Below are positions 1 through 62,760 of a stretch of 62,760 nt of DNA, piece by piece. Each line of letters begins with the position of its first letter. Position 1 is the stretch's first letter. Source of the stretch: Boseongicola sp. GTDB lineage: Bacteria; Pseudomonadota; Alphaproteobacteria; Rhodobacterales; Rhodobacteraceae. Both the position numbers and the translations under genes were made by a program. Below the pieces are notes generated by a model. It was not told the origin of the DNA, made no database searches, and worked only from the letters and a program-made list of their open reading frames with translations. Location of the stretch: assembly GCA_028824715.1 (NCBI GenBank), contig JAPPCV010000064.1:1-62760 (forward strand), written 5' to 3'.

Positions 1-56
1 TACCTGCCGACCATGAGGGCGACATACAGACGGCAGACGCCTATTGCAACAAAAGT

Positions 57-103
57 CGCGCATTCACCTGTCGCCTGAACGCGACAGTCCCCTGCGCGAG
101 TTC
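57..103 (+). repeat. REP-like palindromic repeat, copy 1
   Basis: A 47-nt segment that recurs in inverted orientation at 18018-18064 with only two mismatches. Its core is an imperfect hairpin: 7-bp arms CTGTCGC (68-74) and GCGACAG (81-87) around a 6-nt loop. It lies in the intergenic space upstream of the redoxin gene and codes for nothing recognisable. A dispersed, hairpin-forming intergenic repeat fits a REP/MITE-like element. Genome copy number cannot be judged from one window. Confidence 0.6.
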
Positions 104-319
104 TATGGCACCGGAACACCGCACCGGATTGTGCAGGGATGGCGAGTTGGCTGGTCTGCAAGGCGGACGCGCGATTTCGCTGCCTGGACGTCAGTTGTTG
201 CTGGGCGGCTGCAGGATGCATTTGGCGGCGCCGGGACGGCGTGGTTGTCGCGCGGAACGAAAACAGGCACGCTCGGCGGGCGCCCAAACGACGCCCGTGA
301 GCATTCGAAGGAGTTCAAC

Positions 320-838
320 ATGACCTCAAGCAAACCGCGCGTCGGTGCGGCCATTGGGAGACTCGACTTTCCGACCGTCGGACATGAGGGATCGATCTCG
401 GTCGGCCGGACCAAGGATCGCTGGACGATGCTGTTCGTCTATCGTGGCCGCCATTGCCCGCGGTGCAAACGCTTCCTGAACAAGCTGAACGACGCATTGC
501 CCGAGTGGGTCGCCGCTATGGATGTCGTGGTGGTCTCGGCCGACAGCCAGGAAAAGGCCTTGGCGGACAAGGAGGAGTTCGGCTGGGGCTTCGATCTCTG
601 CTACGGGTTGACGGAAGCGCAAATGCGGTCGCTCGGTCTCTATGTCTCTGAACCGCTTTCCGCAGCGGAGACCACGGACCTGTTCGCCGAACCGGGTTCC
701 TTCGCGATTCGTCCGGACGGAACGCTGATGCTTGCCGACATTTCCAACGGACCTGCTGCGCGCCCTGACCTGGAAGAGCTCTTGGATGGCATGAAATTCA
801 ACATCGAGAACGATCGTCCGGTCAGGGGAACTGCATGA
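320..838 (+). CDS. AhpC/TSA-type peroxiredoxin-like (thioredoxin-fold) protein
   Basis: A 172-residue protein with a thioredoxin-like redoxin fold. It carries a CPRC (CxxC) redox motif at residues 46-49 after a typical beta strand (MLFVY), and VVVVSADSQE further on, as in AhpC/TSA-family redoxins. It probably reduces peroxides or disulfides in the cytoplasm, since no signal peptide is visible. The start at 320 is chosen because GAAGGAG lies about 7 nt upstream; the open frame extends back to 44 but that part is composed of the intergenic repeat. It points toward the minus-strand Anbu block, so it is convergent with it. The substrate is unknown. Confidence 0.8.
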   Translation: MTSSKPRVGAAIGRLDFPTVGHEGSISVGRTKDRWTMLFVYRGRHCPRCKRFLNKLNDALPEWVAAMDVVVVSADSQEKALADKEEFGWGFDLCYGLTEAQMRSLGLYVSEPLSAAETTDLFAEPGSFAIRPDGTLMLADISNGPAARPDLEELLDGMKFNIENDRPVRGTA

Positions 839-1174
839 ACGTGGCTGCGGGGAAGCGCAATGCAGTCGCTTGCGGGCGAAGGTGCGGCTCGCCTCCCTTG
901 CCCGCCTCGCGTTCACTGACAGCCACGCAGAACTTCCTGCTGATGTCGCGCGATTCGATCACCCACCCAGATTTGCGAGCAAGGCCTTGTGCGGAAATCC
1001 TGGCCTACCGAACTGCCGGCGCACAACTCGTGAGGGGATATTGTGAAACCGTCGCTCCAGCCATGAGACAGGATGCCGAACTCGGCCGGATCCGGAAACT
1101 GGGGCCTTTGGCGGCTGCGATGCCAATTCTCGGCCGATGTCGAGCTGCGGTCACTTCGTGATCGCGGCCTGAGG
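839..1174. other. Intergenic region without a convincing gene
   Basis: This 336-bp stretch lies between the convergent redoxin and Anbu genes. A 108-codon frame overlaps the redoxin stop as ATGA, but it has no recognisable domain and its composition is arginine- and alanine-rich, like random GC-rich sequence. No strong terminator hairpin with a T-run was seen. Confidence 0.5.
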
Positions 1175-1912
1175 TCAGATGTCGCCAAACGAAAAGTCAG
1201 GGAGCGAATCAAAGGCCAATTGAATGGCCTGGCTCCATCCCTTCGAAATCGTCCTGTAATACGCGTCGCTCTCCGCAAAGCGCCGAGTCGGGCCTGGGAC
1301 AAGCGTTTCTGCCTCATAGACGCTAAGGTCGAGCGGAAGCCCGACCAACAGGTTGGACTTGATGGTTGAATCAAACGAGACAATGAGAAGCTTTATTGCA
1401 TGTTCAAAGGTCAGGTCCGGACGATAGGCCCTTGCCAGAATCGGCTTGCCGTACTTGGTCTCGCCGAGCTGGAAGTAGGGCGTGTCCGGCCCGGACTCAA
1501 TGAAGTTTCCTTCCGGATAGATCATGAACATTCTCGGAGATTCGCCCCGAATCTGGCCACCCACGACTATGCTTGCCCGAAATGCCGACGACTCTTCGCT
1601 CCCTTCAGAACCGATTTCTTGGATTGTCTCGCGCAGGATCTTTCCGATCAATCGGGCGACCCGGAACATCGAGGGCGCATTTAGAATGGATTGGCTGCCG
1701 TCACCTGACTGGGCTTGCTCCTCGACGAGGTTGATGACCGTTTGGGTGGTTGCGAGATTTCCCGCCGTCATTACCGTCACGACCCTCTCTTGGGGCACTT
1801 CCCAGCGAAAGAGCTTCTGGTTGACGGATACGTTGTCGACGCCCGCGTTGGTTCGGGTGTCAGACATGAACACCAGCCCCTGATTCAGGCGCATGCCGAC
1901 GCAATAGGTCAT
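1175..1912 (-). CDS. Anbu, ancestral beta-subunit proteasome-type peptidase
   Basis: An N-terminal-nucleophile hydrolase of 245 residues (COG3484 type). After removal of Met1 the chain begins TYCVGM, exposing a catalytic Thr1. Asp17 (in FMSD) and Lys32 sit where the proteasome triad expects them, and TRTNAGVDN is a family signature. Characterised Anbu proteins assemble into open, helical ring-like complexes. It is the last gene of a minus-strand run in which CP-ATP-grasp, alpha-E and transglutaminase-like genes precede it, the hallmark cluster for Anbu. The gap to the transglutaminase gene is 55 bp. The physiological substrate is unknown; a role in breaking down products of the neighbouring ligase is inference. 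Confidence 0.93.
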   Translation of the reverse strand: MTYCVGMRLNQGLVFMSDTRTNAGVDNVSVNQKLFRWEVPQERVVTVMTAGNLATTQTVINLVEEQAQSGDGSQSILNAPSMFRVARLIGKILRETIQEIGSEGSEESSAFRASIVVGGQIRGESPRMFMIYPEGNFIESGPDTPYFQLGETKYGKPILARAYRPDLTFEHAIKLLIVSFDSTIKSNLLVGLPLDLSVYEAETLVPGPTRRFAESDAYYRTISKGWSQAIQLAFDSLPDFSFGDI

Positions 1913-1967
1913 CGTGCGGACCCTCGCCGTCCGGGGTGAGCCTGGCCGCCCCTTTGCCCGAACATGT

Positions 1968-2789
1968 TCATTGCTGCGTCACCTGCAACGAAACGGTCAT
2001 GGATTCGGCCGCGTTCCCGAGCCGCATTCCCCGGACGGGCGCGGCATCCTGATAGTCAAGTCCTGTCGCAACCCTCACATACCGGTCGTCGGGCGAAATC
2101 CCGTTCGAGACGTCGAACCCGACCCAACCCAAATCCTTGACATGCACCTCTGTCCACGCATGTCCGGCCTGCTCGCCGCCGTTGTCGCCGGACTCGAGAT
2201 AGCCGCTTACGTAACGGGCGGGAAAACCGAGGCACCTTGATGCGGCAAGGAATACATGCGCGTGATCCTGACAGACGCCTTTGCCAGCCGCCAATGCGTC
2301 TTCGGCGCGGGTCGTCGTGTCGGTTGTGCCGGGCTGGTAGGATATCCTGGACAAGACTTGCGCCGACATCGCATGCAGAAACGTGATGTCACCGCTTTCA
2401 GGATCTCTCTCTTGCCACTCCGCGGAAAAGGCCTCGGCCAATTGGCGAATTCCGGAACCGGGCTTGGTTGTTTCCGTCTCCCGCCTATACAGCCACAACG
2501 GAACGTTCCCGCGATGGTCGCCAAAGATTCCACTGGAGTCCGTGACTTCGACCACGCCTTCGCCAGTTACGACAACCTCATTTGCGTGAGCGTGGGCGCT
2601 TACGAGATCAACCTGGTTGTCGAACTGGTCCATGAAGGTGACTTCCCTTGTTCCGCCTTCGATTCGCGCGGACCAGGATCGGACTTCTTGTCCCCGGCCA
2701 GACTTCGGATGGAGTCGAAGCTGAAAGAGCCCATGGCGAATTGGCTGGTCATATCGATAGGACGTCTGGTGGAATATCTTGAGCAACAT
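1968..2789 (-). CDS. Transglutaminase-like cysteine protease, Anbu-cluster type
   Basis: A 273-residue protein with an N-terminal bacterial transglutaminase-like domain (start MLLKIFHQTSYRYD) followed by a catalytic transglutaminase core. The triad is visible as Cys173 in GVCQDHAH, His210 in GHAWTEV and Asp226 in GFDVSN. Proteins of this type are thought to act as amidases or peptidases, or as cross-linking enzymes, in the cytoplasm; no signal peptide is seen. The gene starts 20 bp after the alpha-E gene ends, so the two are probably co-transcribed. Together with the ATP-grasp and Anbu genes it forms a conserved set presumed to make and remove a peptide modification. Confidence 0.9.
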   Translation of the reverse strand: MLLKIFHQTSYRYDQPIRHGLFQLRLHPKSGRGQEVRSWSARIEGGTREVTFMDQFDNQVDLVSAHAHANEVVVTGEGVVEVTDSSGIFGDHRGNVPLWLYRRETETTKPGSGIRQLAEAFSAEWQERDPESGDITFLHAMSAQVLSRISYQPGTTDTTTRAEDALAAGKGVCQDHAHVFLAASRCLGFPARYVSGYLESGDNGGEQAGHAWTEVHVKDLGWVGFDVSNGISPDDRYVRVATGLDYQDAAPVRGMRLGNAAESMTVSLQVTQQ

Positions 2790-2809
2790 CTAACTGGCTC
2801 CGAGCCCTT

Positions 2810-3754
2810 TCACGTGTGGAACCGGAAATCGGTTTCGATTTGGCCACCGAGCTTGCCAATCTTCGAGATGATTTCCTGAATGAAGTCGTGCAACCCCTCG
2901 TCAAGGACGTCATTGACGTTCCGGTTTCGCAGGCTGTCGGTGAGCTCTTGCGCCAGGCTCAGGCTCGGGGCAGGGTCTGGCTGGCCCGATTCAAGATAGC
3001 GGAGATTCTCGAGGATCTGGCCGCAGCAGAATGCCATCGACCGAGGCATGCGTCCGTCCAGAAGCAGGAACCTGGCAATTCCGGCCGGATTCGGGTCGCC
3101 TTCGTTAAGCCAGTCATAGGAATGCTCGGCGGAAACGGATCGAAGAATAGTCTCCCATTGCACGTTGTCGATGGGTGCGCCAACGTGGACGACTGACGGC
3201 AACAGGACATAGTATTTGACATCAAGGATTCTGGCGGTGTTGTCGGCCCGTTCAAGGAAGGTGCCTAACCTGGCGAAATTGAACATCTCGTTCCTGAGCA
3301 TCGTGCCGTGCAGGGCGCCCCGTACGTAGGCGCTTTGCTTGCGTATGAGGCTCAGGACTTCAGGCAGGCTGTGGTGCTGGACCGGTGCCTTCAAGGCACT
3401 CCGGAGCAACATCCAGGTTTCGTTCGTGGCTTCCCACACCTCGCTCGTCAGGGCAGTTCGAACGGACCTTGCATTGTTCCGGGCGGCTTCGACCAGCGAC
3501 ATGACACTTGACGGGTTACTCCTGTCGCGAAGCATGAAGTCAACGACGGCGTCGAATTCATAGCCCGGGTGGCGGGCAAGAAACGCGTCCGTCGCGCCGG
3601 CGGTGCTGATGATCGAAGACCATTCCTCTGCGCCGGACTGCGAGCGGGTTAGGGCGATCCGAAGGCCGGCCCCGACCAGCCTGGCCGTGTTTTCGCTCCG
3701 TTCGAGATAGCGAAACATCCAGAAGAGACCATCGGCGGTTCGACCCAGGACCAT
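2810..3754 (-). CDS. Alpha-E domain-containing protein
   Basis: A 314-residue, largely helical protein of the alpha-E family (COG2307), which has no known enzymatic activity and always travels with CP-ATP-grasp and transglutaminase-like genes. Family hallmarks are the N-terminal MVLGRTADGLFWMFRYLERSE-type opening and the later RLGTFLERADNTARILD repeat of the same motif. The start at 3754 is chosen because this MVLGR is the conserved beginning and it follows the CP-ATP-grasp stop by a single base, implying translational coupling. The open frame continues upstream but only through the neighbouring gene. It may be an adaptor or a partner of the ligase; that is inference. Confidence 0.88.
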   Translation of the reverse strand: MVLGRTADGLFWMFRYLERSENTARLVGAGLRIALTRSQSGAEEWSSIISTAGATDAFLARHPGYEFDAVVDFMLRDRSNPSSVMSLVEAARNNARSVRTALTSEVWEATNETWMLLRSALKAPVQHHSLPEVLSLIRKQSAYVRGALHGTMLRNEMFNFARLGTFLERADNTARILDVKYYVLLPSVVHVGAPIDNVQWETILRSVSAEHSYDWLNEGDPNPAGIARFLLLDGRMPRSMAFCCGQILENLRYLESGQPDPAPSLSLAQELTDSLRNRNVNDVLDEGLHDFIQEIISKIGKLGGQIETDFRFHT

Positions 3755-3755
3755 G

Positions 3756-5195
3756 TCAATCCTCCAGCACCCAGGTGTCCTTTGTCCCGCCGCCCTGGCT
3801 GGAATTGACGACCAGCGAGCCTTCCTTGAGCGCAACGCGTGTAAGCCCGCCTGGCGAGATGTGGATCCTGTTGGGAGAGACAAGAACGAAGGGTCGAAGA
3901 TCGACATGCCTCGGCGCAAGCCCGCTTCGGGCGAAGATCGGAACCGTCGAAAGGCACATGGTCGGCTGCGCGATGTAGTTTTCAGGCCTGGATGACAAAA
4001 GCTGCCGGAAATCCGCGAGTTCCCGCTTGCTGGCAGCAGGCCCGACGAGCATTCCATAGCCGCCCGATCCGTGAATCTCCTTCACGACCAGTTCGGGAAG
4101 ATTATCGAGCGCGTAGGCCAGATGGTCCGGTTCAGAGCATCTCCAGGTTGGCACGTTGCCAAGGAGCGGAGCTTCGCCGGTGTAAAACCGGATGATGTCC
4201 GGAATGTAGGAATAAATGGCCTTGTCGTCGGCAATCCCTGTGCCCGGGGCATTCACCAGGGTCACGCCGCCCGCGCGGTAGACGTCAAGGATTCCCGCAA
4301 CACCAAGAAGGGAATCGGGGCGGAAGTTCAATGGATCGAGAAAATCGTCGTCGACACGCCGGTACAGTACATCAACGGGCACATAGCCGCGGATCGTCCG
4401 CATGGCGATTCGCCCGTCGGCAACGCGGAGATCCTGACCTTCGAGGAGTTCCGCTCCCATCTGGTCGGCAAGAAACGCGTGTTCGAAATAGGCCGAGTTG
4501 TGAATGCCGGGCGTCAACACGCCGATGACCGGCCTGCCTTGACATTGCGCCGGCGGGCAATCGGACAGGCACCTTCGAAGGTGTCTTGGGTAGTCGCTGA
4601 CCGGTCGCACGTTCACGGCCGAAAAAAGGTCGGGAAACATCTGCAGCATCGTTTCCCGGTTTTGCAGCATGTATGAGACGCCAGAGGGCGTCCGGGCGTT
4701 GTCTTCGAGAACGAGGAATTCACTCTCGCCCGTTCGGATGATGTCAGTCCCGACGATGTGCGTATAGACGTTGCCCGGCGGTGTGACTCCGATCATTTGC
4801 GGCAAGAAGGCTGAGTTCCCGGTGACGAGATTGGCAGGAAGCGTTCCGGCCCGGATGATTTCCTGCCGGTGGTAGATGTCGTGCAGGAATGAATTGATTG
4901 CCCTGATCCGCTGTTCGATCCCGCGCGTAAGCTTCGACCATTCGGCTGCCGAAATTATTCGGGGAACGATGTCGAACGGAATCAGCCGCTCGTCGGCGTC
5001 CTTGTTGCCGTACACGTTGAAAGTGACGCCAACGCTTCGGAACAGCGCATCGGCCTCCGAGGATTTCTGCTGAAGGCGCCTGGCGTGCTGATCTTCAAGC
5101 CATTGATGATATTCGGAGTACGGCGTGCGGATCCCGCCACCGGCCAAGAACATTTCGTCGAAGGGGATGTCTTCCTTGTCCATTCTGTTCGCCAT
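3756..5195 (-). CDS. Circularly permuted ATP-grasp protein
   Basis: An about 479-residue ATP-grasp enzyme with circularly permuted motifs (COG2308), predicted to form amide bonds between a carboxylate and an amine, such as peptide tagging or non-ribosomal peptide synthesis. Recognisable blocks are FDEMF near the start, the NVYG..D..ERLIPFD segment, VLEDNARTPSGVSYM and LVNAPGTGIADDK, where nucleotide and metal ligands lie. The frame opens at 5354, but the first 53 codons match nothing in the family, so ATG 5195 (MANRMDKED) or 5183 is preferred; neither has a strong Shine-Dalgarno. It is the first of the four tightly spaced Anbu-cluster genes. Confidence 0.88.
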   Translation of the reverse strand: MANRMDKEDIPFDEMFLAGGGIRTPYSEYHQWLEDQHARRLQQKSSEADALFRSVGVTFNVYGNKDADERLIPFDIVPRIISAAEWSKLTRGIEQRIRAINSFLHDIYHRQEIIRAGTLPANLVTGNSAFLPQMIGVTPPGNVYTHIVGTDIIRTGESEFLVLEDNARTPSGVSYMLQNRETMLQMFPDLFSAVNVRPVSDYPRHLRRCLSDCPPAQCQGRPVIGVLTPGIHNSAYFEHAFLADQMGAELLEGQDLRVADGRIAMRTIRGYVPVDVLYRRVDDDFLDPLNFRPDSLLGVAGILDVYRAGGVTLVNAPGTGIADDKAIYSYIPDIIRFYTGEAPLLGNVPTWRCSEPDHLAYALDNLPELVVKEIHGSGGYGMLVGPAASKRELADFRQLLSSRPENYIAQPTMCLSTVPIFARSGLAPRHVDLRPFVLVSPNRIHISPGGLTRVALKEGSLVVNSSQGGGTKDTWVLED

Positions 5196-5414
5196 CTTTG
5201 GCGATGCAGGACGGGAATGCAATCCGCCCCGGGGACAGGCCCGACGCAGTCCCAAGCGACTTGTGCCGTTCGAAGGAAAGAGTCCGGTTCCCGACATCAC
5301 AGGCCGCGGGTTCGCCAAGATGCCGCCGCAATCCCAAGCGTCCGGGTCAGTCAAGAAGATGGCCCGTCATCTCCGCCGTGTGGAACTGGTCAGACGGCAG
5401 CATTCATTGCGCCG

Positions 5415-6248
5415 TCATCCGGGCTTCTTTCCGAGCGCTTCACCCCACGCGATCGCTGAAATTGCGGCCGGGTCAGCTTGCCATTGGTCGAGGAGGCCGC
5501 GCCAACGATCAAGATCTTCGGCGCTGGCCAGGCCAAGCTTTTTGGCAGCTGCCGCCGTTTGGTCCGAAAAGAACCATCCACTCGCGAACCCGTGGAAGAA
5601 ATCGACATCCTCTCTGGCCCCGAAACACTCGAAGGACGCGCTCGCCGAAATTTCGGAGAAACCCGCGGCATGAAGCACTCCCTTGATCTCCTTGCCCATT
5701 TCCGGATGTCCGCCGTTTGCGGAGAGGAGCTTGCCAAACACCGTCCAGGCATCGTCGAAGTCACCGTATCTCGGTTCGGTGAAGCATGAAGACAGGATCA
5801 TGTCCCGACACGATATTGTCCCGCTAGGTTTCAGGACGCGCAGCATTTCGGCCACGGCGCCGCCAGTGTCAGGCACGTGCATTATGGTCGCATGGGAGTG
5901 AACCACGTCAAAGGAATTGCTCTCGAACGGAAGATTCAGGGCGTCTGCGACCTGGAATGCCGCGTTCTTGTGGCCGCCAGCCGATGCCGCAGCCTTGGCC
6001 ATTTCGATCTGGGACTCTTCGATGTCGATGCCAATGAACTCCCCGGGGGCGACCGCGTCTGCCAGGCCCATCGAGATCGTTCCCGGGCCGCAACCTACGT
6101 CGAGGAGACGCATGCCCGAACTGAGTCTCGGCAGCAGATGAACTGCGTTGCTGGTCGCGCTCCGGCGACGCAGGAGTACCTGAAACTCCTCGTTGTAGCC
6201 CATCGTGTAGTTCTGTTCTTGCGCTTCGGGTTCTGGTTGTCCGCTCAT
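5415..6248 (-). CDS. Class I SAM-dependent methyltransferase
   Basis: A 277-residue methyltransferase with a Rossmann core. Motif I is LLDVGCGPGT at about residues 48-57, followed by an acidic motif II (IGIDIE) and the post-motif region SFDVVHSHATIMHV, as in UbiE/Methyltransf_11 proteins. The C-terminal 70 residues form the variable substrate domain. The substrate is not deducible. It lies 219 bp upstream of the CP-ATP-grasp gene on the same strand, so it could lead the Anbu cluster transcript, but methyltransferases are not a fixed member of that cluster and the gap allows a separate promoter. Confidence 0.85.
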   Translation of the reverse strand: MSGQPEPEAQEQNYTMGYNEEFQVLLRRRSATSNAVHLLPRLSSGMRLLDVGCGPGTISMGLADAVAPGEFIGIDIEESQIEMAKAAASAGGHKNAAFQVADALNLPFESNSFDVVHSHATIMHVPDTGGAVAEMLRVLKPSGTISCRDMILSSCFTEPRYGDFDDAWTVFGKLLSANGGHPEMGKEIKGVLHAAGFSEISASASFECFGAREDVDFFHGFASGWFFSDQTAAAAKKLGLASAEDLDRWRGLLDQWQADPAAISAIAWGEALGKKPG

Positions 6249-6450
6249 TTCACGTCCTCGTCAGGTTGTTGCGTCATCAGGTCGGCTCGTTCTTGATGGC
6301 AAGCATCCAGCCAGCAAGTTTCGCAATCGTGTTCTCCAATGCAGGATCGCCTGTCAAGTCAATGCGAACGGGCGGCGGGGCCGGGCTTCTCGCAAGACCC
6401 GATGGAACTTCTGGTCGGGGGTCGAGCGCCAGGACACTGCAGGTTCCGCT

Positions 6451-7194
6451 TCACTGCATGCTCTCCAGGCTTCGGCCCAACACTTCGGCAAGGGAGTCCT
6501 TCAGCCGCTCGTAGCGGGTGCTCGGGACCGGCGTAGACAGGGCAAATATGTCGCCGTTAGAGTCCTTGATCGCGAATCCGAGGGCGCAAATTCCGTCTGA
6601 ATGCTCGTTCTCGTCCTTGGCCAGTGCGCCGTTCTTGATCTGCTCGATTTCATCCAGGATCTCGCCCGGCGTCCTCAAACTCGAATCCCGCTCACCGACT
6701 TCCGCGACGATCAGCCTTTCGGCGTGTTCCCGTTGCAGGCAGGCCAGTGCCGCCTTGCCGTTTGCCGTTGTCGTCAACGGGAACGTCTCCCCGATTCTTG
6801 ATACCGCACGAAGCCGCTGGCTTCCCACGATCTGGTCGATGAAGAGCATCTTGTCGCCGTCAAGGACGGCAAGGTCGACGGTTTCGCCGGTCTCTTCCGA
6901 AATTCGCTTCATGACCGGGCGAAGCCGTTCCTTCATGTCCGACGCGGTGGCCTGGGCAAGGCTCAGGATCTCCGGACCCAGCCGGATCCCCCCGTAACCC
7001 TTTTCGGTCGAGATGAATCCCTCTACCGCGAGCGCTGCGACAACACGCTGCACCGTGGAACGGGGCAGGGCCACGCTCTTCGCGATCTGGCCCAGGCTGA
7101 GTCCGTCGGTCTCGCGGCCCAGAAGACGGAGAATGTCAGCGGCCCGGGAAATGACCTGAATGCCCTGATTCCTGTGCGATGCTTCTCCGTCCAA
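6451..7194 (-). CDS. IclR-family transcriptional regulator
   Basis: A protein of about 247 residues with an N-terminal winged helix (GIQVISRAADILRLL, then LGQIAKSVALPRSTVQRVVAAL) and a C-terminal IclR effector-binding domain (GETVDLAVLDGDKMLFIDQ; GICALGFAIKD). It is divergent from the cyclase-led catabolic operon and probably controls it in response to a pathway metabolite. The start is uncertain. A TTG at 7194 preceded by AAGGAC gives a standard-length N-terminus and leaves a 141-bp regulatory gap. In-frame ATGs at 7290 and 7299 would put the start inside the probable operator. Confidence 0.87.
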   Translation of the reverse strand: MDGEASHRNQGIQVISRAADILRLLGRETDGLSLGQIAKSVALPRSTVQRVVAALAVEGFISTEKGYGGIRLGPEILSLAQATASDMKERLRPVMKRISEETGETVDLAVLDGDKMLFIDQIVGSQRLRAVSRIGETFPLTTTANGKAALACLQREHAERLIVAEVGERDSSLRTPGEILDEIEQIKNGALAKDENEHSDGICALGFAIKDSNGDIFALSTPVPSTRYERLKDSLAEVLGRSLESMQ

Positions 7195-7270
7195 TGCCCA
7201 GCCGTCCTTGCTGCCTGTTTCTGAATCCGGTCCCAACCAGCCTATCGGTGCAGGGACGGCAAGGCAACAC

Positions 7271-7299
7271 TTGACTGCAATGCGATACATATGTACCAT
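7271..7299 (+). promoter_or_regulatory. Probable promoter with palindromic operator for the cyclase-sulfatase operon
   Basis: TTGACT (7271-7276) and TACCAT (7294-7299) are spaced by 17 nt and lie 37-65 bp before the cyclase ATG, as expected of a sigma-70 promoter with a fair -10. A perfect 10-bp palindrome TACATATGTA (7286-7295) overlaps the spacer and -10, a natural repressor site for the divergent IclR-family protein. Assignment to that regulator is inference. Confidence 0.5.
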
Positions 7300-7335
7300 A
7301 ATGCGGGAAGAAGATGTTGCTTTCGGGGAGGAACG

Positions 7336-8175
7336 ATGAGCGTCACCATTCGCGGAATTGATTTCCAGGCAAACGACGACAACGACATGGGGCTGGAGTT
7401 CGTGAACCTCAGCCATCGCTACGGCTTTCAGTGTCCGAACTGGCCGTACTTCAAGGACGTGCAGATCGATCGCCAGCATTACATGGCGAAGTCCGGCGTG
7501 CTCAGCCAGACCGTCACGACCACGATGCACGTGACGACCCATATCGACGCTCCGGCCCACGTGGTCCAGGGCACGCCGTTCATCGACGAGGTGCCGCTGC
7601 CGCATTTCTTCGGCTCCGGGCTGGTGGTGAGCCTGCCCAAGAAGATGTGGGAGTCGATCTCCGGAGACGATCTCGAGAAAGCGTGCGGACACGCAATCCG
7701 CAAGAACGACGTCCTGATCATCAACACCGGTTGGCACAAGCAGTACGAGGACGGCGACTACTTTGCATACTGTCCGGGCCTGGTGCCCTCGGCGGCTGAC
7801 TGGATGGTTGACAAGGGAATCAAGGTCGTCGGCCACGACACTCAGGCCAACGACCACCCGCTGGCCACCGCCATCGGTCCGCAACGGAACGGCCCGATCC
7901 TGCCGCACCTCGAGGCGGAATACCGCGAATGGTCCGGCGGCCGCGACTGGAGTGACGACTTTCCGGAATGGGAGCCGGTGCACAACAAGCTGTTCTCGAA
8001 CGGCATCCTAGGCATCGAGAACGTCGGCGGCGACCTTGACCGGGTGACCGGCAGGCGCTGCACGTTCGCGTTCTTTCCGTGGAACTGGGATCGCGGAGAC
8101 GGCTGCATCATTCGCCTCGTCGCGATGATGGATCCCGGACAGAACTATCGCATCGAGGCCGGGGAGGAATTCTGA
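7336..8175 (+). CDS. Cyclase-family metal-dependent hydrolase (kynurenine-formamidase-like)
   Basis: A 279-residue member of the cyclase/KynB-like superfamily (COG1878). The metal-binding signature is present as THIDAPAH (residues 68-75; His69, Asp71, His75), with a second conserved block GHDTQANDH. Relatives hydrolyse amide, lactam or cyclic bonds with a divalent metal, for example formylkynurenine or isatin. The start is fixed by GGGGAGG 6 nt upstream. It is the first gene of the IclR-adjacent operon and its stop overlaps the cupin start (TGATG). The actual substrate is unknown. Nothing else here resembles tryptophan catabolism, so kynurenine is unlikely. Confidence 0.87.
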   Translation: MSVTIRGIDFQANDDNDMGLEFVNLSHRYGFQCPNWPYFKDVQIDRQHYMAKSGVLSQTVTTTMHVTTHIDAPAHVVQGTPFIDEVPLPHFFGSGLVVSLPKKMWESISGDDLEKACGHAIRKNDVLIINTGWHKQYEDGDYFAYCPGLVPSAADWMVDKGIKVVGHDTQANDHPLATAIGPQRNGPILPHLEAEYREWSGGRDWSDDFPEWEPVHNKLFSNGILGIENVGGDLDRVTGRRCTFAFFPWNWDRGDGCIIRLVAMMDPGQNYRIEAGEEF

Positions 8176-8528
8176 TGCTCGTCAAGCGATTTGCCGATGC
8201 CGAACCCTATGATGCCCCGAACCACTGGGGCGTCACCGGGCTCAGGCTTCAGGGCTTCGAGGACGGGGGCCCTGAAAACCAGTGGGTCGGCCTGTCCCAG
8301 TTCCTGCCGGGGGGCGGAGCCGGACCGGATTCAACGCCGTTCGAGAAGGTCTACGTCGTGCTCGAAGGCGAGATGACCGTGATCGTCGACGGCGAGGAAA
8401 CGGTGTTGAAGCCCATGGACAGTTGCAGGATCGCGCCGGACGAGGTTCGCAAGATCGAGAACCGCAGCAACCATGTCTGCAAGATGATTGTCGTGATCCC
8501 GTATCCCGACGGCAAGAGGCCGGAGTAG
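8175..8528 (+). CDS. Small cupin-domain protein
   Basis: A 117-residue single-domain cupin: FEKVYVVLEGEMTVIVDGEE forms the first half of the beta barrel and the APDEVRKIENRSN segment the second. The metal-binding histidines of classical cupins are mostly replaced, so metal binding is doubtful. The start ATG overlaps the cyclase stop codon by one base, which implies coupled translation. In such operons cupins act as isomerases, as decarboxylases or as ligand-binding helpers. No specific reaction can be assigned. Confidence 0.82.
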   Translation: MLVKRFADAEPYDAPNHWGVTGLRLQGFEDGGPENQWVGLSQFLPGGGAGPDSTPFEKVYVVLEGEMTVIVDGEETVLKPMDSCRIAPDEVRKIENRSNHVCKMIVVIPYPDGKRPE

Positions 8529-8532
8529 GCCG

Positions 8533-9318
8533 GTGTCACTGGACGATCCCCTCTCCCTGTTCGACGTATCCGGAAAGGTTGCATTGGTCACGGGCGCCTC
8601 AGGTGCATTCGGCGGGGTCGCCGCGCAATGTCTGTCCGGCGCCGGTTGCAAGGTCGTCCTTGCAGCCGGGAACGCCGAGGCCCTGAAGGATGTGGCGGCA
8701 ACCTGCAAGGGCGAGACTCACGAGGTCAACGCCCGTCCCGACAGCGAAGCGGCTTGCGGGATTCTCGTGGCGGAAACTGTCAAGGCGTTCGGCCGCCTCG
8801 ACATTCTCGTTGTCGCGTCAGGCATGAACAGGGTGGCCAAGATCGGCGAGATGGAACCATCGACATTCGATGCGGTCATGGACGCAAATGTCACGCAGAG
8901 CTGGCTGATGGCCCGTGCGGCAGCCGGCCGGATGCTGGCCCAGGGAGATGGCGGCAAGATCGTGCTGATGTCCTCAGCACGGGGATTGCTGGGCCACCCG
9001 GCCGGGTACACCGCATACTGCGCCTCCAAGGCCGCGGTGGACGGAATCACCAAGGCTTTGGGCTGCGAACTCGGGGCAACGGGAATCACCGTGAATGCGA
9101 TCGCGCCGACGGTCTTCCGCTCGCCGCTGACCGCCTGGATGTTCGAGGACACCGAAGACGCGCAGGCCGTTCGCAAGGGATTCCTGGCCCGCGTTCCGAA
9201 GGGGCGGCTCGGGGAGCCCGAGGACCTGGCCGGACCGCTTCTGTTCCTGGCCTCGAAGGCATCCGATTTCTATACCGGGCACATCCTTTATGCCGATGGC
9301 GGCTATACGGCAGGGTAG
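8533..9318 (+). CDS. SDR-family oxidoreductase
   Basis: A 261-residue short-chain dehydrogenase. The NAD(P)-binding motif is TGASGAFG (about residues 20-27), the catalytic Ser lies in LMSSARG, and YCASK supplies the YxxxK pair. The classical C-terminal DGGYTAG follows. The NAG motif is replaced by VASG, which is a common variant. The start is GTG at 8533, 4 bp after the cupin stop. It probably oxidises a hydroxyl group of a pathway intermediate, next to the hydroxyacyl-CoA dehydrogenase encoded immediately downstream. Cofactor preference and substrate are not evident. Confidence 0.88.
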   Translation: MSLDDPLSLFDVSGKVALVTGASGAFGGVAAQCLSGAGCKVVLAAGNAEALKDVAATCKGETHEVNARPDSEAACGILVAETVKAFGRLDILVVASGMNRVAKIGEMEPSTFDAVMDANVTQSWLMARAAAGRMLAQGDGGKIVLMSSARGLLGHPAGYTAYCASKAAVDGITKALGCELGATGITVNAIAPTVFRSPLTAWMFEDTEDAQAVRKGFLARVPKGRLGEPEDLAGPLLFLASKASDFYTGHILYADGGYTAG

Positions 9319-9322
9319 GGGG

Positions 9323-10249
9323 ATGTTCGCGGATCGTCAGATCGCCGTGATCGGTGTCGGCTTGATGGGTCACGGGATTGCCCTGACCTTCGCGAAGGCT
9401 GGCTGGCAAGTCACGATCACCGATCCCTCGGACGAGATGCTGCGATCCGCTTCCGACAGGATTGCCGAAAGCCTGCGACTTCTGGGCGCGAGCGAACCAG
9501 AAGTCTCCAAGGCCGTCGACAGGATCGAACCATGCGATTCGGTTCGTGCAGCCGTCGATGGCGCCGCTTGCGTATTTGAGGCCGCACCGGAAAGGCTCGC
9601 GCTCAAGAAGGCGATCTTTGCGGAGGTTGAGGAATTCGCGCCCGCGGATGCGACGCTGGCTTCGAACACGTCCGTCATCCAGATCACGACGATCATGGCG
9701 GACCTGAAGTCGCGGCATCGCGCACTGGGCACGCACTGGTGGAATCCTCCGCACATGATTCCGCTGGTCGAGATCGTGAAGACCGAATGGACAGATCCGG
9801 ACTGCGCCGAGGCCATGCACGTGATGCTCTCGGAGGCCGGCAAGGCCCCTGTCATGGTAGAGCGGGACGTGCCGGGTTTCATAGGCAATCGCTTGCAGCA
9901 CGCATTGTGGCGCGAAGCGATTTCGCTCGTGGAGAAGGGCGTGTGCACCGCCGAAACCGTGGACGAGGTGGTCAAGGCCAGCTTCGGCCGCCGCATGGCC
10001 GTGCTCGGACCGCTCGAGAACGCGGACCTTGTGGGCATCGAGCTGACCCAGGACATCCACCGGCAGGTCCTGTTCGACCTCGAAGCCGCGCCCGCTCCAT
10101 CCCCGTATCTGCAGGAGCTTCTTGACGAGGGCCGCACCGGCATGGCGGCAGGCGCGGGTTTTCGCGACTGGCGTGACGGAGACCTTGCCGCGACGAAGGC
10201 GAGGGTGGCCGAACACTTGACGAAACTCGAGGCAATTCTGCCCAACTGA
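9323..10249 (+). CDS. 3-hydroxyacyl-CoA dehydrogenase family protein
   Basis: A 308-residue protein with an N-terminal NAD-binding Rossmann domain (VIGVGLMGHGIA, GxGxxG) and a C-terminal helical 3HCDH domain (VPGFIGNRLQHALWREA). The conserved SNTS and GTHWWNPPH blocks carry the catalytic Ser/His/Asn set. Its length matches stand-alone enzymes such as L-carnitine, L-gulonate or 3-hydroxybutyryl-CoA dehydrogenase. ATG 9323 is preferred: it follows the SDR stop by 4 bp and has a G-rich ribosome site. In this operon it probably oxidises a beta-hydroxy acid or acyl-CoA derived from the imported substrate. Confidence 0.88.
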   Translation: MFADRQIAVIGVGLMGHGIALTFAKAGWQVTITDPSDEMLRSASDRIAESLRLLGASEPEVSKAVDRIEPCDSVRAAVDGAACVFEAAPERLALKKAIFAEVEEFAPADATLASNTSVIQITTIMADLKSRHRALGTHWWNPPHMIPLVEIVKTEWTDPDCAEAMHVMLSEAGKAPVMVERDVPGFIGNRLQHALWREAISLVEKGVCTAETVDEVVKASFGRRMAVLGPLENADLVGIELTQDIHRQVLFDLEAAPAPSPYLQELLDEGRTGMAAGAGFRDWRDGDLAATKARVAEHLTKLEAILPN

Positions 10250-10273
10250 CTCGAATCCAGGGAGGAAAGGGAA

Positions 10274-11545
10274 ATGACACTTGCGACAACGAGAAGACAG
10301 GTTCTTCGGGGACTTGCCACGACGGTGGCGGCACCCGCACTGGTGACATCCACGCGCGCATATGCGGCGAATCCGACCATCCGGGTTGGTCATGTCAGCC
10401 CTCGCACCGGACCGTTGGCTGGATTCGCCGAGGCGGACGAACACGTGCTGACAGGCATTGACGCCGCCTTCGCCGACGGAGTTTCCAACAACGGCAAGTC
10501 TTACGGGGTCGAGATCATCTCGAAGGACAGCCAGTCGAACCCGAACCGGGCGGCCGAGGTCGCTGCCGACCTGATCCTCGGCGAGGAAGTGGACCTCATC
10601 GTGGCCGCATCAACCCCTGACACGACCAATCCGGTCGCTGACCAGGCCGAGATCAACGAGGTTCCCTGCATTACGACCGACTGCCCGTGGCAGCCCTATT
10701 TCTTCGGTCGCAACGGCAACCCGGCGGAAGGGTTCCTGTACACGTACCACTTCTTCTGGGGTCTCGAGGACGTGATCGCGAATTTCCTGGACCTCTGGGG
10801 CGGTTCCGGCGTTGCCAGGACCGTGGCGGGGCTCTTCCCCAATGACGCGGACGGCAATGCCTGGGGCCATCCTGAACTTGGGTTTCCAAGGCCGCTGGCG
10901 GAGGCCGGATTCACGCTGGTCGATCCAGGCCGCTACCAACCGCTCAATGACGATTTCTCCAACTACATCGCCGCCTTCAAGGAAACCGGTTGCGAGATCG
11001 TCACGGGCAACATGATCCCGCCGGACTTCGCGACCTTCTGGGCGCAGGCCGCGCAGCAGGACTTCCGGCCGAAGGTCGTGACGATCGGGAAGGCCCTGCT
11101 GTTCCCGTCCGTCATCGAGTCGCTCGGCGACCGCGGCGACGGGTTGACCTCGGAGATCTGGTGGACGCCGACGCATCCCTTCAACTCGTCGCTGACCGGC
11201 GAGAGCGCGAAGGCGCTGGCCGACGGATACACGGCCGCCAGCGGGCGTCCATGGACCCAGCCCATCGGGTTCAAGCACGCCCTGTTCGAAGTCGTGCGGG
11301 ACGTGATTTCCCGCTCTGCTGACCTGGATGATCCGATGGCCATGGTGGAATCGATCAAGTCGACGAACCTCTCGACCATCGTGGGCGACGTGAACTGGGC
11401 GAGCGGGCCGGTCCCGAACGTCACCAAGACCCCGCTTGTTGCGGGCCAGTGGCAGAAGATGGGGGACGCCTTCAACCTTGTCGTGACCACCAATGCCCAT
11501 GCGCCGCAGATTCCGGTCGGCGGTGAGTTGAAGCTGTTGGGCTGA
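10274..11545 (+). CDS. ABC transporter substrate-binding protein, branched-chain amino acid/urea type
   Basis: A 423-residue type I periplasmic binding protein. The N-terminus MTLATTRRQVLRGLATT has a twin-arginine-like RR pair before a hydrophobic segment, ending at a probable AYA|AN cleavage, so Tat export is likely. The mature part begins TIRVGHVSPRTGPLAGF, as in the LivJ/UrtA/AmiC family (peripla_BP_6). AGGAAAGGG precedes the start. It is followed by two ATPases and two permeases in the order typical for this importer class. The ligand is unknown; the surrounding catabolic genes suggest an amide- or carboxylate-containing compound rather than leucine itself. Confidence 0.9.
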   Translation: MTLATTRRQVLRGLATTVAAPALVTSTRAYAANPTIRVGHVSPRTGPLAGFAEADEHVLTGIDAAFADGVSNNGKSYGVEIISKDSQSNPNRAAEVAADLILGEEVDLIVAASTPDTTNPVADQAEINEVPCITTDCPWQPYFFGRNGNPAEGFLYTYHFFWGLEDVIANFLDLWGGSGVARTVAGLFPNDADGNAWGHPELGFPRPLAEAGFTLVDPGRYQPLNDDFSNYIAAFKETGCEIVTGNMIPPDFATFWAQAAQQDFRPKVVTIGKALLFPSVIESLGDRGDGLTSEIWWTPTHPFNSSLTGESAKALADGYTAASGRPWTQPIGFKHALFEVVRDVISRSADLDDPMAMVESIKSTNLSTIVGDVNWASGPVPNVTKTPLVAGQWQKMGDAFNLVVTTNAHAPQIPVGGELKLLG

Positions 11546-11555
11546 AGGGGCAGGG

Positions 11556-12287
11556 GTGGTGTCGGCCTTGCTGTCGGTCGCGGGTCTCAGCAAGTCGTTC
11601 GGCGCAGTCGTCGTGGCCGACCAGACGAGCTTTGACGTGGAGCACGGCGCCGCAATGGGCATTCTCGGACCGAACGGTGCCGGCAAGACCTCGCTGTTCA
11701 ACCTGATCACCGGTGCCCTGCGACCTGACGCCGGGCAGATCGTGTTCGGTGGGGCCGACATCACCAACGTGTCGGCCGCCGAGCGCTGCAGGATGGGGAT
11801 TTGCCGTTCCTTTCAGGTCCCGCAGCCCTTTGGCGGCATGACGGTCTTTGAGAACGCCCTCGTGGGTGCGACCCAAGGGGCCGGGTTGAGCGGCAGCTCG
11901 GCGGAAGTTCAGGCCATCGAGGTTCTGGAAGCGACGGGCCTGCTGCCAAAGGCCAACGTGCGTGCCGGCGCGCTCACCCTTCTGGAGCGAAAGCGCCTGG
12001 AGATGGCCCGCGCGCTGTCCGCAAGGCCAAGGCTTCTGCTGCTGGACGAGATCGCGGGCGGCCTGACGGACGCAGAGTGTGGAGAGCTGATCGACACGAT
12101 CAACCGGGTGCATGCGAAGGGCACGACAATCATCTGGATCGAGCACGTCGTTCACGCGCTTCTGGCCGTCGTCCAGAAGCTCATCGTGATTGATTTCGGC
12201 AAGAAGATCGCCGAAGGCGAGCCACGGGAGATCATGGGCAGTGCCGAGGTCAAGGAGATCTACCTGGGAGTGGACCCGGATGCCTGA
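11556..12287 (+). CDS. ABC transporter ATP-binding protein (LivG-type)
   Basis: A 243-residue ABC ATPase with Walker A GPNGAGKTS, Walker B LLLLDEIAGG and the switch His in EHVVHAL. The usual LSGGQ signature is weakened to TLLERKRLEMARAL, as commonly seen in LivG proteins. The C-terminal segment GEPREIMGSAEVKEIYLG is characteristic of the LivG family. It starts with GTG (11556 or 11559) 10 bp after the binding-protein gene and overlaps the next ATPase by 8 bp. It powers uptake together with the LivF-type ATPase. Confidence 0.9.
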   Translation: MVSALLSVAGLSKSFGAVVVADQTSFDVEHGAAMGILGPNGAGKTSLFNLITGALRPDAGQIVFGGADITNVSAAERCRMGICRSFQVPQPFGGMTVFENALVGATQGAGLSGSSAEVQAIEVLEATGLLPKANVRAGALTLLERKRLEMARALSARPRLLLLDEIAGGLTDAECGELIDTINRVHAKGTTIIWIEHVVHALLAVVQKLIVIDFGKKIAEGEPREIMGSAEVKEIYLGVDPDA

Positions 12288-12993
12288 TCCGCTTCTGGCC
12301 CTGAATGCGCTCGACGCCCACTACGGGGATTTCCAGGCGCTTTACGGCGTGGACATGTCCATCGAGCGGGGCGAGGTCGTCTCGATCATTGGAGCGAACG
12401 GCGCAGGGAAGACAACCTTGATGCGGTCAATTTCCGGGTTGACGCGGAATGATCCGGCCCAAGTGGTCTTCGATGGCCGGCCGATCGGCGACCTGAGGGC
12501 CGACCTGATTGCCGGCCTGGGGATTGCGCTGGTGCCCGAAGGACGGCAACTTTTCCCGTCGCTTTCGGTCGAGGAGAACCTCGTGCTTGGCGGCAAGACC
12601 AAGCGGCCAGGACCGTGGTCGCTTGAGAAGGTCTACGACCTGTTTCCGATTCTCGGCGAACGGCGCGGCCAGGCCTCCACATCGCTTTCGGGCGGGCAGC
12701 AGCAAATGGTGGCGATCGGTCGGGCGTTGATGGCCAACCCCGAACTGATCCTGTTCGACGAGATCAGTCTCGGGCTTGCCCCGGTCGTGATCGGAACGAT
12801 CTACGACGTGTTGCCCGGCATCATCGGCGAGGGAATGACAGCGCTTCTGGTCGAGCAGGACATATCCCGGGCGCTGGCGGTTTCTTCACGCGTCTATTGC
12901 CTTCAGGAAGGACGGGTCTCGCTGGAGGGTCGGACGGATCAGGTCAGCCGCGAGGACATCACCGAGGCATATTTCGGAGCGGCGGCGGCATGA
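12280..12993 (+). CDS. ABC transporter ATP-binding protein (LivF-type)
   Basis: A 237-residue ABC ATPase: Walker A GANGAGKTT, signature LSGGQQQM, Walker B LILFDEISLGLAP and switch His-loop replaced by VEQDIS. The PEGRQLFPSLSVEENL block identifies the LivF subfamily. ATG 12280 is chosen because it overlaps the LivG-type stop by 8 bp and begins MPDPLLAL just before the conserved fold; the open frame further upstream lies within the previous gene. Its own stop overlaps the permease start as ATGA, so the transporter genes are translationally coupled. Confidence 0.92.
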   Translation: MPDPLLALNALDAHYGDFQALYGVDMSIERGEVVSIIGANGAGKTTLMRSISGLTRNDPAQVVFDGRPIGDLRADLIAGLGIALVPEGRQLFPSLSVEENLVLGGKTKRPGPWSLEKVYDLFPILGERRGQASTSLSGGQQQMVAIGRALMANPELILFDEISLGLAPVVIGTIYDVLPGIIGEGMTALLVEQDISRALAVSSRVYCLQEGRVSLEGRTDQVSREDITEAYFGAAAA

Positions 12994-13856
12994 TCGAGTG
13001 GGTCAATGCGCTGGTTCAGGGCATCTTGCTGGGCGGCCTCTACGCGCTCTTCGCCGCCGGGTTGTCGCTGATCTTCGGGGTGATGCGGCTGGTCAACATA
13101 GCCCATGGCGACCTGATCGTGCTGGCCGCCTATATCGGCCTCAGCACGACCATGATCCTGGGCGTGCATCCGTTCATCGCCCTTCTGATCGTTATGCCCG
13201 TGATGGCGACGATCGGTTACGCGTTGCAGCGCGGGCTGCTCAACCACGCGCTCGGGGACGATATCCTGCCGCCGCTTCTCGTGACATTCGGACTGTCCGT
13301 CATCATCCAGAACGCCCTGCTGGAAGGCTATTCCGCCGATCCGCAGAAGCTCAATGGCGGCGCGATCGAGACGGCCAGCATCTCCCTTGGGGGGCTGGCG
13401 GTCGGAATCCTGCCGCTCCTGACCTTCGCCATCGCGGTTGCCGTCATCGCGGTCCTGCAGTGGGTCTTCTACAGCACCGGTCTGGGACGTGGCTTCCGTG
13501 CCGTCTCGGACAATCAGGAAATTGCCCAGCTTATGGGGCTGAACAAGGCCCATGTCTTCGGGCTGGCAATGGCCCTGGCGCTTGGGGTGACGGCAATTGC
13601 CGGCATCCTCCTCGGAGTCAGGACGAGCTTTGATCCGGCAATTGGGGGCGGCCGCCTGATATTCGGTTTCGAAGCCGTCATCATCGGCGGGCTTGGCAGT
13701 CTTTGGGGCACCTTGGCAGGAGGCGTGATTCTCGGCGTCGCCCAGACACTGGGGGCAAAGATTGATCCGGGGTGGCAATTGCTGGCGGGGCATGTCGCGT
13801 TTCTCGTCGTTCTGGCCCTACGCCCCAACGGCCTGTTTCCGAGGGTGGAGCATTGA
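12990..13856 (+). CDS. Branched-chain-amino-acid-type ABC transporter permease (LivH-type)
   Basis: A 288-residue inner-membrane protein with about eight hydrophobic segments. It opens MIEWVNALVQGILLGGLYALFA, with the LSLIFGVMRLVNIAHGD block that is diagnostic of LivH. The EAA-like cytoplasmic loop RAVSDNQEIAQLMGLN contacts the ATPases. The start is ATG 12990, overlapping the LivF-type stop by 4 bp, and the end overlaps the LivM-type TTG start by 4 bp. It forms the heterodimeric channel with the next gene product. Confidence 0.92.
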   Translation: MIEWVNALVQGILLGGLYALFAAGLSLIFGVMRLVNIAHGDLIVLAAYIGLSTTMILGVHPFIALLIVMPVMATIGYALQRGLLNHALGDDILPPLLVTFGLSVIIQNALLEGYSADPQKLNGGAIETASISLGGLAVGILPLLTFAIAVAVIAVLQWVFYSTGLGRGFRAVSDNQEIAQLMGLNKAHVFGLAMALALGVTAIAGILLGVRTSFDPAIGGGRLIFGFEAVIIGGLGSLWGTLAGGVILGVAQTLGAKIDPGWQLLAGHVAFLVVLALRPNGLFPRVEH

Positions 13857-14881
13857 GCGTCCCTGCCGTCACGCGCGCGACACGGGCTTCGCGCATCGCG
13901 ACGGTCGTTGCGGCGCTTGGGTTGGTCGTGCTCATGCTTGCGCCTTGGTGGGCGGGGCGGGCCGACATGCGGCTCATGGGAGAGATCTACCTGTACCTTT
14001 CGCTGGCCTGCCTGTGGAACTTGATGGCTGGCTATGCGGGCCTGGTGTCGGTCGGGCAGCAGGCGTATGTCGGATTTGGGGGCTACATGCTCTTTGCCTT
14101 GACAGTGTTTGGCGGGTTGCACCCGATTGCGGCAATTGTCGCGGCCGGAGGCCTTGCGGCAGCGGTCTCTGTCCCAGTCGCCACGCTCATCTTTCGACTC
14201 AAGGGAGCCTACTTCGCCATTGGGACATGGGTGGTGGCAGAGGTGTTTCGTCTGTCATTCGCGCAGGTATCCGCCCTGGGCGGCGGCTCGGGGTCGTCGT
14301 TGCCGGTAGGCATCGTCAGGTCGCTTTCGTCCTCCAGGTCGGGCCGCGAAGCCCTCAGCTACTGGCTGGCGCTGGGGGCCGCCGTCCTGGTCATTGGCAC
14401 TGTCTATCTCTTTCTGAGGTCTCGCAGGGGGCTGGCCCTTACCGCGATCCGGGACAGCGAAGCTGCGGCATCTGGCCTGGGCATCGATATCTGGAGGACG
14501 AAGCTGGAAGTCTACGTCGTGACCTCCGCGTTGACCGCGATAATCGGCGGGCTGATTTTCCTCCAGAAGCTTCGAATCTCGCCCGATGCCGCGTTTTCGG
14601 TCAACGACTGGACCGCGTTCGTGATTTTCATAGTCGTCATCGGCGGGATCGGAACGCTGGAAGGGCCAATCATCGGCACGCTTGTCTTCTTCGCGATTCG
14701 GGAAACCCTGGCGGACTTTGGCACGACCTACCTGATGATCCTCGGCGCCGTGGCCATCGTCGTGATGCTGAAGGCCCCGAAGGGCATCTGGGGATTGATT
14801 CGTGACCGAATTGATCTTGAGCTCTTCCCGCTGGGCTATCGTGTTCACCAAGAAGGCGGCGAGGGTGGGACGTTGAAATGA
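13853..14881 (+). CDS. Branched-chain-amino-acid-type ABC transporter permease (LivM-type)
   Basis: A 342-residue polytopic membrane protein with the LivM signature LAGYAGLVSVGQQAYVG (here MAGYAG), the coupling loop LTAIRDSEAAASGLGID and the FRLKGAYFAIGT block. TTG 13853 is proposed as the start because it overlaps the LivH-type stop (TTGA), is preceded by GGTGGAG and gives a normal N-terminus. No ATG exists nearby, and the upstream frame lies inside the previous gene. The stop overlaps the sulfatase start, tying hydrolase and importer into one transcript. Confidence 0.9.
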   Translation: MSVPAVTRATRASRIATVVAALGLVVLMLAPWWAGRADMRLMGEIYLYLSLACLWNLMAGYAGLVSVGQQAYVGFGGYMLFALTVFGGLHPIAAIVAAGGLAAAVSVPVATLIFRLKGAYFAIGTWVVAEVFRLSFAQVSALGGGSGSSLPVGIVRSLSSSRSGREALSYWLALGAAVLVIGTVYLFLRSRRGLALTAIRDSEAAASGLGIDIWRTKLEVYVVTSALTAIIGGLIFLQKLRISPDAAFSVNDWTAFVIFIVVIGGIGTLEGPIIGTLVFFAIRETLADFGTTYLMILGAVAIVVMLKAPKGIWGLIRDRIDLELFPLGYRVHQEGGEGGTLK

Positions 14882-16494
14882 ATGTTCTCTGGATCATGGC
14901 GGACCAGCTGCGGTGGGACTATCTCAGTTGCTACGGAGCCACGCATATCGAGACGCCCAACCTTGACTGGCTGGCGACCCGGGGCGTGCGTTTCAACAGG
15001 GCGTATGTGCAGTCCCCGATCTGCGGCCCGAGCCGGATGAGCTACTACACCGGTCGCTATGTCCGCAGCCACGGTTCCACCTGGAACGGATTCCCGCTGC
15101 GGGTCGGGGAGCCGACTCTGGGGGAGCATCTCCGCGAGATCGGGGTCAAGTGCACTCTGGTTGGCAAGACACACATGACGCCAGACCTGGAAGGAATGAA
15201 GCGGCTCGGGATCGAGCCGGAAGGGACCATTGGCGCGCGCGTCAGCGAATGCGGGTTCGAGGTGTTTGTGCGTGACGACGGAACCAATCATTCCGATTAC
15301 CCGTCTCGGCACGCCGAGGACTATGACCGGTATCTGCGTGAACACGGCATGGACGGGGACAACCCCTGGGAGGAATGGGCCAACACGGCGATTGGCCCGG
15401 ACGGAGAGCTGCGTTCCGGTTGGGTGCTGGAAAACGCGCCATTTGCTGCACGCGTGCCAAGGGAGCATTCGGAAACGGCCTGGCTCACGACACGTGGCAT
15501 CGAGTTCATGGAGGGTCAGGGCGACCAGCCTTGGCTGTGCCACCTTAGCTATATCAAGCCGCACTGGCCTTATTTGGCGCCAGCCCCGTACAACGACATG
15601 TTTTCGGCCGCCGACGTGCCACCGGTGAATCGAAGCGATGGCGAGCGTCGGTCCGATCATCCGCTCATGCAGGCGTGGATGGACATGCGCGTGAGCAAGA
15701 ACTTCTCTCGCGATGAAGTGCGCAATTTTGTTGCGCCGGTCTACATGGGGCTGATCCGGGAACTGGACGACAATTTGGGCCGCCTCTTCGGCTATCTTGG
15801 GGAATGCGGTCGACTGGACGACACGATGATCGTGTTTTGCTCGGATCACGGCGACAACATGGGCGATCACTGGATGGGCGAGAAGGATCTGTTCTACGAC
15901 TGTTCGGCCCGCGTCCCCTTGATCGTGTACGATCCGCGACGGGAAGCGGATGCAACGCGGGGAACGGCCGTGGAACGGCTTGTTGAAGGCGTCGATCTGA
16001 CGCCGACCTTTGTCGAGTTCTTTGGCGGCCAGCCCAAGCCGAACATCATCGAGGGATTGTCATTGCAGTCACTGCTTCATGGCCAGAAGATCCCGTGGCG
16101 AGATTTCTGCGTTTCCGAATACGACTATGCCACGCGCGATGCTCGCAGGGTGGTTGGAGTCGATCAGGGCAACGCCCGGCTGACGATGATCTTCGACGGG
16201 CGCTGGAAATATGTGCATGTCGAAGAGATGCGCCCCTTGCTGTTCGACCTGGAATCCGATCCGAACGAATTGGTCGACCTGGGAGGTGACCCGGCGTTCG
16301 CCGAACAGGTCGACAGGATGCGCGGACTGCACTTCGCATGGACTCGGCAGCACCACAACCGGATCACCAGGACGGCGGAAGAAGTTGAAGCCATGACGGA
16401 CGCCCGGGAACCGCCCGGAATCCTGATCGGGTACCGGGATCGGGCGGAGCTCGAGTCGGACGGCCGTAGCCTGCCGCCACATGCACGACGTTGA
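14878..16494 (+). CDS. Sulfatase-superfamily hydrolase (formylglycine type)
   Basis: A 538-residue alkaline-phosphatase-superfamily enzyme. The sulfatase signature CGPSR (residues 49-53) matches CxPSR, so Cys49 should be converted to formylglycine. Metal ligands are seen as Asp9-Gln10 near the start and as SDHGDNMGDH later. The C-terminal substrate domain has the usual RWKYVHVE..LLFDLESDPNE motif. There is no signal peptide, so it acts in the cytoplasm, after import. Relatives include choline-, aryl- and N-sulfatases and phosphonate monoester hydrolases, and the choice cannot be made from sequence alone. It is the tenth and last gene of the operon and overlaps the permease stop by 4 bp. Confidence 0.92.
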   Translation: MNVLWIMADQLRWDYLSCYGATHIETPNLDWLATRGVRFNRAYVQSPICGPSRMSYYTGRYVRSHGSTWNGFPLRVGEPTLGEHLREIGVKCTLVGKTHMTPDLEGMKRLGIEPEGTIGARVSECGFEVFVRDDGTNHSDYPSRHAEDYDRYLREHGMDGDNPWEEWANTAIGPDGELRSGWVLENAPFAARVPREHSETAWLTTRGIEFMEGQGDQPWLCHLSYIKPHWPYLAPAPYNDMFSAADVPPVNRSDGERRSDHPLMQAWMDMRVSKNFSRDEVRNFVAPVYMGLIRELDDNLGRLFGYLGECGRLDDTMIVFCSDHGDNMGDHWMGEKDLFYDCSARVPLIVYDPRREADATRGTAVERLVEGVDLTPTFVEFFGGQPKPNIIEGLSLQSLLHGQKIPWRDFCVSEYDYATRDARRVVGVDQGNARLTMIFDGRWKYVHVEEMRPLLFDLESDPNELVDLGGDPAFAEQVDRMRGLHFAWTRQHHNRITRTAEEVEAMTDAREPPGILIGYRDRAELESDGRSLPPHARR

Positions 16495-16905
16495 GGGCTT
16501 CCGGAAGCTCGCTGCCTGCCGCCAGCAGAATTGCACCGACGCAGCGTGTCGAACCTCGTCTGGGCCGAAACATCGCACTCTTGTTGTCACCTTGCGTGCC
16601 ACTTCGAGTTGCACTGCTGCACTCAACGAGGCGACAGCATCCAACAAGAACGGTCGTCGAAGACGTCACGGGCGGTCTGCCGACGCGACGGGATCCGGGG
16701 CCATTGACAGCCCGGCGCTCTGGCAAGCACCGACGGACGCAGATGCCCTTTTGCCCCGTCTGTTGGTGCGGCGCAACGCGTGCCGAGCAGTCCGCCTTCC
16801 AAACGGCGACCGACAAGATTGGCAGGGGTCGCCCAAGGGGGCAGGCTGCGCTTCTCGGCGATGTTTCCGGCGCTCTTTGGGCACGCCGGAAGCCGCCGGG
16901 GCCGT
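16495..16905. other. Intergenic region without a convincing gene
   Basis: This 411-bp gap separates the convergent sulfatase and metallophosphoesterase genes. Open frames cross it on both strands but have no recognisable motif and unusual Arg/Pro/Ser-rich composition. No clear terminator, repeat or RNA gene was identified. Confidence 0.5.
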
Positions 16906-17475
16906 CTACCCCAGGTCTGCTCCCGGTTCCGCGTCTTCCCAGTGCAAGTTCACCGGAAGCGCCTTCGCACGCGCCCGAACCTCTTCGATCCGCACGGGCA
17001 TGAAGTCCCAGAGGTCGACGCCGACATTGATCGAGTTCCGTGTGCCTGCCCAATTGTCATGGACATGGCCAAAGAGCTGCAACGCGCCGCGCCGCGAATG
17101 GTTCCACGTCACCATGGGGTAGTGGCACAACGTGTTGGCCCGGCTGTTCCTGGGGCCATCCTTGATCTCGACCAGATGCGACAGGCTGTCCCAAGGCAGC
17201 GCTTGTGTATGGACATTGTCGTGATTGCCGATGAGCAGGTGCTTGCGAGCACCCGGCAGTTGGTCGAAGAGTTCGCGCAACCAGACCGTGTCTTTCGACC
17301 TTCTGCCGAACGCGAAGTCGCCGACAATCCAGAGATGGTCGCCCTGCCCCACGCAACACTTGAGGTTCTCCATCAGGATCGCGTCCATTTGGTCGGCGTC
17401 GCGAAACGGCCGGTTGCAGAGCCGAATGATGTTTCCGTGGCCGAAGTGAAGATCGGCCGTGTACCAGTGGGCCAT
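16906..17475 (-). CDS. Metallophosphoesterase family protein
   Basis: A 189-residue calcineurin-like phosphoesterase. All core motifs are visible: DLHFGHGN (DxH near the N-terminus), GDFAFG (GDxxx), GNHD and the terminal GHVH, which together bind two metals. The short length and lack of accessory domains resemble the COG4186 group of predicted phosphoesterases, whose substrates are not established. It is transcribed alone on the minus strand. Its start at 17475 is followed by an unusually long 700-bp region without genes. It is cytoplasmic, with no signal peptide. Confidence 0.9.
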   Translation of the reverse strand: MAHWYTADLHFGHGNIIRLCNRPFRDADQMDAILMENLKCCVGQGDHLWIVGDFAFGRRSKDTVWLRELFDQLPGARKHLLIGNHDNVHTQALPWDSLSHLVEIKDGPRNSRANTLCHYPMVTWNHSRRGALQLFGHVHDNWAGTRNSINVGVDLWDFMPVRIEEVRARAKALPVNLHWEDAEPGADLG

Positions 17476-18017
17476 CCGTACTCTCCTCTGTGTCGGCCCG
17501 CGCTCGCGGCGTCGCCTTGTTGCGAGAGGAACGCGGCCTCTTGCGAACGGAGTCGGCGATTCCCGAAGGGCGGGCGGCTGTGGCCAGGAAGGGGCGAGGG
17601 CGGTGTTGGTGGTCGCGTTGCATGCTGTGCATGGGCGCCCGGTTGATGCCGTTAGCCTGTCCGCTGGTGGAGATGAAGACCGAGGCCGTACATTCCTTTC
17701 GAGTGCGGCAAATTTGCATCATTGGTCCGTCAATCCGGGCGTGGAGTTCTGCATCACGGCATTCTGTGCGGCACCTGAACGAACGGAGTGCGAAGGACTC
17801 GAAGAATCGGCGGGAAGCGGCATTGGCCTGTCTGGGTCTTCGTGAACGGCAGGTCCTGCGGAAAGTCATCAAGCTGGCCGAATTGCATGGGACGGACCTC
17901 GATGAAAGATCGGCGCAATGTACGTGGGCAAACTCAATCAATTGTGCTTGGGAATGGGAAAGGGTGACTGCAGATGGCTGAAATCGGTCCCAACACGCGG
18001 CCTCGCGTTTCGCCTTG
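17476..18017. other. Long intergenic region without a recognised gene
   Basis: This 542-bp region lies upstream of the metallophosphoesterase gene. A 163-codon plus-strand frame and a 294-codon minus-strand frame cover it, but neither shows a domain, and the two shadow one another. Somewhat lower GC from about 17680 suggests regulatory or degraded sequence. Nothing specific can be supported. Confidence 0.45.
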
Positions 18018-18119
18018 GAACTCGCGCAGGGTACTGTCGCCTTCAGGCGACAGGTGAATGCGCGCCCATTGCAATGGCGGCCGGCTTGGCCTGGAAGAGC
18101 CGTCGTCTTCAGGCGACGG
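18018..18119 (-). repeat. REP-like palindromic repeat, copy 2 plus a second related hairpin
   Basis: The segment 18018-18064 is the inverted copy of 57-103 (45 of 47 identical). Its hairpin, arms CTGTCGCC (18034-18041) and GGCGACAG (18046-18053) with loop TTCA, is perfect. A second hairpin at 18100-18119 matches it at 17 of 20 positions, and two of the three differences are a compensatory base-pair swap (T-A to C-G), as expected if the fold is selected. Both lie 80-160 nt downstream of tRNA-Cys. A REP/MITE-like role is more likely than a terminator because no T-run follows. Confidence 0.6.
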
Positions 18120-18197
18120 AGTGGTCACGCAGTTTCATGGGGGTTCTGCCGGCCGACCGTCATGACATGAGGAGACAGGGACGGACCAGGGAAAGTG

Positions 18198-18271
18198 TGG
18201 AGGCGAGTACCGGAATCGAACCGGTGTACACGGATTTGCAATCCGCTGCGTAACCACTCCGCCAACTCGCC
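18198..18271 (-). tRNA. tRNA-Cys (GCA)
   Basis: On the minus strand, 74 nt with a full cloverleaf: acceptor arms GGCGAGT and ACTCGCC, anticodon loop with GCA, a T-arm containing GGTTCGAATCC, discriminator U73 (the identity base for tRNA-Cys) and a genome-encoded CCA end at 18200-18198. It stands alone, 200 bp upstream of the divergent pcm gene. Confidence 0.97.
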
Positions 18272-18470
18272 GACGGGTCCGACTGACGTAGGCCGAATTT
18301 TTTGCGAACGCAAGTCGCGAACCCGACGTGCGATTGCCCGAAACGTCTCGCGCTGCGAATCTGGTCAGGACGTGCTGGCCGTGAAGCCAGAAGGCTCCGG
18401 GGAGACCTTGCCGACCCCTTGCATCTGTGCTTGAAAGGAAGTTGTGCCACCAGCCGAAAGATCTTGTTGA

Positions 18471-19124
18471 ATGGCCGATTTTGCTCAGCGTCGCATAACC
18501 ATGGTTGATACCCAGGTACGCCCCTCGGATGTCACGAGCTTTCGGATCCTCGATGCCATGCTCTCGGTTCCGCGCGAATTGTTCGTGCCGTCTGAGCAGA
18601 AGGATGCGGCATATGCGGGTACGCACGTGGGACTGGGGCATGGGCGTGTGGTGCTTGCTCCACGCACGATGGCAAAGCTGCTTCAGGCTGCAGATGTCCA
18701 GCCTGACGAACTCGTGCTCGATGTGGGAGCGGGCCTTGGGTATTCGTCGGCACTTGCTGCGTGCATGGCCGAGGCGGTGATAGCCTTGGAGGAAGATGCA
18801 GATCTGGCCCGCGAAGCGGAACGCGTCCTGAGCGAAGCATCGGCTGACAACGTGGCCGTCATAAATGGCGCACTGGCAGACGGTGCCTCGAAGCACGGAC
18901 CATATGACGTGATGCTCATCGAGGGTGCCGTGCAGGACATCCCGGACGCCCTCATCGACCAGTTGAAAGTGGGCGGTCGCGTCGTGGCGATTTTTCTGGA
19001 AGGCGCACTTGGCACGGCGCGCGTGGGCTACAAGGATGGGCATGGCGTGAGCTGGCGGTTTGCCTTCAATGCAACAGCGCCGGTTCTGCCGGGATTCGAG
19101 AAACAGCGCGAGTTCGCGCTGTAG
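18471..19124 (+). CDS. pcm: Protein-L-isoaspartate O-methyltransferase
   Basis: A 217-residue PIMT-family enzyme that methylates isoaspartyl residues in damaged proteins using SAM. It has the characteristic N-terminal RRITMVDTQVRPSDVT segment, the VPRELFVP helix and the SAM motif LVLDVGAGLGYSSALAA. The APRTMAKLLQ block replaces the more usual SQPYIVA motif, as in alphaproteobacterial homologues that sit before tolC. The start at 18471 keeps the conserved MADFAQRR opening. It ends 16 bp before the tolC-type gene, and the pair is probably one operon. Confidence 0.9.
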   Translation: MADFAQRRITMVDTQVRPSDVTSFRILDAMLSVPRELFVPSEQKDAAYAGTHVGLGHGRVVLAPRTMAKLLQAADVQPDELVLDVGAGLGYSSALAACMAEAVIALEEDADLAREAERVLSEASADNVAVINGALADGASKHGPYDVMLIEGAVQDIPDALIDQLKVGGRVVAIFLEGALGTARVGYKDGHGVSWRFAFNATAPVLPGFEKQREFAL

Positions 19125-19140
19125 GAGTTGGAGACGCGAG

Positions 19141-20502
19141 ATGCTGGGCTGGGGGAGAAGAGCGGGATTGGCGGCAATTGGCGCAGCGCTGACGGTGCAG
19201 CCCCTGATGGCGCAAACCCTGTCAGACGCCCTGGCCATGGCTTATCGGACTAGCGGACTCATCGAGCAGAACAGGGCTGTTCTGCGTGCCGCTGACGAGG
19301 ACGTGGCGCACGCTGTCGCGGCACTCCGGCCTGTGGTGAATTACGCGCTTGGAGCGAACTATTCGGATCGGATGCAGAACGACCGCACGTCGCTTTCGGC
19401 CTCCCTGTCGGTGGGCCTGGAACTGTACGATGCCAATCGACGACAGCTTGGAGTCGATGCGGCGAAGGAGACCGTTTTGGCGACCCGGGCCGCGTTGGTG
19501 GACGTGGAGAACTCGGTCCTGCTGAACGCGGTCACGGCCTATCTTGGCGTGCGCCGTTCGGAGGCCTTTGTCGAGCTTCGGAAGAACAACGTGCGGCTGT
19601 TGACTGAGCATCTACGCGCCACTCGGGATCGTTTCGAAGTGGGGGAATTGAGCCGAACGGACGTGTCGGTCGCCGAGGCCCGGCTGGCCGCGGCAAGAAG
19701 CGGCCTTGCGGTCGAGGAGGGCAGTCTCGCAAGGGCAAGGGAACAATACAGGGCCATAATTGGGAGTTACCCGGAAACACTTTCGGCTCCCCCCGATCCA
19801 CCAAGGGTGCCGGAGTCCGAGGAAGATGCGCGTGCGATGGCACGGCAGCACAACCCCCAGCTCAGGCAGGTTCAGCACCAGGCAAAGGCCGTGGAAATTG
19901 GCGTCGAACGTGCCGCCCGCCGAAGGCTTCCAGCCATCTCTGGAACAGCCGGAATGGAATTCAACGACGATGGGGAAGGGACAGCCAGTGTCGGCATCCA
20001 GCTGAGCGGTCCGATCTATCAGCGTGGCGCGATTCCTTCGATGATGCGAAAGGCGCAGGCGCAGCGCGACCAAGTGAGGGGGCAACTCCATACGACCGGA
20101 TTCATCGTGGACCAGCAGGTGAGCAACGCATATTCCGGCTTGGCAGTGGCGGAGGCCGGGATCGAGGCATCGGAGCAGCAGGTCAGCGCGGCGCAACTGG
20201 CACTGCAAGGTGTTCGTGAAGAATTCCGGTTGGGCGCACGCGCATCGCTGGAGGTGCTGGACCAGGAACAGGAACTCCTGGACGCTCAAACAAACCGTGT
20301 TTCGGTCGAAATAGATCGCCACATTGCCGCCTACCAGGTCCTGGACGCAATCGGTGTCCTCACAGCCGAGTCATTGGGCCTGGACGTTCCGATCTATGAC
20401 CCGGAAGCCTATTATGACGCCGTAAAGGGCGCACCTGCCCGCTACGCAAGCCCGCAAGGAGAGAAGCTCGACCGTGTCCTGCGTGCCGTCGGTCAAGAGT
20501 AG
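19141..20502 (+). CDS. tolC: TolC-family outer-membrane efflux protein
   Basis: A 453-residue outer-membrane factor. A signal peptide (GLAAIGAALTVQPLMAQ) is followed by QTLSDALAMAYRTS, the usual start of TolC-like proteins. Two OEP repeats are rich in long coiled-coil helices and in beta-barrel strands such as NYALGANYSDRM and VGIQLSGPIYQRG. It forms the trimeric exit duct for type I secretion and RND or MFS efflux systems. GGAGACGC precedes ATG 19141; the frame extends upstream only through pcm. No inner-membrane partner is encoded next to it, so it probably serves several pumps. Confidence 0.92.
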   Translation: MLGWGRRAGLAAIGAALTVQPLMAQTLSDALAMAYRTSGLIEQNRAVLRAADEDVAHAVAALRPVVNYALGANYSDRMQNDRTSLSASLSVGLELYDANRRQLGVDAAKETVLATRAALVDVENSVLLNAVTAYLGVRRSEAFVELRKNNVRLLTEHLRATRDRFEVGELSRTDVSVAEARLAAARSGLAVEEGSLARAREQYRAIIGSYPETLSAPPDPPRVPESEEDARAMARQHNPQLRQVQHQAKAVEIGVERAARRRLPAISGTAGMEFNDDGEGTASVGIQLSGPIYQRGAIPSMMRKAQAQRDQVRGQLHTTGFIVDQQVSNAYSGLAVAEAGIEASEQQVSAAQLALQGVREEFRLGARASLEVLDQEQELLDAQTNRVSVEIDRHIAAYQVLDAIGVLTAESLGLDVPIYDPEAYYDAVKGAPARYASPQGEKLDRVLRAVGQE

Positions 20503-21101
20503 CCGGCGCAGCCAGGCCGTCCGGCTTGGCGGCGGACAGGGGAGCCGCCATTCCTGGCATGGCGGCAGGACCGCCAGTAGCGCTTGCCTGGATTCAAGTC
20601 GGATCAGGACGTCCGCGCAGGAAATTCACATGTCGGGCGAAGCCCCCCGTTCTGCGGGTGACGAAGCCGCCGCATGATCGAGTCCGCAGAGCTTGAGAGG
20701 CGCGGTGTCGCGGATGCGCAGCGGGCGCTGCCTGCCCAGGCCGCCGTATGCGGGACAAGTTTCTTTTTACGTCAGCATGTTGCATCGGAAACTTCATCCA
20801 GACAATTGGAGTGGGAGACGTCGCGGGGCTCCAATGTGTTTCGGCGCCGGCTTGGTGCCAGCCATGAGGAGGAAACTTCGAGGGAAATCGGTCCTGTCAT
20901 TCCAGAGAGGATCGAGACGGCAGGAACGACCATTGCAAACGAGGACTCCTTGCGCCGCGGGGCGGTGCACCGGATGTGTGAAGAGGCCGGGAGTGATCTC
21001 GACGAACCGCTCCCTAACCATGGTCGCAGCCTGATTCAGGATGAGGTCAGGAGTGCGCTAGGTTCCGCAGCCGGCAGATGGCGGCTGGCGGTGCCGGCCT
21101 C
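20503..21101. other. Intergenic region, no confident gene
   Basis: These 599 bp follow the tolC-type gene. An imperfect GC hairpin (arms around 20510-20530) follows the stop but lacks a T-run. A 143-codon frame (20674-21105) has no domain I can name, and its overlap with the next gene's start is probably accidental. It may be degraded sequence. Confidence 0.45.
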
Positions 21102-21668
21102 GTGAATACTCCCGCTCACCTGATCCTTGGAGCAGCCGCGTTTTCCAGTCCAAACCGAAGGCGAAGCTTCTGGGCTGCAATTCTCGGAGCGCTCGCTCCC
21201 GACGTCTCGCTTTATCTCATGGCGTCGGTTTCGATCTTTGTCCTGGGCATCTCACCCAATGTCGTATTTCGAGACTACTACTACTCCGACGCCTGGCAGT
21301 CGGTGTTCGCCGTCGACAACAGCTTCGTTCTCTGGGGCGTGTTTTGGGTGGTCGTCCTCTTGCTGCAAAGGCCGCTTGCATTGGTCTTTGCAAGCGCCGC
21401 CCTTCTGCATCTCGCGCTGGACTTCCCGTTTCACACCCACGATGCGCGCCAACATTTCTGGCCGATCTCGGACTGGGTTTTCGAAAGCTCCATCAGCTAC
21501 TGGGATCGCCATGCCCATGCGGGAATCGTCGGCACGTTCGAAGTGGCCCTGTCGGTGGCGCTGTCGATATTCCTTCTGGTGCGGTTTCGAAGCTGGATCG
21601 TCCGGGGTGTGGTCACCGTGTTGCTCGGCGCCGAGCTTTTCAGTTCAAGTGTCTGGCAGTTCCTCTGA
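21102..21668 (+). CDS. Integral membrane protein, NTPAHLILG family (uncharacterised)
   Basis: About 188 residues with four to five hydrophobic helices. The opening NTPAHLILGAAAF and the internal HLALDFPFHTHDARQHFWPIS, rich in His and Asp, resemble membrane proteins in Rhodobacterales that databases often mislabel as cobalamin-biosynthesis proteins and that recall YdjM/DUF457 metal-dependent hydrolases. GTG 21102 is preferred because it places NTPAH at the N-terminus; an ATG at 21078 would add eight residues. The conserved His/Asp pattern could bind a metal at the membrane surface. Function is unknown. Confidence 0.72.
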   Translation: MNTPAHLILGAAAFSSPNRRRSFWAAILGALAPDVSLYLMASVSIFVLGISPNVVFRDYYYSDAWQSVFAVDNSFVLWGVFWVVVLLLQRPLALVFASAALLHLALDFPFHTHDARQHFWPISDWVFESSISYWDRHAHAGIVGTFEVALSVALSIFLLVRFRSWIVRGVVTVLLGAELFSSSVWQFL

Positions 21669-21920
21669 TGGCAGATCTTGCGGCGTTCCGGATGCCGCGA
21701 AGCGAGGCGCCGGGACGGCATTGGCGATACCGTTCGTGCCGGCGTACGCATCGAATGTTCAGGCTGTGAGTGTGGTTCGCCTCGTCAGCGGCCACTTTGC
21801 GGATTGGGAAAGGCAACCGGGCTATCTCGGGTCGAGCCTCGTGCCGGCCCGTCGGACGCAGGAGCGAAGTGCTCGCTTCCAGGGTGCCATGCACGATGCG
21901 GACCCGTGGCCGTTGCCGAG

Positions 21921-23207
21921 TCAGACCTTCTCGATCCGTATCGCCACAGGCGAAGACGCGAGCACGCCGGTGCCGTCCATGTTCGCTATGGCCGTGTCCA
22001 GCGCCTCCTGCTGCGCCTCGTGGGTGACGATCAGGACTGGCGCCGTGGCATCCGTGTGCCTGTACTGGCGCATGCGGTTGATCGAGATCCCTGCATCTCC
22101 AAGGACGGCAGCAATCTTGGCAAGCGCGCCAGGCCTGTCGACGAGTTGCATGCGCAGGTAGTAGGCTGCAGGAGCAACTCCGTTGGTGCGCACTGCCACC
22201 GCCAGTTGGCCCGCCGGCTTTCCAAAGACCGGTCGTGCCGAACCACGGGCCAGGTCGCAGACGTCACCGATGATCGCGCTCGCCGTCGGGCCTTCGCCGG
22301 CACCGGCGCCTTGCAGCGCGACCTGCCCGACGCTGTCGCCTTCCAGCACGATCATGTTCGATGCACCTTCAAGCTGGCCAAGTGGTGAATCCGCAGGCAC
22401 GAGGCAGGGCGACATCCTTGCTTCAATCCCGCTCCCTGTCCTTTGTGCAACGCCGAGGAGCTTGATTCGAAATCCCATGTCGGCTGCCTGCTCGATGTCT
22501 TCAATCGAGATTCGCTCAATGCCTTCAATGTGGACCGCGTCGAAGCTCACCCTGGTGCCAAAGGCCAGTGCGACGAGAATCGCGAGCTTGTGGCCCGCAT
22601 CAATTCCGCCGACGTCGAGACTCGGGTCCGCTTCCAGGTAGCCAAGCTGTTCACATTCCGAAAATACCGTCTGATAGTCAAGGCTGGCCGACTGCATTCG
22701 GGTCAGGATGTAGTTGCAGGTGCCGTTCATGACGCCCATGACACGGGTGATCTCGTTGCCTGCAAGACCCTCGGACAGCGCCTTTATGCAAGGGATCCCG
22801 CCCGCCACGGCCGCCTCGTAGCGGATGGAGACCCCGGCCTTTTCCGCTGCTTCGCCGAGTGCCTGCCCGTGGACGGCCAGAAGAGCCTTGTTGGCGGTGA
22901 CAACGTGCTTGCCCGCCGCGATGGCAGCATCGATTGCCCGCCTTGCAACGCCTTCGGCTCCGCCGATTAGCTCGACGAACACGTCCACGTCGTCACGGCT
23001 TGCCAGAGCGACCGGATCGTCTGCCCAATCGTAGTCGGCGATCCGGATCCCCCGATCCAGTTCCCTGCTTCTGGCCGTGACCGCCGAGATCGCGATTTCC
23101 CTGCCCGTGCGAGCCTTCAGGAGCTCGGCCTGATTCTGGACGATGCGGACAGTTCCGACACCGACAGTGCCGAGACCTGCAATTCCGAGACGTAGCGGGC
23201 TGGACAT
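21921..23207 (-). CDS. hom: Homoserine dehydrogenase
   Basis: A 428-residue enzyme converting aspartate semialdehyde to homoserine with NAD(P)H, the branch step to threonine and methionine. The N-terminal Rossmann motif GLGTVG (residues 11-16) is followed by the catalytic domain containing GVMNGTCNYILT and DAGHKLAILVALAFG. A C-terminal ACT domain (VDRPGALAKIAAVLGDAGISI, about residues 350-428) implies amino-acid feedback control, normally by threonine. The length equals the single-function bacterial form. A small lipoprotein gene lies just upstream on the same strand. Confidence 0.96.
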   Translation of the reverse strand: MSSPLRLGIAGLGTVGVGTVRIVQNQAELLKARTGREIAISAVTARSRELDRGIRIADYDWADDPVALASRDDVDVFVELIGGAEGVARRAIDAAIAAGKHVVTANKALLAVHGQALGEAAEKAGVSIRYEAAVAGGIPCIKALSEGLAGNEITRVMGVMNGTCNYILTRMQSASLDYQTVFSECEQLGYLEADPSLDVGGIDAGHKLAILVALAFGTRVSFDAVHIEGIERISIEDIEQAADMGFRIKLLGVAQRTGSGIEARMSPCLVPADSPLGQLEGASNMIVLEGDSVGQVALQGAGAGEGPTASAIIGDVCDLARGSARPVFGKPAGQLAVAVRTNGVAPAAYYLRMQLVDRPGALAKIAAVLGDAGISINRMRQYRHTDATAPVLIVTHEAQQEALDTAIANMDGTGVLASSPVAIRIEKV

Positions 23208-23268
23208 TGAAGTGACTCCACAGTGCTCCCGTGCGCGTTAGCCGCTTGGCGGGGAAGACGCAATGCGG

Positions 23269-23547
23269 CTATCGGGCCAACTCGCGGCGGAGCGCCTCGA
23301 TGTCGCCCGGATCGGCGATCTCGCGCCTCATCGCCCTGGCTTGGCTTTTCAATCTGGCTGCACGGGCATTCAAGGCGTTCAACTGGTTGCCACCGCCCGC
23401 ATTCGCTGCGGGTTGCGGTTCGATGACTTCGTCGATTGGCTTGAGTATCGGCCAGGGTGCGCTTTTGTCCAGGCTGGGCGCGCTGCCCGTGTCCGGCCAG
23501 TCGACGCAGCCAGCCAGCAAGACAGTAGACACGAGAGCGATGCGCAT
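23269..23547 (-). CDS. Small predicted lipoprotein
   Basis: A 92-residue protein with a signal peptide MRIALVSTVLLAGC: the lipobox LAGC marks Cys14 as the lipid anchor. The mature part is short and has a basic, helical C-terminus (NARAARLKSQARAMRREI). The frame is open further upstream to 23640, but ATG 23547 is chosen because it places the lipobox correctly; no clear ribosome site is visible. It ends 61 bp before homoserine dehydrogenase begins, on the same strand. The family is unrecognised. It is probably a periplasmic-facing membrane lipoprotein. Confidence 0.65.
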   Translation of the reverse strand: MRIALVSTVLLAGCVDWPDTGSAPSLDKSAPWPILKPIDEVIEPQPAANAGGGNQLNALNARAARLKSQARAMRREIADPGDIEALRRELAR

Positions 23548-23748
23548 GAACTGGACACTATTTGCGGACGAGGCAAAAAACCAGCAGGCAGAAAAGCCGA
23601 TTGAATCGGGCGTCCGTTCACATACAAGCGAAACGTCCATTGTGCACTGACGTTCAGGTGCGCGTTGCGGTCCCGCAGATGCGGGTGGCAGTCACATGAA
23701 CTGGGCCAGGCCGGATTGCGGGAACGTGGTGAAACGGAAGGTTTCGCG

Positions 23749-24243
23749 ATGAATGACGAGGAAGAGGTCGTGCTCGAAATCACCCCTTCGCCGATGCGTC
23801 GGTGGATGGCGATTCTGGCATTGGCGCTGCTCGGCATCCTGATGATCAAGCTGGCGTTCGGGGAGATGCCGGATCTCTGGCGGCTGTTCTTCGTGCTGCT
23901 TGGGGCAGGGATCCTCTGGGCTGCATACCGGCTTCGCTTGGCGACCATGGATGGCCTCGTCCTGACCCGCGCCGGTCTGAGGACCATCAGCGGCAGAGCC
24001 TTGGTCGGCGTGGAAAACGTCGCAAGAGTCGACCGCGGCGCCCTGGCTTTCCGGCCCTCGAATGGATTCATGGTGCGCTTGAAGCGGCCAGGGGCCGCGG
24101 GGTGGGCGCCGGGTCTTTGGTGGCAGATTGGCCGGCGTCTGGGGGTGGGAGGAACCTTGTCGGGCGGCCAGGCAAAGGCGATGGCCGACTTGCTGGCGGA
24201 CATGGTCGCGGAACGGGAAGAGCAGGGGACGGACCGGGATTGA
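23749..24243 (+). CDS. Uncharacterised membrane protein with two N-terminal TM segments
   Basis: A 164-residue protein: an acidic N-terminus, two hydrophobic helices at about residues 20-38 and 43-62 (WMAILALALLGILMIKLAF and LWRLFFVLLGAGILWAAY), then a soluble region (MDGLVLTRAGLRTISG...) that resembles a small PH-like or bacterial photosynthesis-gene-neighbour membrane domain. GGAAGG precedes ATG 23749. It is convergent with the quinone oxidoreductase gene. I do not recognise the family with certainty. Confidence 0.7.
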   Translation: MNDEEEVVLEITPSPMRRWMAILALALLGILMIKLAFGEMPDLWRLFFVLLGAGILWAAYRLRLATMDGLVLTRAGLRTISGRALVGVENVARVDRGALAFRPSNGFMVRLKRPGAAGWAPGLWWQIGRRLGVGGTLSGGQAKAMADLLADMVAEREEQGTDRD

Positions 24244-24273
24244 CTGGCCGCTGTCGCGACGGGTCCGTCGGCT

Positions 24274-25263
24274 TCAGATCGTCAAGATGACTGACCCCGC
24301 GCGCCCTCCCGCAGAGATGACATCGTGCGCCTTCGCGCAATCCGCGAGTTCAAACCGGTCGGAAATGCGGAATTTCAGCGCGTCCCGGCGAAGGAGGACT
24401 GTCAGGTCCTTGATGGTCCGTTCGCGTCGCTTGGGCGACAGGAGATAGACCAGCAGGAGTTCGATTGTCACTGACTTGAACATCAGCGGATAGAAGGGCA
24501 GCGTCGGCGTCATGTCGAGCGCCGAGCCGAAGGCCGCAATCGTGCCGCGCTCCGCGATGATCCGGGCGTTGGTATCCGCGTTCTTCCCGAACTCGACTTC
24601 AACGATGCGGTCGACGAGATCACCCTGCACGCACTCAAGAATCTCGTCGGCCAACGATTCGCTGGCATAGTCGAAGACATGGGCCGCGCCAGCTGAACGC
24701 GCAGCCGCAAGGCCGGCCTTTCCGCGTGCCGTGGCTAGCACATGAGCATCGGACGCGGACGCGACCTGAATGGCCAGGTGGCCGACCGTCCCCGCACCGC
24801 CGCTGACAAGAACCGTCTTGCCCTCGACCGGCCCGCCACCGAGAACCGCATGGCAGGCCGTAAGGCCGGGTATGCCCAGAACTGCGCCGGCTTCGAAGCA
24901 CACGTTGTCGGGCAGGGAGACTGCCTGGATTCCGGGCAGCGCAATGTACTCTGCCGCCGTTCCGAAGGCGCGCCGCCATTGCCCGTTCCATATCCAGACG
25001 CGTTCGCCAATTCTGTCCTTGGAGACATCATCGCCCACGGCCTCGATCACGCCTGCCCCGTCGCTGTGCGGGATGATCTTCGGAAAGGGTGGCCGGGTCA
25101 CGCCCGGGCGTCCGCCGGCGCGCATCTTGACGTCGGACGGGTTGGCTCCCGACGTGTTGAGCCGGACCAGCACTTCGCCGCTGGCTGGCGTGGGCGCGGG
25201 GACTTCCTCAAGTGTCAGAACGTCGCCTGCCGGGCCGAAGTTCTCGTACGTGATGGCGCGCAT
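24274..25263 (-). CDS. NADPH:quinone oxidoreductase-like zinc-type alcohol dehydrogenase family protein
   Basis: A 329-residue medium-chain dehydrogenase/reductase. It has a GroES-like N-terminal domain (GEVLVRLNTSGANPSDVKMRAG) and a nucleotide-binding domain with VLVSGGAGTVGHLAIQVA. The catalytic zinc cysteine is replaced, as in zinc-free quinone oxidoreductases (QOR/zeta-crystallin group). It probably reduces quinones or enones with NADPH. ATG 25263 is supported by GGAGGAG 5 nt upstream; the longer frame has no such site. It diverges from the glutamate dehydrogenase gene with about 140 bp between starts. Confidence 0.9.
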   Translation of the reverse strand: MRAITYENFGPAGDVLTLEEVPAPTPASGEVLVRLNTSGANPSDVKMRAGGRPGVTRPPFPKIIPHSDGAGVIEAVGDDVSKDRIGERVWIWNGQWRRAFGTAAEYIALPGIQAVSLPDNVCFEAGAVLGIPGLTACHAVLGGGPVEGKTVLVSGGAGTVGHLAIQVASASDAHVLATARGKAGLAAARSAGAAHVFDYASESLADEILECVQGDLVDRIVEVEFGKNADTNARIIAERGTIAAFGSALDMTPTLPFYPLMFKSVTIELLLVYLLSPKRRERTIKDLTVLLRRDALKFRISDRFELADCAKAHDVISAGGRAGSVILTI

Positions 25264-25406
25264 GCACTCCTCCAGGGCCGTCCATGGTTCAGTCAGGATC
25301 ACTTCGGGACATGGCGGGTCAATTGCAAGAAGATTCGGGATGCAAGGGCACGATGCTGTTGCTAAGCTGAGGGCACGATCTGGCGGCGAACCATTGGAGA
25401 GACCAG

Positions 25407-26840
25407 ATGGATGCTTCAAGGACAGAGACGACGTTTCGCGAAAGCGTGGACCTGATGTTCAACCGTGCCGTGGCGCTGATGGATCTCGCGCCGGGCCTTG
25501 AGGACAAGATACGCGTTTGCAATTCCACCTATACGGTGCGGTTCGGCGTGAAGATGAGGGGAAGCATTCACACCTTTACCGGTTACCGCTCCGTGCACTC
25601 CGAGCACTTGGAGCCGTGCAAGGGAGGGATTCGCTATTCGCTTAGCGTCAACCAGGACGAGGCGGAGGCGCTGGCCGCACTGATGACGTACAAATGCGCC
25701 TTGGTCGAAACGCCGTTCGGCGGCTCGAAGGGCGGGCTCCGCATCGATCCCCGGGAGTACGATGTGGATGAAATGGAACGGATCACGCGTCGGTTCGCCT
25801 ACGAACTTGCCAAGCGGGACCTGATACATCCCAGCCAGAACGTGCCGGCCCCGGACATGGGCACGGGCGAGCGCGAAATGGCCTGGATCGCGGACCAGTA
25901 CGCGCGGATGAACACCACGGACATCAATGCGCGTGCCTGCGTGACCGGAAAGCCGCCCCATGCCGGCGGAATCCAGGGCCGGGTCGAGGCGACCGGCCGC
26001 GGCATCCAGTACGCGCTGCGGGAATTCTTCCGCCATCCGGAAGACGTGGCCGAGGCGCGCCTTTCTGGCACGCTAGATGGCAAGCGCGTCATCGTTCAGG
26101 GCCTCGGCAACGTGGGCTTCCATGCCGCGAAGTTCCTGAGCCAGGAGGACGGTGCCATTGTCGTCGCCGTCATCGAGCACGACGGCGCCCTGGTTTGTGA
26201 CGACGGACTGGATGTCGAGGCCGTGGGCAGCTGGATCCAGCGCCATGGCGGCGTCACGGGATACGCCGATGCAATCCACGTCAAGAACGGCAGCAAGGTT
26301 CTCGAGAAGAAATGCGACATCCTCATTCCTGCAGCACTTGAGGGCGTGATCAATCTTTCCAATGCCGACCGGATCGATGCGGCCTTGATCATCGAGGCCG
26401 CGAATGGACCGGTGACGGCCGGGGCGGACGAGATCCTGCGGTCGAAGGGTGTGCCCATAATCCCGGACATGTACGCCAATGCGGGAGGCGTAACCGTTTC
26501 GTATTTCGAGTGGGTCAAGAATCTCAGCCATATCCGCTTTGGCCGCATGCAGCGTCGCCAGGAGGAGGCGCGACACTTGCTCATCGTCGACGAACTGGAA
26601 CGGTTGAGCGACCATCTGGGCGATGCCTGGTCCCTCACGGGCGATTTCAAGGAAAAGTACCTGAGGGGCGCTGGCGAACTGGAACTGGTTCGTTCGGGGC
26701 TCGACGACACGATGCGCGGCGCCTACCAGGCGATGCGCGAAACCTGGCGATCCCGGAATGACGTGACCGACCTGCGGACTGCTGCGTACATTGTCGCGAT
26801 CGAGCGCGTGGCTGCCAGTTATGAGGCCAAGGGCCTCTGA
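25407..26840 (+). CDS. gdhA: Glu/Leu/Phe/Val dehydrogenase (probable glutamate dehydrogenase)
   Basis: A 477-residue amino-acid dehydrogenase. Substrate-site lysines are Lys72 in PCKGGIR, Lys96 in MTYKCA and the GGSKGG motif (Lys108). The NAD(P) domain carries VIVQGLGNVGFHAA (GxGxxG). The size and the PAPDMGTGEREMAWI block fit glutamate dehydrogenase, catalysing 2-oxoglutarate plus ammonia to glutamate. The C-terminal ~50 residues after SYFEWVKNLSH are slightly extended. It is monocistronic by layout and divergent from the quinone reductase. Leucine-type specificity is less likely but cannot be excluded. Confidence 0.92.
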   Translation: MDASRTETTFRESVDLMFNRAVALMDLAPGLEDKIRVCNSTYTVRFGVKMRGSIHTFTGYRSVHSEHLEPCKGGIRYSLSVNQDEAEALAALMTYKCALVETPFGGSKGGLRIDPREYDVDEMERITRRFAYELAKRDLIHPSQNVPAPDMGTGEREMAWIADQYARMNTTDINARACVTGKPPHAGGIQGRVEATGRGIQYALREFFRHPEDVAEARLSGTLDGKRVIVQGLGNVGFHAAKFLSQEDGAIVVAVIEHDGALVCDDGLDVEAVGSWIQRHGGVTGYADAIHVKNGSKVLEKKCDILIPAALEGVINLSNADRIDAALIIEAANGPVTAGADEILRSKGVPIIPDMYANAGGVTVSYFEWVKNLSHIRFGRMQRRQEEARHLLIVDELERLSDHLGDAWSLTGDFKEKYLRGAGELELVRSGLDDTMRGAYQAMRETWRSRNDVTDLRTAAYIVAIERVAASYEAKGL

Positions 26841-27002
26841 CCGCTTGAGCTTCAGGTCGGGGTCCGCGGCAAGGTTCAAGTCAATGTCCGCGCGGTCCCG
26901 GACGCAGCGTCTGGGAGGCGGCGTTGCTCGGCGGCCGGACTTCGGATTGGCTGACACGCCGCAGTTCTGGACAAGGCCGCCCATGACACGGACATTTGCA
27001 CC

Positions 27003-28946
27003 ATGAGTCTTCCGCCCGGCTTCCTGGATGAACTGACCTCCCGCACCTCGCTCAGCCAGATCGTGGGCAGGAAGGTCTCGTGGGACGCCCGCAAATCGAA
27101 ACAGAGCAAAGGGGACATGTGGGCGCCTTGCCCTTTCCACCAGGAAAAGACCGCATCCTTCCATGTGGACGACCGGAAAGGCGTTTACTACTGCTTCGGC
27201 TGTCACGCGAAAGGCAATGTCTTCACGTTCCTTCAGGACACCGAAAACGTCTCCTTCATGGAAGCGGTCGAGATCCTGTCTCGCGAAGCGGGCATGCAGG
27301 TGCCGAAGCGGGACCCGGAGGCTCAGCAGAAGGCGGACCGGAGAACCCAGCTCGCAGAAGTCATGGACCAGGCGGTTCAGCATTACCGCTTGAAGCTGAA
27401 AGCCGGCGCGGGTGCCGCCGCGCGGGACTACCTGTCAGGACGAGGGCTGTCCGAGGAGGCCGTGACCCGCTGGGAGATCGGCTTTGCGCCCAACGAGCGG
27501 CGGAATCTCTTCACGCATCTCACTGGCAAGGGCGTTGGGGCCGATCTCGTGATCGATGCAGGACTGGCGGTGCGGCCCGATGACGGCGGCACGCCTTATG
27601 ATCGCTTCCGCGATCGAATCATCTTTCCCATACGCGATCCGAGGGGAGTTGCCGTTGCGCTTGCAGGGCGTGCAATGGATCCGAACGCATACGCCAAGTA
27701 CCTGAACTCGCCGGAGACCGAGCTCTTCGACAAGGGCAGGTGCCTCTACAATCATGGACCGGCGCGGAGGGCGGCCGGCAAGGCGCCGCTGATCGTTGCC
27801 GAAGGGTACATGGACGTGATCGCTCTCGTTGAGGCCGGGTTCGAAGCGACGGTTGCGCCGATGGGAACGGCCGTCACCGAGCAGCAGTTGAGGCTCGTCT
27901 GGCAGATGCATGATGAACCCGTAATCGCCCTGGACGGAGATGAAGCCGGGTTTCGCGCGGCAGGGCGCCTTGCGGAGCTGTCTTTGCCGCTCCTGGAAGC
28001 CGGCAAGTCGTTGAGGTTTTGCATGATGCCCGAGGGCATGGATCCCGACGACCTGATCCGCGCCGGCGGATCGGCTGCCATGCAGCGACGGGTCAAGGAG
28101 AGCCTTCCCTTGTTGCAACTGCTGTGGCGGCGCGAGACCGAGGGAAAGAGCTTTGACGGCCCGGAACGGAGGGCAACCCTGGACCGCACGTTACGGGCCG
28201 CGATCGCGCGTGTCCAGGATCCGTCGCTGAGGCGGCACTACAACGACGAGATCTTTCACTTGATGAGGTCGTTGTCCGATGCGCGTCGTCCGGCACGCCG
28301 CAAAGGCTTTAGGCACGGTGCGGGGTGGCCTGGCCAGGTGGCAGGACCGATGGCCGCGACCAAGACAAGCGCACTTGTTTCCGCGGATGCCCGGGCTCAC
28401 GAGCACCTGAAAGAGGCGGTGATTCTGGCCAGCCTCGTGACGCACCCTGGAATCGTGCCCCGCTTTGTGGCCGATCTTGAGCAGCTTGACACGACCAGGC
28501 CCGAACATGAGGCCGTGCGCAGGGCGCTCCTGGAGGTCGAAGATTCGGGCCGTGAGGCTGTCGAGGCAAGTTGTGGGTCCCAAGCCCTTGAAAAACTGTT
28601 CCGCTCCCGCCATGTGCGCATCGCGCCCGCCATGCGGCCAGGTGCAGACGAGGAATTCGTCGCCTTGGCCGTGACAAAGGAGTTCGAGAACCTTGCCGCC
28701 AAGCGTGGTGCGCGCAAGGACATTCAGGAGGCGATGCAGGACATCAAGGGTGACGCCGATGAATCGCTGACCTACCGACTCAGCGAGGCGGCCCAGACGT
28801 TGACCGGCTCCGACCGAGCGGCCGCGGAAGACGAGACGGAATACGAAGTCGGTCCGAACGGTGCGCGCATGAATCGGAAAGAAAGAAGCGAGCTCGACGC
28901 CTTGATTGAGGGACTGAACTACGAGAAGTCGCGCGGCAGGACATAG
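27003..28946 (+). CDS. dnaG: DNA primase
   Basis: A 647-residue replication primase that lays RNA primers on the lagging strand. The N-terminal CHC2 zinc finger is intact (Cys43, His46, Cys64, Cys67). The Toprim catalytic core follows, with VAEGYMDVIAL and ALDGDEAG as the acidic metal-binding motifs. The C-terminal part would bind DnaB. MSLPPGFLDELTSRTSL is the usual alphaproteobacterial start. It precedes rpoD by 109 bp, keeping the macromolecular-synthesis arrangement dnaG-rpoD. Confidence 0.97.
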   Translation: MSLPPGFLDELTSRTSLSQIVGRKVSWDARKSKQSKGDMWAPCPFHQEKTASFHVDDRKGVYYCFGCHAKGNVFTFLQDTENVSFMEAVEILSREAGMQVPKRDPEAQQKADRRTQLAEVMDQAVQHYRLKLKAGAGAAARDYLSGRGLSEEAVTRWEIGFAPNERRNLFTHLTGKGVGADLVIDAGLAVRPDDGGTPYDRFRDRIIFPIRDPRGVAVALAGRAMDPNAYAKYLNSPETELFDKGRCLYNHGPARRAAGKAPLIVAEGYMDVIALVEAGFEATVAPMGTAVTEQQLRLVWQMHDEPVIALDGDEAGFRAAGRLAELSLPLLEAGKSLRFCMMPEGMDPDDLIRAGGSAAMQRRVKESLPLLQLLWRRETEGKSFDGPERRATLDRTLRAAIARVQDPSLRRHYNDEIFHLMRSLSDARRPARRKGFRHGAGWPGQVAGPMAATKTSALVSADARAHEHLKEAVILASLVTHPGIVPRFVADLEQLDTTRPEHEAVRRALLEVEDSGREAVEASCGSQALEKLFRSRHVRIAPAMRPGADEEFVALAVTKEFENLAAKRGARKDIQEAMQDIKGDADESLTYRLSEAAQTLTGSDRAAAEDETEYEVGPNGARMNRKERSELDALIEGLNYEKSRGRT

Positions 28947-28997
28947 AGGGACCTTCACGATGTGGCAAAAGTCTTGATGTGCGGATAGAGAGTCACT

Positions 28998-29033
28998 GAT
29001 TCGCGCCAAGTGATTCGCAAGGTGCCGAATCAC
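28998..29033 (+). promoter_or_regulatory. Repeat cluster with hairpin in the rpoD leader
   Basis: TGATTCG occurs twice as a direct repeat (28998-29004 and 29011-29017) and once inverted (CGAATCA, 29026-29032). The last two form an 8-bp inverted repeat GTGATTCG/CGAATCAC with an 8-nt spacer. It sits 23 bp before the rpoD ATG, between dnaG and rpoD. It could be a regulator-binding site or a leader hairpin near the ribosome site. No partner is known. Confidence 0.4.
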
Positions 29034-29055
29034 CGCAGATTCCCGGGAGTGGCGA

Positions 29056-31059
<2,004 letters not shown>

Positions 31060-31289
31060 GCGGCATTCCTGGGCCTCGGGGCGGTGCGCCAGGGCTTTCG
31101 AGTCTGTCCGTTGCGTGCTCTGCACGACATTTGAGACCTTCTTCGGCGCAGACAGGTTTCAGAAGGCATTTCTTCAAGCGCTTCCTGGGGTCGATCTTGG
31201 GTGACTGGGCGGATAGCAAGCACGAACGCGGACTTGCCAAACGGAATGCACTCGCCGAAATTTGCGCAAAACTGGAAGGGTTGGCCGAC

Positions 31290-32132
31290 ATGCCGCATGC
31301 TGCGATAACTTCAGGATCCGTTGCCATGATCGCCGGAGGCGCATCCGGCATCGGCCTTGCCTCGGCCGAGCTCTTTGCCACGGCGGGCATGAAACTTGCC
31401 ATCGTGGACAATCGCGAGGCCCTGCTGGAGCCAGCCGCCGAGCGGCTGAAAGCTGCGGGCGCACCGGAGGTCATGACTGAAGCGGTCGACGTATCGGACT
31501 TGGGCGCAATGCAGGCGCTTGAGGCACGGATTGCCGACCGTTTCGGCGGAACGGACATCTTGATGAACAATGCCGGAATTCAGCCGGGGTCCTCGATGTT
31601 TGCGGATGGGGGGGACTGGCGGAGAATCCTGGACGTGAATCTCTGGGGCGTCATCAATGGAAGCCGTGTCTTTGCGCCGAGAATGATTGAGCGCGCCCGG
31701 CCCGGCGCGATCATCAACACCGGTTCCAAGCAGGGCATTACGACACCACCGGGAGATCCGGCCTACAACGTTTCCAAGGCGGGCGTGAAAGCCTTTACCG
31801 AGGCGCTTGCCCATGAGCTGCGAACCACGGAGGCATGTCGCGTGACAGTGCATCTTCTCATTCCGGGGTTCGTGTTCACCGACCTGACGCGCCATGGCCG
31901 GACCGAGAAGCCGGACGGTGCCTGGACCCCGGAACAGACCGCATGTTTCATGCTCGAGAGCCTGAACAGGGGTGATTTCTACATCCTCTGTCCGGACAAT
32001 GACGTGGACCGGGCCACGGACGAAAAGCGCATGGCTTGGGCGATCGGTGACATCATAGAGAACCGGCCGGCACTTTCGCGCTGGCATGCGGACCACGCTG
32101 CCGCCTTCGAGGCCTTTCTCAAGTCGGAATGA
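31290..32132 (+). CDS. SDR-family oxidoreductase
   Basis: A 280-residue short-chain dehydrogenase with cofactor motif GGASGIG, the NNAGIQ structural motif, catalytic Ser in NTGSKQG and YNVSK (YxxxK). The C-terminal portion after the core (WAIGDIIENRPALSRWHADHAAAFEAFL) is longer than in minimal SDRs. ATG 31290 is favoured because GGAAGGG lies upstream; the open frame starting at 31131 adds basic residues with no match to the fold. It overlaps the following DHFR-fold gene by 4 bp (ATGA), so the two are co-translated. The substrate is unknown. Confidence 0.86.
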   Translation: MPHAAITSGSVAMIAGGASGIGLASAELFATAGMKLAIVDNREALLEPAAERLKAAGAPEVMTEAVDVSDLGAMQALEARIADRFGGTDILMNNAGIQPGSSMFADGGDWRRILDVNLWGVINGSRVFAPRMIERARPGAIINTGSKQGITTPPGDPAYNVSKAGVKAFTEALAHELRTTEACRVTVHLLIPGFVFTDLTRHGRTEKPDGAWTPEQTACFMLESLNRGDFYILCPDNDVDRATDEKRMAWAIGDIIENRPALSRWHADHAAAFEAFLKSE

Positions 32133-32707
32133 GCGAGTATCTCCTAACGGTCGTCGTCTCCGAAGATGGATTCATTGCACGTTCGGTCGGCGAGCCTCCC
32201 CAAGCCTGGGCCAGCGCGGAAGAGCAGGAGCTCTTCTTTCTCGACGTGGAGGCCGCCGACTGGTCGATCATGGGGCGGCACACGCACGAAGCGGCCGACA
32301 GGCCCGACCGGCGGCGGATCGTGTTCTCAAGCAAGGTGAGTGGCTGGAGAAGGCCCTCTCAACTTTGGTTGGATCCCGAGCGCCTGACCCCGCGGATGCT
32401 CCCTGAGCAAGTGTGCGAGGTTCATGCCCTTGCCCGCGGATTGATTCTGGGCGGCACGCGCGTCCATGACTGGTTTCTTGCCCATCGCGCCATCAATCGC
32501 GTGCACCTGACGGTCGAGCCGGTCCGGTTCGGCTCCGGGCTGTCCGTGTTCTCGGACGCGCGGAGCGCCGATCCTGTCGAGGAGTTCACAGGCCGGGGCT
32601 TCAGAGTCGCCTCGGAGGAACGGCTCAACGCGGCTGGAACGCGGTTTCTGGTGCTTGAACCCGTGGTCGCCGAAGATGATGAAGCATCGGCGCATATGGC
32701 GCGTTGA
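32129..32707 (+). CDS. DHFR-fold reductase (RibD C-terminal/dihydrofolate-reductase family)
   Basis: A 192-residue protein with a dihydrofolate-reductase-like fold: LLTVVVSEDGFIA at the start, DWSIMGRHTHEA in the middle and a RGLILGGTRVHDWFL motif (GG..V) where NADPH binds, as in RibD C-terminal reductases. It overlaps the upstream SDR gene by 4 bp and probably works with it. It lies just before nrdR-ribD-ribE, but ribD here already has its own reductase domain, so a riboflavin role is not needed. Function is open. Confidence 0.75.
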   Translation: MSEYLLTVVVSEDGFIARSVGEPPQAWASAEEQELFFLDVEAADWSIMGRHTHEAADRPDRRRIVFSSKVSGWRRPSQLWLDPERLTPRMLPEQVCEVHALARGLILGGTRVHDWFLAHRAINRVHLTVEPVRFGSGLSVFSDARSADPVEEFTGRGFRVASEERLNAAGTRFLVLEPVVAEDDEASAHMAR

Positions 32708-32747
32708 TTTGGCCACTACCCAAAATGATGGCGTTACCCTATAGTGC

Positions 32748-32782
32748 CTGTGTAGAAGAGGGGCAGGTTCCCCTAGACACAG
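32748..32782 (+). promoter_or_regulatory. Hairpin directly upstream of the nrdR ribosome-binding site
   Basis: An outer 6-bp stem (CTGTGT 32748-32753 with ACACAG 32777-32782) encloses an inner GGGG/CCCC stem (32760-32763 with 32770-32773), loop CAGGTT. It ends three bases before the strong AGGAGGG of nrdR (start 32799). A role in mRNA stability or translation control of nrdR and the rib genes is inference. It does not resemble an FMN riboswitch. Confidence 0.4.
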
Positions 32783-32798
32783 TCAGGAGGGACGTATT

Positions 32799-33263
32799 AT
32801 GCGCTGCCCGTTTTGCGGAAGCACCGACACGCAGGTCAAGGACTCGCGTCCGGCAGAAGATCATGTGGTGATCCGAAGACGACGGTTCTGCCCGGCATGT
32901 GGCGGACGGTTCACGACTTATGAGCGCGTTCAACTGCGCGATCTCGTGGTAATCAAGTCAAGCGGCAAGCGGGAGAATTTCGACCGTGACAAGCTGGAGC
33001 GCTCCATTCGCATCGCCATGCAGAAGCGCCCGATCGAACCTGATCGAATCGACCAGATGATCAGCGGCATCGTCCGCAGGCTGGAAAGCATGGGCGAGAC
33101 GGACGTTCCTTCGACGACCATCGGCGAGATCGTGATGGAGAGCCTGGATCGGATCGACACGGTGGCCTATGTGAGATTTGCAAGCGTTTACAAGAATTTC
33201 CAGGCTGCCGATGATTTCGACAAGTTCGTGAGCGAGCTTCGGCCCGCCCAAAGGAACGAGTGA
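32799..33263 (+). CDS. nrdR: Transcriptional repressor NrdR
   Basis: A 154-residue repressor of ribonucleotide reductase genes. Four cysteines of the N-terminal zinc ribbon are present (Cys3, Cys6, Cys31, Cys34), followed by the basic [19 protein letters not shown] segment. The ATP-cone domain starts at about residue 46 ([22 protein letters not shown]) and senses ATP/dATP. AGGAGGG precedes the start. It leads the riboflavin cluster, overlapping ribD by 4 bp (GTGA), an arrangement common in alphaproteobacteria. Confidence 0.97.
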
Positions 33264-34363
33264 CTTCAGCAGACGCCCGCCACTTGGCGCATGCGCTGAC
33301 GCTCGGACGTCGCGGGCTTGGGCGCGTGTGGCCAAACCCGGCAGTTGGGTGCGTGATCGTATCGGACGGCCGCGTCAGAGGGCGTGGATGGACCGGTGAT
33401 CGTGGCAAGCCGCATGCGGAGGCGCTTGCGCTGGCGCAGGCGGGACACGCCGCCAAGGGAGCGACGGCGTATGTTTCGCTGGAGCCCTGCGCCCACGACG
33501 GAAAGACCCCGCCCTGTGCCGACGCGCTGATTGAGGCCGGATTGACCCGCGTGGTCATTCCAATGGAGGATCCGGACGGCAGGGTGGCGGGGCGCGGCAT
33601 CGAGCGCCTTCGCGGAGCCGGAATCACTGTGGACGTCGGCCTCTTGGCGGGTGCTGCACGTGAAGCCCATGCAGGATTCCTGATGCGGGTTGCGAAGGGC
33701 CGCCCGTTTGTCACATTGAAACTGGCTGTGACCCTTGACGGACGGATCGCGACAGCTACGGGCGAAAGCCGGTGGATCACGGGCAGGGAGGCCCGCCGCG
33801 TCGCCCATGCTCTGCGAATGACCCATGACGCGGTGATGGTCGGCGCTGGGACCGTCAGAATCGACGATCCGAAATTGACGGTGCGTGGCATGGGTGCCCT
33901 TCGCCAACCTGTTCGAATCGTCGTGAGCGGAAGCCGAGCCCTCCCTTCCCAGCGACGGCTCACGGAGAAGATTGAAGACGAAGGACCGGTCTGGCTAGTT
34001 CATGGGCAGGGAGAGAGCGAGGACGCCGTGTGGTGGAAACTGGCAGGCGCGGACCTCGTGCCGGTGCCGGTGTCCGAAGGACGGGTCGATGTGGCAAGCC
34101 TGATGCAGGTTCTGGGAACACGCGGCTTGACACGGGTCTTGTGTGAAGGTGGCGGGACGCTTGCGGCGTCGCTCCTGGCAGGAAAGTTGGTTGATCAACT
34201 GGTGGTCTTTTCGGCGGGCAAGGTCTTGGGCGCGGAGGGCAAGCCGTCGGTCGGCGCCGTCGGCATCGGTCAACTTGCAAACGCGCCAGAGTTCCAGTTG
34301 ACGGAACAGCGTCGGGTCGGGGCGGACGTCATGCATGTCTGGCGCCGAGACAATGCAGGGTGA
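33260..34363 (+). CDS. ribD: Bifunctional riboflavin deaminase/reductase RibD
   Basis: A 367-residue two-domain enzyme. The N-terminal deaminase domain has the zinc motif HAE (52-54) with Cys77 and Cys86 ([11 protein letters not shown]). The C-terminal pyrimidine reductase domain begins about residue 148 ([22 protein letters not shown]) and includes [12 protein letters not shown]. It carries out the second and third steps of riboflavin synthesis. GTG 33260 overlaps the nrdR stop. It is followed, after an unusual 424-bp gap, by ribE. Confidence 0.95.
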
Positions 34364-34787
34364 ATTGGCCCTTCGCGTGGGAACCGTACGATCGTGCAGC
34401 TGCACTCGGTCATGAAGCCGCTTGAGACTTCGCAATTCTTCCGCGTGAAAGGTACGAAACGAAGAAGATTCGCAGAAGCAGGACACAGGGTTCCCTTCGA
34501 TCGAGACAATCGAGCTGCAGAGGAGAGTTCCTGCTCCCCAAATTCTCCCAGGCGCCGAGTTCGAGTTCCATTGCGGGCGCAGCAACAGTGATCTCATTGC
34601 CAGCCGTGCTTTGGACGACGTCTTGCTCGCATTGGATGAGCGTGAAGAGGTGTTCGTTGAATTGCAGGTCGTGGTCGGCTAGGGCAGAGCACCATGGTGG
34701 CGGATCGAGAGCCAAGGCCGACAGCCGGGACTCTTGTGCAAGCGGCTCAACGGGCCTACCTGAACCGACGCAGCGAAAGGCGAAGGC
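34364..34787 (+). other. Unusually long ribD-ribE gap with a coding-like open frame
   Basis: This 424-bp gap interrupts an otherwise compact operon. No FMN riboswitch core was recognised. A plus-strand frame from 34449 to the TAG at 34682 (77 sense codons) has protein-like composition and GC-rich third positions (segments such as ILPGAEFEFHCGRSNSD and ASRALDDVLLALDER) but no ATG, GTG or TTG at its beginning. It could be a relic of a lost gene or a chance frame. The remainder holds nothing recognised. Confidence 0.35.
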
Positions 34788-35384
34788 ATGTTCACTGGCA
34801 TTGTGACCGATATCGGCGAAATCTTCAGCATCGAGCGCGCAGGCGTCCTCGATGTCAGGATTGGAACTTCCTACGAAGCCGGCAACCTCGATATCGGTGC
34901 ATCGGTTGCCTGCGACGGGGTCTGCCTGACCGTGACTGATGTGGGGCGCGACCCGCGCACGTGGTTTGCCGTGCAGGCGAGCGAGGAAACGCTCTCCAGG
35001 ACGAATCTGAGCCAATGGGAACCGGGCTGGCGAATCAACCTGGAACGCGCCCTAAGGGTTGGTGACGAGATCGGAGGGCATATCGTTTCGGGGCACGTCG
35101 ACGGAGTAGCTGTGGTCGGGGACATCCAGGATGAGGGCGATTGCACGAGGATGGTTCTTGACGCCCCGGAAGAACTCGCCCGGTTCATCGCTCCCAAGGG
35201 GTCGGTTGCATTGAACGGCACGTCATTGACGGTGAACGAGGTCGACGGCGCGCGCTTCGATATAAATCTCATCCCTCACACCAAGGCTGTCACGACTTGG
35301 GGCGAGGCAAGGTCGGGCGACAAGGTGAATCTCGAAATTGACACGCTTGCCCGCTACGTGGCGCGCCTGAGCGAGGCAGCTTGA
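34788..35384 (+). CDS. ribE: Riboflavin synthase, alpha subunit
   Basis: A 198-residue enzyme dismutating two 6,7-dimethyl-8-ribityllumazine molecules to riboflavin. It is made of two tandem lumazine-binding repeats: MFTGIVTDIGEI... with SVACDGVCLTV in the first, and GGHIVSGHVDGVA with SVALNGTSLTVNEV in the second. The MFTGIV start is invariant and the length is normal. GGCGAAGG precedes the ATG. It works with RibD, RibB and RibH, also encoded in the window; ribB-ribH lie 8 kb away, displaced by the accessory region at 35.4-43.4 kb. Confidence 0.96.
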   Translation: MFTGIVTDIGEIFSIERAGVLDVRIGTSYEAGNLDIGASVACDGVCLTVTDVGRDPRTWFAVQASEETLSRTNLSQWEPGWRINLERALRVGDEIGGHIVSGHVDGVAVVGDIQDEGDCTRMVLDAPEELARFIAPKGSVALNGTSLTVNEVDGARFDINLIPHTKAVTTWGEARSGDKVNLEIDTLARYVARLSEAA

Positions 35385-35827
35385 GGCGCTCGCGATTCAA
35401 GGCGGACCCGCTCAAAGTCTGGTTGCGGGCAGGGACGCTGGCCATTCGCCATGGCAGCCGCGCTCCACGAAAGCTGATTGGCTGCCGCCGACTCGTCGCG
35501 AGAGTCTTCCCGAATCCACCGACTGTCCGGTTCGCCATTGTCCGGGGATTGTCTGCCGGAATTCTCTTGAAGACCTAACACAATGTGCGGCAACCTGCAA
35601 TCACGATTGCTCAGGACTGTCCTGGCAAGTCGGGCCGGCACGGCTTCCCGTGCACGTGCGCCCTTCTCCCTGACGGGTTGTCCGAGAGCGCAACAGCCAT
35701 AGATGGCCAGGGCCGCTGAGGACCGTCCAGGCATGTCATCACCCGCGAGCGCGGCTCTCATGACGCTCCCCTGTGATCAAAGGTCTCCTGAAGCCTTGCA
35801 GAATGTCTATAAAGGAATATATTTTTT
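35385..35827. other. Intergenic region preceding the hipBA module
   Basis: These 443 bp hold no convincing gene. The left direct repeat of the hipBA segment lies at 35715-35755. The last 50 bp become markedly AT-rich and lead into the hipB promoter. Frames on either strand are short and unrecognised. Confidence 0.5.
35715..35755 (+). repeat. Direct repeat flanking hipBA, left copy
   Basis: A 41-nt element: GCTGAGGACCGT, 9 variable bases, then a 20-nt block beginning TCATCACCCGCG. It is repeated in the same orientation and spacing at 37669-37709, with 32 outer bases identical. The right block includes CCGCG-AG-CGCGG, a small inverted repeat. The pair brackets the toxin-antitoxin genes 1.95 kb apart, as the ends of an inserted unit would. 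Confidence 0.65.
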
Positions 35828-35856
35828 ATTGAAAGGCATTTTCAATACCATATAAT
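35828..35856 (+). promoter_or_regulatory. hipBA promoter with overlapping operator; transcript probably leaderless
   Basis: TTGAAA (35829-35834) and TATAAT (35851-35856) are spaced by 16 nt. The hipB ATG begins 7 nt after the -10, so the transcript should start at or next to the ATG, and no Shine-Dalgarno is present. A 7-bp inverted repeat ATTGAAA-ggcat-TTTCAAT (35828-35846) covers the -35, a textbook place for the HipB operator and autoregulation. Confidence 0.75.
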
Positions 35857-35862
35857 TGCCTT

Positions 35863-36243
35863 ATGAAAAGAAAGCACACGCCTGCCGTCATGCATGCGCT
35901 TCGCTGCATGGGCCGCAACATCAGGATCGCGCGCAAGAGGCGCCGCATCCCGGTCGCGGATTTCGCGGCCCGGCTCGGCGTGTCCAGCCCGACCGTGCTG
36001 CGCCTCGAAAGGGGCGAACCCGGCGTTTCGGTCGGCTGCCTGGCGCAAGCCCTCCGGGCCCTGGGCGAACTGCACCGTCTCGAGGAGCTTCTCGACATGG
36101 CGGACGATAACGCGGGGCTGATGCTGGAGGTGGCGGAGCTGCCGCAGCGCATCCGGCGCAGGCGCGCCTCGAACGATCATGTGGCCGAGGGCGAAGCCGT
36201 TGCCGCCCCCGACGGGGATCCGATGGCGGGAGCCGCCCTGTGA
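35863..36243 (+). CDS. hipB: HipB-type antitoxin, XRE-family DNA-binding protein
   Basis: A 126-residue protein with a very basic N-terminus and a helix-turn-helix of the Cro/C1 (XRE) type: NIRIARKRRRIPVADFAARLGVS, then PTVLRLERGEPGVSVGCLAQAL. The C-terminal tail is Ala/Asp/Glu-rich and presumably contacts the toxin. It should neutralise HipA and repress the module by binding the inverted repeat over the promoter. Its stop overlaps the hipA start as GTGA. Translation from a leaderless transcript is inferred from the promoter position. Confidence 0.85.
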   Translation: MKRKHTPAVMHALRCMGRNIRIARKRRRIPVADFAARLGVSSPTVLRLERGEPGVSVGCLAQALRALGELHRLEELLDMADDNAGLMLEVAELPQRIRRRRASNDHVAEGEAVAAPDGDPMAGAAL

Positions 36244-37583
36244 CCCCGAGGCGCAGGCATGTCCGCGTCGCCATCGGGCGGCGCCTGCTGGACGTCGGCG
36301 ACCTTCGCTTCGAGGACGACGGAACCCGCCAGGTCAGCGCCTTTCATTACTCCTCGTCCTGGCTCGAACGGGCCGGCGCCTTCGCGCTCGCGCCCGACCT
36401 GCCGCTCGTCGAGGGTCCGCATGTGCAGTCCGGGCGTCGTGGCGCGACGCGCTCGGCCTTGCCTGGGCCGATTTCGGACGCGACCCCGGACAGCTGGGGC
36501 AGGGGCCTCATCGAGAGGGACCTGGGCCGGCCGCCCAATGAACTGGAGATCCTGCTTTCGGCCAGCGACGAGACCCGCCAGGGGGCCCTGCGGTTCATCG
36601 ACGAGTCCGGAACCCCTCAGTCCCGGGACTGGCCACCGGTCCCGCGCCGGAACGATCTTGCCAGGCTGCTGGCTCTGGTTCGTGCCTATGAAACCGACCC
36701 CGCCATGGGCGCTCGCCAATTGCGAGAACTGGCGGGCCATGCGGGATCCCTGGGCGGCGCCAGGCCAAAATCCGATTTCGACGACAACGGAACGCTGGCG
36801 ATCGCGAAGTTCACCTCGGACCGGGACACTCGGCCCGTGGAACGCGTGGAGGTGGCGACGCTCAATCTGGCGCGGGCCGCCGGCCTGCACGCCGCGGAAG
36901 CGCGCCTCGAGATTCCGGAAGCGCAACGGCCCGTCGCGATCATCAGGCGCTTCGACCGCAGGAAAGGGGGACGAGTACCGTACCTGTCAGCACAGTCCTT
37001 CCTCGGACGGGACGAAGCCAAGGGCGGGTTCTACACGGACATGCTCGACGCGATTGCCGCCCATGGCGCGGATCCGGTCCGTCAGACGGAGGAACTGCAC
37101 AACCGGCTCATGTTCACCATCCTGGTGTCGAACAATGACGATCACCTGAAGAACCACGGGTTCCTGTACCAAACCGGGGGGCTGTGGGTGCTCGCGCCGG
37201 CCTTCGACATCAATCCGCAGCCGGAGCGACACCGGATGCTCGCGACAGGGATCAGCGAGGAGTTCGGTCGGGCAGCGTCGATCGAGGCCGCCATCGAGGC
37301 GGCCCCCTATTTCGACCTGACGGAAGAAAGGGCATGCGCGAACCTGCGACGGATGCTCGACGTGATCGCGCAACAGTGGAGCGTTCGTTGCAGGGCCGCC
37401 GGGATGTCCTCCCGGGAGATCGCGGCCTATCGGCCGGCCTTCGATCACGAGGAAACGAGGAGGGCGGAGAGATTGGTGGCCATGAAGATGGCCGTCACCA
37501 CACAATCGTCAAAACCGCCCTTGACGCCGAATGATCAGGTCGACGAGAAACGCACCGCTTCGAGTGGAACAAGCGAACCGTGA
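36240..37583 (+). CDS. hipA: HipA-family serine/threonine kinase toxin
   Basis: A 447-residue kinase of the HipA family, whose members phosphorylate aminoacyl-tRNA synthetases or other targets and induce dormancy. Motifs in order: N-terminal PGPISDATPDSWGR, the ATP-loop GSLGGARPK, RFDR, catalytic NNDDHLKNHGF and the metal-binding LAPAFDINP. All the residues expected for an active kinase seem present. The C-terminal ~30 residues (MAVTTQSSKPPLTPNDQVDEK...) are polar and probably dispensable. It starts with GTG overlapping the hipB stop. The gene pair is bracketed by 41-bp direct repeats, suggesting acquisition. Confidence 0.92.
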   Translation: MTPRRRHVRVAIGRRLLDVGDLRFEDDGTRQVSAFHYSSSWLERAGAFALAPDLPLVEGPHVQSGRRGATRSALPGPISDATPDSWGRGLIERDLGRPPNELEILLSASDETRQGALRFIDESGTPQSRDWPPVPRRNDLARLLALVRAYETDPAMGARQLRELAGHAGSLGGARPKSDFDDNGTLAIAKFTSDRDTRPVERVEVATLNLARAAGLHAAEARLEIPEAQRPVAIIRRFDRRKGGRVPYLSAQSFLGRDEAKGGFYTDMLDAIAAHGADPVRQTEELHNRLMFTILVSNNDDHLKNHGFLYQTGGLWVLAPAFDINPQPERHRMLATGISEEFGRAASIEAAIEAAPYFDLTEERACANLRRMLDVIAQQWSVRCRAAGMSSREIAAYRPAFDHEETRRAERLVAMKMAVTTQSSKPPLTPNDQVDEKRTASSGTSEP

Positions 37584-38026
37584 AGGATTGACCATGTTCC
37601 AAGGCGCAGACCCCGGATTTCCAGCCTATCAGGCCTGGATCGGCGCGTGAAACGGCCTTTCTCGTCGAGCTGAGGACCGTTCGTTCGTATCATCACCCGC
37701 GAGCGCGGCCTCAGGGACGCCCTTTCCCGGGATCCACGTGGCAAGCTGACTGATTGGGCCATTCGAGAGCGCGAACCGAAAGGCAGATCATCGAGCGCGC
37801 CGCGCAAGACTGGCGTGGTTTCGAGATCAGCGCCGGCTGCGACGGAGAGGTCCGCACGTGTTTCAGGCAAGTCGTGCGAAGCCGTGCATTGCCTGCCTCG
37901 ACATTGCAATCGAGCTCCGCAGGGGTTTCCCGCTGCATCTGCATGTCCACGAGTTCTGTGAGGCGAGATCCAGGCACCGGCTTGCGACCTCGCGGCAAGC
38001 GAGGAAACACAAGCGCCGACAGTTGC
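37584..38026. other. Intergenic region following hipBA
   Basis: These 443 bp contain the right direct repeat (37669-37709) but no gene I can support. Minus-strand frames here are Arg/Ser-rich with no recognisable domain. The region separates the hipA end from the convergent TRAP permease stop. Confidence 0.5.
37669..37709 (+). repeat. Direct repeat flanking hipBA, right copy
   Basis: The same 41-nt element as at 35715-35755: GCTGAGGACCGT, 9 bases that differ, then the identical 20-nt block. It lies 86 bp after the hipA stop. Weak similarity continues a few bases beyond (CTCA...CGC in both). Confidence 0.65.
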
Positions 38027-40654
38027 TCAAAATGCGGGCTGCATGGCACGCGGGCGCTGAATTGCGACAACGACCAACAGGATCAACAGCGCCGGAATGA
38101 AGAAAATCTCCTTCGGCATCCGGTCGTTTTCGACCGCAACCGCCTCGATCTGGGCCGGGGTGTCGCCGTAGAAATCATAGTCATTGGCCAGTTGCTCGAA
38201 GTAGCGCGTGCCCGGGAAGGGTTCTTCCAACGTGAGGGTCCCGTCGCCGTCCAGCACCGTCAGTCCAACAGCTCTCAGCCTTTCCAGTCCGGTACCCTCG
38301 GCTTCGGCCGTGAAGGCCAAGGTGATCGTGCCCACCTCACCCGTGTCGAAGTCTGGGGCCGATACACGCAACCTTGCCGTAGAGCCGACCGGCAGTTCTT
38401 CGAGCGCGGCAAGCGCGGCGGGGCCTGTGGTCTCAGCATACCTTTCCTGCCATTGATCGAGGAAGAAATCCGGTCGGAAAAGCATGAACACCACGAGCAG
38501 CAGGATCACGGTTTCCCACTTGCGCGACTTGGCGATGAAATATCCTTGTGTGGCCGCGGCAAAGACCAGCATGGCGACGAGAGAGACAAGGAACACCAGC
38601 ACCGCCTTGGCCAGTCCCACGTCGATCAGCAGGATGTCCGTGTTGAAAATGAACATGAAGGGCAAGAGCGCGGTACGAATGTCATAACTGAACCCCACGA
38701 TGCCTGTCTTGATGGGATCACCGCGTGATATGGCCGCCGCCGCGTAGGCGGCGAGGCCCACCGGGGGCGTGTCATCCGCCAAGATCCCGAAATAGAAAAC
38801 GAAGAGATGCACGGCAATGAGCGGCACGAGTAGGCCCGACTGTGCGCCCACCGAAACGATGACGGGCGCCATGAGCGACGAGACCACGATGTAGTTGGCC
38901 GTGGTCGGCAGGCCCATGCCCAGGATCAACGAAAGCACCGCCACCAGTATCAGCAGGATCATCAGGTTGTCGCCGGCAATGGTCTCGATGACCTGGCCGA
39001 TGATCTGATGAGCACCAGTGAGAGAAATGGTTCCCACGATGATGCCTGCGGCACCGGTCGCAACGCCGATCCCGATCATGTTGCGCGCGCCGCTTTCAAG
39101 CCCGGCGACAAAGTCGTGCCAGCTGGTTCGCGCCTGAACCGAGACGCTGTCGGCACTGCCCCGGAACATCGCTTTCAAGGGCCGGTGGGTAAGTGCCACG
39201 ATGATCATGGCGATAGTCGCCCAGAAGGCCGAGAGCGCCGGCGAAAGGCGATCCAGATCCTCCGTGCGCACCATCAGGTTCCAGACCAGGACGAAGATCG
39301 GCAGAGCATAGTACGCACCGCCCAGGAACGTAGGCGTCAACCGCGGCGCCTCGACCACCTTGCTGTTGGGGTCATCGACGACGACATCGGGAAACCTCGA
39401 GGCCACGTACACAAGCGCCAGGTAGGCCATCAGCAGGAGCACGAGCGCCGGATAGATCGAGGCACCGGGCGTCACCGTCTCCAACAGGCCACGGAAGCCA
39501 ATCACAAGGAAGGTGATCAACGCCATGCCCAGGAAACCGGTCAGGAAAAGCAACAGGATCATGATCACGCCAATTTGCCGCCCTGGCTTCTTCAGGCCCT
39601 TCAGGCCCAACTTCAGGCTTTCCAGATGCACGATGTAGAGCAACGCGATGTAGGAGATTATCGCCGGCAGGAAGGCGTGCTTGATTACATCGATGTAGGG
39701 AATGTTGACGTATTCCACCATCAGGAAGGCCGCGGCCCCCATCACTGGCGGGGTGAGCTGGCCATTGGTTGACGAGGCCACCTCGACCGCGCCAGCCTTT
39801 TCCGGCGCAAAGCCGATGCGCTTCATCAACGGGATGGTGAAGGTTCCAGTGGTGACCGTGTTGGCGATGGACGAGCCGGAGATCATGCCGGTCATCATCG
39901 ACGACAGCACTGCCGCCTTTGCGGGGCCGCCTCGCAGCGCGCCGAGCAGCGCAATGGCCACCTTGATGAACCAGTTGCCGCCGCCAGCCCTTTCCAGGAG
40001 TCCCCCGAACAACACGAAGAGGAATATCATTGTCGTGGACACGCCAAGCGCGACGCCGAAGACGCCCTCGGTCTGCATCCAGTAGTGACCCATGGCCTTG
40101 GCAAAGGACGCGCCGCCATAGTTGGTGACGCTGCCCACCCATTCGGAGTGGCCGCCGAAGAACGTCAGCGCGAGGAAGGCCGAGGCGATGACCACAAGCG
40201 GCAGTCCGAGCGAGCGGAAGACGGCCACCATCAATACGCACATGCCGATGCCGGAGACGACGATGTCCGTCGTGGTCCACAAGCCTGGCCGGTCGGCAAT
40301 GTCGTAGCGGAAGATGACAAGGTAGAGGCAAGAGGCAATGCCCAGGACCAGCAAGATCCAGTCGTAGGCCGGAATGCGGTTTCTGTGACCGAACATGGGA
40401 AAGGCCAGCGTCGCCAGGCTCAGCGCGAAGGCCAGGTGGACGTAGCGCGCCTGGGCCACAATGTTGGCAAAGTCGCCAATGCCCGTGATCTGGGCCAGAA
40501 CCCCGGGCACCTTCGAAGCGATGTAGAGTTGAAAGAGCGACCAGATGATACAGAGCGCAAAGATCAGTCTCTTGGCAAAAGGTCCGGCATCTCGGCCACC
40601 GGTGTCGGCCTCTGCCACCATGTCCTCGGCAGTCTTGTTCGTGGCGTCTGTCAT
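38027..40654 (-). CDS. TRAP transporter fused permease (4TM/12TM), with C-terminal DUF3394-type extension
   Basis: An 875-residue membrane protein in which the small (DctQ) and large (DctM) TRAP permease subunits are fused. About 17-19 hydrophobic helices are visible. Family blocks include GGLLERAGGGNWFIKVAIALLG, GMISGSSIANTVTTGTFTIPLMKR, and GMGLPTTANYIV, which lines the sodium/substrate site. After the last helix near residue 710 a soluble ~150-residue tail (VSAPDFDTGEVGTITL...) resembles DUF3394. It uses an ion gradient to import an organic acid or similar solute captured by the TAXI protein encoded 95 bp upstream. Confidence 0.92.
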   Translation of the reverse strand: MTDATNKTAEDMVAEADTGGRDAGPFAKRLIFALCIIWSLFQLYIASKVPGVLAQITGIGDFANIVAQARYVHLAFALSLATLAFPMFGHRNRIPAYDWILLVLGIASCLYLVIFRYDIADRPGLWTTTDIVVSGIGMCVLMVAVFRSLGLPLVVIASAFLALTFFGGHSEWVGSVTNYGGASFAKAMGHYWMQTEGVFGVALGVSTTMIFLFVLFGGLLERAGGGNWFIKVAIALLGALRGGPAKAAVLSSMMTGMISGSSIANTVTTGTFTIPLMKRIGFAPEKAGAVEVASSTNGQLTPPVMGAAAFLMVEYVNIPYIDVIKHAFLPAIISYIALLYIVHLESLKLGLKGLKKPGRQIGVIMILLLFLTGFLGMALITFLVIGFRGLLETVTPGASIYPALVLLLMAYLALVYVASRFPDVVVDDPNSKVVEAPRLTPTFLGGAYYALPIFVLVWNLMVRTEDLDRLSPALSAFWATIAMIIVALTHRPLKAMFRGSADSVSVQARTSWHDFVAGLESGARNMIGIGVATGAAGIIVGTISLTGAHQIIGQVIETIAGDNLMILLILVAVLSLILGMGLPTTANYIVVSSLMAPVIVSVGAQSGLLVPLIAVHLFVFYFGILADDTPPVGLAAYAAAAISRGDPIKTGIVGFSYDIRTALLPFMFIFNTDILLIDVGLAKAVLVFLVSLVAMLVFAAATQGYFIAKSRKWETVILLLVVFMLFRPDFFLDQWQERYAETTGPAALAALEELPVGSTARLRVSAPDFDTGEVGTITLAFTAEAEGTGLERLRAVGLTVLDGDGTLTLEEPFPGTRYFEQLANDYDFYGDTPAQIEAVAVENDRMPKEIFFIPALLILLVVVAIQRPRAMQPAF

Positions 40655-40749
40655 CCCACGTGCCAGTCTCTGTCTCTTGTTCTACAGGGAGGAACGCCAG
40701 CGCATCGGAGATGCGCTGGCGCAGGTTTCAGGAAATCTTGGTGATGTCC

Positions 40750-41721
40750 TTATTCAAGCAAGCCCAGTTCCTTGTACGCTCTCTCGGCTCCCGGATGCAG
40801 CGGAGCGGAAAGGCCGTCGCTGACCATCTGCATGGCGTCGAGATTGGCAAAGGCCGGGTGCAAGCCACGGAAGTCATCGAGATTGGCCAACACCGCCTTT
40901 GCGACCACATAGGCCACCTCTTCCGGCACATCCGCCGAGGTTACGAAGGTCGCGCCCACACCGAAGGTGGTTGTGTCGGTATCGGTGCCAGCGTACATGC
41001 CGCCCGGAATCGTGGCCACGCGATAAAACGGGTTGTCCGCAACCAGCTTGTCGATTGGCGCACCGGTCACGGAAACCAGCTTGACGTCACAGGTGGTGGT
41101 GGCCTCCTTGATGGCCGCGGCCGGGTGACCGATGGTGTAGATCATCGCGTCAATGTTGTTGTCGCAGATCTGCTTGGCCATTTCAGAGCCCTTGTATTCG
41201 GTGGCGAGGGCGAAGTCGTCCATGGAAATTCCGAAGGCGTCCATCACCACTTCCATCGTGGCACGCTGGCCGGAACCCGGATTGCCCACGTTCACGCGAT
41301 GGCCCTTGAGGCCCTCAAAGGAGTCGATGCCGCTTTCGCTGCGCACCAGCAGAGTGAAGGGCTCGGGGTGGACCGAGAACATTGCCCGGATATTGGGGAA
41401 AGGGTTGTCGGCGAACTTTGATGTGCCGTGGTAGGCGTGAAACTGCCAGTCGGACTGGGCCACGCCGAACTCCAGCTCGCCAGCCTTGATCGTGTTGATG
41501 TTGTACACCGAGCCGCCGGTCGACTCCACGGCGCAGCGAAGGCCATGCTCCTTGCGGTCGCGGTTCACGAGCCGGCAAATCGCGCCGCCGGTCGGATAGT
41601 AGACGCCAGTCACTCCGCCCGTGCCGATCGAGATAAATTGCTGATCCTGCGCTGCGGCAGGACCGGCAAGGGCAAGTGTCGCCGCTGTCAGCAGGCCGGC
41701 AGTGAATTTCATGTGTTTCAT
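40750..41721 (-). CDS. TRAP transporter TAXI-family solute-binding protein
   Basis: A 323-residue periplasmic binding protein. A signal peptide (MKFTAGLLTAATLALAGPAAAQ) precedes QFISIGTGGVTGVYYPTGGAICRLVN, the standard opening of TAXI (TRAP-associated extracytoplasmic immunogenic) proteins. The VAQSDWQFHAYHG and NVGNPGSGQRATMEVV blocks line the ligand pocket. M41721 or M41712 could be the start; both keep the signal peptide, while the longer frame is intergenic. It delivers its ligand, perhaps glutamate or a dicarboxylate as for known TAXI members, to the fused permease. Confidence 0.93.
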   Translation of the reverse strand: MKHMKFTAGLLTAATLALAGPAAAQDQQFISIGTGGVTGVYYPTGGAICRLVNRDRKEHGLRCAVESTGGSVYNINTIKAGELEFGVAQSDWQFHAYHGTSKFADNPFPNIRAMFSVHPEPFTLLVRSESGIDSFEGLKGHRVNVGNPGSGQRATMEVVMDAFGISMDDFALATEYKGSEMAKQICDNNIDAMIYTIGHPAAAIKEATTTCDVKLVSVTGAPIDKLVADNPFYRVATIPGGMYAGTDTDTTTFGVGATFVTSADVPEEVAYVVAKAVLANLDDFRGLHPAFANLDAMQMVSDGLSAPLHPGAERAYKELGLLE

Positions 41722-42735
41722 TTGGATCTCGCGCTGGCAACCCCGGCGTTCAGGCCGGGGAGGAAAGCGCGCCTCTTTGCTGTTTGTGTTGAAATGGGTC
41801 GGGCAGACCACCACCCGTCCCGACGACGGGTCGCCCCGTCTGGACAGAATGACCGTGATGCAGCTTTCGCTGCCATGCGGCTTGCGCCGCTCGCTGGGTT
41901 GCAAAGCCTTCCACGGCAACGTGGCCCGTAGGCGGATGCCCCACGCGCAACTTGACCAGCCGCATTCCGATTCGTTCCGCTTCGCGCCGGACCCGGCGCA
42001 TCTGCGAACGAATCTTCCTGAGCTTGGGACCTGGAAGGCTTCCCAAGGTGGGTCTTTGTCGCATGGTTCAAGGAAGATTGGATGATGGTCTCCTTTCTCG
42101 TGCTGGTCAGCATGGGTCTTCGGGACTTTCGCCCCACAGGCCTCTCCCTTCAGGGAGAGGTCGCTGACCTGAATCTCCGTATCATTCTGCGCGCCTGCGC
42201 GCTTGTTGTGACCCGAGGGCAGCCAAAGTAACTCGAAATGTTAGGCAAAACTCGAAAAATCGCGTGTCCCCCAGATCTTGAAGACACCTTAGCGGCGAAC
42301 GCCGGGAATGTAAAATGAGGGTAGTTTAACGCTTTGACTCTCGTGCAGACTCACAGTCTGCACCCTAGTTGGACGTTCTGCAGGGGCCAGGCAGCATCCG
42401 AAGCCCTGGCGGCACGCAGAGTTGGGAAGCGGGACAAGGCGTGCGTTCGCTGCGAGTGCAGAATCAGGAAGCCAGCAAGATCTTGCGATAGGCCGTGTGC
42501 GGGGCATGGCCCTGCGCGTTCACCCGATCCGCGAGCGCATCGGGCCAAGCCTTCATGGGACCTCCCTGCCATTTTGGACGAACAAGCCGCTTGCCGGTGG
42601 AAAGTGCCATTCTGCCCCCCCTCTCCTGGAAAAAGGGTGACGATTGGAGTTCGGATTGTGTCGTGCAATCGTCGAGACCTTGCCCGGCATGCATGGCTCA
42701 GCTGAATTTGCCCGAGATGAACGGTAGCTCAGGAC
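41722..42735. other. Gene-poor scar region with hairpins
   Basis: This 1-kb stretch upstream of the TAXI gene has no intact gene. It includes a locally AT-richer zone at about 42220-42350 with an AACTCGAAA direct repeat, a perfect 9-bp-stem hairpin at 42343-42363, a GCGCGC-CT-GCGCGC inverted repeat at 42189-42202 and a short minus-strand coding-like fragment ending near 42464. It grades into the recombinase relic. This is probably the residue of past insertions. Confidence 0.5.
42343..42363 (+). repeat. Perfect inverted repeat (hairpin)
   Basis: Arms GTGCAGACT (42343-42351) and AGTCTGCAC (42355-42363) enclose loop CAC. TTTGACTC lies immediately before. No T-run follows, so an intrinsic terminator is unlikely. 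It could be an operator or an end of a lost element. Confidence 0.5.
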
Positions 42736-42956
42736 AGGAGACACGCCTGCGCCCCGAACATCCTCGATGCGACCGGCGACATCCGCAAGATCTCGCTGTG
42801 ACAGGGGCACCAGAGCCTCCAGGCCACTGAGCTGTACCTCGGCACGGATCCCGCCGAAAAGCTGGGCACCATCTCGGAGTGGCGTTCTCCAGGCCTCGGC
42901 AAGGGATGTTCAAGGGCATGAAGGACGAGCTGATGGCGATGCTCGCGAGCGTCTGA
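42736..42956 (+). pseudogene. Tyrosine recombinase (phage-type integrase), C-terminal remnant
   Basis: Translation in one frame gives RRHACAPNILDATGDIRK, ISL, a TGA stop at 42799-42801, then QGHQSLQATELYLGTDPAEK; after about 42906 the reading shifts to another frame (MFKGMKDELMAML, stop 42954-42956). This is the catalytic end of a tyrosine recombinase: an Arg-His box, a LWxGH box whose Trp codon has become TGA, and the nucleophilic Tyr in TELY. The N-terminal and central parts are missing. Stop plus frameshift mean it is dead. It marks an ancient integration event here. Confidence 0.72.
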
Positions 42957-43491
42957 GCCGGAACCTTGACGGGACTTGATCAGCGGAAAGGGCGTGTCAC
43001 GACAAGTGCCTGGGACACAGTGTCCCATGACCTTTTGGGTCCCGTTGTCACGGGCGGTCGGGATCGACGACCCGTGGCAGTCGGAAGTGGTCGGGTTGCA
43101 CAAGCTGGCGCCGGCCGACACGGGAGGTCTTCCGGAAAGGATCGGGAAGGCCTGCGCCGGCGCCGCTGCGCTGCCCGGCCAGCCGGTGGTTGTCGCCAGA
43201 AAGAGACTGCAGCGCAATTGCTCATTGATCGACCTTCGCGCGCGTGATGTTGCGGTGATGGGTGAAGCAAAGTCGCGTGACAAGGTGATTCTCCGGTCCA
43301 TACGCTTGGCCGCTGCGTGGCGCGCTTGATTGGCACGGCAAAAGGCGCGCATGGATCAACATGGTTTCGCCGAATGAGCGGAGGCTTACGCGAACATCTG
43401 CACGGCATCGGGAAGGCGGCGCGTTGCCTCTGGCTTTAGTTCTTTCGCTGGGATATTGGCGAGGCTCAACGGGAATTTTCGGGTTCTGCCG
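42957..43491. other. Intergenic region before ribB
   Basis: These 535 bp hold no supported gene. A 117-codon frame (42976-43329) has no recognisable domain. A 17-bp palindrome with 8-bp arms TGGGACAC/GTGTCCCA around one base lies at 43011-43027. No FMN riboswitch was recognised ahead of ribB. Confidence 0.45.
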
Positions 43492-44616
43492 ATGTCACTT
43501 GAAGCCGCCAAAGAGGATGAGGACCATTGGCGAGACGCCATTTCCTCCATCGAGGAAATCACCGATGATGCTCGGAACGGTCGCATGTTCATTCTCGTCG
43601 ATCACGAGGATCGCGAGAACGAGGGTGACCTGGTCATTCCTGCCCAGATGGCGACGCCCGAGGCGATCAACTTCATGGCGACCCACGGACGGGGACTGAT
43701 CTGCCTTTCGCTTACCGGCGAGCGCTGCGACGCGCTTGGCCTGCCCCTGATGGCGTCCCACAACTCTTCGCGGCACGAGACGGCGTTCACTGTGTCCATA
43801 GAGGCACGGGAAGGAGTCACGACCGGCATATCCGCCCATGATCGCGCGCGCACGGTCGCGGCGGCGATCGACCAGACCACGACCGCCGCCGGCATCGCTT
43901 CGCCAGGGCACATTTTCCCCTTGCGTGCGCGCGACGGCGGGGTGCTCGTGCGTGCGGGCCATACGGAGGCTGCGGTTGACGTGTCGCGTCTGGCTGGCCT
44001 GAACCCGTCTGCCGTGATCTGCGAGATCATGAACGAGGACGGCACGATGAGCCGCTTGCCGGATCTGGTCGCGTTTGCGCAACGGCACGGCCTGAAAATC
44101 GGCACGATCAGTGATCTCATTGCCTACCGCCGGCGCCATGACAACCTCGTCGCCGTAACAAGCCGCAAGACGGTCACGTCCGAGTTCGGCGGCGAATGGG
44201 AGATGCGAATCTATTCGGATACCGCCCATGGCGACGAGCACATCGTTTTGGTCAAGGGCGACATCTCTTCGCCGGAACCTTGCCTTGTCAGAATGCATGC
44301 ATTGGATCCGATGCTTGACGTGCTTGGGCTTGGGCAAGCCGGACGCAGGAACGAGTTTGGCGATGCCATGCAACTCATCGCGGACGAAGGGCGAGGGGTC
44401 CTCGTGCTGCTCAGGGACACGACAATGAAGCTGAAGGGTGGAGACAGCGTTTCGCCGCAGACGCTCAGGCAGTACGGCTTGGGAGCCCAGATCCTGTCTT
44501 CTCTCGGACTGTCCGAACTGGTTCTATTGACGAATTCGCCGCAGCCAAGGATCGTGGGGCTCGAGGCCTATGGCCTGGAAATCGTCGGCACCCGCAAGAT
44601 CTCGGATCTTGGCTGA
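43492..44616 (+). CDS. ribB: 3,4-dihydroxy-2-butanone 4-phosphate synthase with degenerate GTP cyclohydrolase II domain
   Basis: A 374-residue fusion. Residues ~15-212 are a full DHBP synthase (acidic loop DHEDRENEGD at 38-46, SRHETAFTVS, GITTGISAHDR-like loop, GHIFPLRA with His140, HTEAAVD), making the four-carbon riboflavin precursor from ribulose 5-phosphate. Residues ~220-374 resemble GTP cyclohydrolase II, but the CxxG...CxC zinc cysteines are gone: only Cys264 remains. This half is therefore probably inactive or regulatory, as in other alphaproteobacterial RibBA-like proteins. ATG 43492 is preferred to the upstream TTG 43456. The stop overlaps ribH (ATGA-type overlap). Confidence 0.92.
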   Translation: MSLEAAKEDEDHWRDAISSIEEITDDARNGRMFILVDHEDRENEGDLVIPAQMATPEAINFMATHGRGLICLSLTGERCDALGLPLMASHNSSRHETAFTVSIEAREGVTTGISAHDRARTVAAAIDQTTTAAGIASPGHIFPLRARDGGVLVRAGHTEAAVDVSRLAGLNPSAVICEIMNEDGTMSRLPDLVAFAQRHGLKIGTISDLIAYRRRHDNLVAVTSRKTVTSEFGGEWEMRIYSDTAHGDEHIVLVKGDISSPEPCLVRMHALDPMLDVLGLGQAGRRNEFGDAMQLIADEGRGVLVLLRDTTMKLKGGDSVSPQTLRQYGLGAQILSSLGLSELVLLTNSPQPRIVGLEAYGLEIVGTRKISDLG

Positions 44617-45128
44617 TGGCCGGCCAGTCCCACCATGCACTCGAACTGCCGGCATTTGAAGTTCCGCCGAAGGTGCTGATTGTCGTCGCTCCCTACTACG
44701 TCGATATCGCGGCTGATCTCGTGGACGGTGCCCAGGCCGTGCTTGAAATGGTCTCGGCACGGGTCAGCCTGGTCGAGGTGCCGGGGGCACTGGAGGTGCC
44801 GACGGCCATTGGCCTCGCATTCAGGCAGGCCGATTACGACGGATTCATCGCGCTGGGCTGCGTGATTCGGGGCGAGACCACGCACTACGAGACCGTCTGT
44901 GACAATTCAAACCGGGCCCTGCAGCTCCTGGGTGTGGAAGGTGCCTGCATCGGCAACGGGATTCTGACGGTGGAAAACCTCGAACAGGCGGCAGTGCGCG
45001 CGGATCCCGGCAACGAGAACAAGGGCGGGGGCGCTGCGGCCGCTGCGCTCCATCTCATTGCGCTCGATCGACGATTCGGTTCATCAATGAGTGAGGTCGG
45101 GAACAGTCGGGTCTCCGAGTCCGCATGA
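44616..45128 (+). CDS. ribH: 6,7-dimethyl-8-ribityllumazine synthase
   Basis: A 170-residue lumazine synthase, condensing the RibB product with the RibD-derived pyrimidine. Signature segments are VEVPGALEVPTAI, GFIALGCVIRGETTHYETVC (catalytic His in TTHYE) and NGILTVEN. The C-terminal NENKGGGAAAAALHLI helix is typical. It is slightly extended at the C-terminus by SSMSEVGNSRVSESA. The start overlaps the ribB stop by one base, and the stop overlaps nusB by 4 bp. Confidence 0.96.
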   Translation: MAGQSHHALELPAFEVPPKVLIVVAPYYVDIAADLVDGAQAVLEMVSARVSLVEVPGALEVPTAIGLAFRQADYDGFIALGCVIRGETTHYETVCDNSNRALQLLGVEGACIGNGILTVENLEQAAVRADPGNENKGGGAAAAALHLIALDRRFGSSMSEVGNSRVSESA

Positions 45129-45598
45129 CCCCCGAGCAGCAGATGCGAAGCGTCGCACGGCTCCATGCCGTGCAAGCGCTGTTCCAGATGGAGGCGAGCG
45201 GACAGTCGGCAACGACCGTTCAGAGAGAGTTCGAGGAATTCCGGTTCGTTGAAGGGCTCGATGGCCAGGAACTGGCGGAGGGCGACAGGGACCTGTTTCG
45301 GAAGCTTGTCGATCATGCCGTGACCTGGCAGGCGCGGATTGACCAGATGACGGAAAGGGCGCTTGTGGCCAAGTGGCCGATTGACCGGATCGATCCTGTT
45401 CTGCGGGCGCTGTTTCGCGCGGCGGGTGCCGAACTGGTCGAGGGCGAGGTGCCGCCAAGGGTGGTAATTTCCGAATTCGTGGACGTGGCGAAGGCGTTTT
45501 TCCCCGAGGGGCGGGAGAGGGGCTTCGTGAATGCGGTGCTGAACCACATGGCGCGCGAAGCGCAGCCTGAGGCGTTCCGGGAGCGGGCCCGGGGTTAG
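45125..45598 (+). CDS. nusB: Transcription antitermination protein NusB
   Basis: A 157-residue all-helical NusB: RLHAVQALFQMEASG at the start, DQMTERALVAKWPIDRIDPVLRALFRAA in the core and PPRVVISEFVDVAKAFFPEGRERGFVNAVLNHMA at the end. It binds boxA RNA with NusE for rRNA antitermination. Placement after ribH is the widespread ribH-nusB arrangement. Its stop codon overlaps the convergent sdaA stop by 4 bp, so no space for a separate terminator exists between them. Confidence 0.95.
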   Translation: MTPEQQMRSVARLHAVQALFQMEASGQSATTVQREFEEFRFVEGLDGQELAEGDRDLFRKLVDHAVTWQARIDQMTERALVAKWPIDRIDPVLRALFRAAGAELVEGEVPPRVVISEFVDVAKAFFPEGRERGFVNAVLNHMAREAQPEAFRERARG

Positions 45599-46968
45599 CA
45601 GTTCGGGACGTTGACGGCGAGGCCGCCAAGAGCGGTTTCCTTGTATTTCTTGCTCATGTCCTCGCCTGTCTGGCGCATGGTCTCAATGGCCGCATCTAGT
45701 GGCACGAAGTGCTTTCCGTCGCCGCGAAGCGCCAGCGACGCTGCCGAAACCGCCTTGATCGCGCCGAGCCCGTTTCTTTCGATGCACGGCACCTGCACCA
45801 GGCCCTTCACGGGGTCGCAAGTCATTCCGAGATGATGCTCAAGTGCGATTTCGGCGGCGTTCTCGACCTGCTCGGGCGTGCCGTCCAGAACGGCGGCCAA
45901 TCCGCTGGCAGCCATGGCCGAGGCCGAACCGACTTCGGCCTGGCACCCGCATTCGGCGCCGGAGATCGATGCGTTGTGCTTGATGAGTGCGCCAATGGCG
46001 GAGGCGGTCAAAAGGAATTCGCCGATGCGCGATGAATGCGCGCCCGGCACATGATCGATCCAGTACCTGATGGTTGCAGGGACAACTCCGGCAGCGCCAT
46101 TGGTCGGCGCGGTAACGACCTGGCCGCCGGCCGCGTTTTCCTCGTTGACGGCCATGGCGTAGGCGCTGATCCAGTCATTCACGACATGCGGGGCAGTCAG
46201 GTTCGTTCCGCGCTCGGCCTCCAGGCCCGCGCGTATCGCGGCGGCGCGGCGTCGCACGTTCATGCCACCGGGAAGCGTGCCTTCAGTGCGCAGGCCGCGT
46301 TCCATGCATTCCTTCATGACGTCCCAGATTCGCTTCAGCCCGGTGTCAAGCTCTGCCGCGCTCGTTCGGGTCAGCTCGTTTGCCCGCTTCAACGCCGCAA
46401 TGCTCGTCCCGCCGTTTCGCGCCATCTCCAGCATTTCGGCAGCCGACCGGAACGGGTAGGGCACGGGTGGACCGTCGTCCTCGCTCCCGCCTTCGGCAAG
46501 TTCCGCTTCGGTCAGGACGAATCCGCCACCGATGGAATAGTAGGTTTCCTGTCGGATCACGTCGCCTTCGGCGTCGGTGGCATAGAGCCTGAGCCCGTTG
46601 GCGTGGCCTGGCAAAGGCAGGTCATAGTCAAACCGGAGATCAGTTTCCGGATCAAAGGAGAGCGGGTCGAGTCCGTCCGGCGTGACGCGCTTTCCCTGTC
46701 GAATCTTCGCGAGGGCTGCCTCGGCTTCGACCATGTCATAGGTGTCGGGCTCGAAGCCCGCGAGCCCGAGGATCACGGCGCGATCAGTCGCGTGACCCAC
46801 ACCGGTAAATGCGAGCGAACCATGCAGGGACGCACGCAGGCCATGCGGCTTGAAGGCGGAATTCCGGAGGCCGTCGAGAAACCTTCCGGCAGCCACCATC
46901 GGTCCCATTGTGTGAGAGGACGATGGGCCGATTCCCACCTTGAACATGTCAAAGACGCTCAGGAACAT
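45595..46968 (-). CDS. sdaA: L-serine dehydratase (iron-sulfur type, single chain)
   Basis: A 457-residue enzyme deaminating L-serine to pyruvate. The N-terminal beta domain ([21 protein letters not shown]) and the C-terminal alpha domain ([18 protein letters not shown]) are fused, as in SdaA. The [4Fe-4S] cysteines appear in [11 protein letters not shown], in MTCDPVKG and near the C-terminus (VNVPNC). It is oxygen-sensitive in known members and needs no PLP. The length is standard. It is convergent with nusB and overlaps it by 4 bp. Confidence 0.95.
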
Positions 46969-47112
46969 GAGCTGATCTTGCCCGAAGCCTGGAGCATTCG
47001 GGCGTCTCGACGCGACGTTCCTGGCGGAAAAGGCGTCCTGCGGTCGCTATTCAGGCCGCCATTGGAGCGGGCAGCCTGCAAGGACTCCGCCAGTTGATCC
47101 GCGCAGGCAGTC

Positions 47113-47298
47113 TCATGTTCTTGCAAGCCAAACCAGAAACACGCCTACGGCAAGAGCCCCCAGACCGCATGCCCGACGGGTTTCCAACGGCCAGGACGCG
47201 ATTGCCCTTACCAGTTCGTCCAGCCGGTTCGGCAGCAAGGCGAGAACAAGGCCTTCGATGACAAGCACCAGGCCGATCCCGAGCAGCGCGAGTTCCAT
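47113..47298 (-). CDS. DUF2065 (YjeT-type) small membrane protein
   Basis: A 61-residue protein with two hydrophobic helices (LALLGIGLVLVIEGLVLAL and ACGLGALAVGVFLVWLA) separated by a short polar hairpin with PNRLDELVRA. This size and pattern define DUF2065, which is repeatedly found next to hflKC. It starts 5 bp after the hflC stop and is probably co-transcribed. Function is unknown, perhaps an accessory of the HflKC/FtsH membrane complex. Confidence 0.88.
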   Translation of the reverse strand: MELALLGIGLVLVIEGLVLALLPNRLDELVRAIASWPLETRRACGLGALAVGVFLVWLART

Positions 47299-47303
47299 GC
47301 CCC

Positions 47304-48215
47304 TTAATTTGCCGCAGTGCCGGCAGGTTCCATGCCGGCACCGTCCAGGAACTCGAAGAACTCGCTGTCAGGCGTAATCACGAACGTCGAGTTCTGTCCC
47401 TGGAGGGCCCGCTCGTAGGCCGCAAGCGAGCGGTAGAACCGGAAGAAGTCCTCGTCTGCACCGTAGGCATCGGCGAAGATCGAGTTGCGTTCTGCATCCG
47501 CCTCGCCGCGGACGATTTCGGCTTCGCGGTTGGCTTCGGATACGATTTCGACCACCGTCCTGTCGGCCTGGGCCTGGACTCTTTGGGCAGCTTCCGCCCC
47601 TCGAGCCCGCTCGTCAGTCGCCTCCCGCTCGCGTTCCGCGCGCATGCGGTCGAACGTGGCCGCGAGGTTCTGCTCGGGGAGGTTCGTCTGCTTGAGCCGC
47701 ACGTCAACAACATCAAGCCCCAGCGCCGACGCCTCCGCGTCGGCATTGGCCCGGATTCGGTTCATGAGCTCTGCCCGTTCGGGGGACAGGATCGTGTTCG
47801 AGGTAACGCCTGCCGCACCCAGGACCGCTCGGATTTCGTCGATGAGGATCGATGACAGCCGGTCCTCGGCGAATCGCACGCCACCCGGTCCGACGGCCTG
47901 GCGGAACTGGACGATGTCCTCGTCCTGATGGCCGATGCGATAGCGTGTGAAGGCGTCGACAACCAGGCGCCTGTCGTCGGAAGGCGTGATCTCGATTTCT
48001 GGCGTGTCAAGAGACAGGATTCGACCATCATAGCGCACGACTTCCTGGATGAGGGGGATCTTGAATCCCAGGCCGGGTTCTGTCTTGACCTGCTTGATCT
48101 GGCCGAACTGGAGAACCAGCGCCTTCTCGCGCTCATCCACGATGAAGATGGACGAAAGGGCAATGGCGATCGCAATGGCCAGGATTGCCGTCAGAAGGAC
48201 TCCACCTCGTAACAT
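47304..48215 (-). CDS. hflC: HflC, SPFH-domain regulator of FtsH
   Basis: A 303-residue membrane protein with one N-terminal TM helix (VLLTAILAIAIAIALSSIFIV) and a periplasmic SPFH/band-7 domain (DEREKALVLQFGQIKQVKTEPGLGFKIPL), followed by a long charged coiled coil (EREATDERARGAEAAQRVQAQADR) used in the HflKC cage. With HflK it surrounds FtsH and limits its proteolysis. The start lies one base after the hflK stop. The C-terminal tail ends without the usual extra basic motif, but the length is normal. Confidence 0.95.
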   Translation of the reverse strand: MLRGGVLLTAILAIAIAIALSSIFIVDEREKALVLQFGQIKQVKTEPGLGFKIPLIQEVVRYDGRILSLDTPEIEITPSDDRRLVVDAFTRYRIGHQDEDIVQFRQAVGPGGVRFAEDRLSSILIDEIRAVLGAAGVTSNTILSPERAELMNRIRANADAEASALGLDVVDVRLKQTNLPEQNLAATFDRMRAEREREATDERARGAEAAQRVQAQADRTVVEIVSEANREAEIVRGEADAERNSIFADAYGADEDFFRFYRSLAAYERALQGQNSTFVITPDSEFFEFLDGAGMEPAGTAAN

Positions 48216-48216
48216 G

Positions 48217-49356
48217 TCAGTTTCCTCCTTGTGGAGTGGTTGTTCCGCGACGGAGCTCGTTCAGCGGCAAGTAGGGCACGACGCCCTGGCCCGGTCCGTT
48301 ATTGACGCCCTCGTCAAGAATGATCTTGTCAATGCTTCCAAGAACCTTCTCCAGCGTTTCGATGTACAGCCGTCGCCGGGTGACTTCCGGCGCGAGGCGA
48401 TATTCGGTCAGGACCGCGGAAAAGCGGCTGGCCTCGCCCTTGGCCTCGTTCACGACCTGGGCGCGGTAGGACTCGGCCACTTCAAGGACCTGTGCCGCTT
48501 CGCCGCGTGCGCCCGCAAGCACACGGTTGGCGTACGCGTCGGCTTGGCGCTCGAGACGGTCACGCTCCTGTTCCGCTGCCTGAACGTCGCGGAAGGCGTC
48601 GATCACCTCGCGCGGCGGGTCCGCCTTGTTCAGGTTCACGCGGACGATGTTGATGCCCGCTTCGTAGTTGTCGAGCGTCGTCTGGATCAATTCCTTGGCC
48701 CGCTGCGCCACGATCGCGCGATCACGGTTGAGAAGGGGCGCAAGTTCGCTGCCCGCCACGATCTCGCGCATCGCCGATTCAGAGACCGCTCGCACGGTCT
48801 CCGGTCCGTCTCGCAGGTTGAACAGGAAGTCGTCGGGCCTGGAGATGTTCCAGACGACCTGGAAGTCTATGTCGACGATGTTCTCGTCCGTGGTCAACAT
48901 CAGGCCGTTGTCGCCCTGACGTCCGACTCCTATGTCTTCCGACTGTTCCCGAGTCACCGGGATGACCTCGTAGGTCATTACCGGCCAAGGTGCGAAGTTG
49001 AGGCCAGGCTGGCCGATCGAGGAGAATTCCCCAAGGAACAGTTCGACTGACTGCTCTTCCGGCCTGACCGAATACAGCGAGGAATAGGCCCAGAGGCCCA
49101 GAATGACCAGTACGCCGATGACAATGGAACCGCGTGAGAGCCTCGGTCGCTCTCCGCCGCCGCCGCCGCCGCCGCGACGGCCGGATCCTCCTCTGCCGCC
49201 CATGAGAGAGGAGAGCCGCTCCTGACCCTTTCTCACAATGTCGTCGATGTCGGGTATGTTGGGTCCCTGCTGCCCGGGCCGACTCGGCCTGCGGGCATCT
49301 CCGTTGCCGCCACCTTGCGGGCCGCCGCCCCAGGGTCCGCCGCTCTTGTTGGCCAT
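48217..49356 (-). CDS. hflK: HflK, SPFH-domain regulator of FtsH
   Basis: A 379-residue partner of HflC. The N-terminal ~70 residues are a cytoplasmic Gly/Arg/Pro-rich stretch (including a run of about seven Gly), followed by one TM helix (SIVIGVLVILGLWAYSSLY) and the SPFH domain (VRPEEQSVELFLGEFSSIGQPGLNFAPWPV). A coiled-coil region AAEQERDRLERQADAYANRV follows. It is the first gene of a hflK-hflC-DUF2065 transcript on the minus strand; 63 bp separate it from the gor stop, so upstream readthrough from gor is possible. Confidence 0.95.
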   Translation of the reverse strand: MANKSGGPWGGGPQGGGNGDARRPSRPGQQGPNIPDIDDIVRKGQERLSSLMGGRGGSGRRGGGGGGGERPRLSRGSIVIGVLVILGLWAYSSLYSVRPEEQSVELFLGEFSSIGQPGLNFAPWPVMTYEVIPVTREQSEDIGVGRQGDNGLMLTTDENIVDIDFQVVWNISRPDDFLFNLRDGPETVRAVSESAMREIVAGSELAPLLNRDRAIVAQRAKELIQTTLDNYEAGINIVRVNLNKADPPREVIDAFRDVQAAEQERDRLERQADAYANRVLAGARGEAAQVLEVAESYRAQVVNEAKGEASRFSAVLTEYRLAPEVTRRRLYIETLEKVLGSIDKIILDEGVNNGPGQGVVPYLPLNELRRGTTTPQGGN

Positions 49357-49419
49357 GCGTGGTCCTCTTGATGAATCTGAATCGCTCAGGGTGCTAACTG
49401 TAGTGTTTGGCGCGGTTTT

Positions 49420-50841
49420 TCAAGTCGCCCTTGTCGGAGTCTGCATTGTCACCAGCTCTTCCGACATTGTCGGATGGACGGCGACCGTTCGGTCAAAGTC
49501 CTCTTTTGTCAGGCCGGCCTTCACGGCAATCCCCACCATCTGGATCAGTTCACCCGCGCCGTCGGACACGATATGGCATCCGAGCACCTTCCTGCTGGCC
49601 CGTGAAACGACAAGTTTCATGAGCACCTGATTCGGCCGGTCGCCAAAGGCGGTCCGCATCGGATTGAACGACGTCGAGTAGATCTCGACCTCTTCCTGCT
49701 CACGCGCCGCTTCCTCCGTCAGGCCCACGGTGCCAAGTTCCGGTTGCGTGAAGACGGTCGAGGCCACCAGGTCGTGGTCAGGTGCAGTTGGGTTGCCCTT
49801 GAACACCGTCTCGGTGAAGGCCTGTCCCTCGCGAATAGCGACGGGTGTGAGGTTGATGCGGTCCGTCACGTCACCGATTGCGTAGATCGAGGGCACCGCA
49901 GTCTGGCTGTAGGCATCGACTGCAATTGCGCCGCGTTGATCCAATGCGACGCCGACCTTCTCAAGCCCGATGTCCCTGGAGTTGGGCGCGCGACCGGTGG
50001 CGAACAGGAGACTCTCAAAGCGTCGTTCGGCGCCGTTGGTGGCCTTGGCAACGACCGGACCTGTCGCGGATGCCGACCTGCCGTCGTCATCCGGCTTCGA
50101 CGTCCGTCCTTCGGACCCGTCGACCCCTGCCGGACGCAGGTCAACGACATTCGTGTTGACCTGCAGATCTATCCCTTGCTCCCGCATCCTTCTGGCGACG
50201 ATGTCCCGAGCTTCGTCATCAAAGCCGCGGAGTATTTGGGGTCCACGGTAGAACTGCGTCACCTCGACACCCATCCCGTTCATGATGCAGGCGAACTCGC
50301 ACGCAATGTATCCGCCGCCGACGACCAGCATGGAATCTGGCAGTGCCTCCATCTCGAAGATGTCGTCCGAAACCATCGCGAGCGTGGCGTTTGGAACATC
50401 GGGGCGCACGGGGCGGCCGCCCGTGGCAACCAGGATGTGTCTCGCCGTGACACGAGTGCCGTCCTCGAGTTCGACCGTGTTCGGGTCGCACACCAGCGCG
50501 CGCATGTCGTGAATGGTGACGCCGGAAGACGTCAGCAGGTTTCGGTAGACGCCTTCGAGACGATCAAGCTCGGCGTCGAGCCGTTTACGAAACGTCCGCC
50601 ACTCGAAAGCGCCGGCATCAGCATGCCAACCGTAGCCGCGCGCGAGTGCAGCCTGTTCCCGGAACTCGGACGCGAACACCATGAGCTTCTTTGGCACACA
50701 GCCCCGAATCACGCACGTTCCGCCCATGCGCCGGTCTTCCGCAAGCGCGACGCGGGCGCCGGTGGCGGCGGCGGTTCGCGCCGCGCGGACCCCGCCCGAT
50801 CCGCCGCCGATGACGAACAGGTCGACGTCGCGGGGCATCAT
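49420..50841 (-). CDS. gor: Glutathione-disulfide reductase
   Basis: A 473-residue pyridine nucleotide-disulfide oxidoreductase. FAD motif GGGSGG (residues 12-17), redox-active Cys43 and Cys48 (GGTCVIRGCVPKK), NAD(P) domain VVGGGYIACEFA and a C-terminal dimer domain with the catalytic HPTMSEE. The GCVPKKLMV segment distinguishes glutathione reductase from lipoamide dehydrogenase. A polar insert (GRTSKPDDDGRSASATG, about residues 241-260) between the NADPH and central domains is longer than usual. The start at ATG 50841 overlaps the rpiA stop by 4 bp, tying NADPH supply from pentose phosphate to its use. Confidence 0.94.
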   Translation of the reverse strand: MMPRDVDLFVIGGGSGGVRAARTAAATGARVALAEDRRMGGTCVIRGCVPKKLMVFASEFREQAALARGYGWHADAGAFEWRTFRKRLDAELDRLEGVYRNLLTSSGVTIHDMRALVCDPNTVELEDGTRVTARHILVATGGRPVRPDVPNATLAMVSDDIFEMEALPDSMLVVGGGYIACEFACIMNGMGVEVTQFYRGPQILRGFDDEARDIVARRMREQGIDLQVNTNVVDLRPAGVDGSEGRTSKPDDDGRSASATGPVVAKATNGAERRFESLLFATGRAPNSRDIGLEKVGVALDQRGAIAVDAYSQTAVPSIYAIGDVTDRINLTPVAIREGQAFTETVFKGNPTAPDHDLVASTVFTQPELGTVGLTEEAAREQEEVEIYSTSFNPMRTAFGDRPNQVLMKLVVSRASRKVLGCHIVSDGAGELIQMVGIAVKAGLTKEDFDRTVAVHPTMSEELVTMQTPTRAT

Positions 50842-51620
50842 TCGGCACCTGCCATGCGAAAACTGCTCGCACGATTGCTGCTGCCAGTTTCCGTCTGGTC
50901 CTTGGATGACATGATGGTTTCGACCGTGCCATCGACATTGCCGAGAATGATCGTGTCGCACATGCCGATGAACAGCCCGTTTTCGACAATGCCGGGGATC
51001 TGGTTGAGAGCCTGCGCAAGATCGAGAGCGTTGCCAATTCGCTTCAGATGAAGATCCAAGATGTGATTGCCTTCGTCAGTCGTGAAGAGCTTGCCGTCCC
51101 TGCGGCGAGGCTCGATTCGGCGACCATCCACGTCCTGGGTCTCAAGGACCTTCTCCAGCAGTGCCCTTGTGGCTTCCATTCCGAAGCCCAGCACTTCGAC
51201 CGGAAGCGGAAACGCGCCAAGTGCCTTGACCTGTTTGGAAACGTCGACGATCACGACCATCCGGTTGGATGCGGTCGCCACGATCTTCTCCTGCAAGAGC
51301 GCGCCACCCGCGCCCTTGATCAGGGTGAAGTCCGGATCGAATTCGTCCGCGCCGTCGACCGTCAGGTCAAGCCAGCCGGCTTCGTCGAGGGACGCGAGCC
51401 GGATGCCTTCTTCACGGGCCAGGGCGGCCGTCGCCGACGATGTCGGCACGCAGACAATGTCCAGGCCTTCCGATCGGACCCTTTCGCCCAAGCGCCTGAC
51501 CAGAAATGTCGCGGTGGAGCCAGTGCCCAGTCCGACCTTCATTCCGGACGCGATGAGCGTGCTGGCCCGTTCCGCAACGGCAAGCTTTGCACGGTCTAAG
51601 GGTGACAGGGTTGTGGTCAT
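50838..51620 (-). CDS. rpiA: Ribose-5-phosphate isomerase A
   Basis: A 260-residue enzyme interconverting ribose 5-phosphate and ribulose 5-phosphate. Signatures are GLGTGSTA (phosphate site), LTVDGADEFDPD (catalytic Asp) and KGAGGALLQEKIVA. The C-terminal ~25 residues (SSKDQTETGSSNRASSF) are an unconserved tail. Its ribulose 5-phosphate product also feeds RibB, although regulation is not shared. It overlaps gor by 4 bp and starts 37 bp inside the minus strand from a region that also holds the divergent tRNA-Leu promoter. Confidence 0.96.
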   Translation of the reverse strand: MTTTLSPLDRAKLAVAERASTLIASGMKVGLGTGSTATFLVRRLGERVRSEGLDIVCVPTSSATAALAREEGIRLASLDEAGWLDLTVDGADEFDPDFTLIKGAGGALLQEKIVATASNRMVVIVDVSKQVKALGAFPLPVEVLGFGMEATRALLEKVLETQDVDGRRIEPRRRDGKLFTTDEGNHILDLHLKRIGNALDLAQALNQIPGIVENGLFIGMCDTIILGNVDGTVETIMSSKDQTETGSSNRASSFRMAGAE

Positions 51621-51735
51621 TCATGGCTCCAGGTTCGTGGGCCGCCTTATATGAACATTGATTGGCAAGCGCGAGTGGCCATCAGGCAAAATCCACTCGC
51701 AGGATGCATTCGGCTTTGGTATCAGGCGGGGCAAT

Positions 51736-51820
51736 GCGGGTGTGGCGGAATTGGTAGACGCACCAGATTTAGGATCTGGCGCCGCAAGGCGTGGGGGTTC
51801 AAGTCCCTCCACCCGCACCA
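51736..51820 (+). tRNA. tRNA-Leu (UAG)
   Basis: An 85-nt class II tRNA with acceptor arms GCGGGTG and CACCCGC, anticodon stem CCAGA/TCTGG enclosing loop TTTAGGA (anticodon TAG), a long variable arm (CGCCGCAAGGCG) and genome-encoded CCA. It reads CUN leucine codons. It lies between the divergent rpiA and tig. Confidence 0.97.
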
Positions 51821-52024
51821 GCTGCGAGGACTCGGGACTTCGACAAGGCGGGTGTCTGGCGCCGCAAGCGACTGTCGCCCGAGGCACCGGGTCCGGTGCG
51901 ACCAGGAGCCTGCGCGATTCCCTCAGCTTTCGTCTTGCGGACAAATTCCTGCTTCCATAGAAGGAGCGCGGATTTTTCTGGCCCGTGCAGGACGTGATCG
52001 TCGCGGGATTGAGAGAGGATGCCC

Positions 52025-53356
52025 ATGCAGGTCACCGAAACGCTGAACGAGGGTTTCAAGCGCGGCTACAGGATCACCGTGACCGCGAGCGAACTGGACG
52101 AAAAGGTCAACGGCAAGCTGGCCGAGGCGGCTCCCGAGGTCCAGATGAAGGGCTTCCGCAAGGGGAAGGTCCCGACTGCCCTGCTCAAGAAGCAGTTCGG
52201 AAAGCGCCTCTTGGGCGAGGCGATGCAGGAAAGCGTTGATGCAGCTGTCTCCGAGCACTTCAAGGACTCCGGCGAAAAGCCGGCCATGGAGCCGAAGGTC
52301 GAGATGCAGAACCAGGACTGGAAGGAAGGCGATGACGTCGAACTGGCCCTGACTTACGAGACGTTGCCCGAGATTCCGGAAGTCGACTTTGCCAGCTTGG
52401 AGCTGGAAAGGTTCGTCGTCAATGCAGACGAGGCTGCGGTCAACGAGGTTCTCGATGACTTCGCGTCACGTTCGCCTGACTACGTTGATCGCCCCAAGAG
52501 CTCGGAGGCCGCAGAGGGCGACCAGCTGATTGTCGACTTCACCTGCATGGTCGATGGCGAGGTCCTGCAAGAAGCTGCCGGGTCCAGTGTTCCCTTGGTT
52601 CTTGGCCTGGATCAGTTTGTCCCTGGTTTCGAGGCGCCGCTTTTCGGGGCAGTGGAAGGCGAGACCAGGCGAGTCGAGGTCAAGTTTCCTCAAGACCACG
52701 CAAGCAAGAAGCTGGCGGGCAAGCTCGCCACGTTCCAGGTGACCGTCACGGCGGTTCAGGAGCCCAGGCCTGCGGCGATCGACGACGAACTGGCCAGGAG
52801 ATTCGGCGCGGAGGATCTCGAGGGGCTCAAGGAAAGGGCAGCGGAAGCCATCAAGAACGAGGGCGAGTCCGTTGCGCGATCGATCTTGAAGCGCACGCTC
52901 TTCGATGAGCTCGACAAGGTCCTGGAATTTGACCTGCCGCCTTCGCTTGTCGAACGGGAAGCCGAGCAGATCGCGTATCAGCTCTGGCGCGATGAGCATG
53001 GGGATGATGAACACCCCGACGACGAGGAAATTGAGCCTGACGACGAGCACAACCGTTTGGCCGAGCGTAGGGTGCGCCTCGGACTTCTCCTGTCTGACCT
53101 TGGCGAACGGTCAGATGTCACGGTCACGGATGCCGAGATGAACCAGGCCGTCATCAGCCAGGCAAGGGCCATTCCGGGGCGGGAGCGGGACTACTTTGAC
53201 CTCGTGCAGAAATCACCGGTCTTGCGCAACCAGATCCATGCTTCGATTTTCGAGGAAAAGCTCGTGGACTACGTCTTCGACATGGTGACGATCAAGGAAA
53301 GGAAAGTCTCCAAGGACGAGCTGCTCAAGGCGTTTGAAGCGCTGGACGACGAGTGA
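52025..53356 (+). CDS. tig: Trigger factor
   Basis: A 443-residue ribosome-associated chaperone and peptidyl-prolyl isomerase. The N-terminal ribosome-binding domain has the GFRKGKVP loop (contact to L23), the FKBP-type PPIase domain spans about 160-245 (DQLIVDFTCMVDGEVLQEAAGS; LVLGLDQFVPGFEAPLFGAVEGE), and the helical C-terminal domain follows. ATG 52025 (MQVTETLNEGFKRGY) is preferred to 52019, because AGAGGA is correctly spaced and this is the conserved start. It is not followed by clpP here; the next gene, pxpA, is convergent. Confidence 0.96.
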   Translation: MQVTETLNEGFKRGYRITVTASELDEKVNGKLAEAAPEVQMKGFRKGKVPTALLKKQFGKRLLGEAMQESVDAAVSEHFKDSGEKPAMEPKVEMQNQDWKEGDDVELALTYETLPEIPEVDFASLELERFVVNADEAAVNEVLDDFASRSPDYVDRPKSSEAAEGDQLIVDFTCMVDGEVLQEAAGSSVPLVLGLDQFVPGFEAPLFGAVEGETRRVEVKFPQDHASKKLAGKLATFQVTVTAVQEPRPAAIDDELARRFGAEDLEGLKERAAEAIKNEGESVARSILKRTLFDELDKVLEFDLPPSLVEREAEQIAYQLWRDEHGDDEHPDDEEIEPDDEHNRLAERRVRLGLLLSDLGERSDVTVTDAEMNQAVISQARAIPGRERDYFDLVQKSPVLRNQIHASIFEEKLVDYVFDMVTIKERKVSKDELLKAFEALDDE

Positions 53357-53417
53357 GGCAGCAGCCTTTGCCGGGGCCGATTGCCGAGCCCTGCGGCGAC
53401 AGCAAGACAGGAAGAAG

Positions 53418-53440
53418 GTCGCCGTCAGGCAAGCGGCGAC
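53418..53440. terminator. Possible shared hairpin between convergent tig and pxpA
   Basis: Arms GTCGCCG (53418-53424) and CGGCGAC (53434-53440) with a 9-nt loop overlap the pxpA stop codon and lie 62 bp beyond the tig stop. It may act as a bidirectional terminator, but no T-run accompanies it on either side. Confidence 0.3.
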
Positions 53441-54216
53441 CCTGCAAACAGTTCCAGCCTGATTCCCGCCGATTCAACACCTTCCCGCACGCGCGTGGCT
53501 AGCGCGACGGCTTCGGCGCTGTCACCGTGGACGCAGACTGTGTCGATGCGTGTCGGCAGCTTCTGACCGTCGCAGGTCATGATCGCGCTCTCCCGGACCA
53601 TTCCTGCTACGCGTCGCGCAGCTTCGTCACCGTCGCTGATCATCGCTCCCGGCAAGCGGCGGTCGACAAGGGTGCCGTCGGGATTGTAGGCCCGGTCGGC
53701 GAAAACTTCGCCTGCCCAATTGCAACCCAGTTCGCGGCAAACCTCCTCCATCCGTGTCGCCGCCAGTCCGACTATGATGATGTCAGGTGCCACATCGAGT
53801 GCTGCTTCGTAGCAGGCGCGGGCCATGTTTGCGTCGACGCATGCCATGTTCGAGAGGGCGCCGTGAAGCTTCATGTGCCGAACCTCTCCGCCAGCGGCAT
53901 GCGCCATCGCCTGTGCGGCCCCGACCTGATAGCGGATCATGTTGGCCAAAGTAGTCTGCGGCACCTGCATCTGGCGCCGACCGAATCCCTGGAGATCCGG
54001 AAAGCCGGGATGGGCACCGATGCCGACGCCGTTCTCGACGGCGGTTCGCATGGTTGCGGCCATGGTGTCAGCATCACCCGCATGGAACCCGCAAGCGACA
54101 TTGGCGGAAGTCACGACTCGCAGGAGATTGGCGTCATCGCCCATTTTCCACGGGCCGAAGCCTTCCCCCATGTCAGAGTTCAAGTCTACGCTGAGAGCCA
54201 TGGGGTCAGATGACAT
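53425..54216 (-). CDS. pxpA: 5-oxoprolinase subunit PxpA (LamB/YcsF family)
   Basis: An about 260-residue LamB/YcsF protein: VDLNSDMGEGFGPW at the N-terminus, SANVACGFHAGDADTM, GAHPGFPDLQGFGRR and RHMKLHGALSNMA are the family's ordered motifs. PxpA works with PxpB and PxpC in ATP-dependent 5-oxoproline opening; pxpB/C are not in the window. ATG 54216 or 54201 could start it; the frame before that is intergenic. It diverges from the ClC gene by about 200 bp. Confidence 0.9.
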   Translation of the reverse strand: MSSDPMALSVDLNSDMGEGFGPWKMGDDANLLRVVTSANVACGFHAGDADTMAATMRTAVENGVGIGAHPGFPDLQGFGRRQMQVPQTTLANMIRYQVGAAQAMAHAAGGEVRHMKLHGALSNMACVDANMARACYEAALDVAPDIIIVGLAATRMEEVCRELGCNWAGEVFADRAYNPDGTLVDRRLPGAMISDGDEAARRVAGMVRESAIMTCDGQKLPTRIDTVCVHGDSAEAVALATRVREGVESAGIRLELFAGSPLA

Positions 54217-54414
54217 CCTGCACGGGAGGACCGCAAGGCCCTGATTGACAAATCTTGGCGCGAGTTCGAATTTTTCCGATCCGCCCTTTCCGTTGCAAAA
54301 TCCCTGCCTTAGGAATGTTTCCATTCGCAAGCGGCAGGATTGCGGATCCTTGCCTGGGTGCCATCGGGCGGTACAGGGCATCGTTGCGTTCTCGCCCGCG
54401 TAGCCAAGTGTCTT

Positions 54415-56103
54415 ATGGACGCGCCCAGACCAAGCACAATCAGGGATCTATTCGCGCGTCTTGCGGTCAATGCCCGCGGAGCGTTGCACGTCATAAGGCA
54501 AAACGGCCCGGGGCAGGTCCAGTTCTGGTTCATTGCGCTTCTGGTCGGAACTGCCGCAGGCGGTGCCGCCGTACTGTTTCGTCTCGGCATCAGCCTGCTG
54601 CAGACGACGCTCTATGGCACGGAAGATCCAAGGCTCATGCATTCCTTTGCCGAGACTCTCCCGTGGTACATGATTGTCCTGATCCCCGTGTGCGGTGGAT
54701 TGGTTGTCGGCATCATTCTGGACCGGTTCACGGCTGACGGCAGGGCCAGGTCCGTCGCGGAGGTGATCGAGGGCGCCGCGCTTCACAATGGCCGTGTCGA
54801 GACGAAGGAAGGCATGGCTTCGGCGGCGGCGTCCTTGATCACGCTCGGGTCAGGGGGCTCGTCCGGTCGAGAGGGTCCGGTCGTGCATCTCGCGGCGGTC
54901 CTGTCATCCTGGGTGCTGGACCGAATCAATGCCGACGGCATCACCGGTCGCGACCTCATGGGTTGCGCTGTTGCCGCAGCCGTCTCGGCGTCGTTCAACG
55001 CGCCAATTGCAGGCGCGCTGTTCGCGCTGGAAGTGGTTCTTCGGCACTTTGCCGTGCATGCATTCGCGCCAATCGTGATCGCAAGCGCGGCAGGGACGGT
55101 GATTTCGCGCCTTGCATTCGGAGACGTCACCGAATTCGTCCTGATCGAGGAGGGAATCCTGGCATTCTACGTGGAACTTCCGGCATTCCTGCTTCTCGGA
55201 TTGCTGTCCGGGCTGATTGCGGTTGTGATGATGCGCTCGATCTTTCTTGCGGATGACTTCGGCAACCACACGTGCAAGCGCATCGGCATTCCTCGCTTCA
55301 TTCGCCCGGCGGTTGCCGGATTGCTGCTAGGCGTCCTGGCACTCGGCTTTCCGCACATTATCGGGGTGGGCTACGAGACCACGTCGGCCGCCTTGACCGG
55401 CCAGATCCTGTGGCACGAAGCCGTCGTGTTTTGCGCCGTCAAGGTGGCCGCGGTCGCGATCACCATGGGCGGGCGGATGGGCGGCGGCATATTTTCGCCT
55501 TCGATCATGGTAGGCGCCTTGTTGGGCCTTGCCTTCGGGCTGACGGCGACAGCGACCTTTCCGAACGTGTCCGGGTCCGAAACGTTGTATGCGCTAGCGG
55601 GGATGGGCGCGGTCGCGGCGGCGGTTCTGGGCGCGCCGATTTCGACGACGCTCATCGTGTTTGAACTGACCGGCGACTGGCAGACCGGGCTCGCCGTCAT
55701 GGTCGCGGTCTCGATGTCCACCGCAGTTGCCTCGCGCCTTGTCGACCGGTCGTTCTTTCTCACGCAGCTTGAGCGACGTGACGTGCACCTGGCCAAGGGG
55801 CCGCAGGGTTACCTGCTGTCGCTTTGCGGCGTTGCGACCTTGATGCGGAGACCTGGGGATCCCGGGGCCGCGTCGGAAGAGGCGGTCTGGGCCGCCATAG
55901 CGGATGGCGTGTGGGTCGACGTCGACGGAACTCTTGAGCAGGCAATGCCGGTCTTCGAAAGGACCGGGCTGCCATTCCTGCCCGTGCTCAGCTTTGGCGG
56001 GGAGGGGAAGCCGCCCAAGGTCCACGGGGCACTGTTTCATGTTGACGCTCTTCACGCCTTCAATCGCGCGCTGGCATCCACGGCAGAGGAGGAGCACAGC
56101 TAG
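54415..56103 (+). CDS. ClC-type chloride channel or H+/Cl- antiporter
   Basis: A 562-residue membrane protein with about ten or more hydrophobic segments. The anion filter is GSGGS (145-149) followed by GREGP (151-155) with the gating glutamate at 153, and the third signature GGGIFSPSIM is present. Retention of Glu153 is compatible with either exchange or gated-channel activity. After the last helix a soluble C-terminus (~490-562) could be a single, poorly matched CBS-like domain. ATG 54415 (MDAPRPSTIRD) is chosen as the first plausible start; the frame opens at 54340 without a ribosome site. Confidence 0.9.
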   Translation: MDAPRPSTIRDLFARLAVNARGALHVIRQNGPGQVQFWFIALLVGTAAGGAAVLFRLGISLLQTTLYGTEDPRLMHSFAETLPWYMIVLIPVCGGLVVGIILDRFTADGRARSVAEVIEGAALHNGRVETKEGMASAAASLITLGSGGSSGREGPVVHLAAVLSSWVLDRINADGITGRDLMGCAVAAAVSASFNAPIAGALFALEVVLRHFAVHAFAPIVIASAAGTVISRLAFGDVTEFVLIEEGILAFYVELPAFLLLGLLSGLIAVVMMRSIFLADDFGNHTCKRIGIPRFIRPAVAGLLLGVLALGFPHIIGVGYETTSAALTGQILWHEAVVFCAVKVAAVAITMGGRMGGGIFSPSIMVGALLGLAFGLTATATFPNVSGSETLYALAGMGAVAAAVLGAPISTTLIVFELTGDWQTGLAVMVAVSMSTAVASRLVDRSFFLTQLERRDVHLAKGPQGYLLSLCGVATLMRRPGDPGAASEEAVWAAIADGVWVDVDGTLEQAMPVFERTGLPFLPVLSFGGEGKPPKVHGALFHVDALHAFNRALASTAEEEHS

Positions 56104-56286
56104 GGACGTCGTTGTGGGTGAACCTTTACCAAGATCGTCGAGCGATGACATGATTGCTGGTGGATAGCGCGCAAGCGACACACATTGGGTCAGGTTTGAG
56201 CACCTGGATCTGGTTCCTTGGACGTCACTTCCAAAGTCGAGGGCGCTCCCGAGCCTTTCTGCACATGCAATGCCGATATCGGCTCT

Positions 56287-56641
56287 TCATGAAAGGTTGA
56301 CGAGACCCCAGCCAGTCAGCGCAAGGACGAAGCCTGCAGCTACGGTCAGGACCATGTTCCAGTCTTGCCAAGGTCCGGAGAAGCTTTGCCAAGCGTCGCG
56401 CGCGGCTGCGGTGTCGAGCGGCACTGACAGCAGGGCCAGATCCTCGTTCAATGGCACATTGACCATGAACGTCGGAAGCATGGCACCCAACACATAAAGG
56501 ATGCAGGCAAGGGCGAGGCAGATGGCAGCCTTCGGTTGGGTGCTTCTCGATGCGACCATCGCGGCACGCCAGCACGGGAGGCGTGCCAAAAAATGCCGGT
56601 GCGAAGAGCCAATTGCGCACGCTTTCGTTCATGGCTTGCAT
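56287..56641 (-). pseudogene. DUF1772 (anthrone-oxygenase-like) membrane protein, frameshifted
   Basis: Two minus-strand frames join into one DUF1772 protein. The first (from 56641) gives MQAMNESVRNWLFAPAFFGTP, and the second (through 56287) gives AAMVASRSTQPKAAI, VLGAMLPTFMVNVPLNEDLA and the C-terminal WNMVLTVAAGFVLALTGWG. The shift lies at about 56560-56570. About 35 N-terminal residues are absent, cut off where the IS-like element begins at about 56724. It is a dead gene, probably disrupted by that insertion. Confidence 0.75.
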
Positions 56642-56723
56642 TGCTCGGCGCGTGTTTTGACGAATTTGGCGGATTTCGGCCCGGGATATGCCTTGATTTC
56701 AAGGACCCGACCCCCAGAAGTCG

Positions 56724-56739
56724 CGTGTAGTGCCGACCT
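56724..56739 (+). repeat. 16-nt direct repeat bracketing the broken IS, left copy
   Basis: CGTGTAGTGCCGACCT, repeated exactly at 58807-58822 in the same orientation, 2,083 bp apart. It lies 41 bp before the transposase fragment start, where an IS left end would be. Sixteen bases is longer than typical target duplications of this IS family. Confidence 0.65.
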
Positions 56740-56780
56740 GTCCCCCTGATCCGGAGGTCGCGACGGCGAAGTCTCCGCCC

Positions 56781-57005
56781 ATGTTCGTGCGTCGCAAGAA
56801 GCGATTCAAGGACGGCAAGGAGCACCGCTCCTGGAGCGTGGTGGAGAACTGCCGCGTGCGCGGCGGCCAGGTCGTCCAGCGTCATATCCTGTATCTCGGC
56901 GAGATCAACGACAGCCAGCCCGCGGCGTGGTGCCGCGCGATCGAGGTGCTGGAAGGCCGGTCGGGATCGCGTCAGGTGGCGCTGTTTCCCGAGGACCGTC
57001 AATAG
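56781..57005 (+). pseudogene. IS1634-family transposase, N-terminal fragment
   Basis: Seventy-four residues beginning MFVRRKKRFKDGKEHRSW and continuing VVQRHILYLGEINDSQ, then VALFPEDRQ and a TAG stop at 57003-57005. This is the start of IS1634/IS4-like transposases, which normally run to roughly 550-600 residues. The catalytic DDE core is missing. The last ~60 codons appear 1.57 kb downstream (58577-58777), so the gene has been split, not merely truncated. Confidence 0.8.
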
Positions 57006-57010
57006 GCAGG

Positions 57011-57103
57011 CAGAATGTTGAGCTCAACATTCTGAACAGGCCCTTATTGGCCGTGCTGCGCACAACAAATTAGGGCCTATTCACTATCTCGTGCACGAGA
57101 TAG
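57011..57103. repeat. Cluster of perfect palindromes after the transposase fragment
   Basis: Two perfect palindromes lie 50 bp apart: 24 bp at 57011-57034 (arms CAGAATGTTGAG) and 20 bp at 57084-57103 (half-site CTATCTCGTG). Between them AGGCCCT (57038-57044) and AGGGCCT (57072-57078) form another inverted repeat. A further 9-bp pair ATGGGAACC/GGTTCCCAT lies at 57135-57143 and 57205-57213. No T-runs follow. They mark the junction between transposase remnant and cargo gene. Confidence 0.7.
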
Positions 57104-57511
57104 GCGGCACCCTCCAGGAGTGGGGCAGAGAATTATGGGAACCTGATCAGGGCAATAGGCGTGTCATGATCGGCACTTGAGACTACGGCTTCCCATAGAA
57201 ATTCGGTTCCCATTATATCCGACGGGGCCTGTTTGGCCTCGATCCCGCGCCGATCTGCCTCCGAAACGGATTCTCTCGTCGCGCTTGTGACTGTTTTTTT
57301 CCCGTGCGATCCCCATGCGCGCAGTCTGGGAGATGCCGGGGCAGGCTTGCCGCCAGCATACAGAAATGCCAGTAAACGCAACAAGCGTCTGCCTGGCATG
57401 TGAACTTGCCGGAATGACCGGCAGCGCCGCGCACGGGTTGAAGGCGGCGGCGCATCTGGGCACCAGGGAGGCAAGATGTCCGGAATCTGGCGCCAGCCAG
57501 GGAGAGCCGCC
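57104..57511. other. Non-coding junction before the lipoprotein gene
   Basis: These 408 bp lead from the palindrome cluster to the lipoprotein start. They contain the ATGGGAACC/GGTTCCCAT inverted repeat and a run of seven T at about 57291. No convincing gene; minus-strand frames are shadows of the lipoprotein or unrecognised. Confidence 0.45.
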
Positions 57512-58498
57512 ATGAAAGCCATCTCGAGCCTCATATTCGCAATGCTGGCGCTGGCCGCTTGCACTGCCGACAAGGAGCCGGGCGGCACTCTTGAACTTGA
57601 GAGAAATACGGAGTTCGATGGCGCGGCGCTTCGGTTCTTCGTGAAACTGGACGACGGAGCAGAGGCTTCCGTCCACACGGACGATGACCTGGTCGGGAAC
57701 ACGCGTGCCCCGACGCCCATGCGCGGCCATAGGGCGCATGCCCTGACGTTCTTCAAGGAAACGGAGGCGGGAACGTCGGTGGCCCATGCCCTTCTGAGCT
57801 GGGATCCGGAAAACCCCGCCGACTACCTGGCGTTCGGCTGGTGGACCCAGTTCCCCGATCAGCATGCCCCTGATCTTTCGTTCGCGGAGTCGGAGCAGTA
57901 CGCGATCATCGACGGTCCGGAAATCGACCATGGCATCGTGCCGCAGGTGCCGGTCGACGGGGCGGCCTCCTACACGGGCCAGGCCGGCGGGCTCTACGCC
58001 TACACGTTCGGAAGCGACTGGGGCGAGGACGAGGGCGAATTCGTGATCGACGAGTACCAGGGCGTGCTCACCCTGACCGCTGACTTCGCGGACGGCACGG
58101 TCAGGGGCTGCATCGGCTGCGTTGGCGACCTCGTCACGAGGCGTGCGCATTTCGGCGCGTTCCTGGGACGGGAGCCGATAGACGCGCAGGGCCTGGCCAG
58201 GGACTACGAGCTTCACCTCGCCAGCGCGATCCTGAGGGAAGACGGCCTGTTTGAGCGCGACAGGGTGACGGTGAGGCACCCGGAACGGACTATCACCTCA
58301 TTCGAGGGAGGCTGGGGCGGCGCCCTGTCCAGCCGCCAGGACACCGACGGGAACCCCCGTCTGGTCGCCGGATTCAGCAGCGTCGGGTTCGAGGAGAGCG
58401 ACGGAAGCGAAGGTGATTTCTGGGGTTCGCTCCTGGGCCTTAGCGACACCTTCCTGCAGGACGGGCAATCCTCCCCGCTTCCCGACGGCGACCACTGA
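57512..58498 (+). CDS. Transferrin-binding-protein-like surface lipoprotein (cargo of broken IS)
   Basis: A 328-residue lipoprotein: signal MKAISSLIFAMLALAAC with lipobox LAAC (Cys17). The mature part is Gly/Asp/Phe-rich beta structure. ASYTGQAGGLYAYTFG followed by GVLTLTADFADGTVRGCIGC matches the handle-barrel pattern of TbpB-like proteins of alphaproteobacteria, and the C-terminus has FEGGWGGALSS...RLVAGFSSVGFEE. AGGGAGAG precedes ATG 57512. The gene is complete with good codon use, lying between the N- and C-terminal pieces of one transposase. Its ligand is unknown; surface display would need a Slam-type or Lol route not seen here. Confidence 0.75.
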   Translation: MKAISSLIFAMLALAACTADKEPGGTLELERNTEFDGAALRFFVKLDDGAEASVHTDDDLVGNTRAPTPMRGHRAHALTFFKETEAGTSVAHALLSWDPENPADYLAFGWWTQFPDQHAPDLSFAESEQYAIIDGPEIDHGIVPQVPVDGAASYTGQAGGLYAYTFGSDWGEDEGEFVIDEYQGVLTLTADFADGTVRGCIGCVGDLVTRRAHFGAFLGREPIDAQGLARDYELHLASAILREDGLFERDRVTVRHPERTITSFEGGWGGALSSRQDTDGNPRLVAGFSSVGFEESDGSEGDFWGSLLGLSDTFLQDGQSSPLPDGDH

Positions 58499-58576
58499 CG
58501 GCGCTCCCTTCCCGGCGAACGGTCATGGCTGTTCGCGCGAACGGGTGTCAATCCGCCTTCCGGAGTCTCACCCAGT

Positions 58577-58777
58577 TTGTCGCGTTCTAGACTGACGCCG
58601 CGCGCCATCATCGAGGCGTTCGGCACGATCCAGATGGTGGACGTGCATCTGCCCACAACCGACGGCCGGCGTCTTGTCCTTCCGCGCTGCACCCAGCCAT
58701 GGAAGGAGCACGAGCTTCTCCTGCACCAGCTCGGCATGACCCTGCCAGCACAAGGCGCGTCGCGGCTCTCTTCGTGA
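58577..58777 (+). pseudogene. IS1634-family transposase, C-terminal fragment
   Basis: About 66 codons: RLTPRAIIEAFGTIQMVDVHLPTTDGR followed by LVLPRCTQPWKEHELLLHQLGMTLPAQ and a TGA stop at 58775-58777. This is the conserved tail of the IS1634-type transposase whose head lies at 56781-57005. It has no start of its own. The distance between head and tail matches the missing middle only roughly, because the lipoprotein gene has replaced the core. Confidence 0.75.
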
Positions 58778-58806
58778 CGGTGTGCCACCCGCTGTCCGTC
58801 GGCCGC

Positions 58807-58822
58807 CGTGTAGTGCCGACCT
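58807..58822 (+). repeat. 16-nt direct repeat bracketing the broken IS, right copy
   Basis: An exact copy of 56724-56739 in the same orientation, 29 bp after the transposase C-terminal stop. It overlaps a small hairpin CCGACC/GGTCGG (58815-58832). A terminal repeat of an IS would be inverted, so this is either a tandem duplication scar or the left end of a second, decayed copy. Confidence 0.6.
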
Positions 58823-59714
58823 TTGAGGGTCGGATTCAGGAATATCAATGCGTTACGGACCTCATGACCCGCGAGTTGCGGAAGTCGGGTTAGAGTTGAC
58901 GGGAACGATTGGTCTCTTGGCTTCACAGCTATCAGACCATGGCGGGTGAGGCCATCCTGGAGACCGCCCTGGCCGTTCGGTCCCGGTCGTTGCTGTCTGC
59001 ACGACGTGCCGCTTTGGACGATCACCGGTGTTCCCGACGGTTGCTCCGGATAAGGTCTAGAATCCACCGGCTTCAATGGGTTGCCCGGGCCATTACTGGC
59101 TGCAAGGTTACAGTGGGCATTCTTGCCTGTGGTGTTGGGGTTCCGGACTCACGCGCGGCAGCCCTGATTCTCAACAGGATGTCAACACGATGTGGTCAAC
59201 GCAGGTGTCCAACCGGGGCCCATCTGCCCGTTCCTGAGAGTGGATCGGCATGGGCAGATTCACATGGAGACTCGTGGCAAGGGAAAAGCGGGACCAAGCG
59301 GGCTCTGTAGGATCCTCGCAGTGGCTTGAGCGCTGAAACTTCCAGTTTCAGCGCCGTTCAACGGCATTGCGTTTGGGTCTCCGGGGCTTCGTCAGCCCCG
59401 AATTGCACGACTGTCGGTTGTCCTTCGGTCAGCGGGTGAGACCTTGACGCAGCCTTGATCCAAGGACGCCACCTGAAGTGCCAGTTGCGGTCGAGCGTCA
59501 GGGAGGAGCCAGGTTGGGCCGGCGTTGACGGGCATGAGTCGAGGCAGGTTGCGCCCGGAAGGCGGCATCAACTTGACAGCGACATGGTCGCGCAGTAGCG
59601 AACCCGCAAGTTCCGTCTGCTGCCCGACGCTGCGCGCGCTCGGACGCAGGCAGAGGCTACGGTGGAGCCGAGGCGGAAGTTCGCGGCCATGGGCAATTGA
59701 CTTCGGAGAACGTG
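58823..59714. other. Gene-free region between the two lipoprotein genes
   Basis: These 892 bp hold no gene I can support; all frames are short or unrecognised. Two strong hairpins lie at 59330-59354 and 59382-59400. The sequence has lower coding quality than either flank, with several TAG/TGA codons per frame. It is probably degraded mobile DNA. Confidence 0.5.
59330..59400. repeat. Two adjacent strong hairpins
   Basis: Hairpin 1 has 11-bp perfect arms GCGCTGAAACT (59330-59340) and AGTTTCAGCGC (59344-59354) with a 3-nt loop. Hairpin 2 has 7-bp arms CGGGGCT (59382-59388) and AGCCCCG (59394-59400) with a 5-nt loop. No T-run follows either. They may be ends of a lost element or transcription-blocking structures. 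Confidence 0.55.
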
Positions 59715-60662
59715 ATGCGAGGCAATTGCCGGTCGGCGCCTCTTGCAAGTCTTGGGTTGGCGGCGTCCTTGCTTGCGGGCTGCGGCGGCAACGGGATGTC
59801 CGGTTCCGTCCCGACTGCGGAGCAGGTCAGGCAGGCGACGCTGACACGCGTGCAATCCGCCACGGTCGTGCTTGCCAGCGATCAGCACGTGTTCCGGTAC
59901 GACGGCCGCTCGTCTCGCACCTTTTCGGCGTGCGACGGAACGGTCTGCGGCGTGAGTCAGGCTTCCGAGGGCTTGCAGGCTGCCGTTGCCCGCGCTTCCG
60001 CCGATCCCCGGCTCGACTTCGGAAGCAGCCACTTCGCGGCGCGGCTCGAGGATTCCCTGGAGCTCAAGCCGGAGACCCGGGCCGTGAACGGCGTCACGCT
60101 CGTCGAAGGTTTCGGGCTGCGCTCCGGGGACCGGGCATTCCGCGCGAAGTTCTACGGTGGCTGGCTCGAAGATGGCGCGTTCTTCGTCAACGAGACCACC
60201 TTGACGGTCCGTGACGAGAGCGGCCAGCCGGACGGGCTGGGCACCGTCTTCGATGCCAGCGCCTTCGGCATGGCGAACGACGCGGCGCCTGCGCCCCTGC
60301 AAGGCATGTCGGCAACCTGGACGGGCATGATGATCGGTGCGGACGTCAGCGACACCGTGACCCGCGGCCAGTTTCTCCGTGGCGAAGCCAGGCTTGTCAT
60401 CGACGATCTCGCCAGTCCTGACGTCGATGTCGTCTTCAGCGATCTCCGGGACCTGGAAACGGGCGCAAGGCTGGCCGGACGGACGATCGCGCCATGGCAG
60501 GACATTCCACTCGCCGGCGGTTCGTTCGGCAGCAAACCGGCCGGGAGCGACGACTATGTCCAGGGCCGTTTCGTCGGAGAGGATCACGCTGGGGTCGTGG
60601 GCATCTTCGAACGCAGCAACGTCGTGGGCTCCTTTGGCGGCAATCGGCAGCCTGACAGCTAG
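59715..60662 (+). CDS. Second transferrin-binding-protein-like lipoprotein
   Basis: A 315-residue lipoprotein with signal [23 protein letters not shown] (lipobox LAGC, Cys23) and Cys-Gly-Gly-Asn-Gly following. The mature part has beta strands and a C-terminal barrel motif GRFVGEDHAGVVGIFERSNVVGSFGG, as in TbpB/factor-H-binding-type proteins (GxFxG...VxGxF). ATG 59715 is chosen for GGAG 8 nt upstream and for a normal signal peptide; a TTG at 59697 is possible. It is a distant relative of 57512-58498, sharing architecture and not close sequence. The ligand is unknown. Confidence 0.75.
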   Translation: MRGNCRSAPLASLGLAASLLAGCGGNGMSGSVPTAEQVRQATLTRVQSATVVLASDQHVFRYDGRSSRTFSACDGTVCGVSQASEGLQAAVARASADPRLDFGSSHFAARLEDSLELKPETRAVNGVTLVEGFGLRSGDRAFRAKFYGGWLEDGAFFVNETTLTVRDESGQPDGLGTVFDASAFGMANDAAPAPLQGMSATWTGMMIGADVSDTVTRGQFLRGEARLVIDDLASPDVDVVFSDLRDLETGARLAGRTIAPWQDIPLAGGSFGSKPAGSDDYVQGRFVGEDHAGVVGIFERSNVVGSFGGNRQPDS

Positions 60663-60951
60663 GCCCGACTTTCCCGCTGGGCGGACTTGTCATGTGGCAC
60701 GCGGCGCATGAAGGGCTCGGCGTCGTTGAGAAGTCTCAAGGGTTGCAACGATGCACCAGGCACGCGCTCGGCCTCTTTCGAGGCGAAGCAGCATGTTTGC
60801 AACGAGATTCCTGGCAAGGGACAGATGCAACCACATGGCACCTGACCGCGCCATGGAATTGTCGATAACGTGAAACTTCCAGTCTTACTCGTTGTCGTAC
60901 CTGCGACTCGTGTGTCGATGCGCGTGTGCGCGACCAGGTGGAGGAAGGGCG

Positions 60952-62010
60952 TCATGTCTGAACCGAATCTTGGCCTGAGGCAGGAACCGGGGCGTCGCTG
61001 CGAATGAGTCCTCTTTGCCGCATGTCCAGCCACAATGCGTCCGGAATCGGCTCTGCAAGGCACGACACGATCGACCTGACCTCCGCGGCGCTTGACGCGC
61101 CGGGAATCACCGACTTCACGCAGGGATGCCCCAGGACGAACTGGAGGGCCGCCGCGATGAGCCGCGTTCCGTGCGCCTTGCAGACTTCGTTCATGCGGCT
61201 GACTCTTCCAAGGATCTCCGGAGGCGCGGCGGCGTAGTTGTACCTGGCGCTTGGAACGGCTCCCGTCGCCAGAATTCCGGAGTTGAAGGGGCCGCCGAGA
61301 ATGATGCCGACATCCCGCCTCTGGCAGAGAGGCAGGAACGTCTCGAGGGCATCCTGTTCGAGCAGCGTGTACCGGCCGGCCAGCAGGAAGCAGTCGAAGT
61401 CGGCAAGGCCCAGCAGTCTTTCGCAGACCTGCCATTCGTTGACGCCGGCGCCGATTGCGGAAATCTCTCCAGCATCCCGGAGTTCCCCAAGCGCCCGGTA
61501 GCCGCCCTTGTCGAGCAGTTCACGGACCCGCCGGTCGCTGGCGTCCTGGCTGCCTTGGGAAAATGCGCAGACGTCATGAACGAAGAGGATGTCGGCGCAT
61601 GCAATGTCGAGACGCGCCTTGCTGTCGTCATAGGATCGCATCACCCCGTCGTAGGAGTAGTCGAAGACGATCCTCTTCCGGGAAACCTTGACATACGCCT
61701 CCGGCGTGACTTCGTCAGGTCCGCAATCGAGAAGCCTTCGTCCGACCTTGGTCGAAAGAACAAGGTTGTCGCGACCGAACTCTCGTATTGCACGAGAGAA
61801 CCGCAGCTCGGAAAGCCCGAGCCCGTACAGGGGCGCCGTGTCGAAGTAGCGAACGCCCGCGTCGAAAGCGGCCGACAGTGCGGCCCCGGCATCGTCATCC
61901 GAGACTTCGCGATAGAGGTTTCCTATCGGCGCGCCGCCGAAGCCCAGGACGCTGAGCTCGACCGGCCGGGACGTCCGATCGTTGAGGAGCCTAGTCTGGG
62001 TCACCGGCAT
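60952..62010 (-). CDS. Aldo/keto reductase (aldose 1-dehydrogenase-like)
   Basis: A 352-residue AKR. FDTAPLYGLGLSE supplies catalytic Asp57 and Tyr62, STKVGRR the Lys88, and LFVHDV the His. The LGFGGAPIGNLYREVSDDDA start and the extended C-terminal helices match the group containing L-fucose/D-threo-aldose 1-dehydrogenase. It probably oxidises or reduces a sugar with NAD(P). GGAAG precedes the ATG. An inositol-monophosphatase-family gene lies upstream on the same strand, so both may belong to a sugar catabolic operon that continues beyond the window. Confidence 0.9.
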   Translation of the reverse strand: MPVTQTRLLNDRTSRPVELSVLGFGGAPIGNLYREVSDDDAGAALSAAFDAGVRYFDTAPLYGLGLSELRFSRAIREFGRDNLVLSTKVGRRLLDCGPDEVTPEAYVKVSRKRIVFDYSYDGVMRSYDDSKARLDIACADILFVHDVCAFSQGSQDASDRRVRELLDKGGYRALGELRDAGEISAIGAGVNEWQVCERLLGLADFDCFLLAGRYTLLEQDALETFLPLCQRRDVGIILGGPFNSGILATGAVPSARYNYAAAPPEILGRVSRMNEVCKAHGTRLIAAALQFVLGHPCVKSVIPGASSAAEVRSIVSCLAEPIPDALWLDMRQRGLIRSDAPVPASGQDSVQT

Positions 62011-62521
62011 TCAGCGACTTCCGGGCAGTGTTGTCGGGGGCAAGTGCCCGACGGGTCACTTTCAGGCCGTGCTTTCCCGTCGACCAGCCGTTTGGAGCGC
62101 GTCCACGTTTCCTGGCGAGCCACGACCGGTCTCCAAGGCACGGTCAACGCACGGGCGGGCTTGTGCCCCGGCATGGTCACGTCATTTCTCCGGGATGCCT
62201 GGAGAAATGCCAAGTACGTGCCAACGACCCGAGGAGCGACCGTCCCGGCCGCATCGGCGATCCGTTGGAGGACGGCGAACCCGGCAATCGTTTCGCTGAA
62301 CGCCCCGTTGCACTTGAAGACTTTCCTGAAGCCGACGGTTTCGGTCCCGGGAGCGTTTGGTCCGCTGGACCGCGAAGATGCCGTCGTGCAAAGTGTTCCG
62401 GGCTCGATTCGGTCGGCTGACGAGGACTTCGCAGCTGTCCGGCGCTTCCGCTCTGGCATCCCGCAAGCTTGCCGCGAGCCTTCGGTACAGGCGAATGCAG
62501 TGACAGTTGAACGGGAGGAGC
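62011..62521. other. Region between AKR and IMPase genes, no confident gene
   Basis: These 511 bp have minus-strand frames of 134 and 179 codons. The longer one contains a plausible helical stretch (SETIAGFAVLQRIADAAGTV, about 62220-62320) but the rest is Arg/Ser-rich and no family is recognised. It could be a decayed gene of the same operon. Confidence 0.4.
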
Positions 62522-62760
62522 TCAGGCATCGGCAGGACATTCCGTGGAGAGTCCCGCCTCCACGTCGACGGTCGAATCCCGTGCAATCCGGAATTCAGCC
62601 CGAATCCCGTTCGCGCGGCAAAGCGCGATTCCGCCGGCGGAGTCCCAGATGCCGGCGCAGCCGATCTCCAGGTATCCCGACAGCCGGCCGAGCGCGACGA
62701 AGAGAAGGGAGACCGCGCAGGACCCGAGCGACACGATGTTGAATCCCCGGGATTCGATCC
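62522..62760 (-). CDS. Inositol monophosphatase family protein, partial (C-terminal part)
   Basis: The reading frame runs out of the window at 62760, so the N-terminal ~190 residues are missing. The visible ~78 residues read RGFNIVSLGSCAVSLLFVALGRLSGYLEIG, then AGIWDSAGGIALCRANG, the second metal motif WDxAGG of the FIG/IMPase superfamily. Members dephosphorylate inositol or sugar phosphates with magnesium. Substrate is open. The C-terminus ends TVDVEAGLSTECPADA. Confidence 0.85.
   Translation of the reverse strand, partial: IESRGFNIVSLGSCAVSLLFVALGRLSGYLEIGCAGIWDSAGGIALCRANGIRAEFRIARDSTVDVEAGLSTECPADA

What the first reader, a model, noticed from the sequence alone, without database searches (positions are those of the whole stretch)
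56724..58822. IS1634-like transposase split around a complete surface-lipoprotein gene, with 16-bp direct repeats and palindromes at the joints
Seen: transposase codons 1-74 at 56781-57005, the last ~66 codons at 58577-58777, and between them an intact TbpB-like lipoprotein gene with its own ribosome site. The set is enclosed by exact 16-nt direct repeats and contains two perfect palindromes at the left joint. Known: IS1634-family transposases are about 550-600 residues, so the catalytic core is gone and replaced. Inference: a non-autonomous unit in which element ends carry a surface-protein cargo and are mobilised in trans. Alternatively, it could be a one-off insertion and deletion scar.
Basis: partly seen in the sequence, partly recalled or inferred. 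Interest (0 to 1): 0.8.

Follow-up and report, generated by a model that had tools for sequence, protein, structure and literature searches.

The report
IS1634 relic and its recognition repeats
The split transposase is the wreck of an ordinary jumping gene, not a gene-carrying transposon, but its two 16-letter repeats turn out to be a widespread paired signal whose letters change together with one or two amino acids of the transposase, which suggests that the enzyme reads them.

Summary
The exact 16-nt repeats, two palindromes, an N- and a C-terminal transposase piece and an open lipoprotein-like gene between them are present. The cargo-element reading does not hold. The pieces are the two ends of a 2,018-bp IS1634 element, one intact copy of which lies on contig C177. 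Element homology runs beyond the repeats (56644-58892), and 17 bp of the left end are missing. In a sister genome the lipoprotein gene and 3' piece lie together without the 5' piece; in three relatives the chromosome left of the 5' piece is unbroken. The palindromes and 57115-57216 are other, multi-copy repeats. The locus is a mosaic scar. Cargo-free IS1634 miniatures occur at other sites.

The 16-nt repeats are the better find. Of 79 related transposase loci, 72 carry TGTRGTGNNGACCT-like sites in direct orientation on both sides of the transposase gene. The variable letters track transposase residue 23 (K/R with CC, N with GA or TA/GA, mostly T with AA); residue 50 tracks positions 4-7. These are by far the strongest of 575 columns, and 11 of 11 held-out loci fit. 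I infer that the repeats are transposase binding sites read by the N-terminal beta-sheet domain. No binding was tested.

The parts
56287..56641 (-). truncated anthrone-oxygenase-like (PF08592) gene; chromosome left of the element, unbroken in three relatives
   Evidence: Pfam run on the G003 homologue
56644..56998 (+). 5' piece of the IS1634 element (element nt 18-372; outer 17 nt of the left terminal repeat missing)
   Evidence: 94% to C177
56724..56739 (+). left copy of the subterminal direct repeat (SDR)
56781..57005 (+). transposase codons 1-74 then a stop (GTG start at 56730 also possible)
57011..57034 (.). perfect 24-nt palindrome; not part of the IS
   Evidence: also on C174; related match on C86
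57084..57116 (.). second palindrome (perfect at 57085-57102), REP-like, multi-copy in the genus
57115..57216 (+). repeat of about 100 nt found across the genus; on C36 two copies in opposite orientation bracket two phage-integrase genes
57221..59350 (+). module (lipoprotein gene + IS 3' piece + 458 nt) shared with G005:C106 at 96%; left edge shared with G006:C143
57512..58498 (+). open lipoprotein-like gene, 328 aa (ATG at 57476 also possible)
58592..58892 (+). 3' piece of the IS1634 element (element nt 1718-2018)
   Evidence: 96% to C177
58577..58777 (+). transposase C-terminal piece
58807..58822 (+). right copy of the subterminal direct repeat (SDR)
58872..58892 (-). right terminal inverted repeat of the element, complete
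62706..62760 (.). 55-nt overlap with the start of contig C30; marks the likely continuation of the locus

Best explanation
The locus is a non-functional mosaic. It holds the two ends of a 2,018-bp IS1634-family element lying on either side of an unrelated lipoprotein-like gene. The gene and the 3' end were already joined in a module shared with a sister genome. The 5' end, joined to a truncated chromosomal gene, was most likely added in this lineage by a separate rearrangement within a block of about 14.5 kb. The 16-nt repeats are neither target duplications nor borders of a unit. They are the element's own subterminal direct repeats (SDRs), one just upstream of the transposase gene and one around its end. 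Most likely mechanism (inferred): in intact elements the N-terminal beta-sheet domain of the transposase binds both SDRs, residue 23 reading core positions 8-9 and residue 50 positions 4-7. The left copy may also act as an operator. Deletion between the two copies explains the 182-184 bp miniatures seen in relatives.
For: Intact copy and boundaries. Separate history of the two pieces. SDR pair in 72 of 79 loci; core identical in both copies in 54 of 72 (5,000 permutations: mean 17.6, maximum 31). Tree-corrected co-change of the two copies (quick tree, supported branches): CC against not-CC 8 of 8 independent pairs, p 0.0078; position 9 C against not-C 7 of 7, p 0.016. Residue 23: K/R in 21 of 21 CC/CC elements, N in 9 of 9 GA/GA or TA/GA elements, T in 11 of 11 AA/CA elements. 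Mutual information over 575 columns: residue 23 z 7.8 (left) and 7.2 (right), next best 2.8 and 2.9; residue 50 z 8.1 and 9.3 for positions 4-7, next best 3.2 and 3.2. Held-out loci 11 of 11 fit. Model: strands 2-10, 13-25 and 31-40 with block pLDDT 90-93; residue 23 is model position 6 and residue 50 is position 33.
Against: Binding was not measured. The two copies are not always alike: 18 of 72 differ in the core and 41 of 72 somewhere in the 14-mer. Residue 23 against position 9 on the tree rests on 6 supported pairs, p 0.031-0.0625. The residue 50 link rests largely on small groups (3 elements with K50, 3 with H50). Several held-out loci are near kin of scored ones. Of 14 distant IS1634 members only one shows a TGTAGT-type direct repeat clearly beyond chance. 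Foldseek found no solved relative of the domain at E <= 0.001. The 5' piece could in principle have been lost from G005 rather than gained here.
Confidence: 0.75

Rival explanations
1. A mobile insertion cassette: one IS1634 copy whose transposase middle was replaced by the lipoprotein gene, mobilised in trans by the intact C177 copy.
For: Head and tail are in order and orientation, similarly diverged from C177 (94% and 96%); an intact transposase exists in the genome; IS1634 miniatures exist at unrelated sites.
Against: Left terminal repeat truncated at 56644; homology with G005 runs 458 nt past the right end and lacks the head; no second copy among the matches listed for 8 genomes.
Confidence: 0.08
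2. Relic of a composite transposon: two direct IS1634 copies once flanked the gene and each later lost its inner part.
For: Composite transposons of this family are known (Tn6097 with two convergent ISPfe2 copies, PMC3281130, passages).
Against: G005 has only the right copy and shares the flank beyond it; left outer end missing; no target duplication can be tested with that end gone.
Confidence: 0.12
3. The SDRs are regulatory or RNA-level signals (operator, translation or termination signal) and not part of transposition; the link to residue 23 is shared ancestry.
For: The left copy begins 54-59 nt before codon 18 in 69 of 72 elements; an Acidiphilium member was assayed in E. coli from a vector with cloned left and right inverted repeats (PMC4549789, passages).
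Against: No conserved RNA fold in any of six alifold runs; residue 23 stands out from 574 other columns and changes repeatedly on the tree (11 changes); the A. multivorum plasmid copy examined shows no clear SDR, so that assay may not speak to this subgroup.
Confidence: 0.22

Closest known systems
IS1634 family (ISPfe2, ISAzo6, IS1549, IS1634)
   Same: Transposase family (NF033559, DDE_Tnp_1), size about 2 kb, terminal inverted repeats.
   Different: The window copy has no catalytic core and lost 17 bp of one end; no target duplication found at C177 or four miniatures. Paired direct SDRs are not mentioned in the passages read of PMC2266710, PMC3281130, PMC4549789 or PMC11448079.
Mobile insertion cassettes (MIC231 type)
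   Same: IS ends on both sides of a foreign gene, no transposase.
   Different: Left end incomplete; not seen elsewhere; relatives show the parts with separate histories. MICs known here from a search listing and one passage.
MITEs derived from IS elements
   Same: G000:C72 and C102 units (318 and 313 bp) and the G001:C141 and G003:C181 units (184 and 182 bp) have both IS1634 ends and no transposase.
   Different: These are elsewhere, not the window locus; no target duplications found.
Arm-type or AP2-like three-stranded beta-sheet DNA-binding domains (recalled comparison)
   Same: The predicted N-terminal domain is three strands plus a helix, and arm sites of integrases are direct repeats (recalled).
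   Different: Foldseek gave no match at E <= 0.001, so the resemblance is untested.

Membership tests
IS1634 family | Transposase scoring above the family cut-off | tested here: met
   C177 copy 299.3 bits, cut-off 100; the window pieces alone score nothing but align at 86% and 96%
IS1634 family | DDE catalytic domain | tested here: not met
   Present in C177 (PF01609, residues 231-524); residues 93-537 are absent from the window locus, which is therefore filed as a relic, not a working member
IS1634 family | Terminal inverted repeats at both ends | tested here: not met
   Right end complete, left end lacks 17 nt in the window; both present in C177
IS1634 family | 5-6 bp target duplication | tested here: not met
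   None found at C177 or four miniatures; not testable in the window, left end lost
Mobile insertion cassette | Both IS ends intact around a cargo gene | tested here: not met
Mobile insertion cassette | Unit found at more than one site or with an empty site | tested here: not met
   Gene searched in 147 genomes: matches in 8, all same genus; of three contexts compared only the window has the head
Composite transposon | Two IS copies with functional outer ends | tested here: not met
   Left outer end truncated
IS1634-derived MITE (for the C72 and C102 units) | Short, both element ends, no transposase, more than one site | tested here: met
   318 and 313 bp, 84.6% alike, element-only homology
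IS1634-derived MITE (for the C72 and C102 units) | Target duplication | tested here: not met
   None found
Slam-dependent surface lipoprotein | Above-cutoff family score | tested here: not met
   16.8 bits, cut-off 80
Slam-dependent surface lipoprotein | Surface exposure through a Slam translocon | not tested
   No Slam gene was sought; lipobox judged by eye

The most novel reading that the evidence does not exclude
A large subgroup of IS1634 elements carries a second recognition signal inside the terminal repeats: a pair of 14-nt sites in direct, not inverted, orientation on either side of the transposase gene, read by an N-terminal three-stranded sheet with a simple code (residue 23 for core positions 8-9, residue 50 for positions 4-7). 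Because the sites point the same way, they could tell the left end from the right and let the transposase repress its own gene. The same pair makes the element prone to losing its gene by deletion, leaving miniatures.
Probability: 0.6. Interest if true: 0.7.

Novelty: new variant of a known kind. Interest (0 to 1): 0.55.

Why it matters
The locus itself warns that a split transposase around a gene need not be a cargo transposon; relatives settled it. The repeats matter more. PMC4549789 (passage) calls IS1634 a poorly characterised family, and the covariation gives a residue-level hypothesis of how its transposases recognise DNA that one gel-shift experiment can test. It would also give a sequence mark for annotating this subgroup, its ends and its miniatures in draft genomes.

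Tried and rejected
Target-duplication reading of the 16-nt repeats: rejected, since they lie inside the intact C177 copy and in related elements. Long target duplications (reported for IS1549 and IS1634 in PMC2266710, passages): none at C177 or four miniatures. RNA structure around the SDRs: none, energy 0 in six alifold runs. Head-tail divergence as a test of one or two source copies: 94% against 96%, not decisive. A repeated tail junction in G003:C86, G001:C200 and G001:C51 looked like another cargo unit but is one collinear locus. The deleted half of the anthrone-oxygenase locus was not found in this genome (no positive control in that call; the longer query covers the same stretch and matched it in G004 and partly in G005, not in G002). 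The module's third context (G006) gave no clean empty site. SDR across the whole family: rejected as a general feature. Fold comparison of the N-terminal domain: no significant match. A larger hold-out set was sought in viral contigs; two scans gave one locus.

Full report
WHAT IS THERE. The window is contig C110 of a 5.24-Mb draft genome in 181 contigs, G000. The same genome holds an intact element on C177 (114212-116229, minus strand). It is 2,018 bp, has a 611-aa transposase that NCBIfam names IS1634 (299.3 bits, cut-off 100) with a DDE domain, and has imperfect terminal repeats (TAACCCGACTTCAGAAACTCG at the left, the complement of CGAGTTGCGGAAATCGGGCTA at the right). Against it, the window has nt 18-372 at 56644-56998 (94%) and nt 1718-2018 at 58592-58892 (96%). 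Both 16-nt repeats lie inside the element: the left at the alternative transposase start (GTG 56730), the right, in the intact copy, around the stop codon. Other traces in this genome include fragments and contig-end pieces on C36, C49, C114, C119, C120 and C136.

WHY IT IS NOT A CARGO UNIT. Three results separate the two pieces. (a) G005:C106 is collinear with window 57221-59350 at 96%: the lipoprotein gene, the same junction to the IS 3' piece, the right terminal repeat and 458 nt beyond it. It has no 5' piece in the 9.8 kb fetched upstream, and none is listed anywhere in G005 (38 of 114 candidates scored). The sequence upstream in G005 ends in a stretch that G000 carries on C160, beside phage-integrase genes. 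G006:C143 has the gene with a third upstream context. (b) Chromosome 53002-56644 is found in relatives: G003 collinear throughout at 88%, G005 and G004 over parts. In all three the sequence runs on unbroken past the point where, in the window, the IS 5' piece begins without its first 17 nt and an anthrone-oxygenase-like gene is cut. (c) The last 55 nt of the window equal the first 55 nt of C30. G005:C40 is collinear across that join at 95-96%, and C30 rejoins relatives' synteny at 8390, at an M24 peptidase gene. So G000 has about 14.5 kb (14,452 nt if the join holds) between the two chromosome blocks where G005 has 480 nt. The block combines sequences that lie on different contigs in G005 (C106 and C40). 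The palindromes match other contigs. 57115-57216 is a repeat with matches in all 8 genomes of the genus searched; its copies on C36 bracket two phage-integrase genes. Shown: these arrangements. Inferred: the order of events. I cannot exclude that G005 lost a 5' piece.

NON-AUTONOMOUS DERIVATIVES ELSEWHERE. G000:C72 and C102 carry 318- and 313-bp units with both IS1634 ends and no cargo, 84.6% alike and sharing nothing outside the unit. G001:C141 and G003:C181 carry 184- and 182-bp units that share about 190 bp, so also lie at unrelated sites. In these two the head and tail matches overlap by 15 nt at the 16-nt repeat, as expected of a deletion between the two copies. No target duplication was found for any of the four.

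THE REPEATS. I looked at IS1634 transposase loci whose record titles name many phyla (the best 80 of 287). A first look at 23 of these 80 found a shared direct word of 12-17 nt in 19, of the form TGTAGTG..GACCT in nearly all; a run over all 80 followed. I then scored a 14-nt pattern with two free core positions. Of 81 loci given (80 plus C177), 79 had both transposase ends; L091 and L139 were dropped. Of the 79, 72 carry the site on both sides (at least 12 of 14). The 7 misses lack one copy, 3 of them with under 100 nt of flank on that side (L084, L126, L133). Internal control windows passed in 18 of 395. The pattern was taken from these loci, so the 72 describe the set; the two free positions were not scored. 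Outside the 14-mer little is conserved. The core is the same in both copies of an element in 54 of 72 (5,000 permutations: mean 17.6, maximum 31), the whole 14-mer in 31 of 72 (mean 7.2, maximum 16). Exceptions include 11 elements with AA left and CA right and 4 with TA left and GA right. On a quick tree, the copies switch together in 8 of 8 independent pairs for CC against not-CC, and 7 of 7 for C at position 9.

A CODE. I then asked which transposase columns follow the repeat. Residue 23 (C177 numbering) is K or R in 21 of 21 CC/CC elements, N in 9 of 9 GA/GA or TA/GA elements, T in 11 of 11 AA/CA elements, T, S, I, Q or V in 17 AA/AA elements, and S, H, T or C in 10 CA/CA elements; four single elements have other pairings. 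By normalised mutual information over 575 columns it is first for both copies (z 7.8 and 7.2; next 2.8 and 2.9). Residue 50 is first for positions 4-7 (z 8.1 and 9.3; next 3.2 and 3.2). A rule K/R for CC, N for GA, T for AA fits at least one copy in 52 of 54 elements with those residues (2,000 shuffles: mean 17.8, maximum 29). On a tree built without columns 15-45, residue 23 and position 9 change together in 5.9 of 6 supported pairs on average (p 0.031-0.0625). Residue 23 lies more than 50 nt downstream of the left copy, so the link is not shared coding. Before looking at their residues I wrote predictions for nine held-out loci. All nine fit, as did L091 and L139, 11 of 11 in all (the four other loci in that call are distant plasmid copies for which the rule predicts nothing). 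Several held-out loci are near kin of scored elements, so this is support, not independent proof.

STRUCTURE AND MECHANISM. AlphaFold of the first 81 residues gives three strands and a helix (mean pLDDT 81.9; 90-93 over residues 1-50). The full-length model repeats the three strands (block pLDDT 76-80 over residues 1-40) but not the helix. Residues 23 and 50 fall on strands 1 and 3 (model positions 6 and 33). Foldseek found no solved relative at E <= 0.001. My reading: the N-terminal sheet binds the two SDRs, and variation in the site and in the reading residue is coupled. That the sites are direct, and that the left one keeps a nearly fixed distance to the gene (start 54-59 nt before codon 18 in 69 of 72; right copy from -4 to +47 around codon 600), suggests an added role in control. 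Binding, roles and order of events are inferred; the arrangement, covariation and distribution are shown.

LIMITS AND LITERATURE. The repeat is a subgroup feature. Among 14 distant plasmid members (about 23-30% identity in the listing), Cereibacter, Rhodovulum, Sulfitobacter and Mesorhizobium copies show TGTAGT- or GTGGTAACA-type words at matching places, but only the Sulfitobacter one is clearly beyond chance (longest shared word reached in 0 of 200 shuffles; 39, 12 and 11 of 200 for Cereibacter, Rhodovulum and Mesorhizobium). No held paper contains the two motif strings searched. A search with the phrase 'subterminal direct repeats' showed no use of it in the 12 papers listed of 35. The passages read in PMC2266710, PMC3281130, PMC4549789 and PMC11448079 do not describe the pair. 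ISfinder and most subscription papers were not available, among them the original IS1549 and IS1634 papers, so novelty is provisional.

Noticed in passing
window 59697-60662 and L009 621-2132, 5327-6730: Further lipoprotein-like genes (named by eye) lie near the relic and on both sides of the intact C177 element; the genus has many paralogues of the window gene.
   Followed up: partly
L148 3859-8100 (G005), with relatives on G000 C45, C101, C160: Tandem phage-integrase genes (two confirmed by Pfam) near the lipoprotein module; homology to G000:C160 ends at the same point as window 57221. It resembles a recombinase-trio element (recalled name); termini were not tested.
   Followed up: partly
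L017 56-3757 (G000:C36): Two copies in opposite orientation of the window repeat 57115-57216 bracket two phage-integrase genes; the repeat has matches in all 8 genomes searched.
   Followed up: partly
window 59330-59354: Inverted repeat with 11-nt arms (GCGCTGAAACT / AGTTTCAGCGC) at the right end of the stretch shared with G005.
   Followed up: no
L206 1-8390 (G000:C30): Likely continuation of the window: ABC transporter, phosphodiesterase-like and ROK-like genes (named by eye); its first 4.7 kb are 96% identical to G005:C40.
   Followed up: partly
G000:C49:1-120 and C114:1-99: Two contigs end inside near-identical IS1634 ends (96% and 98%), suggesting at least one more, unassembled copy.
   Followed up: no
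L220 1050-2734 (Persicobacter plasmid): A distant IS1634 member has a different 15-nt direct word on both sides of its transposase (0 of 200 shuffles).
   Followed up: no
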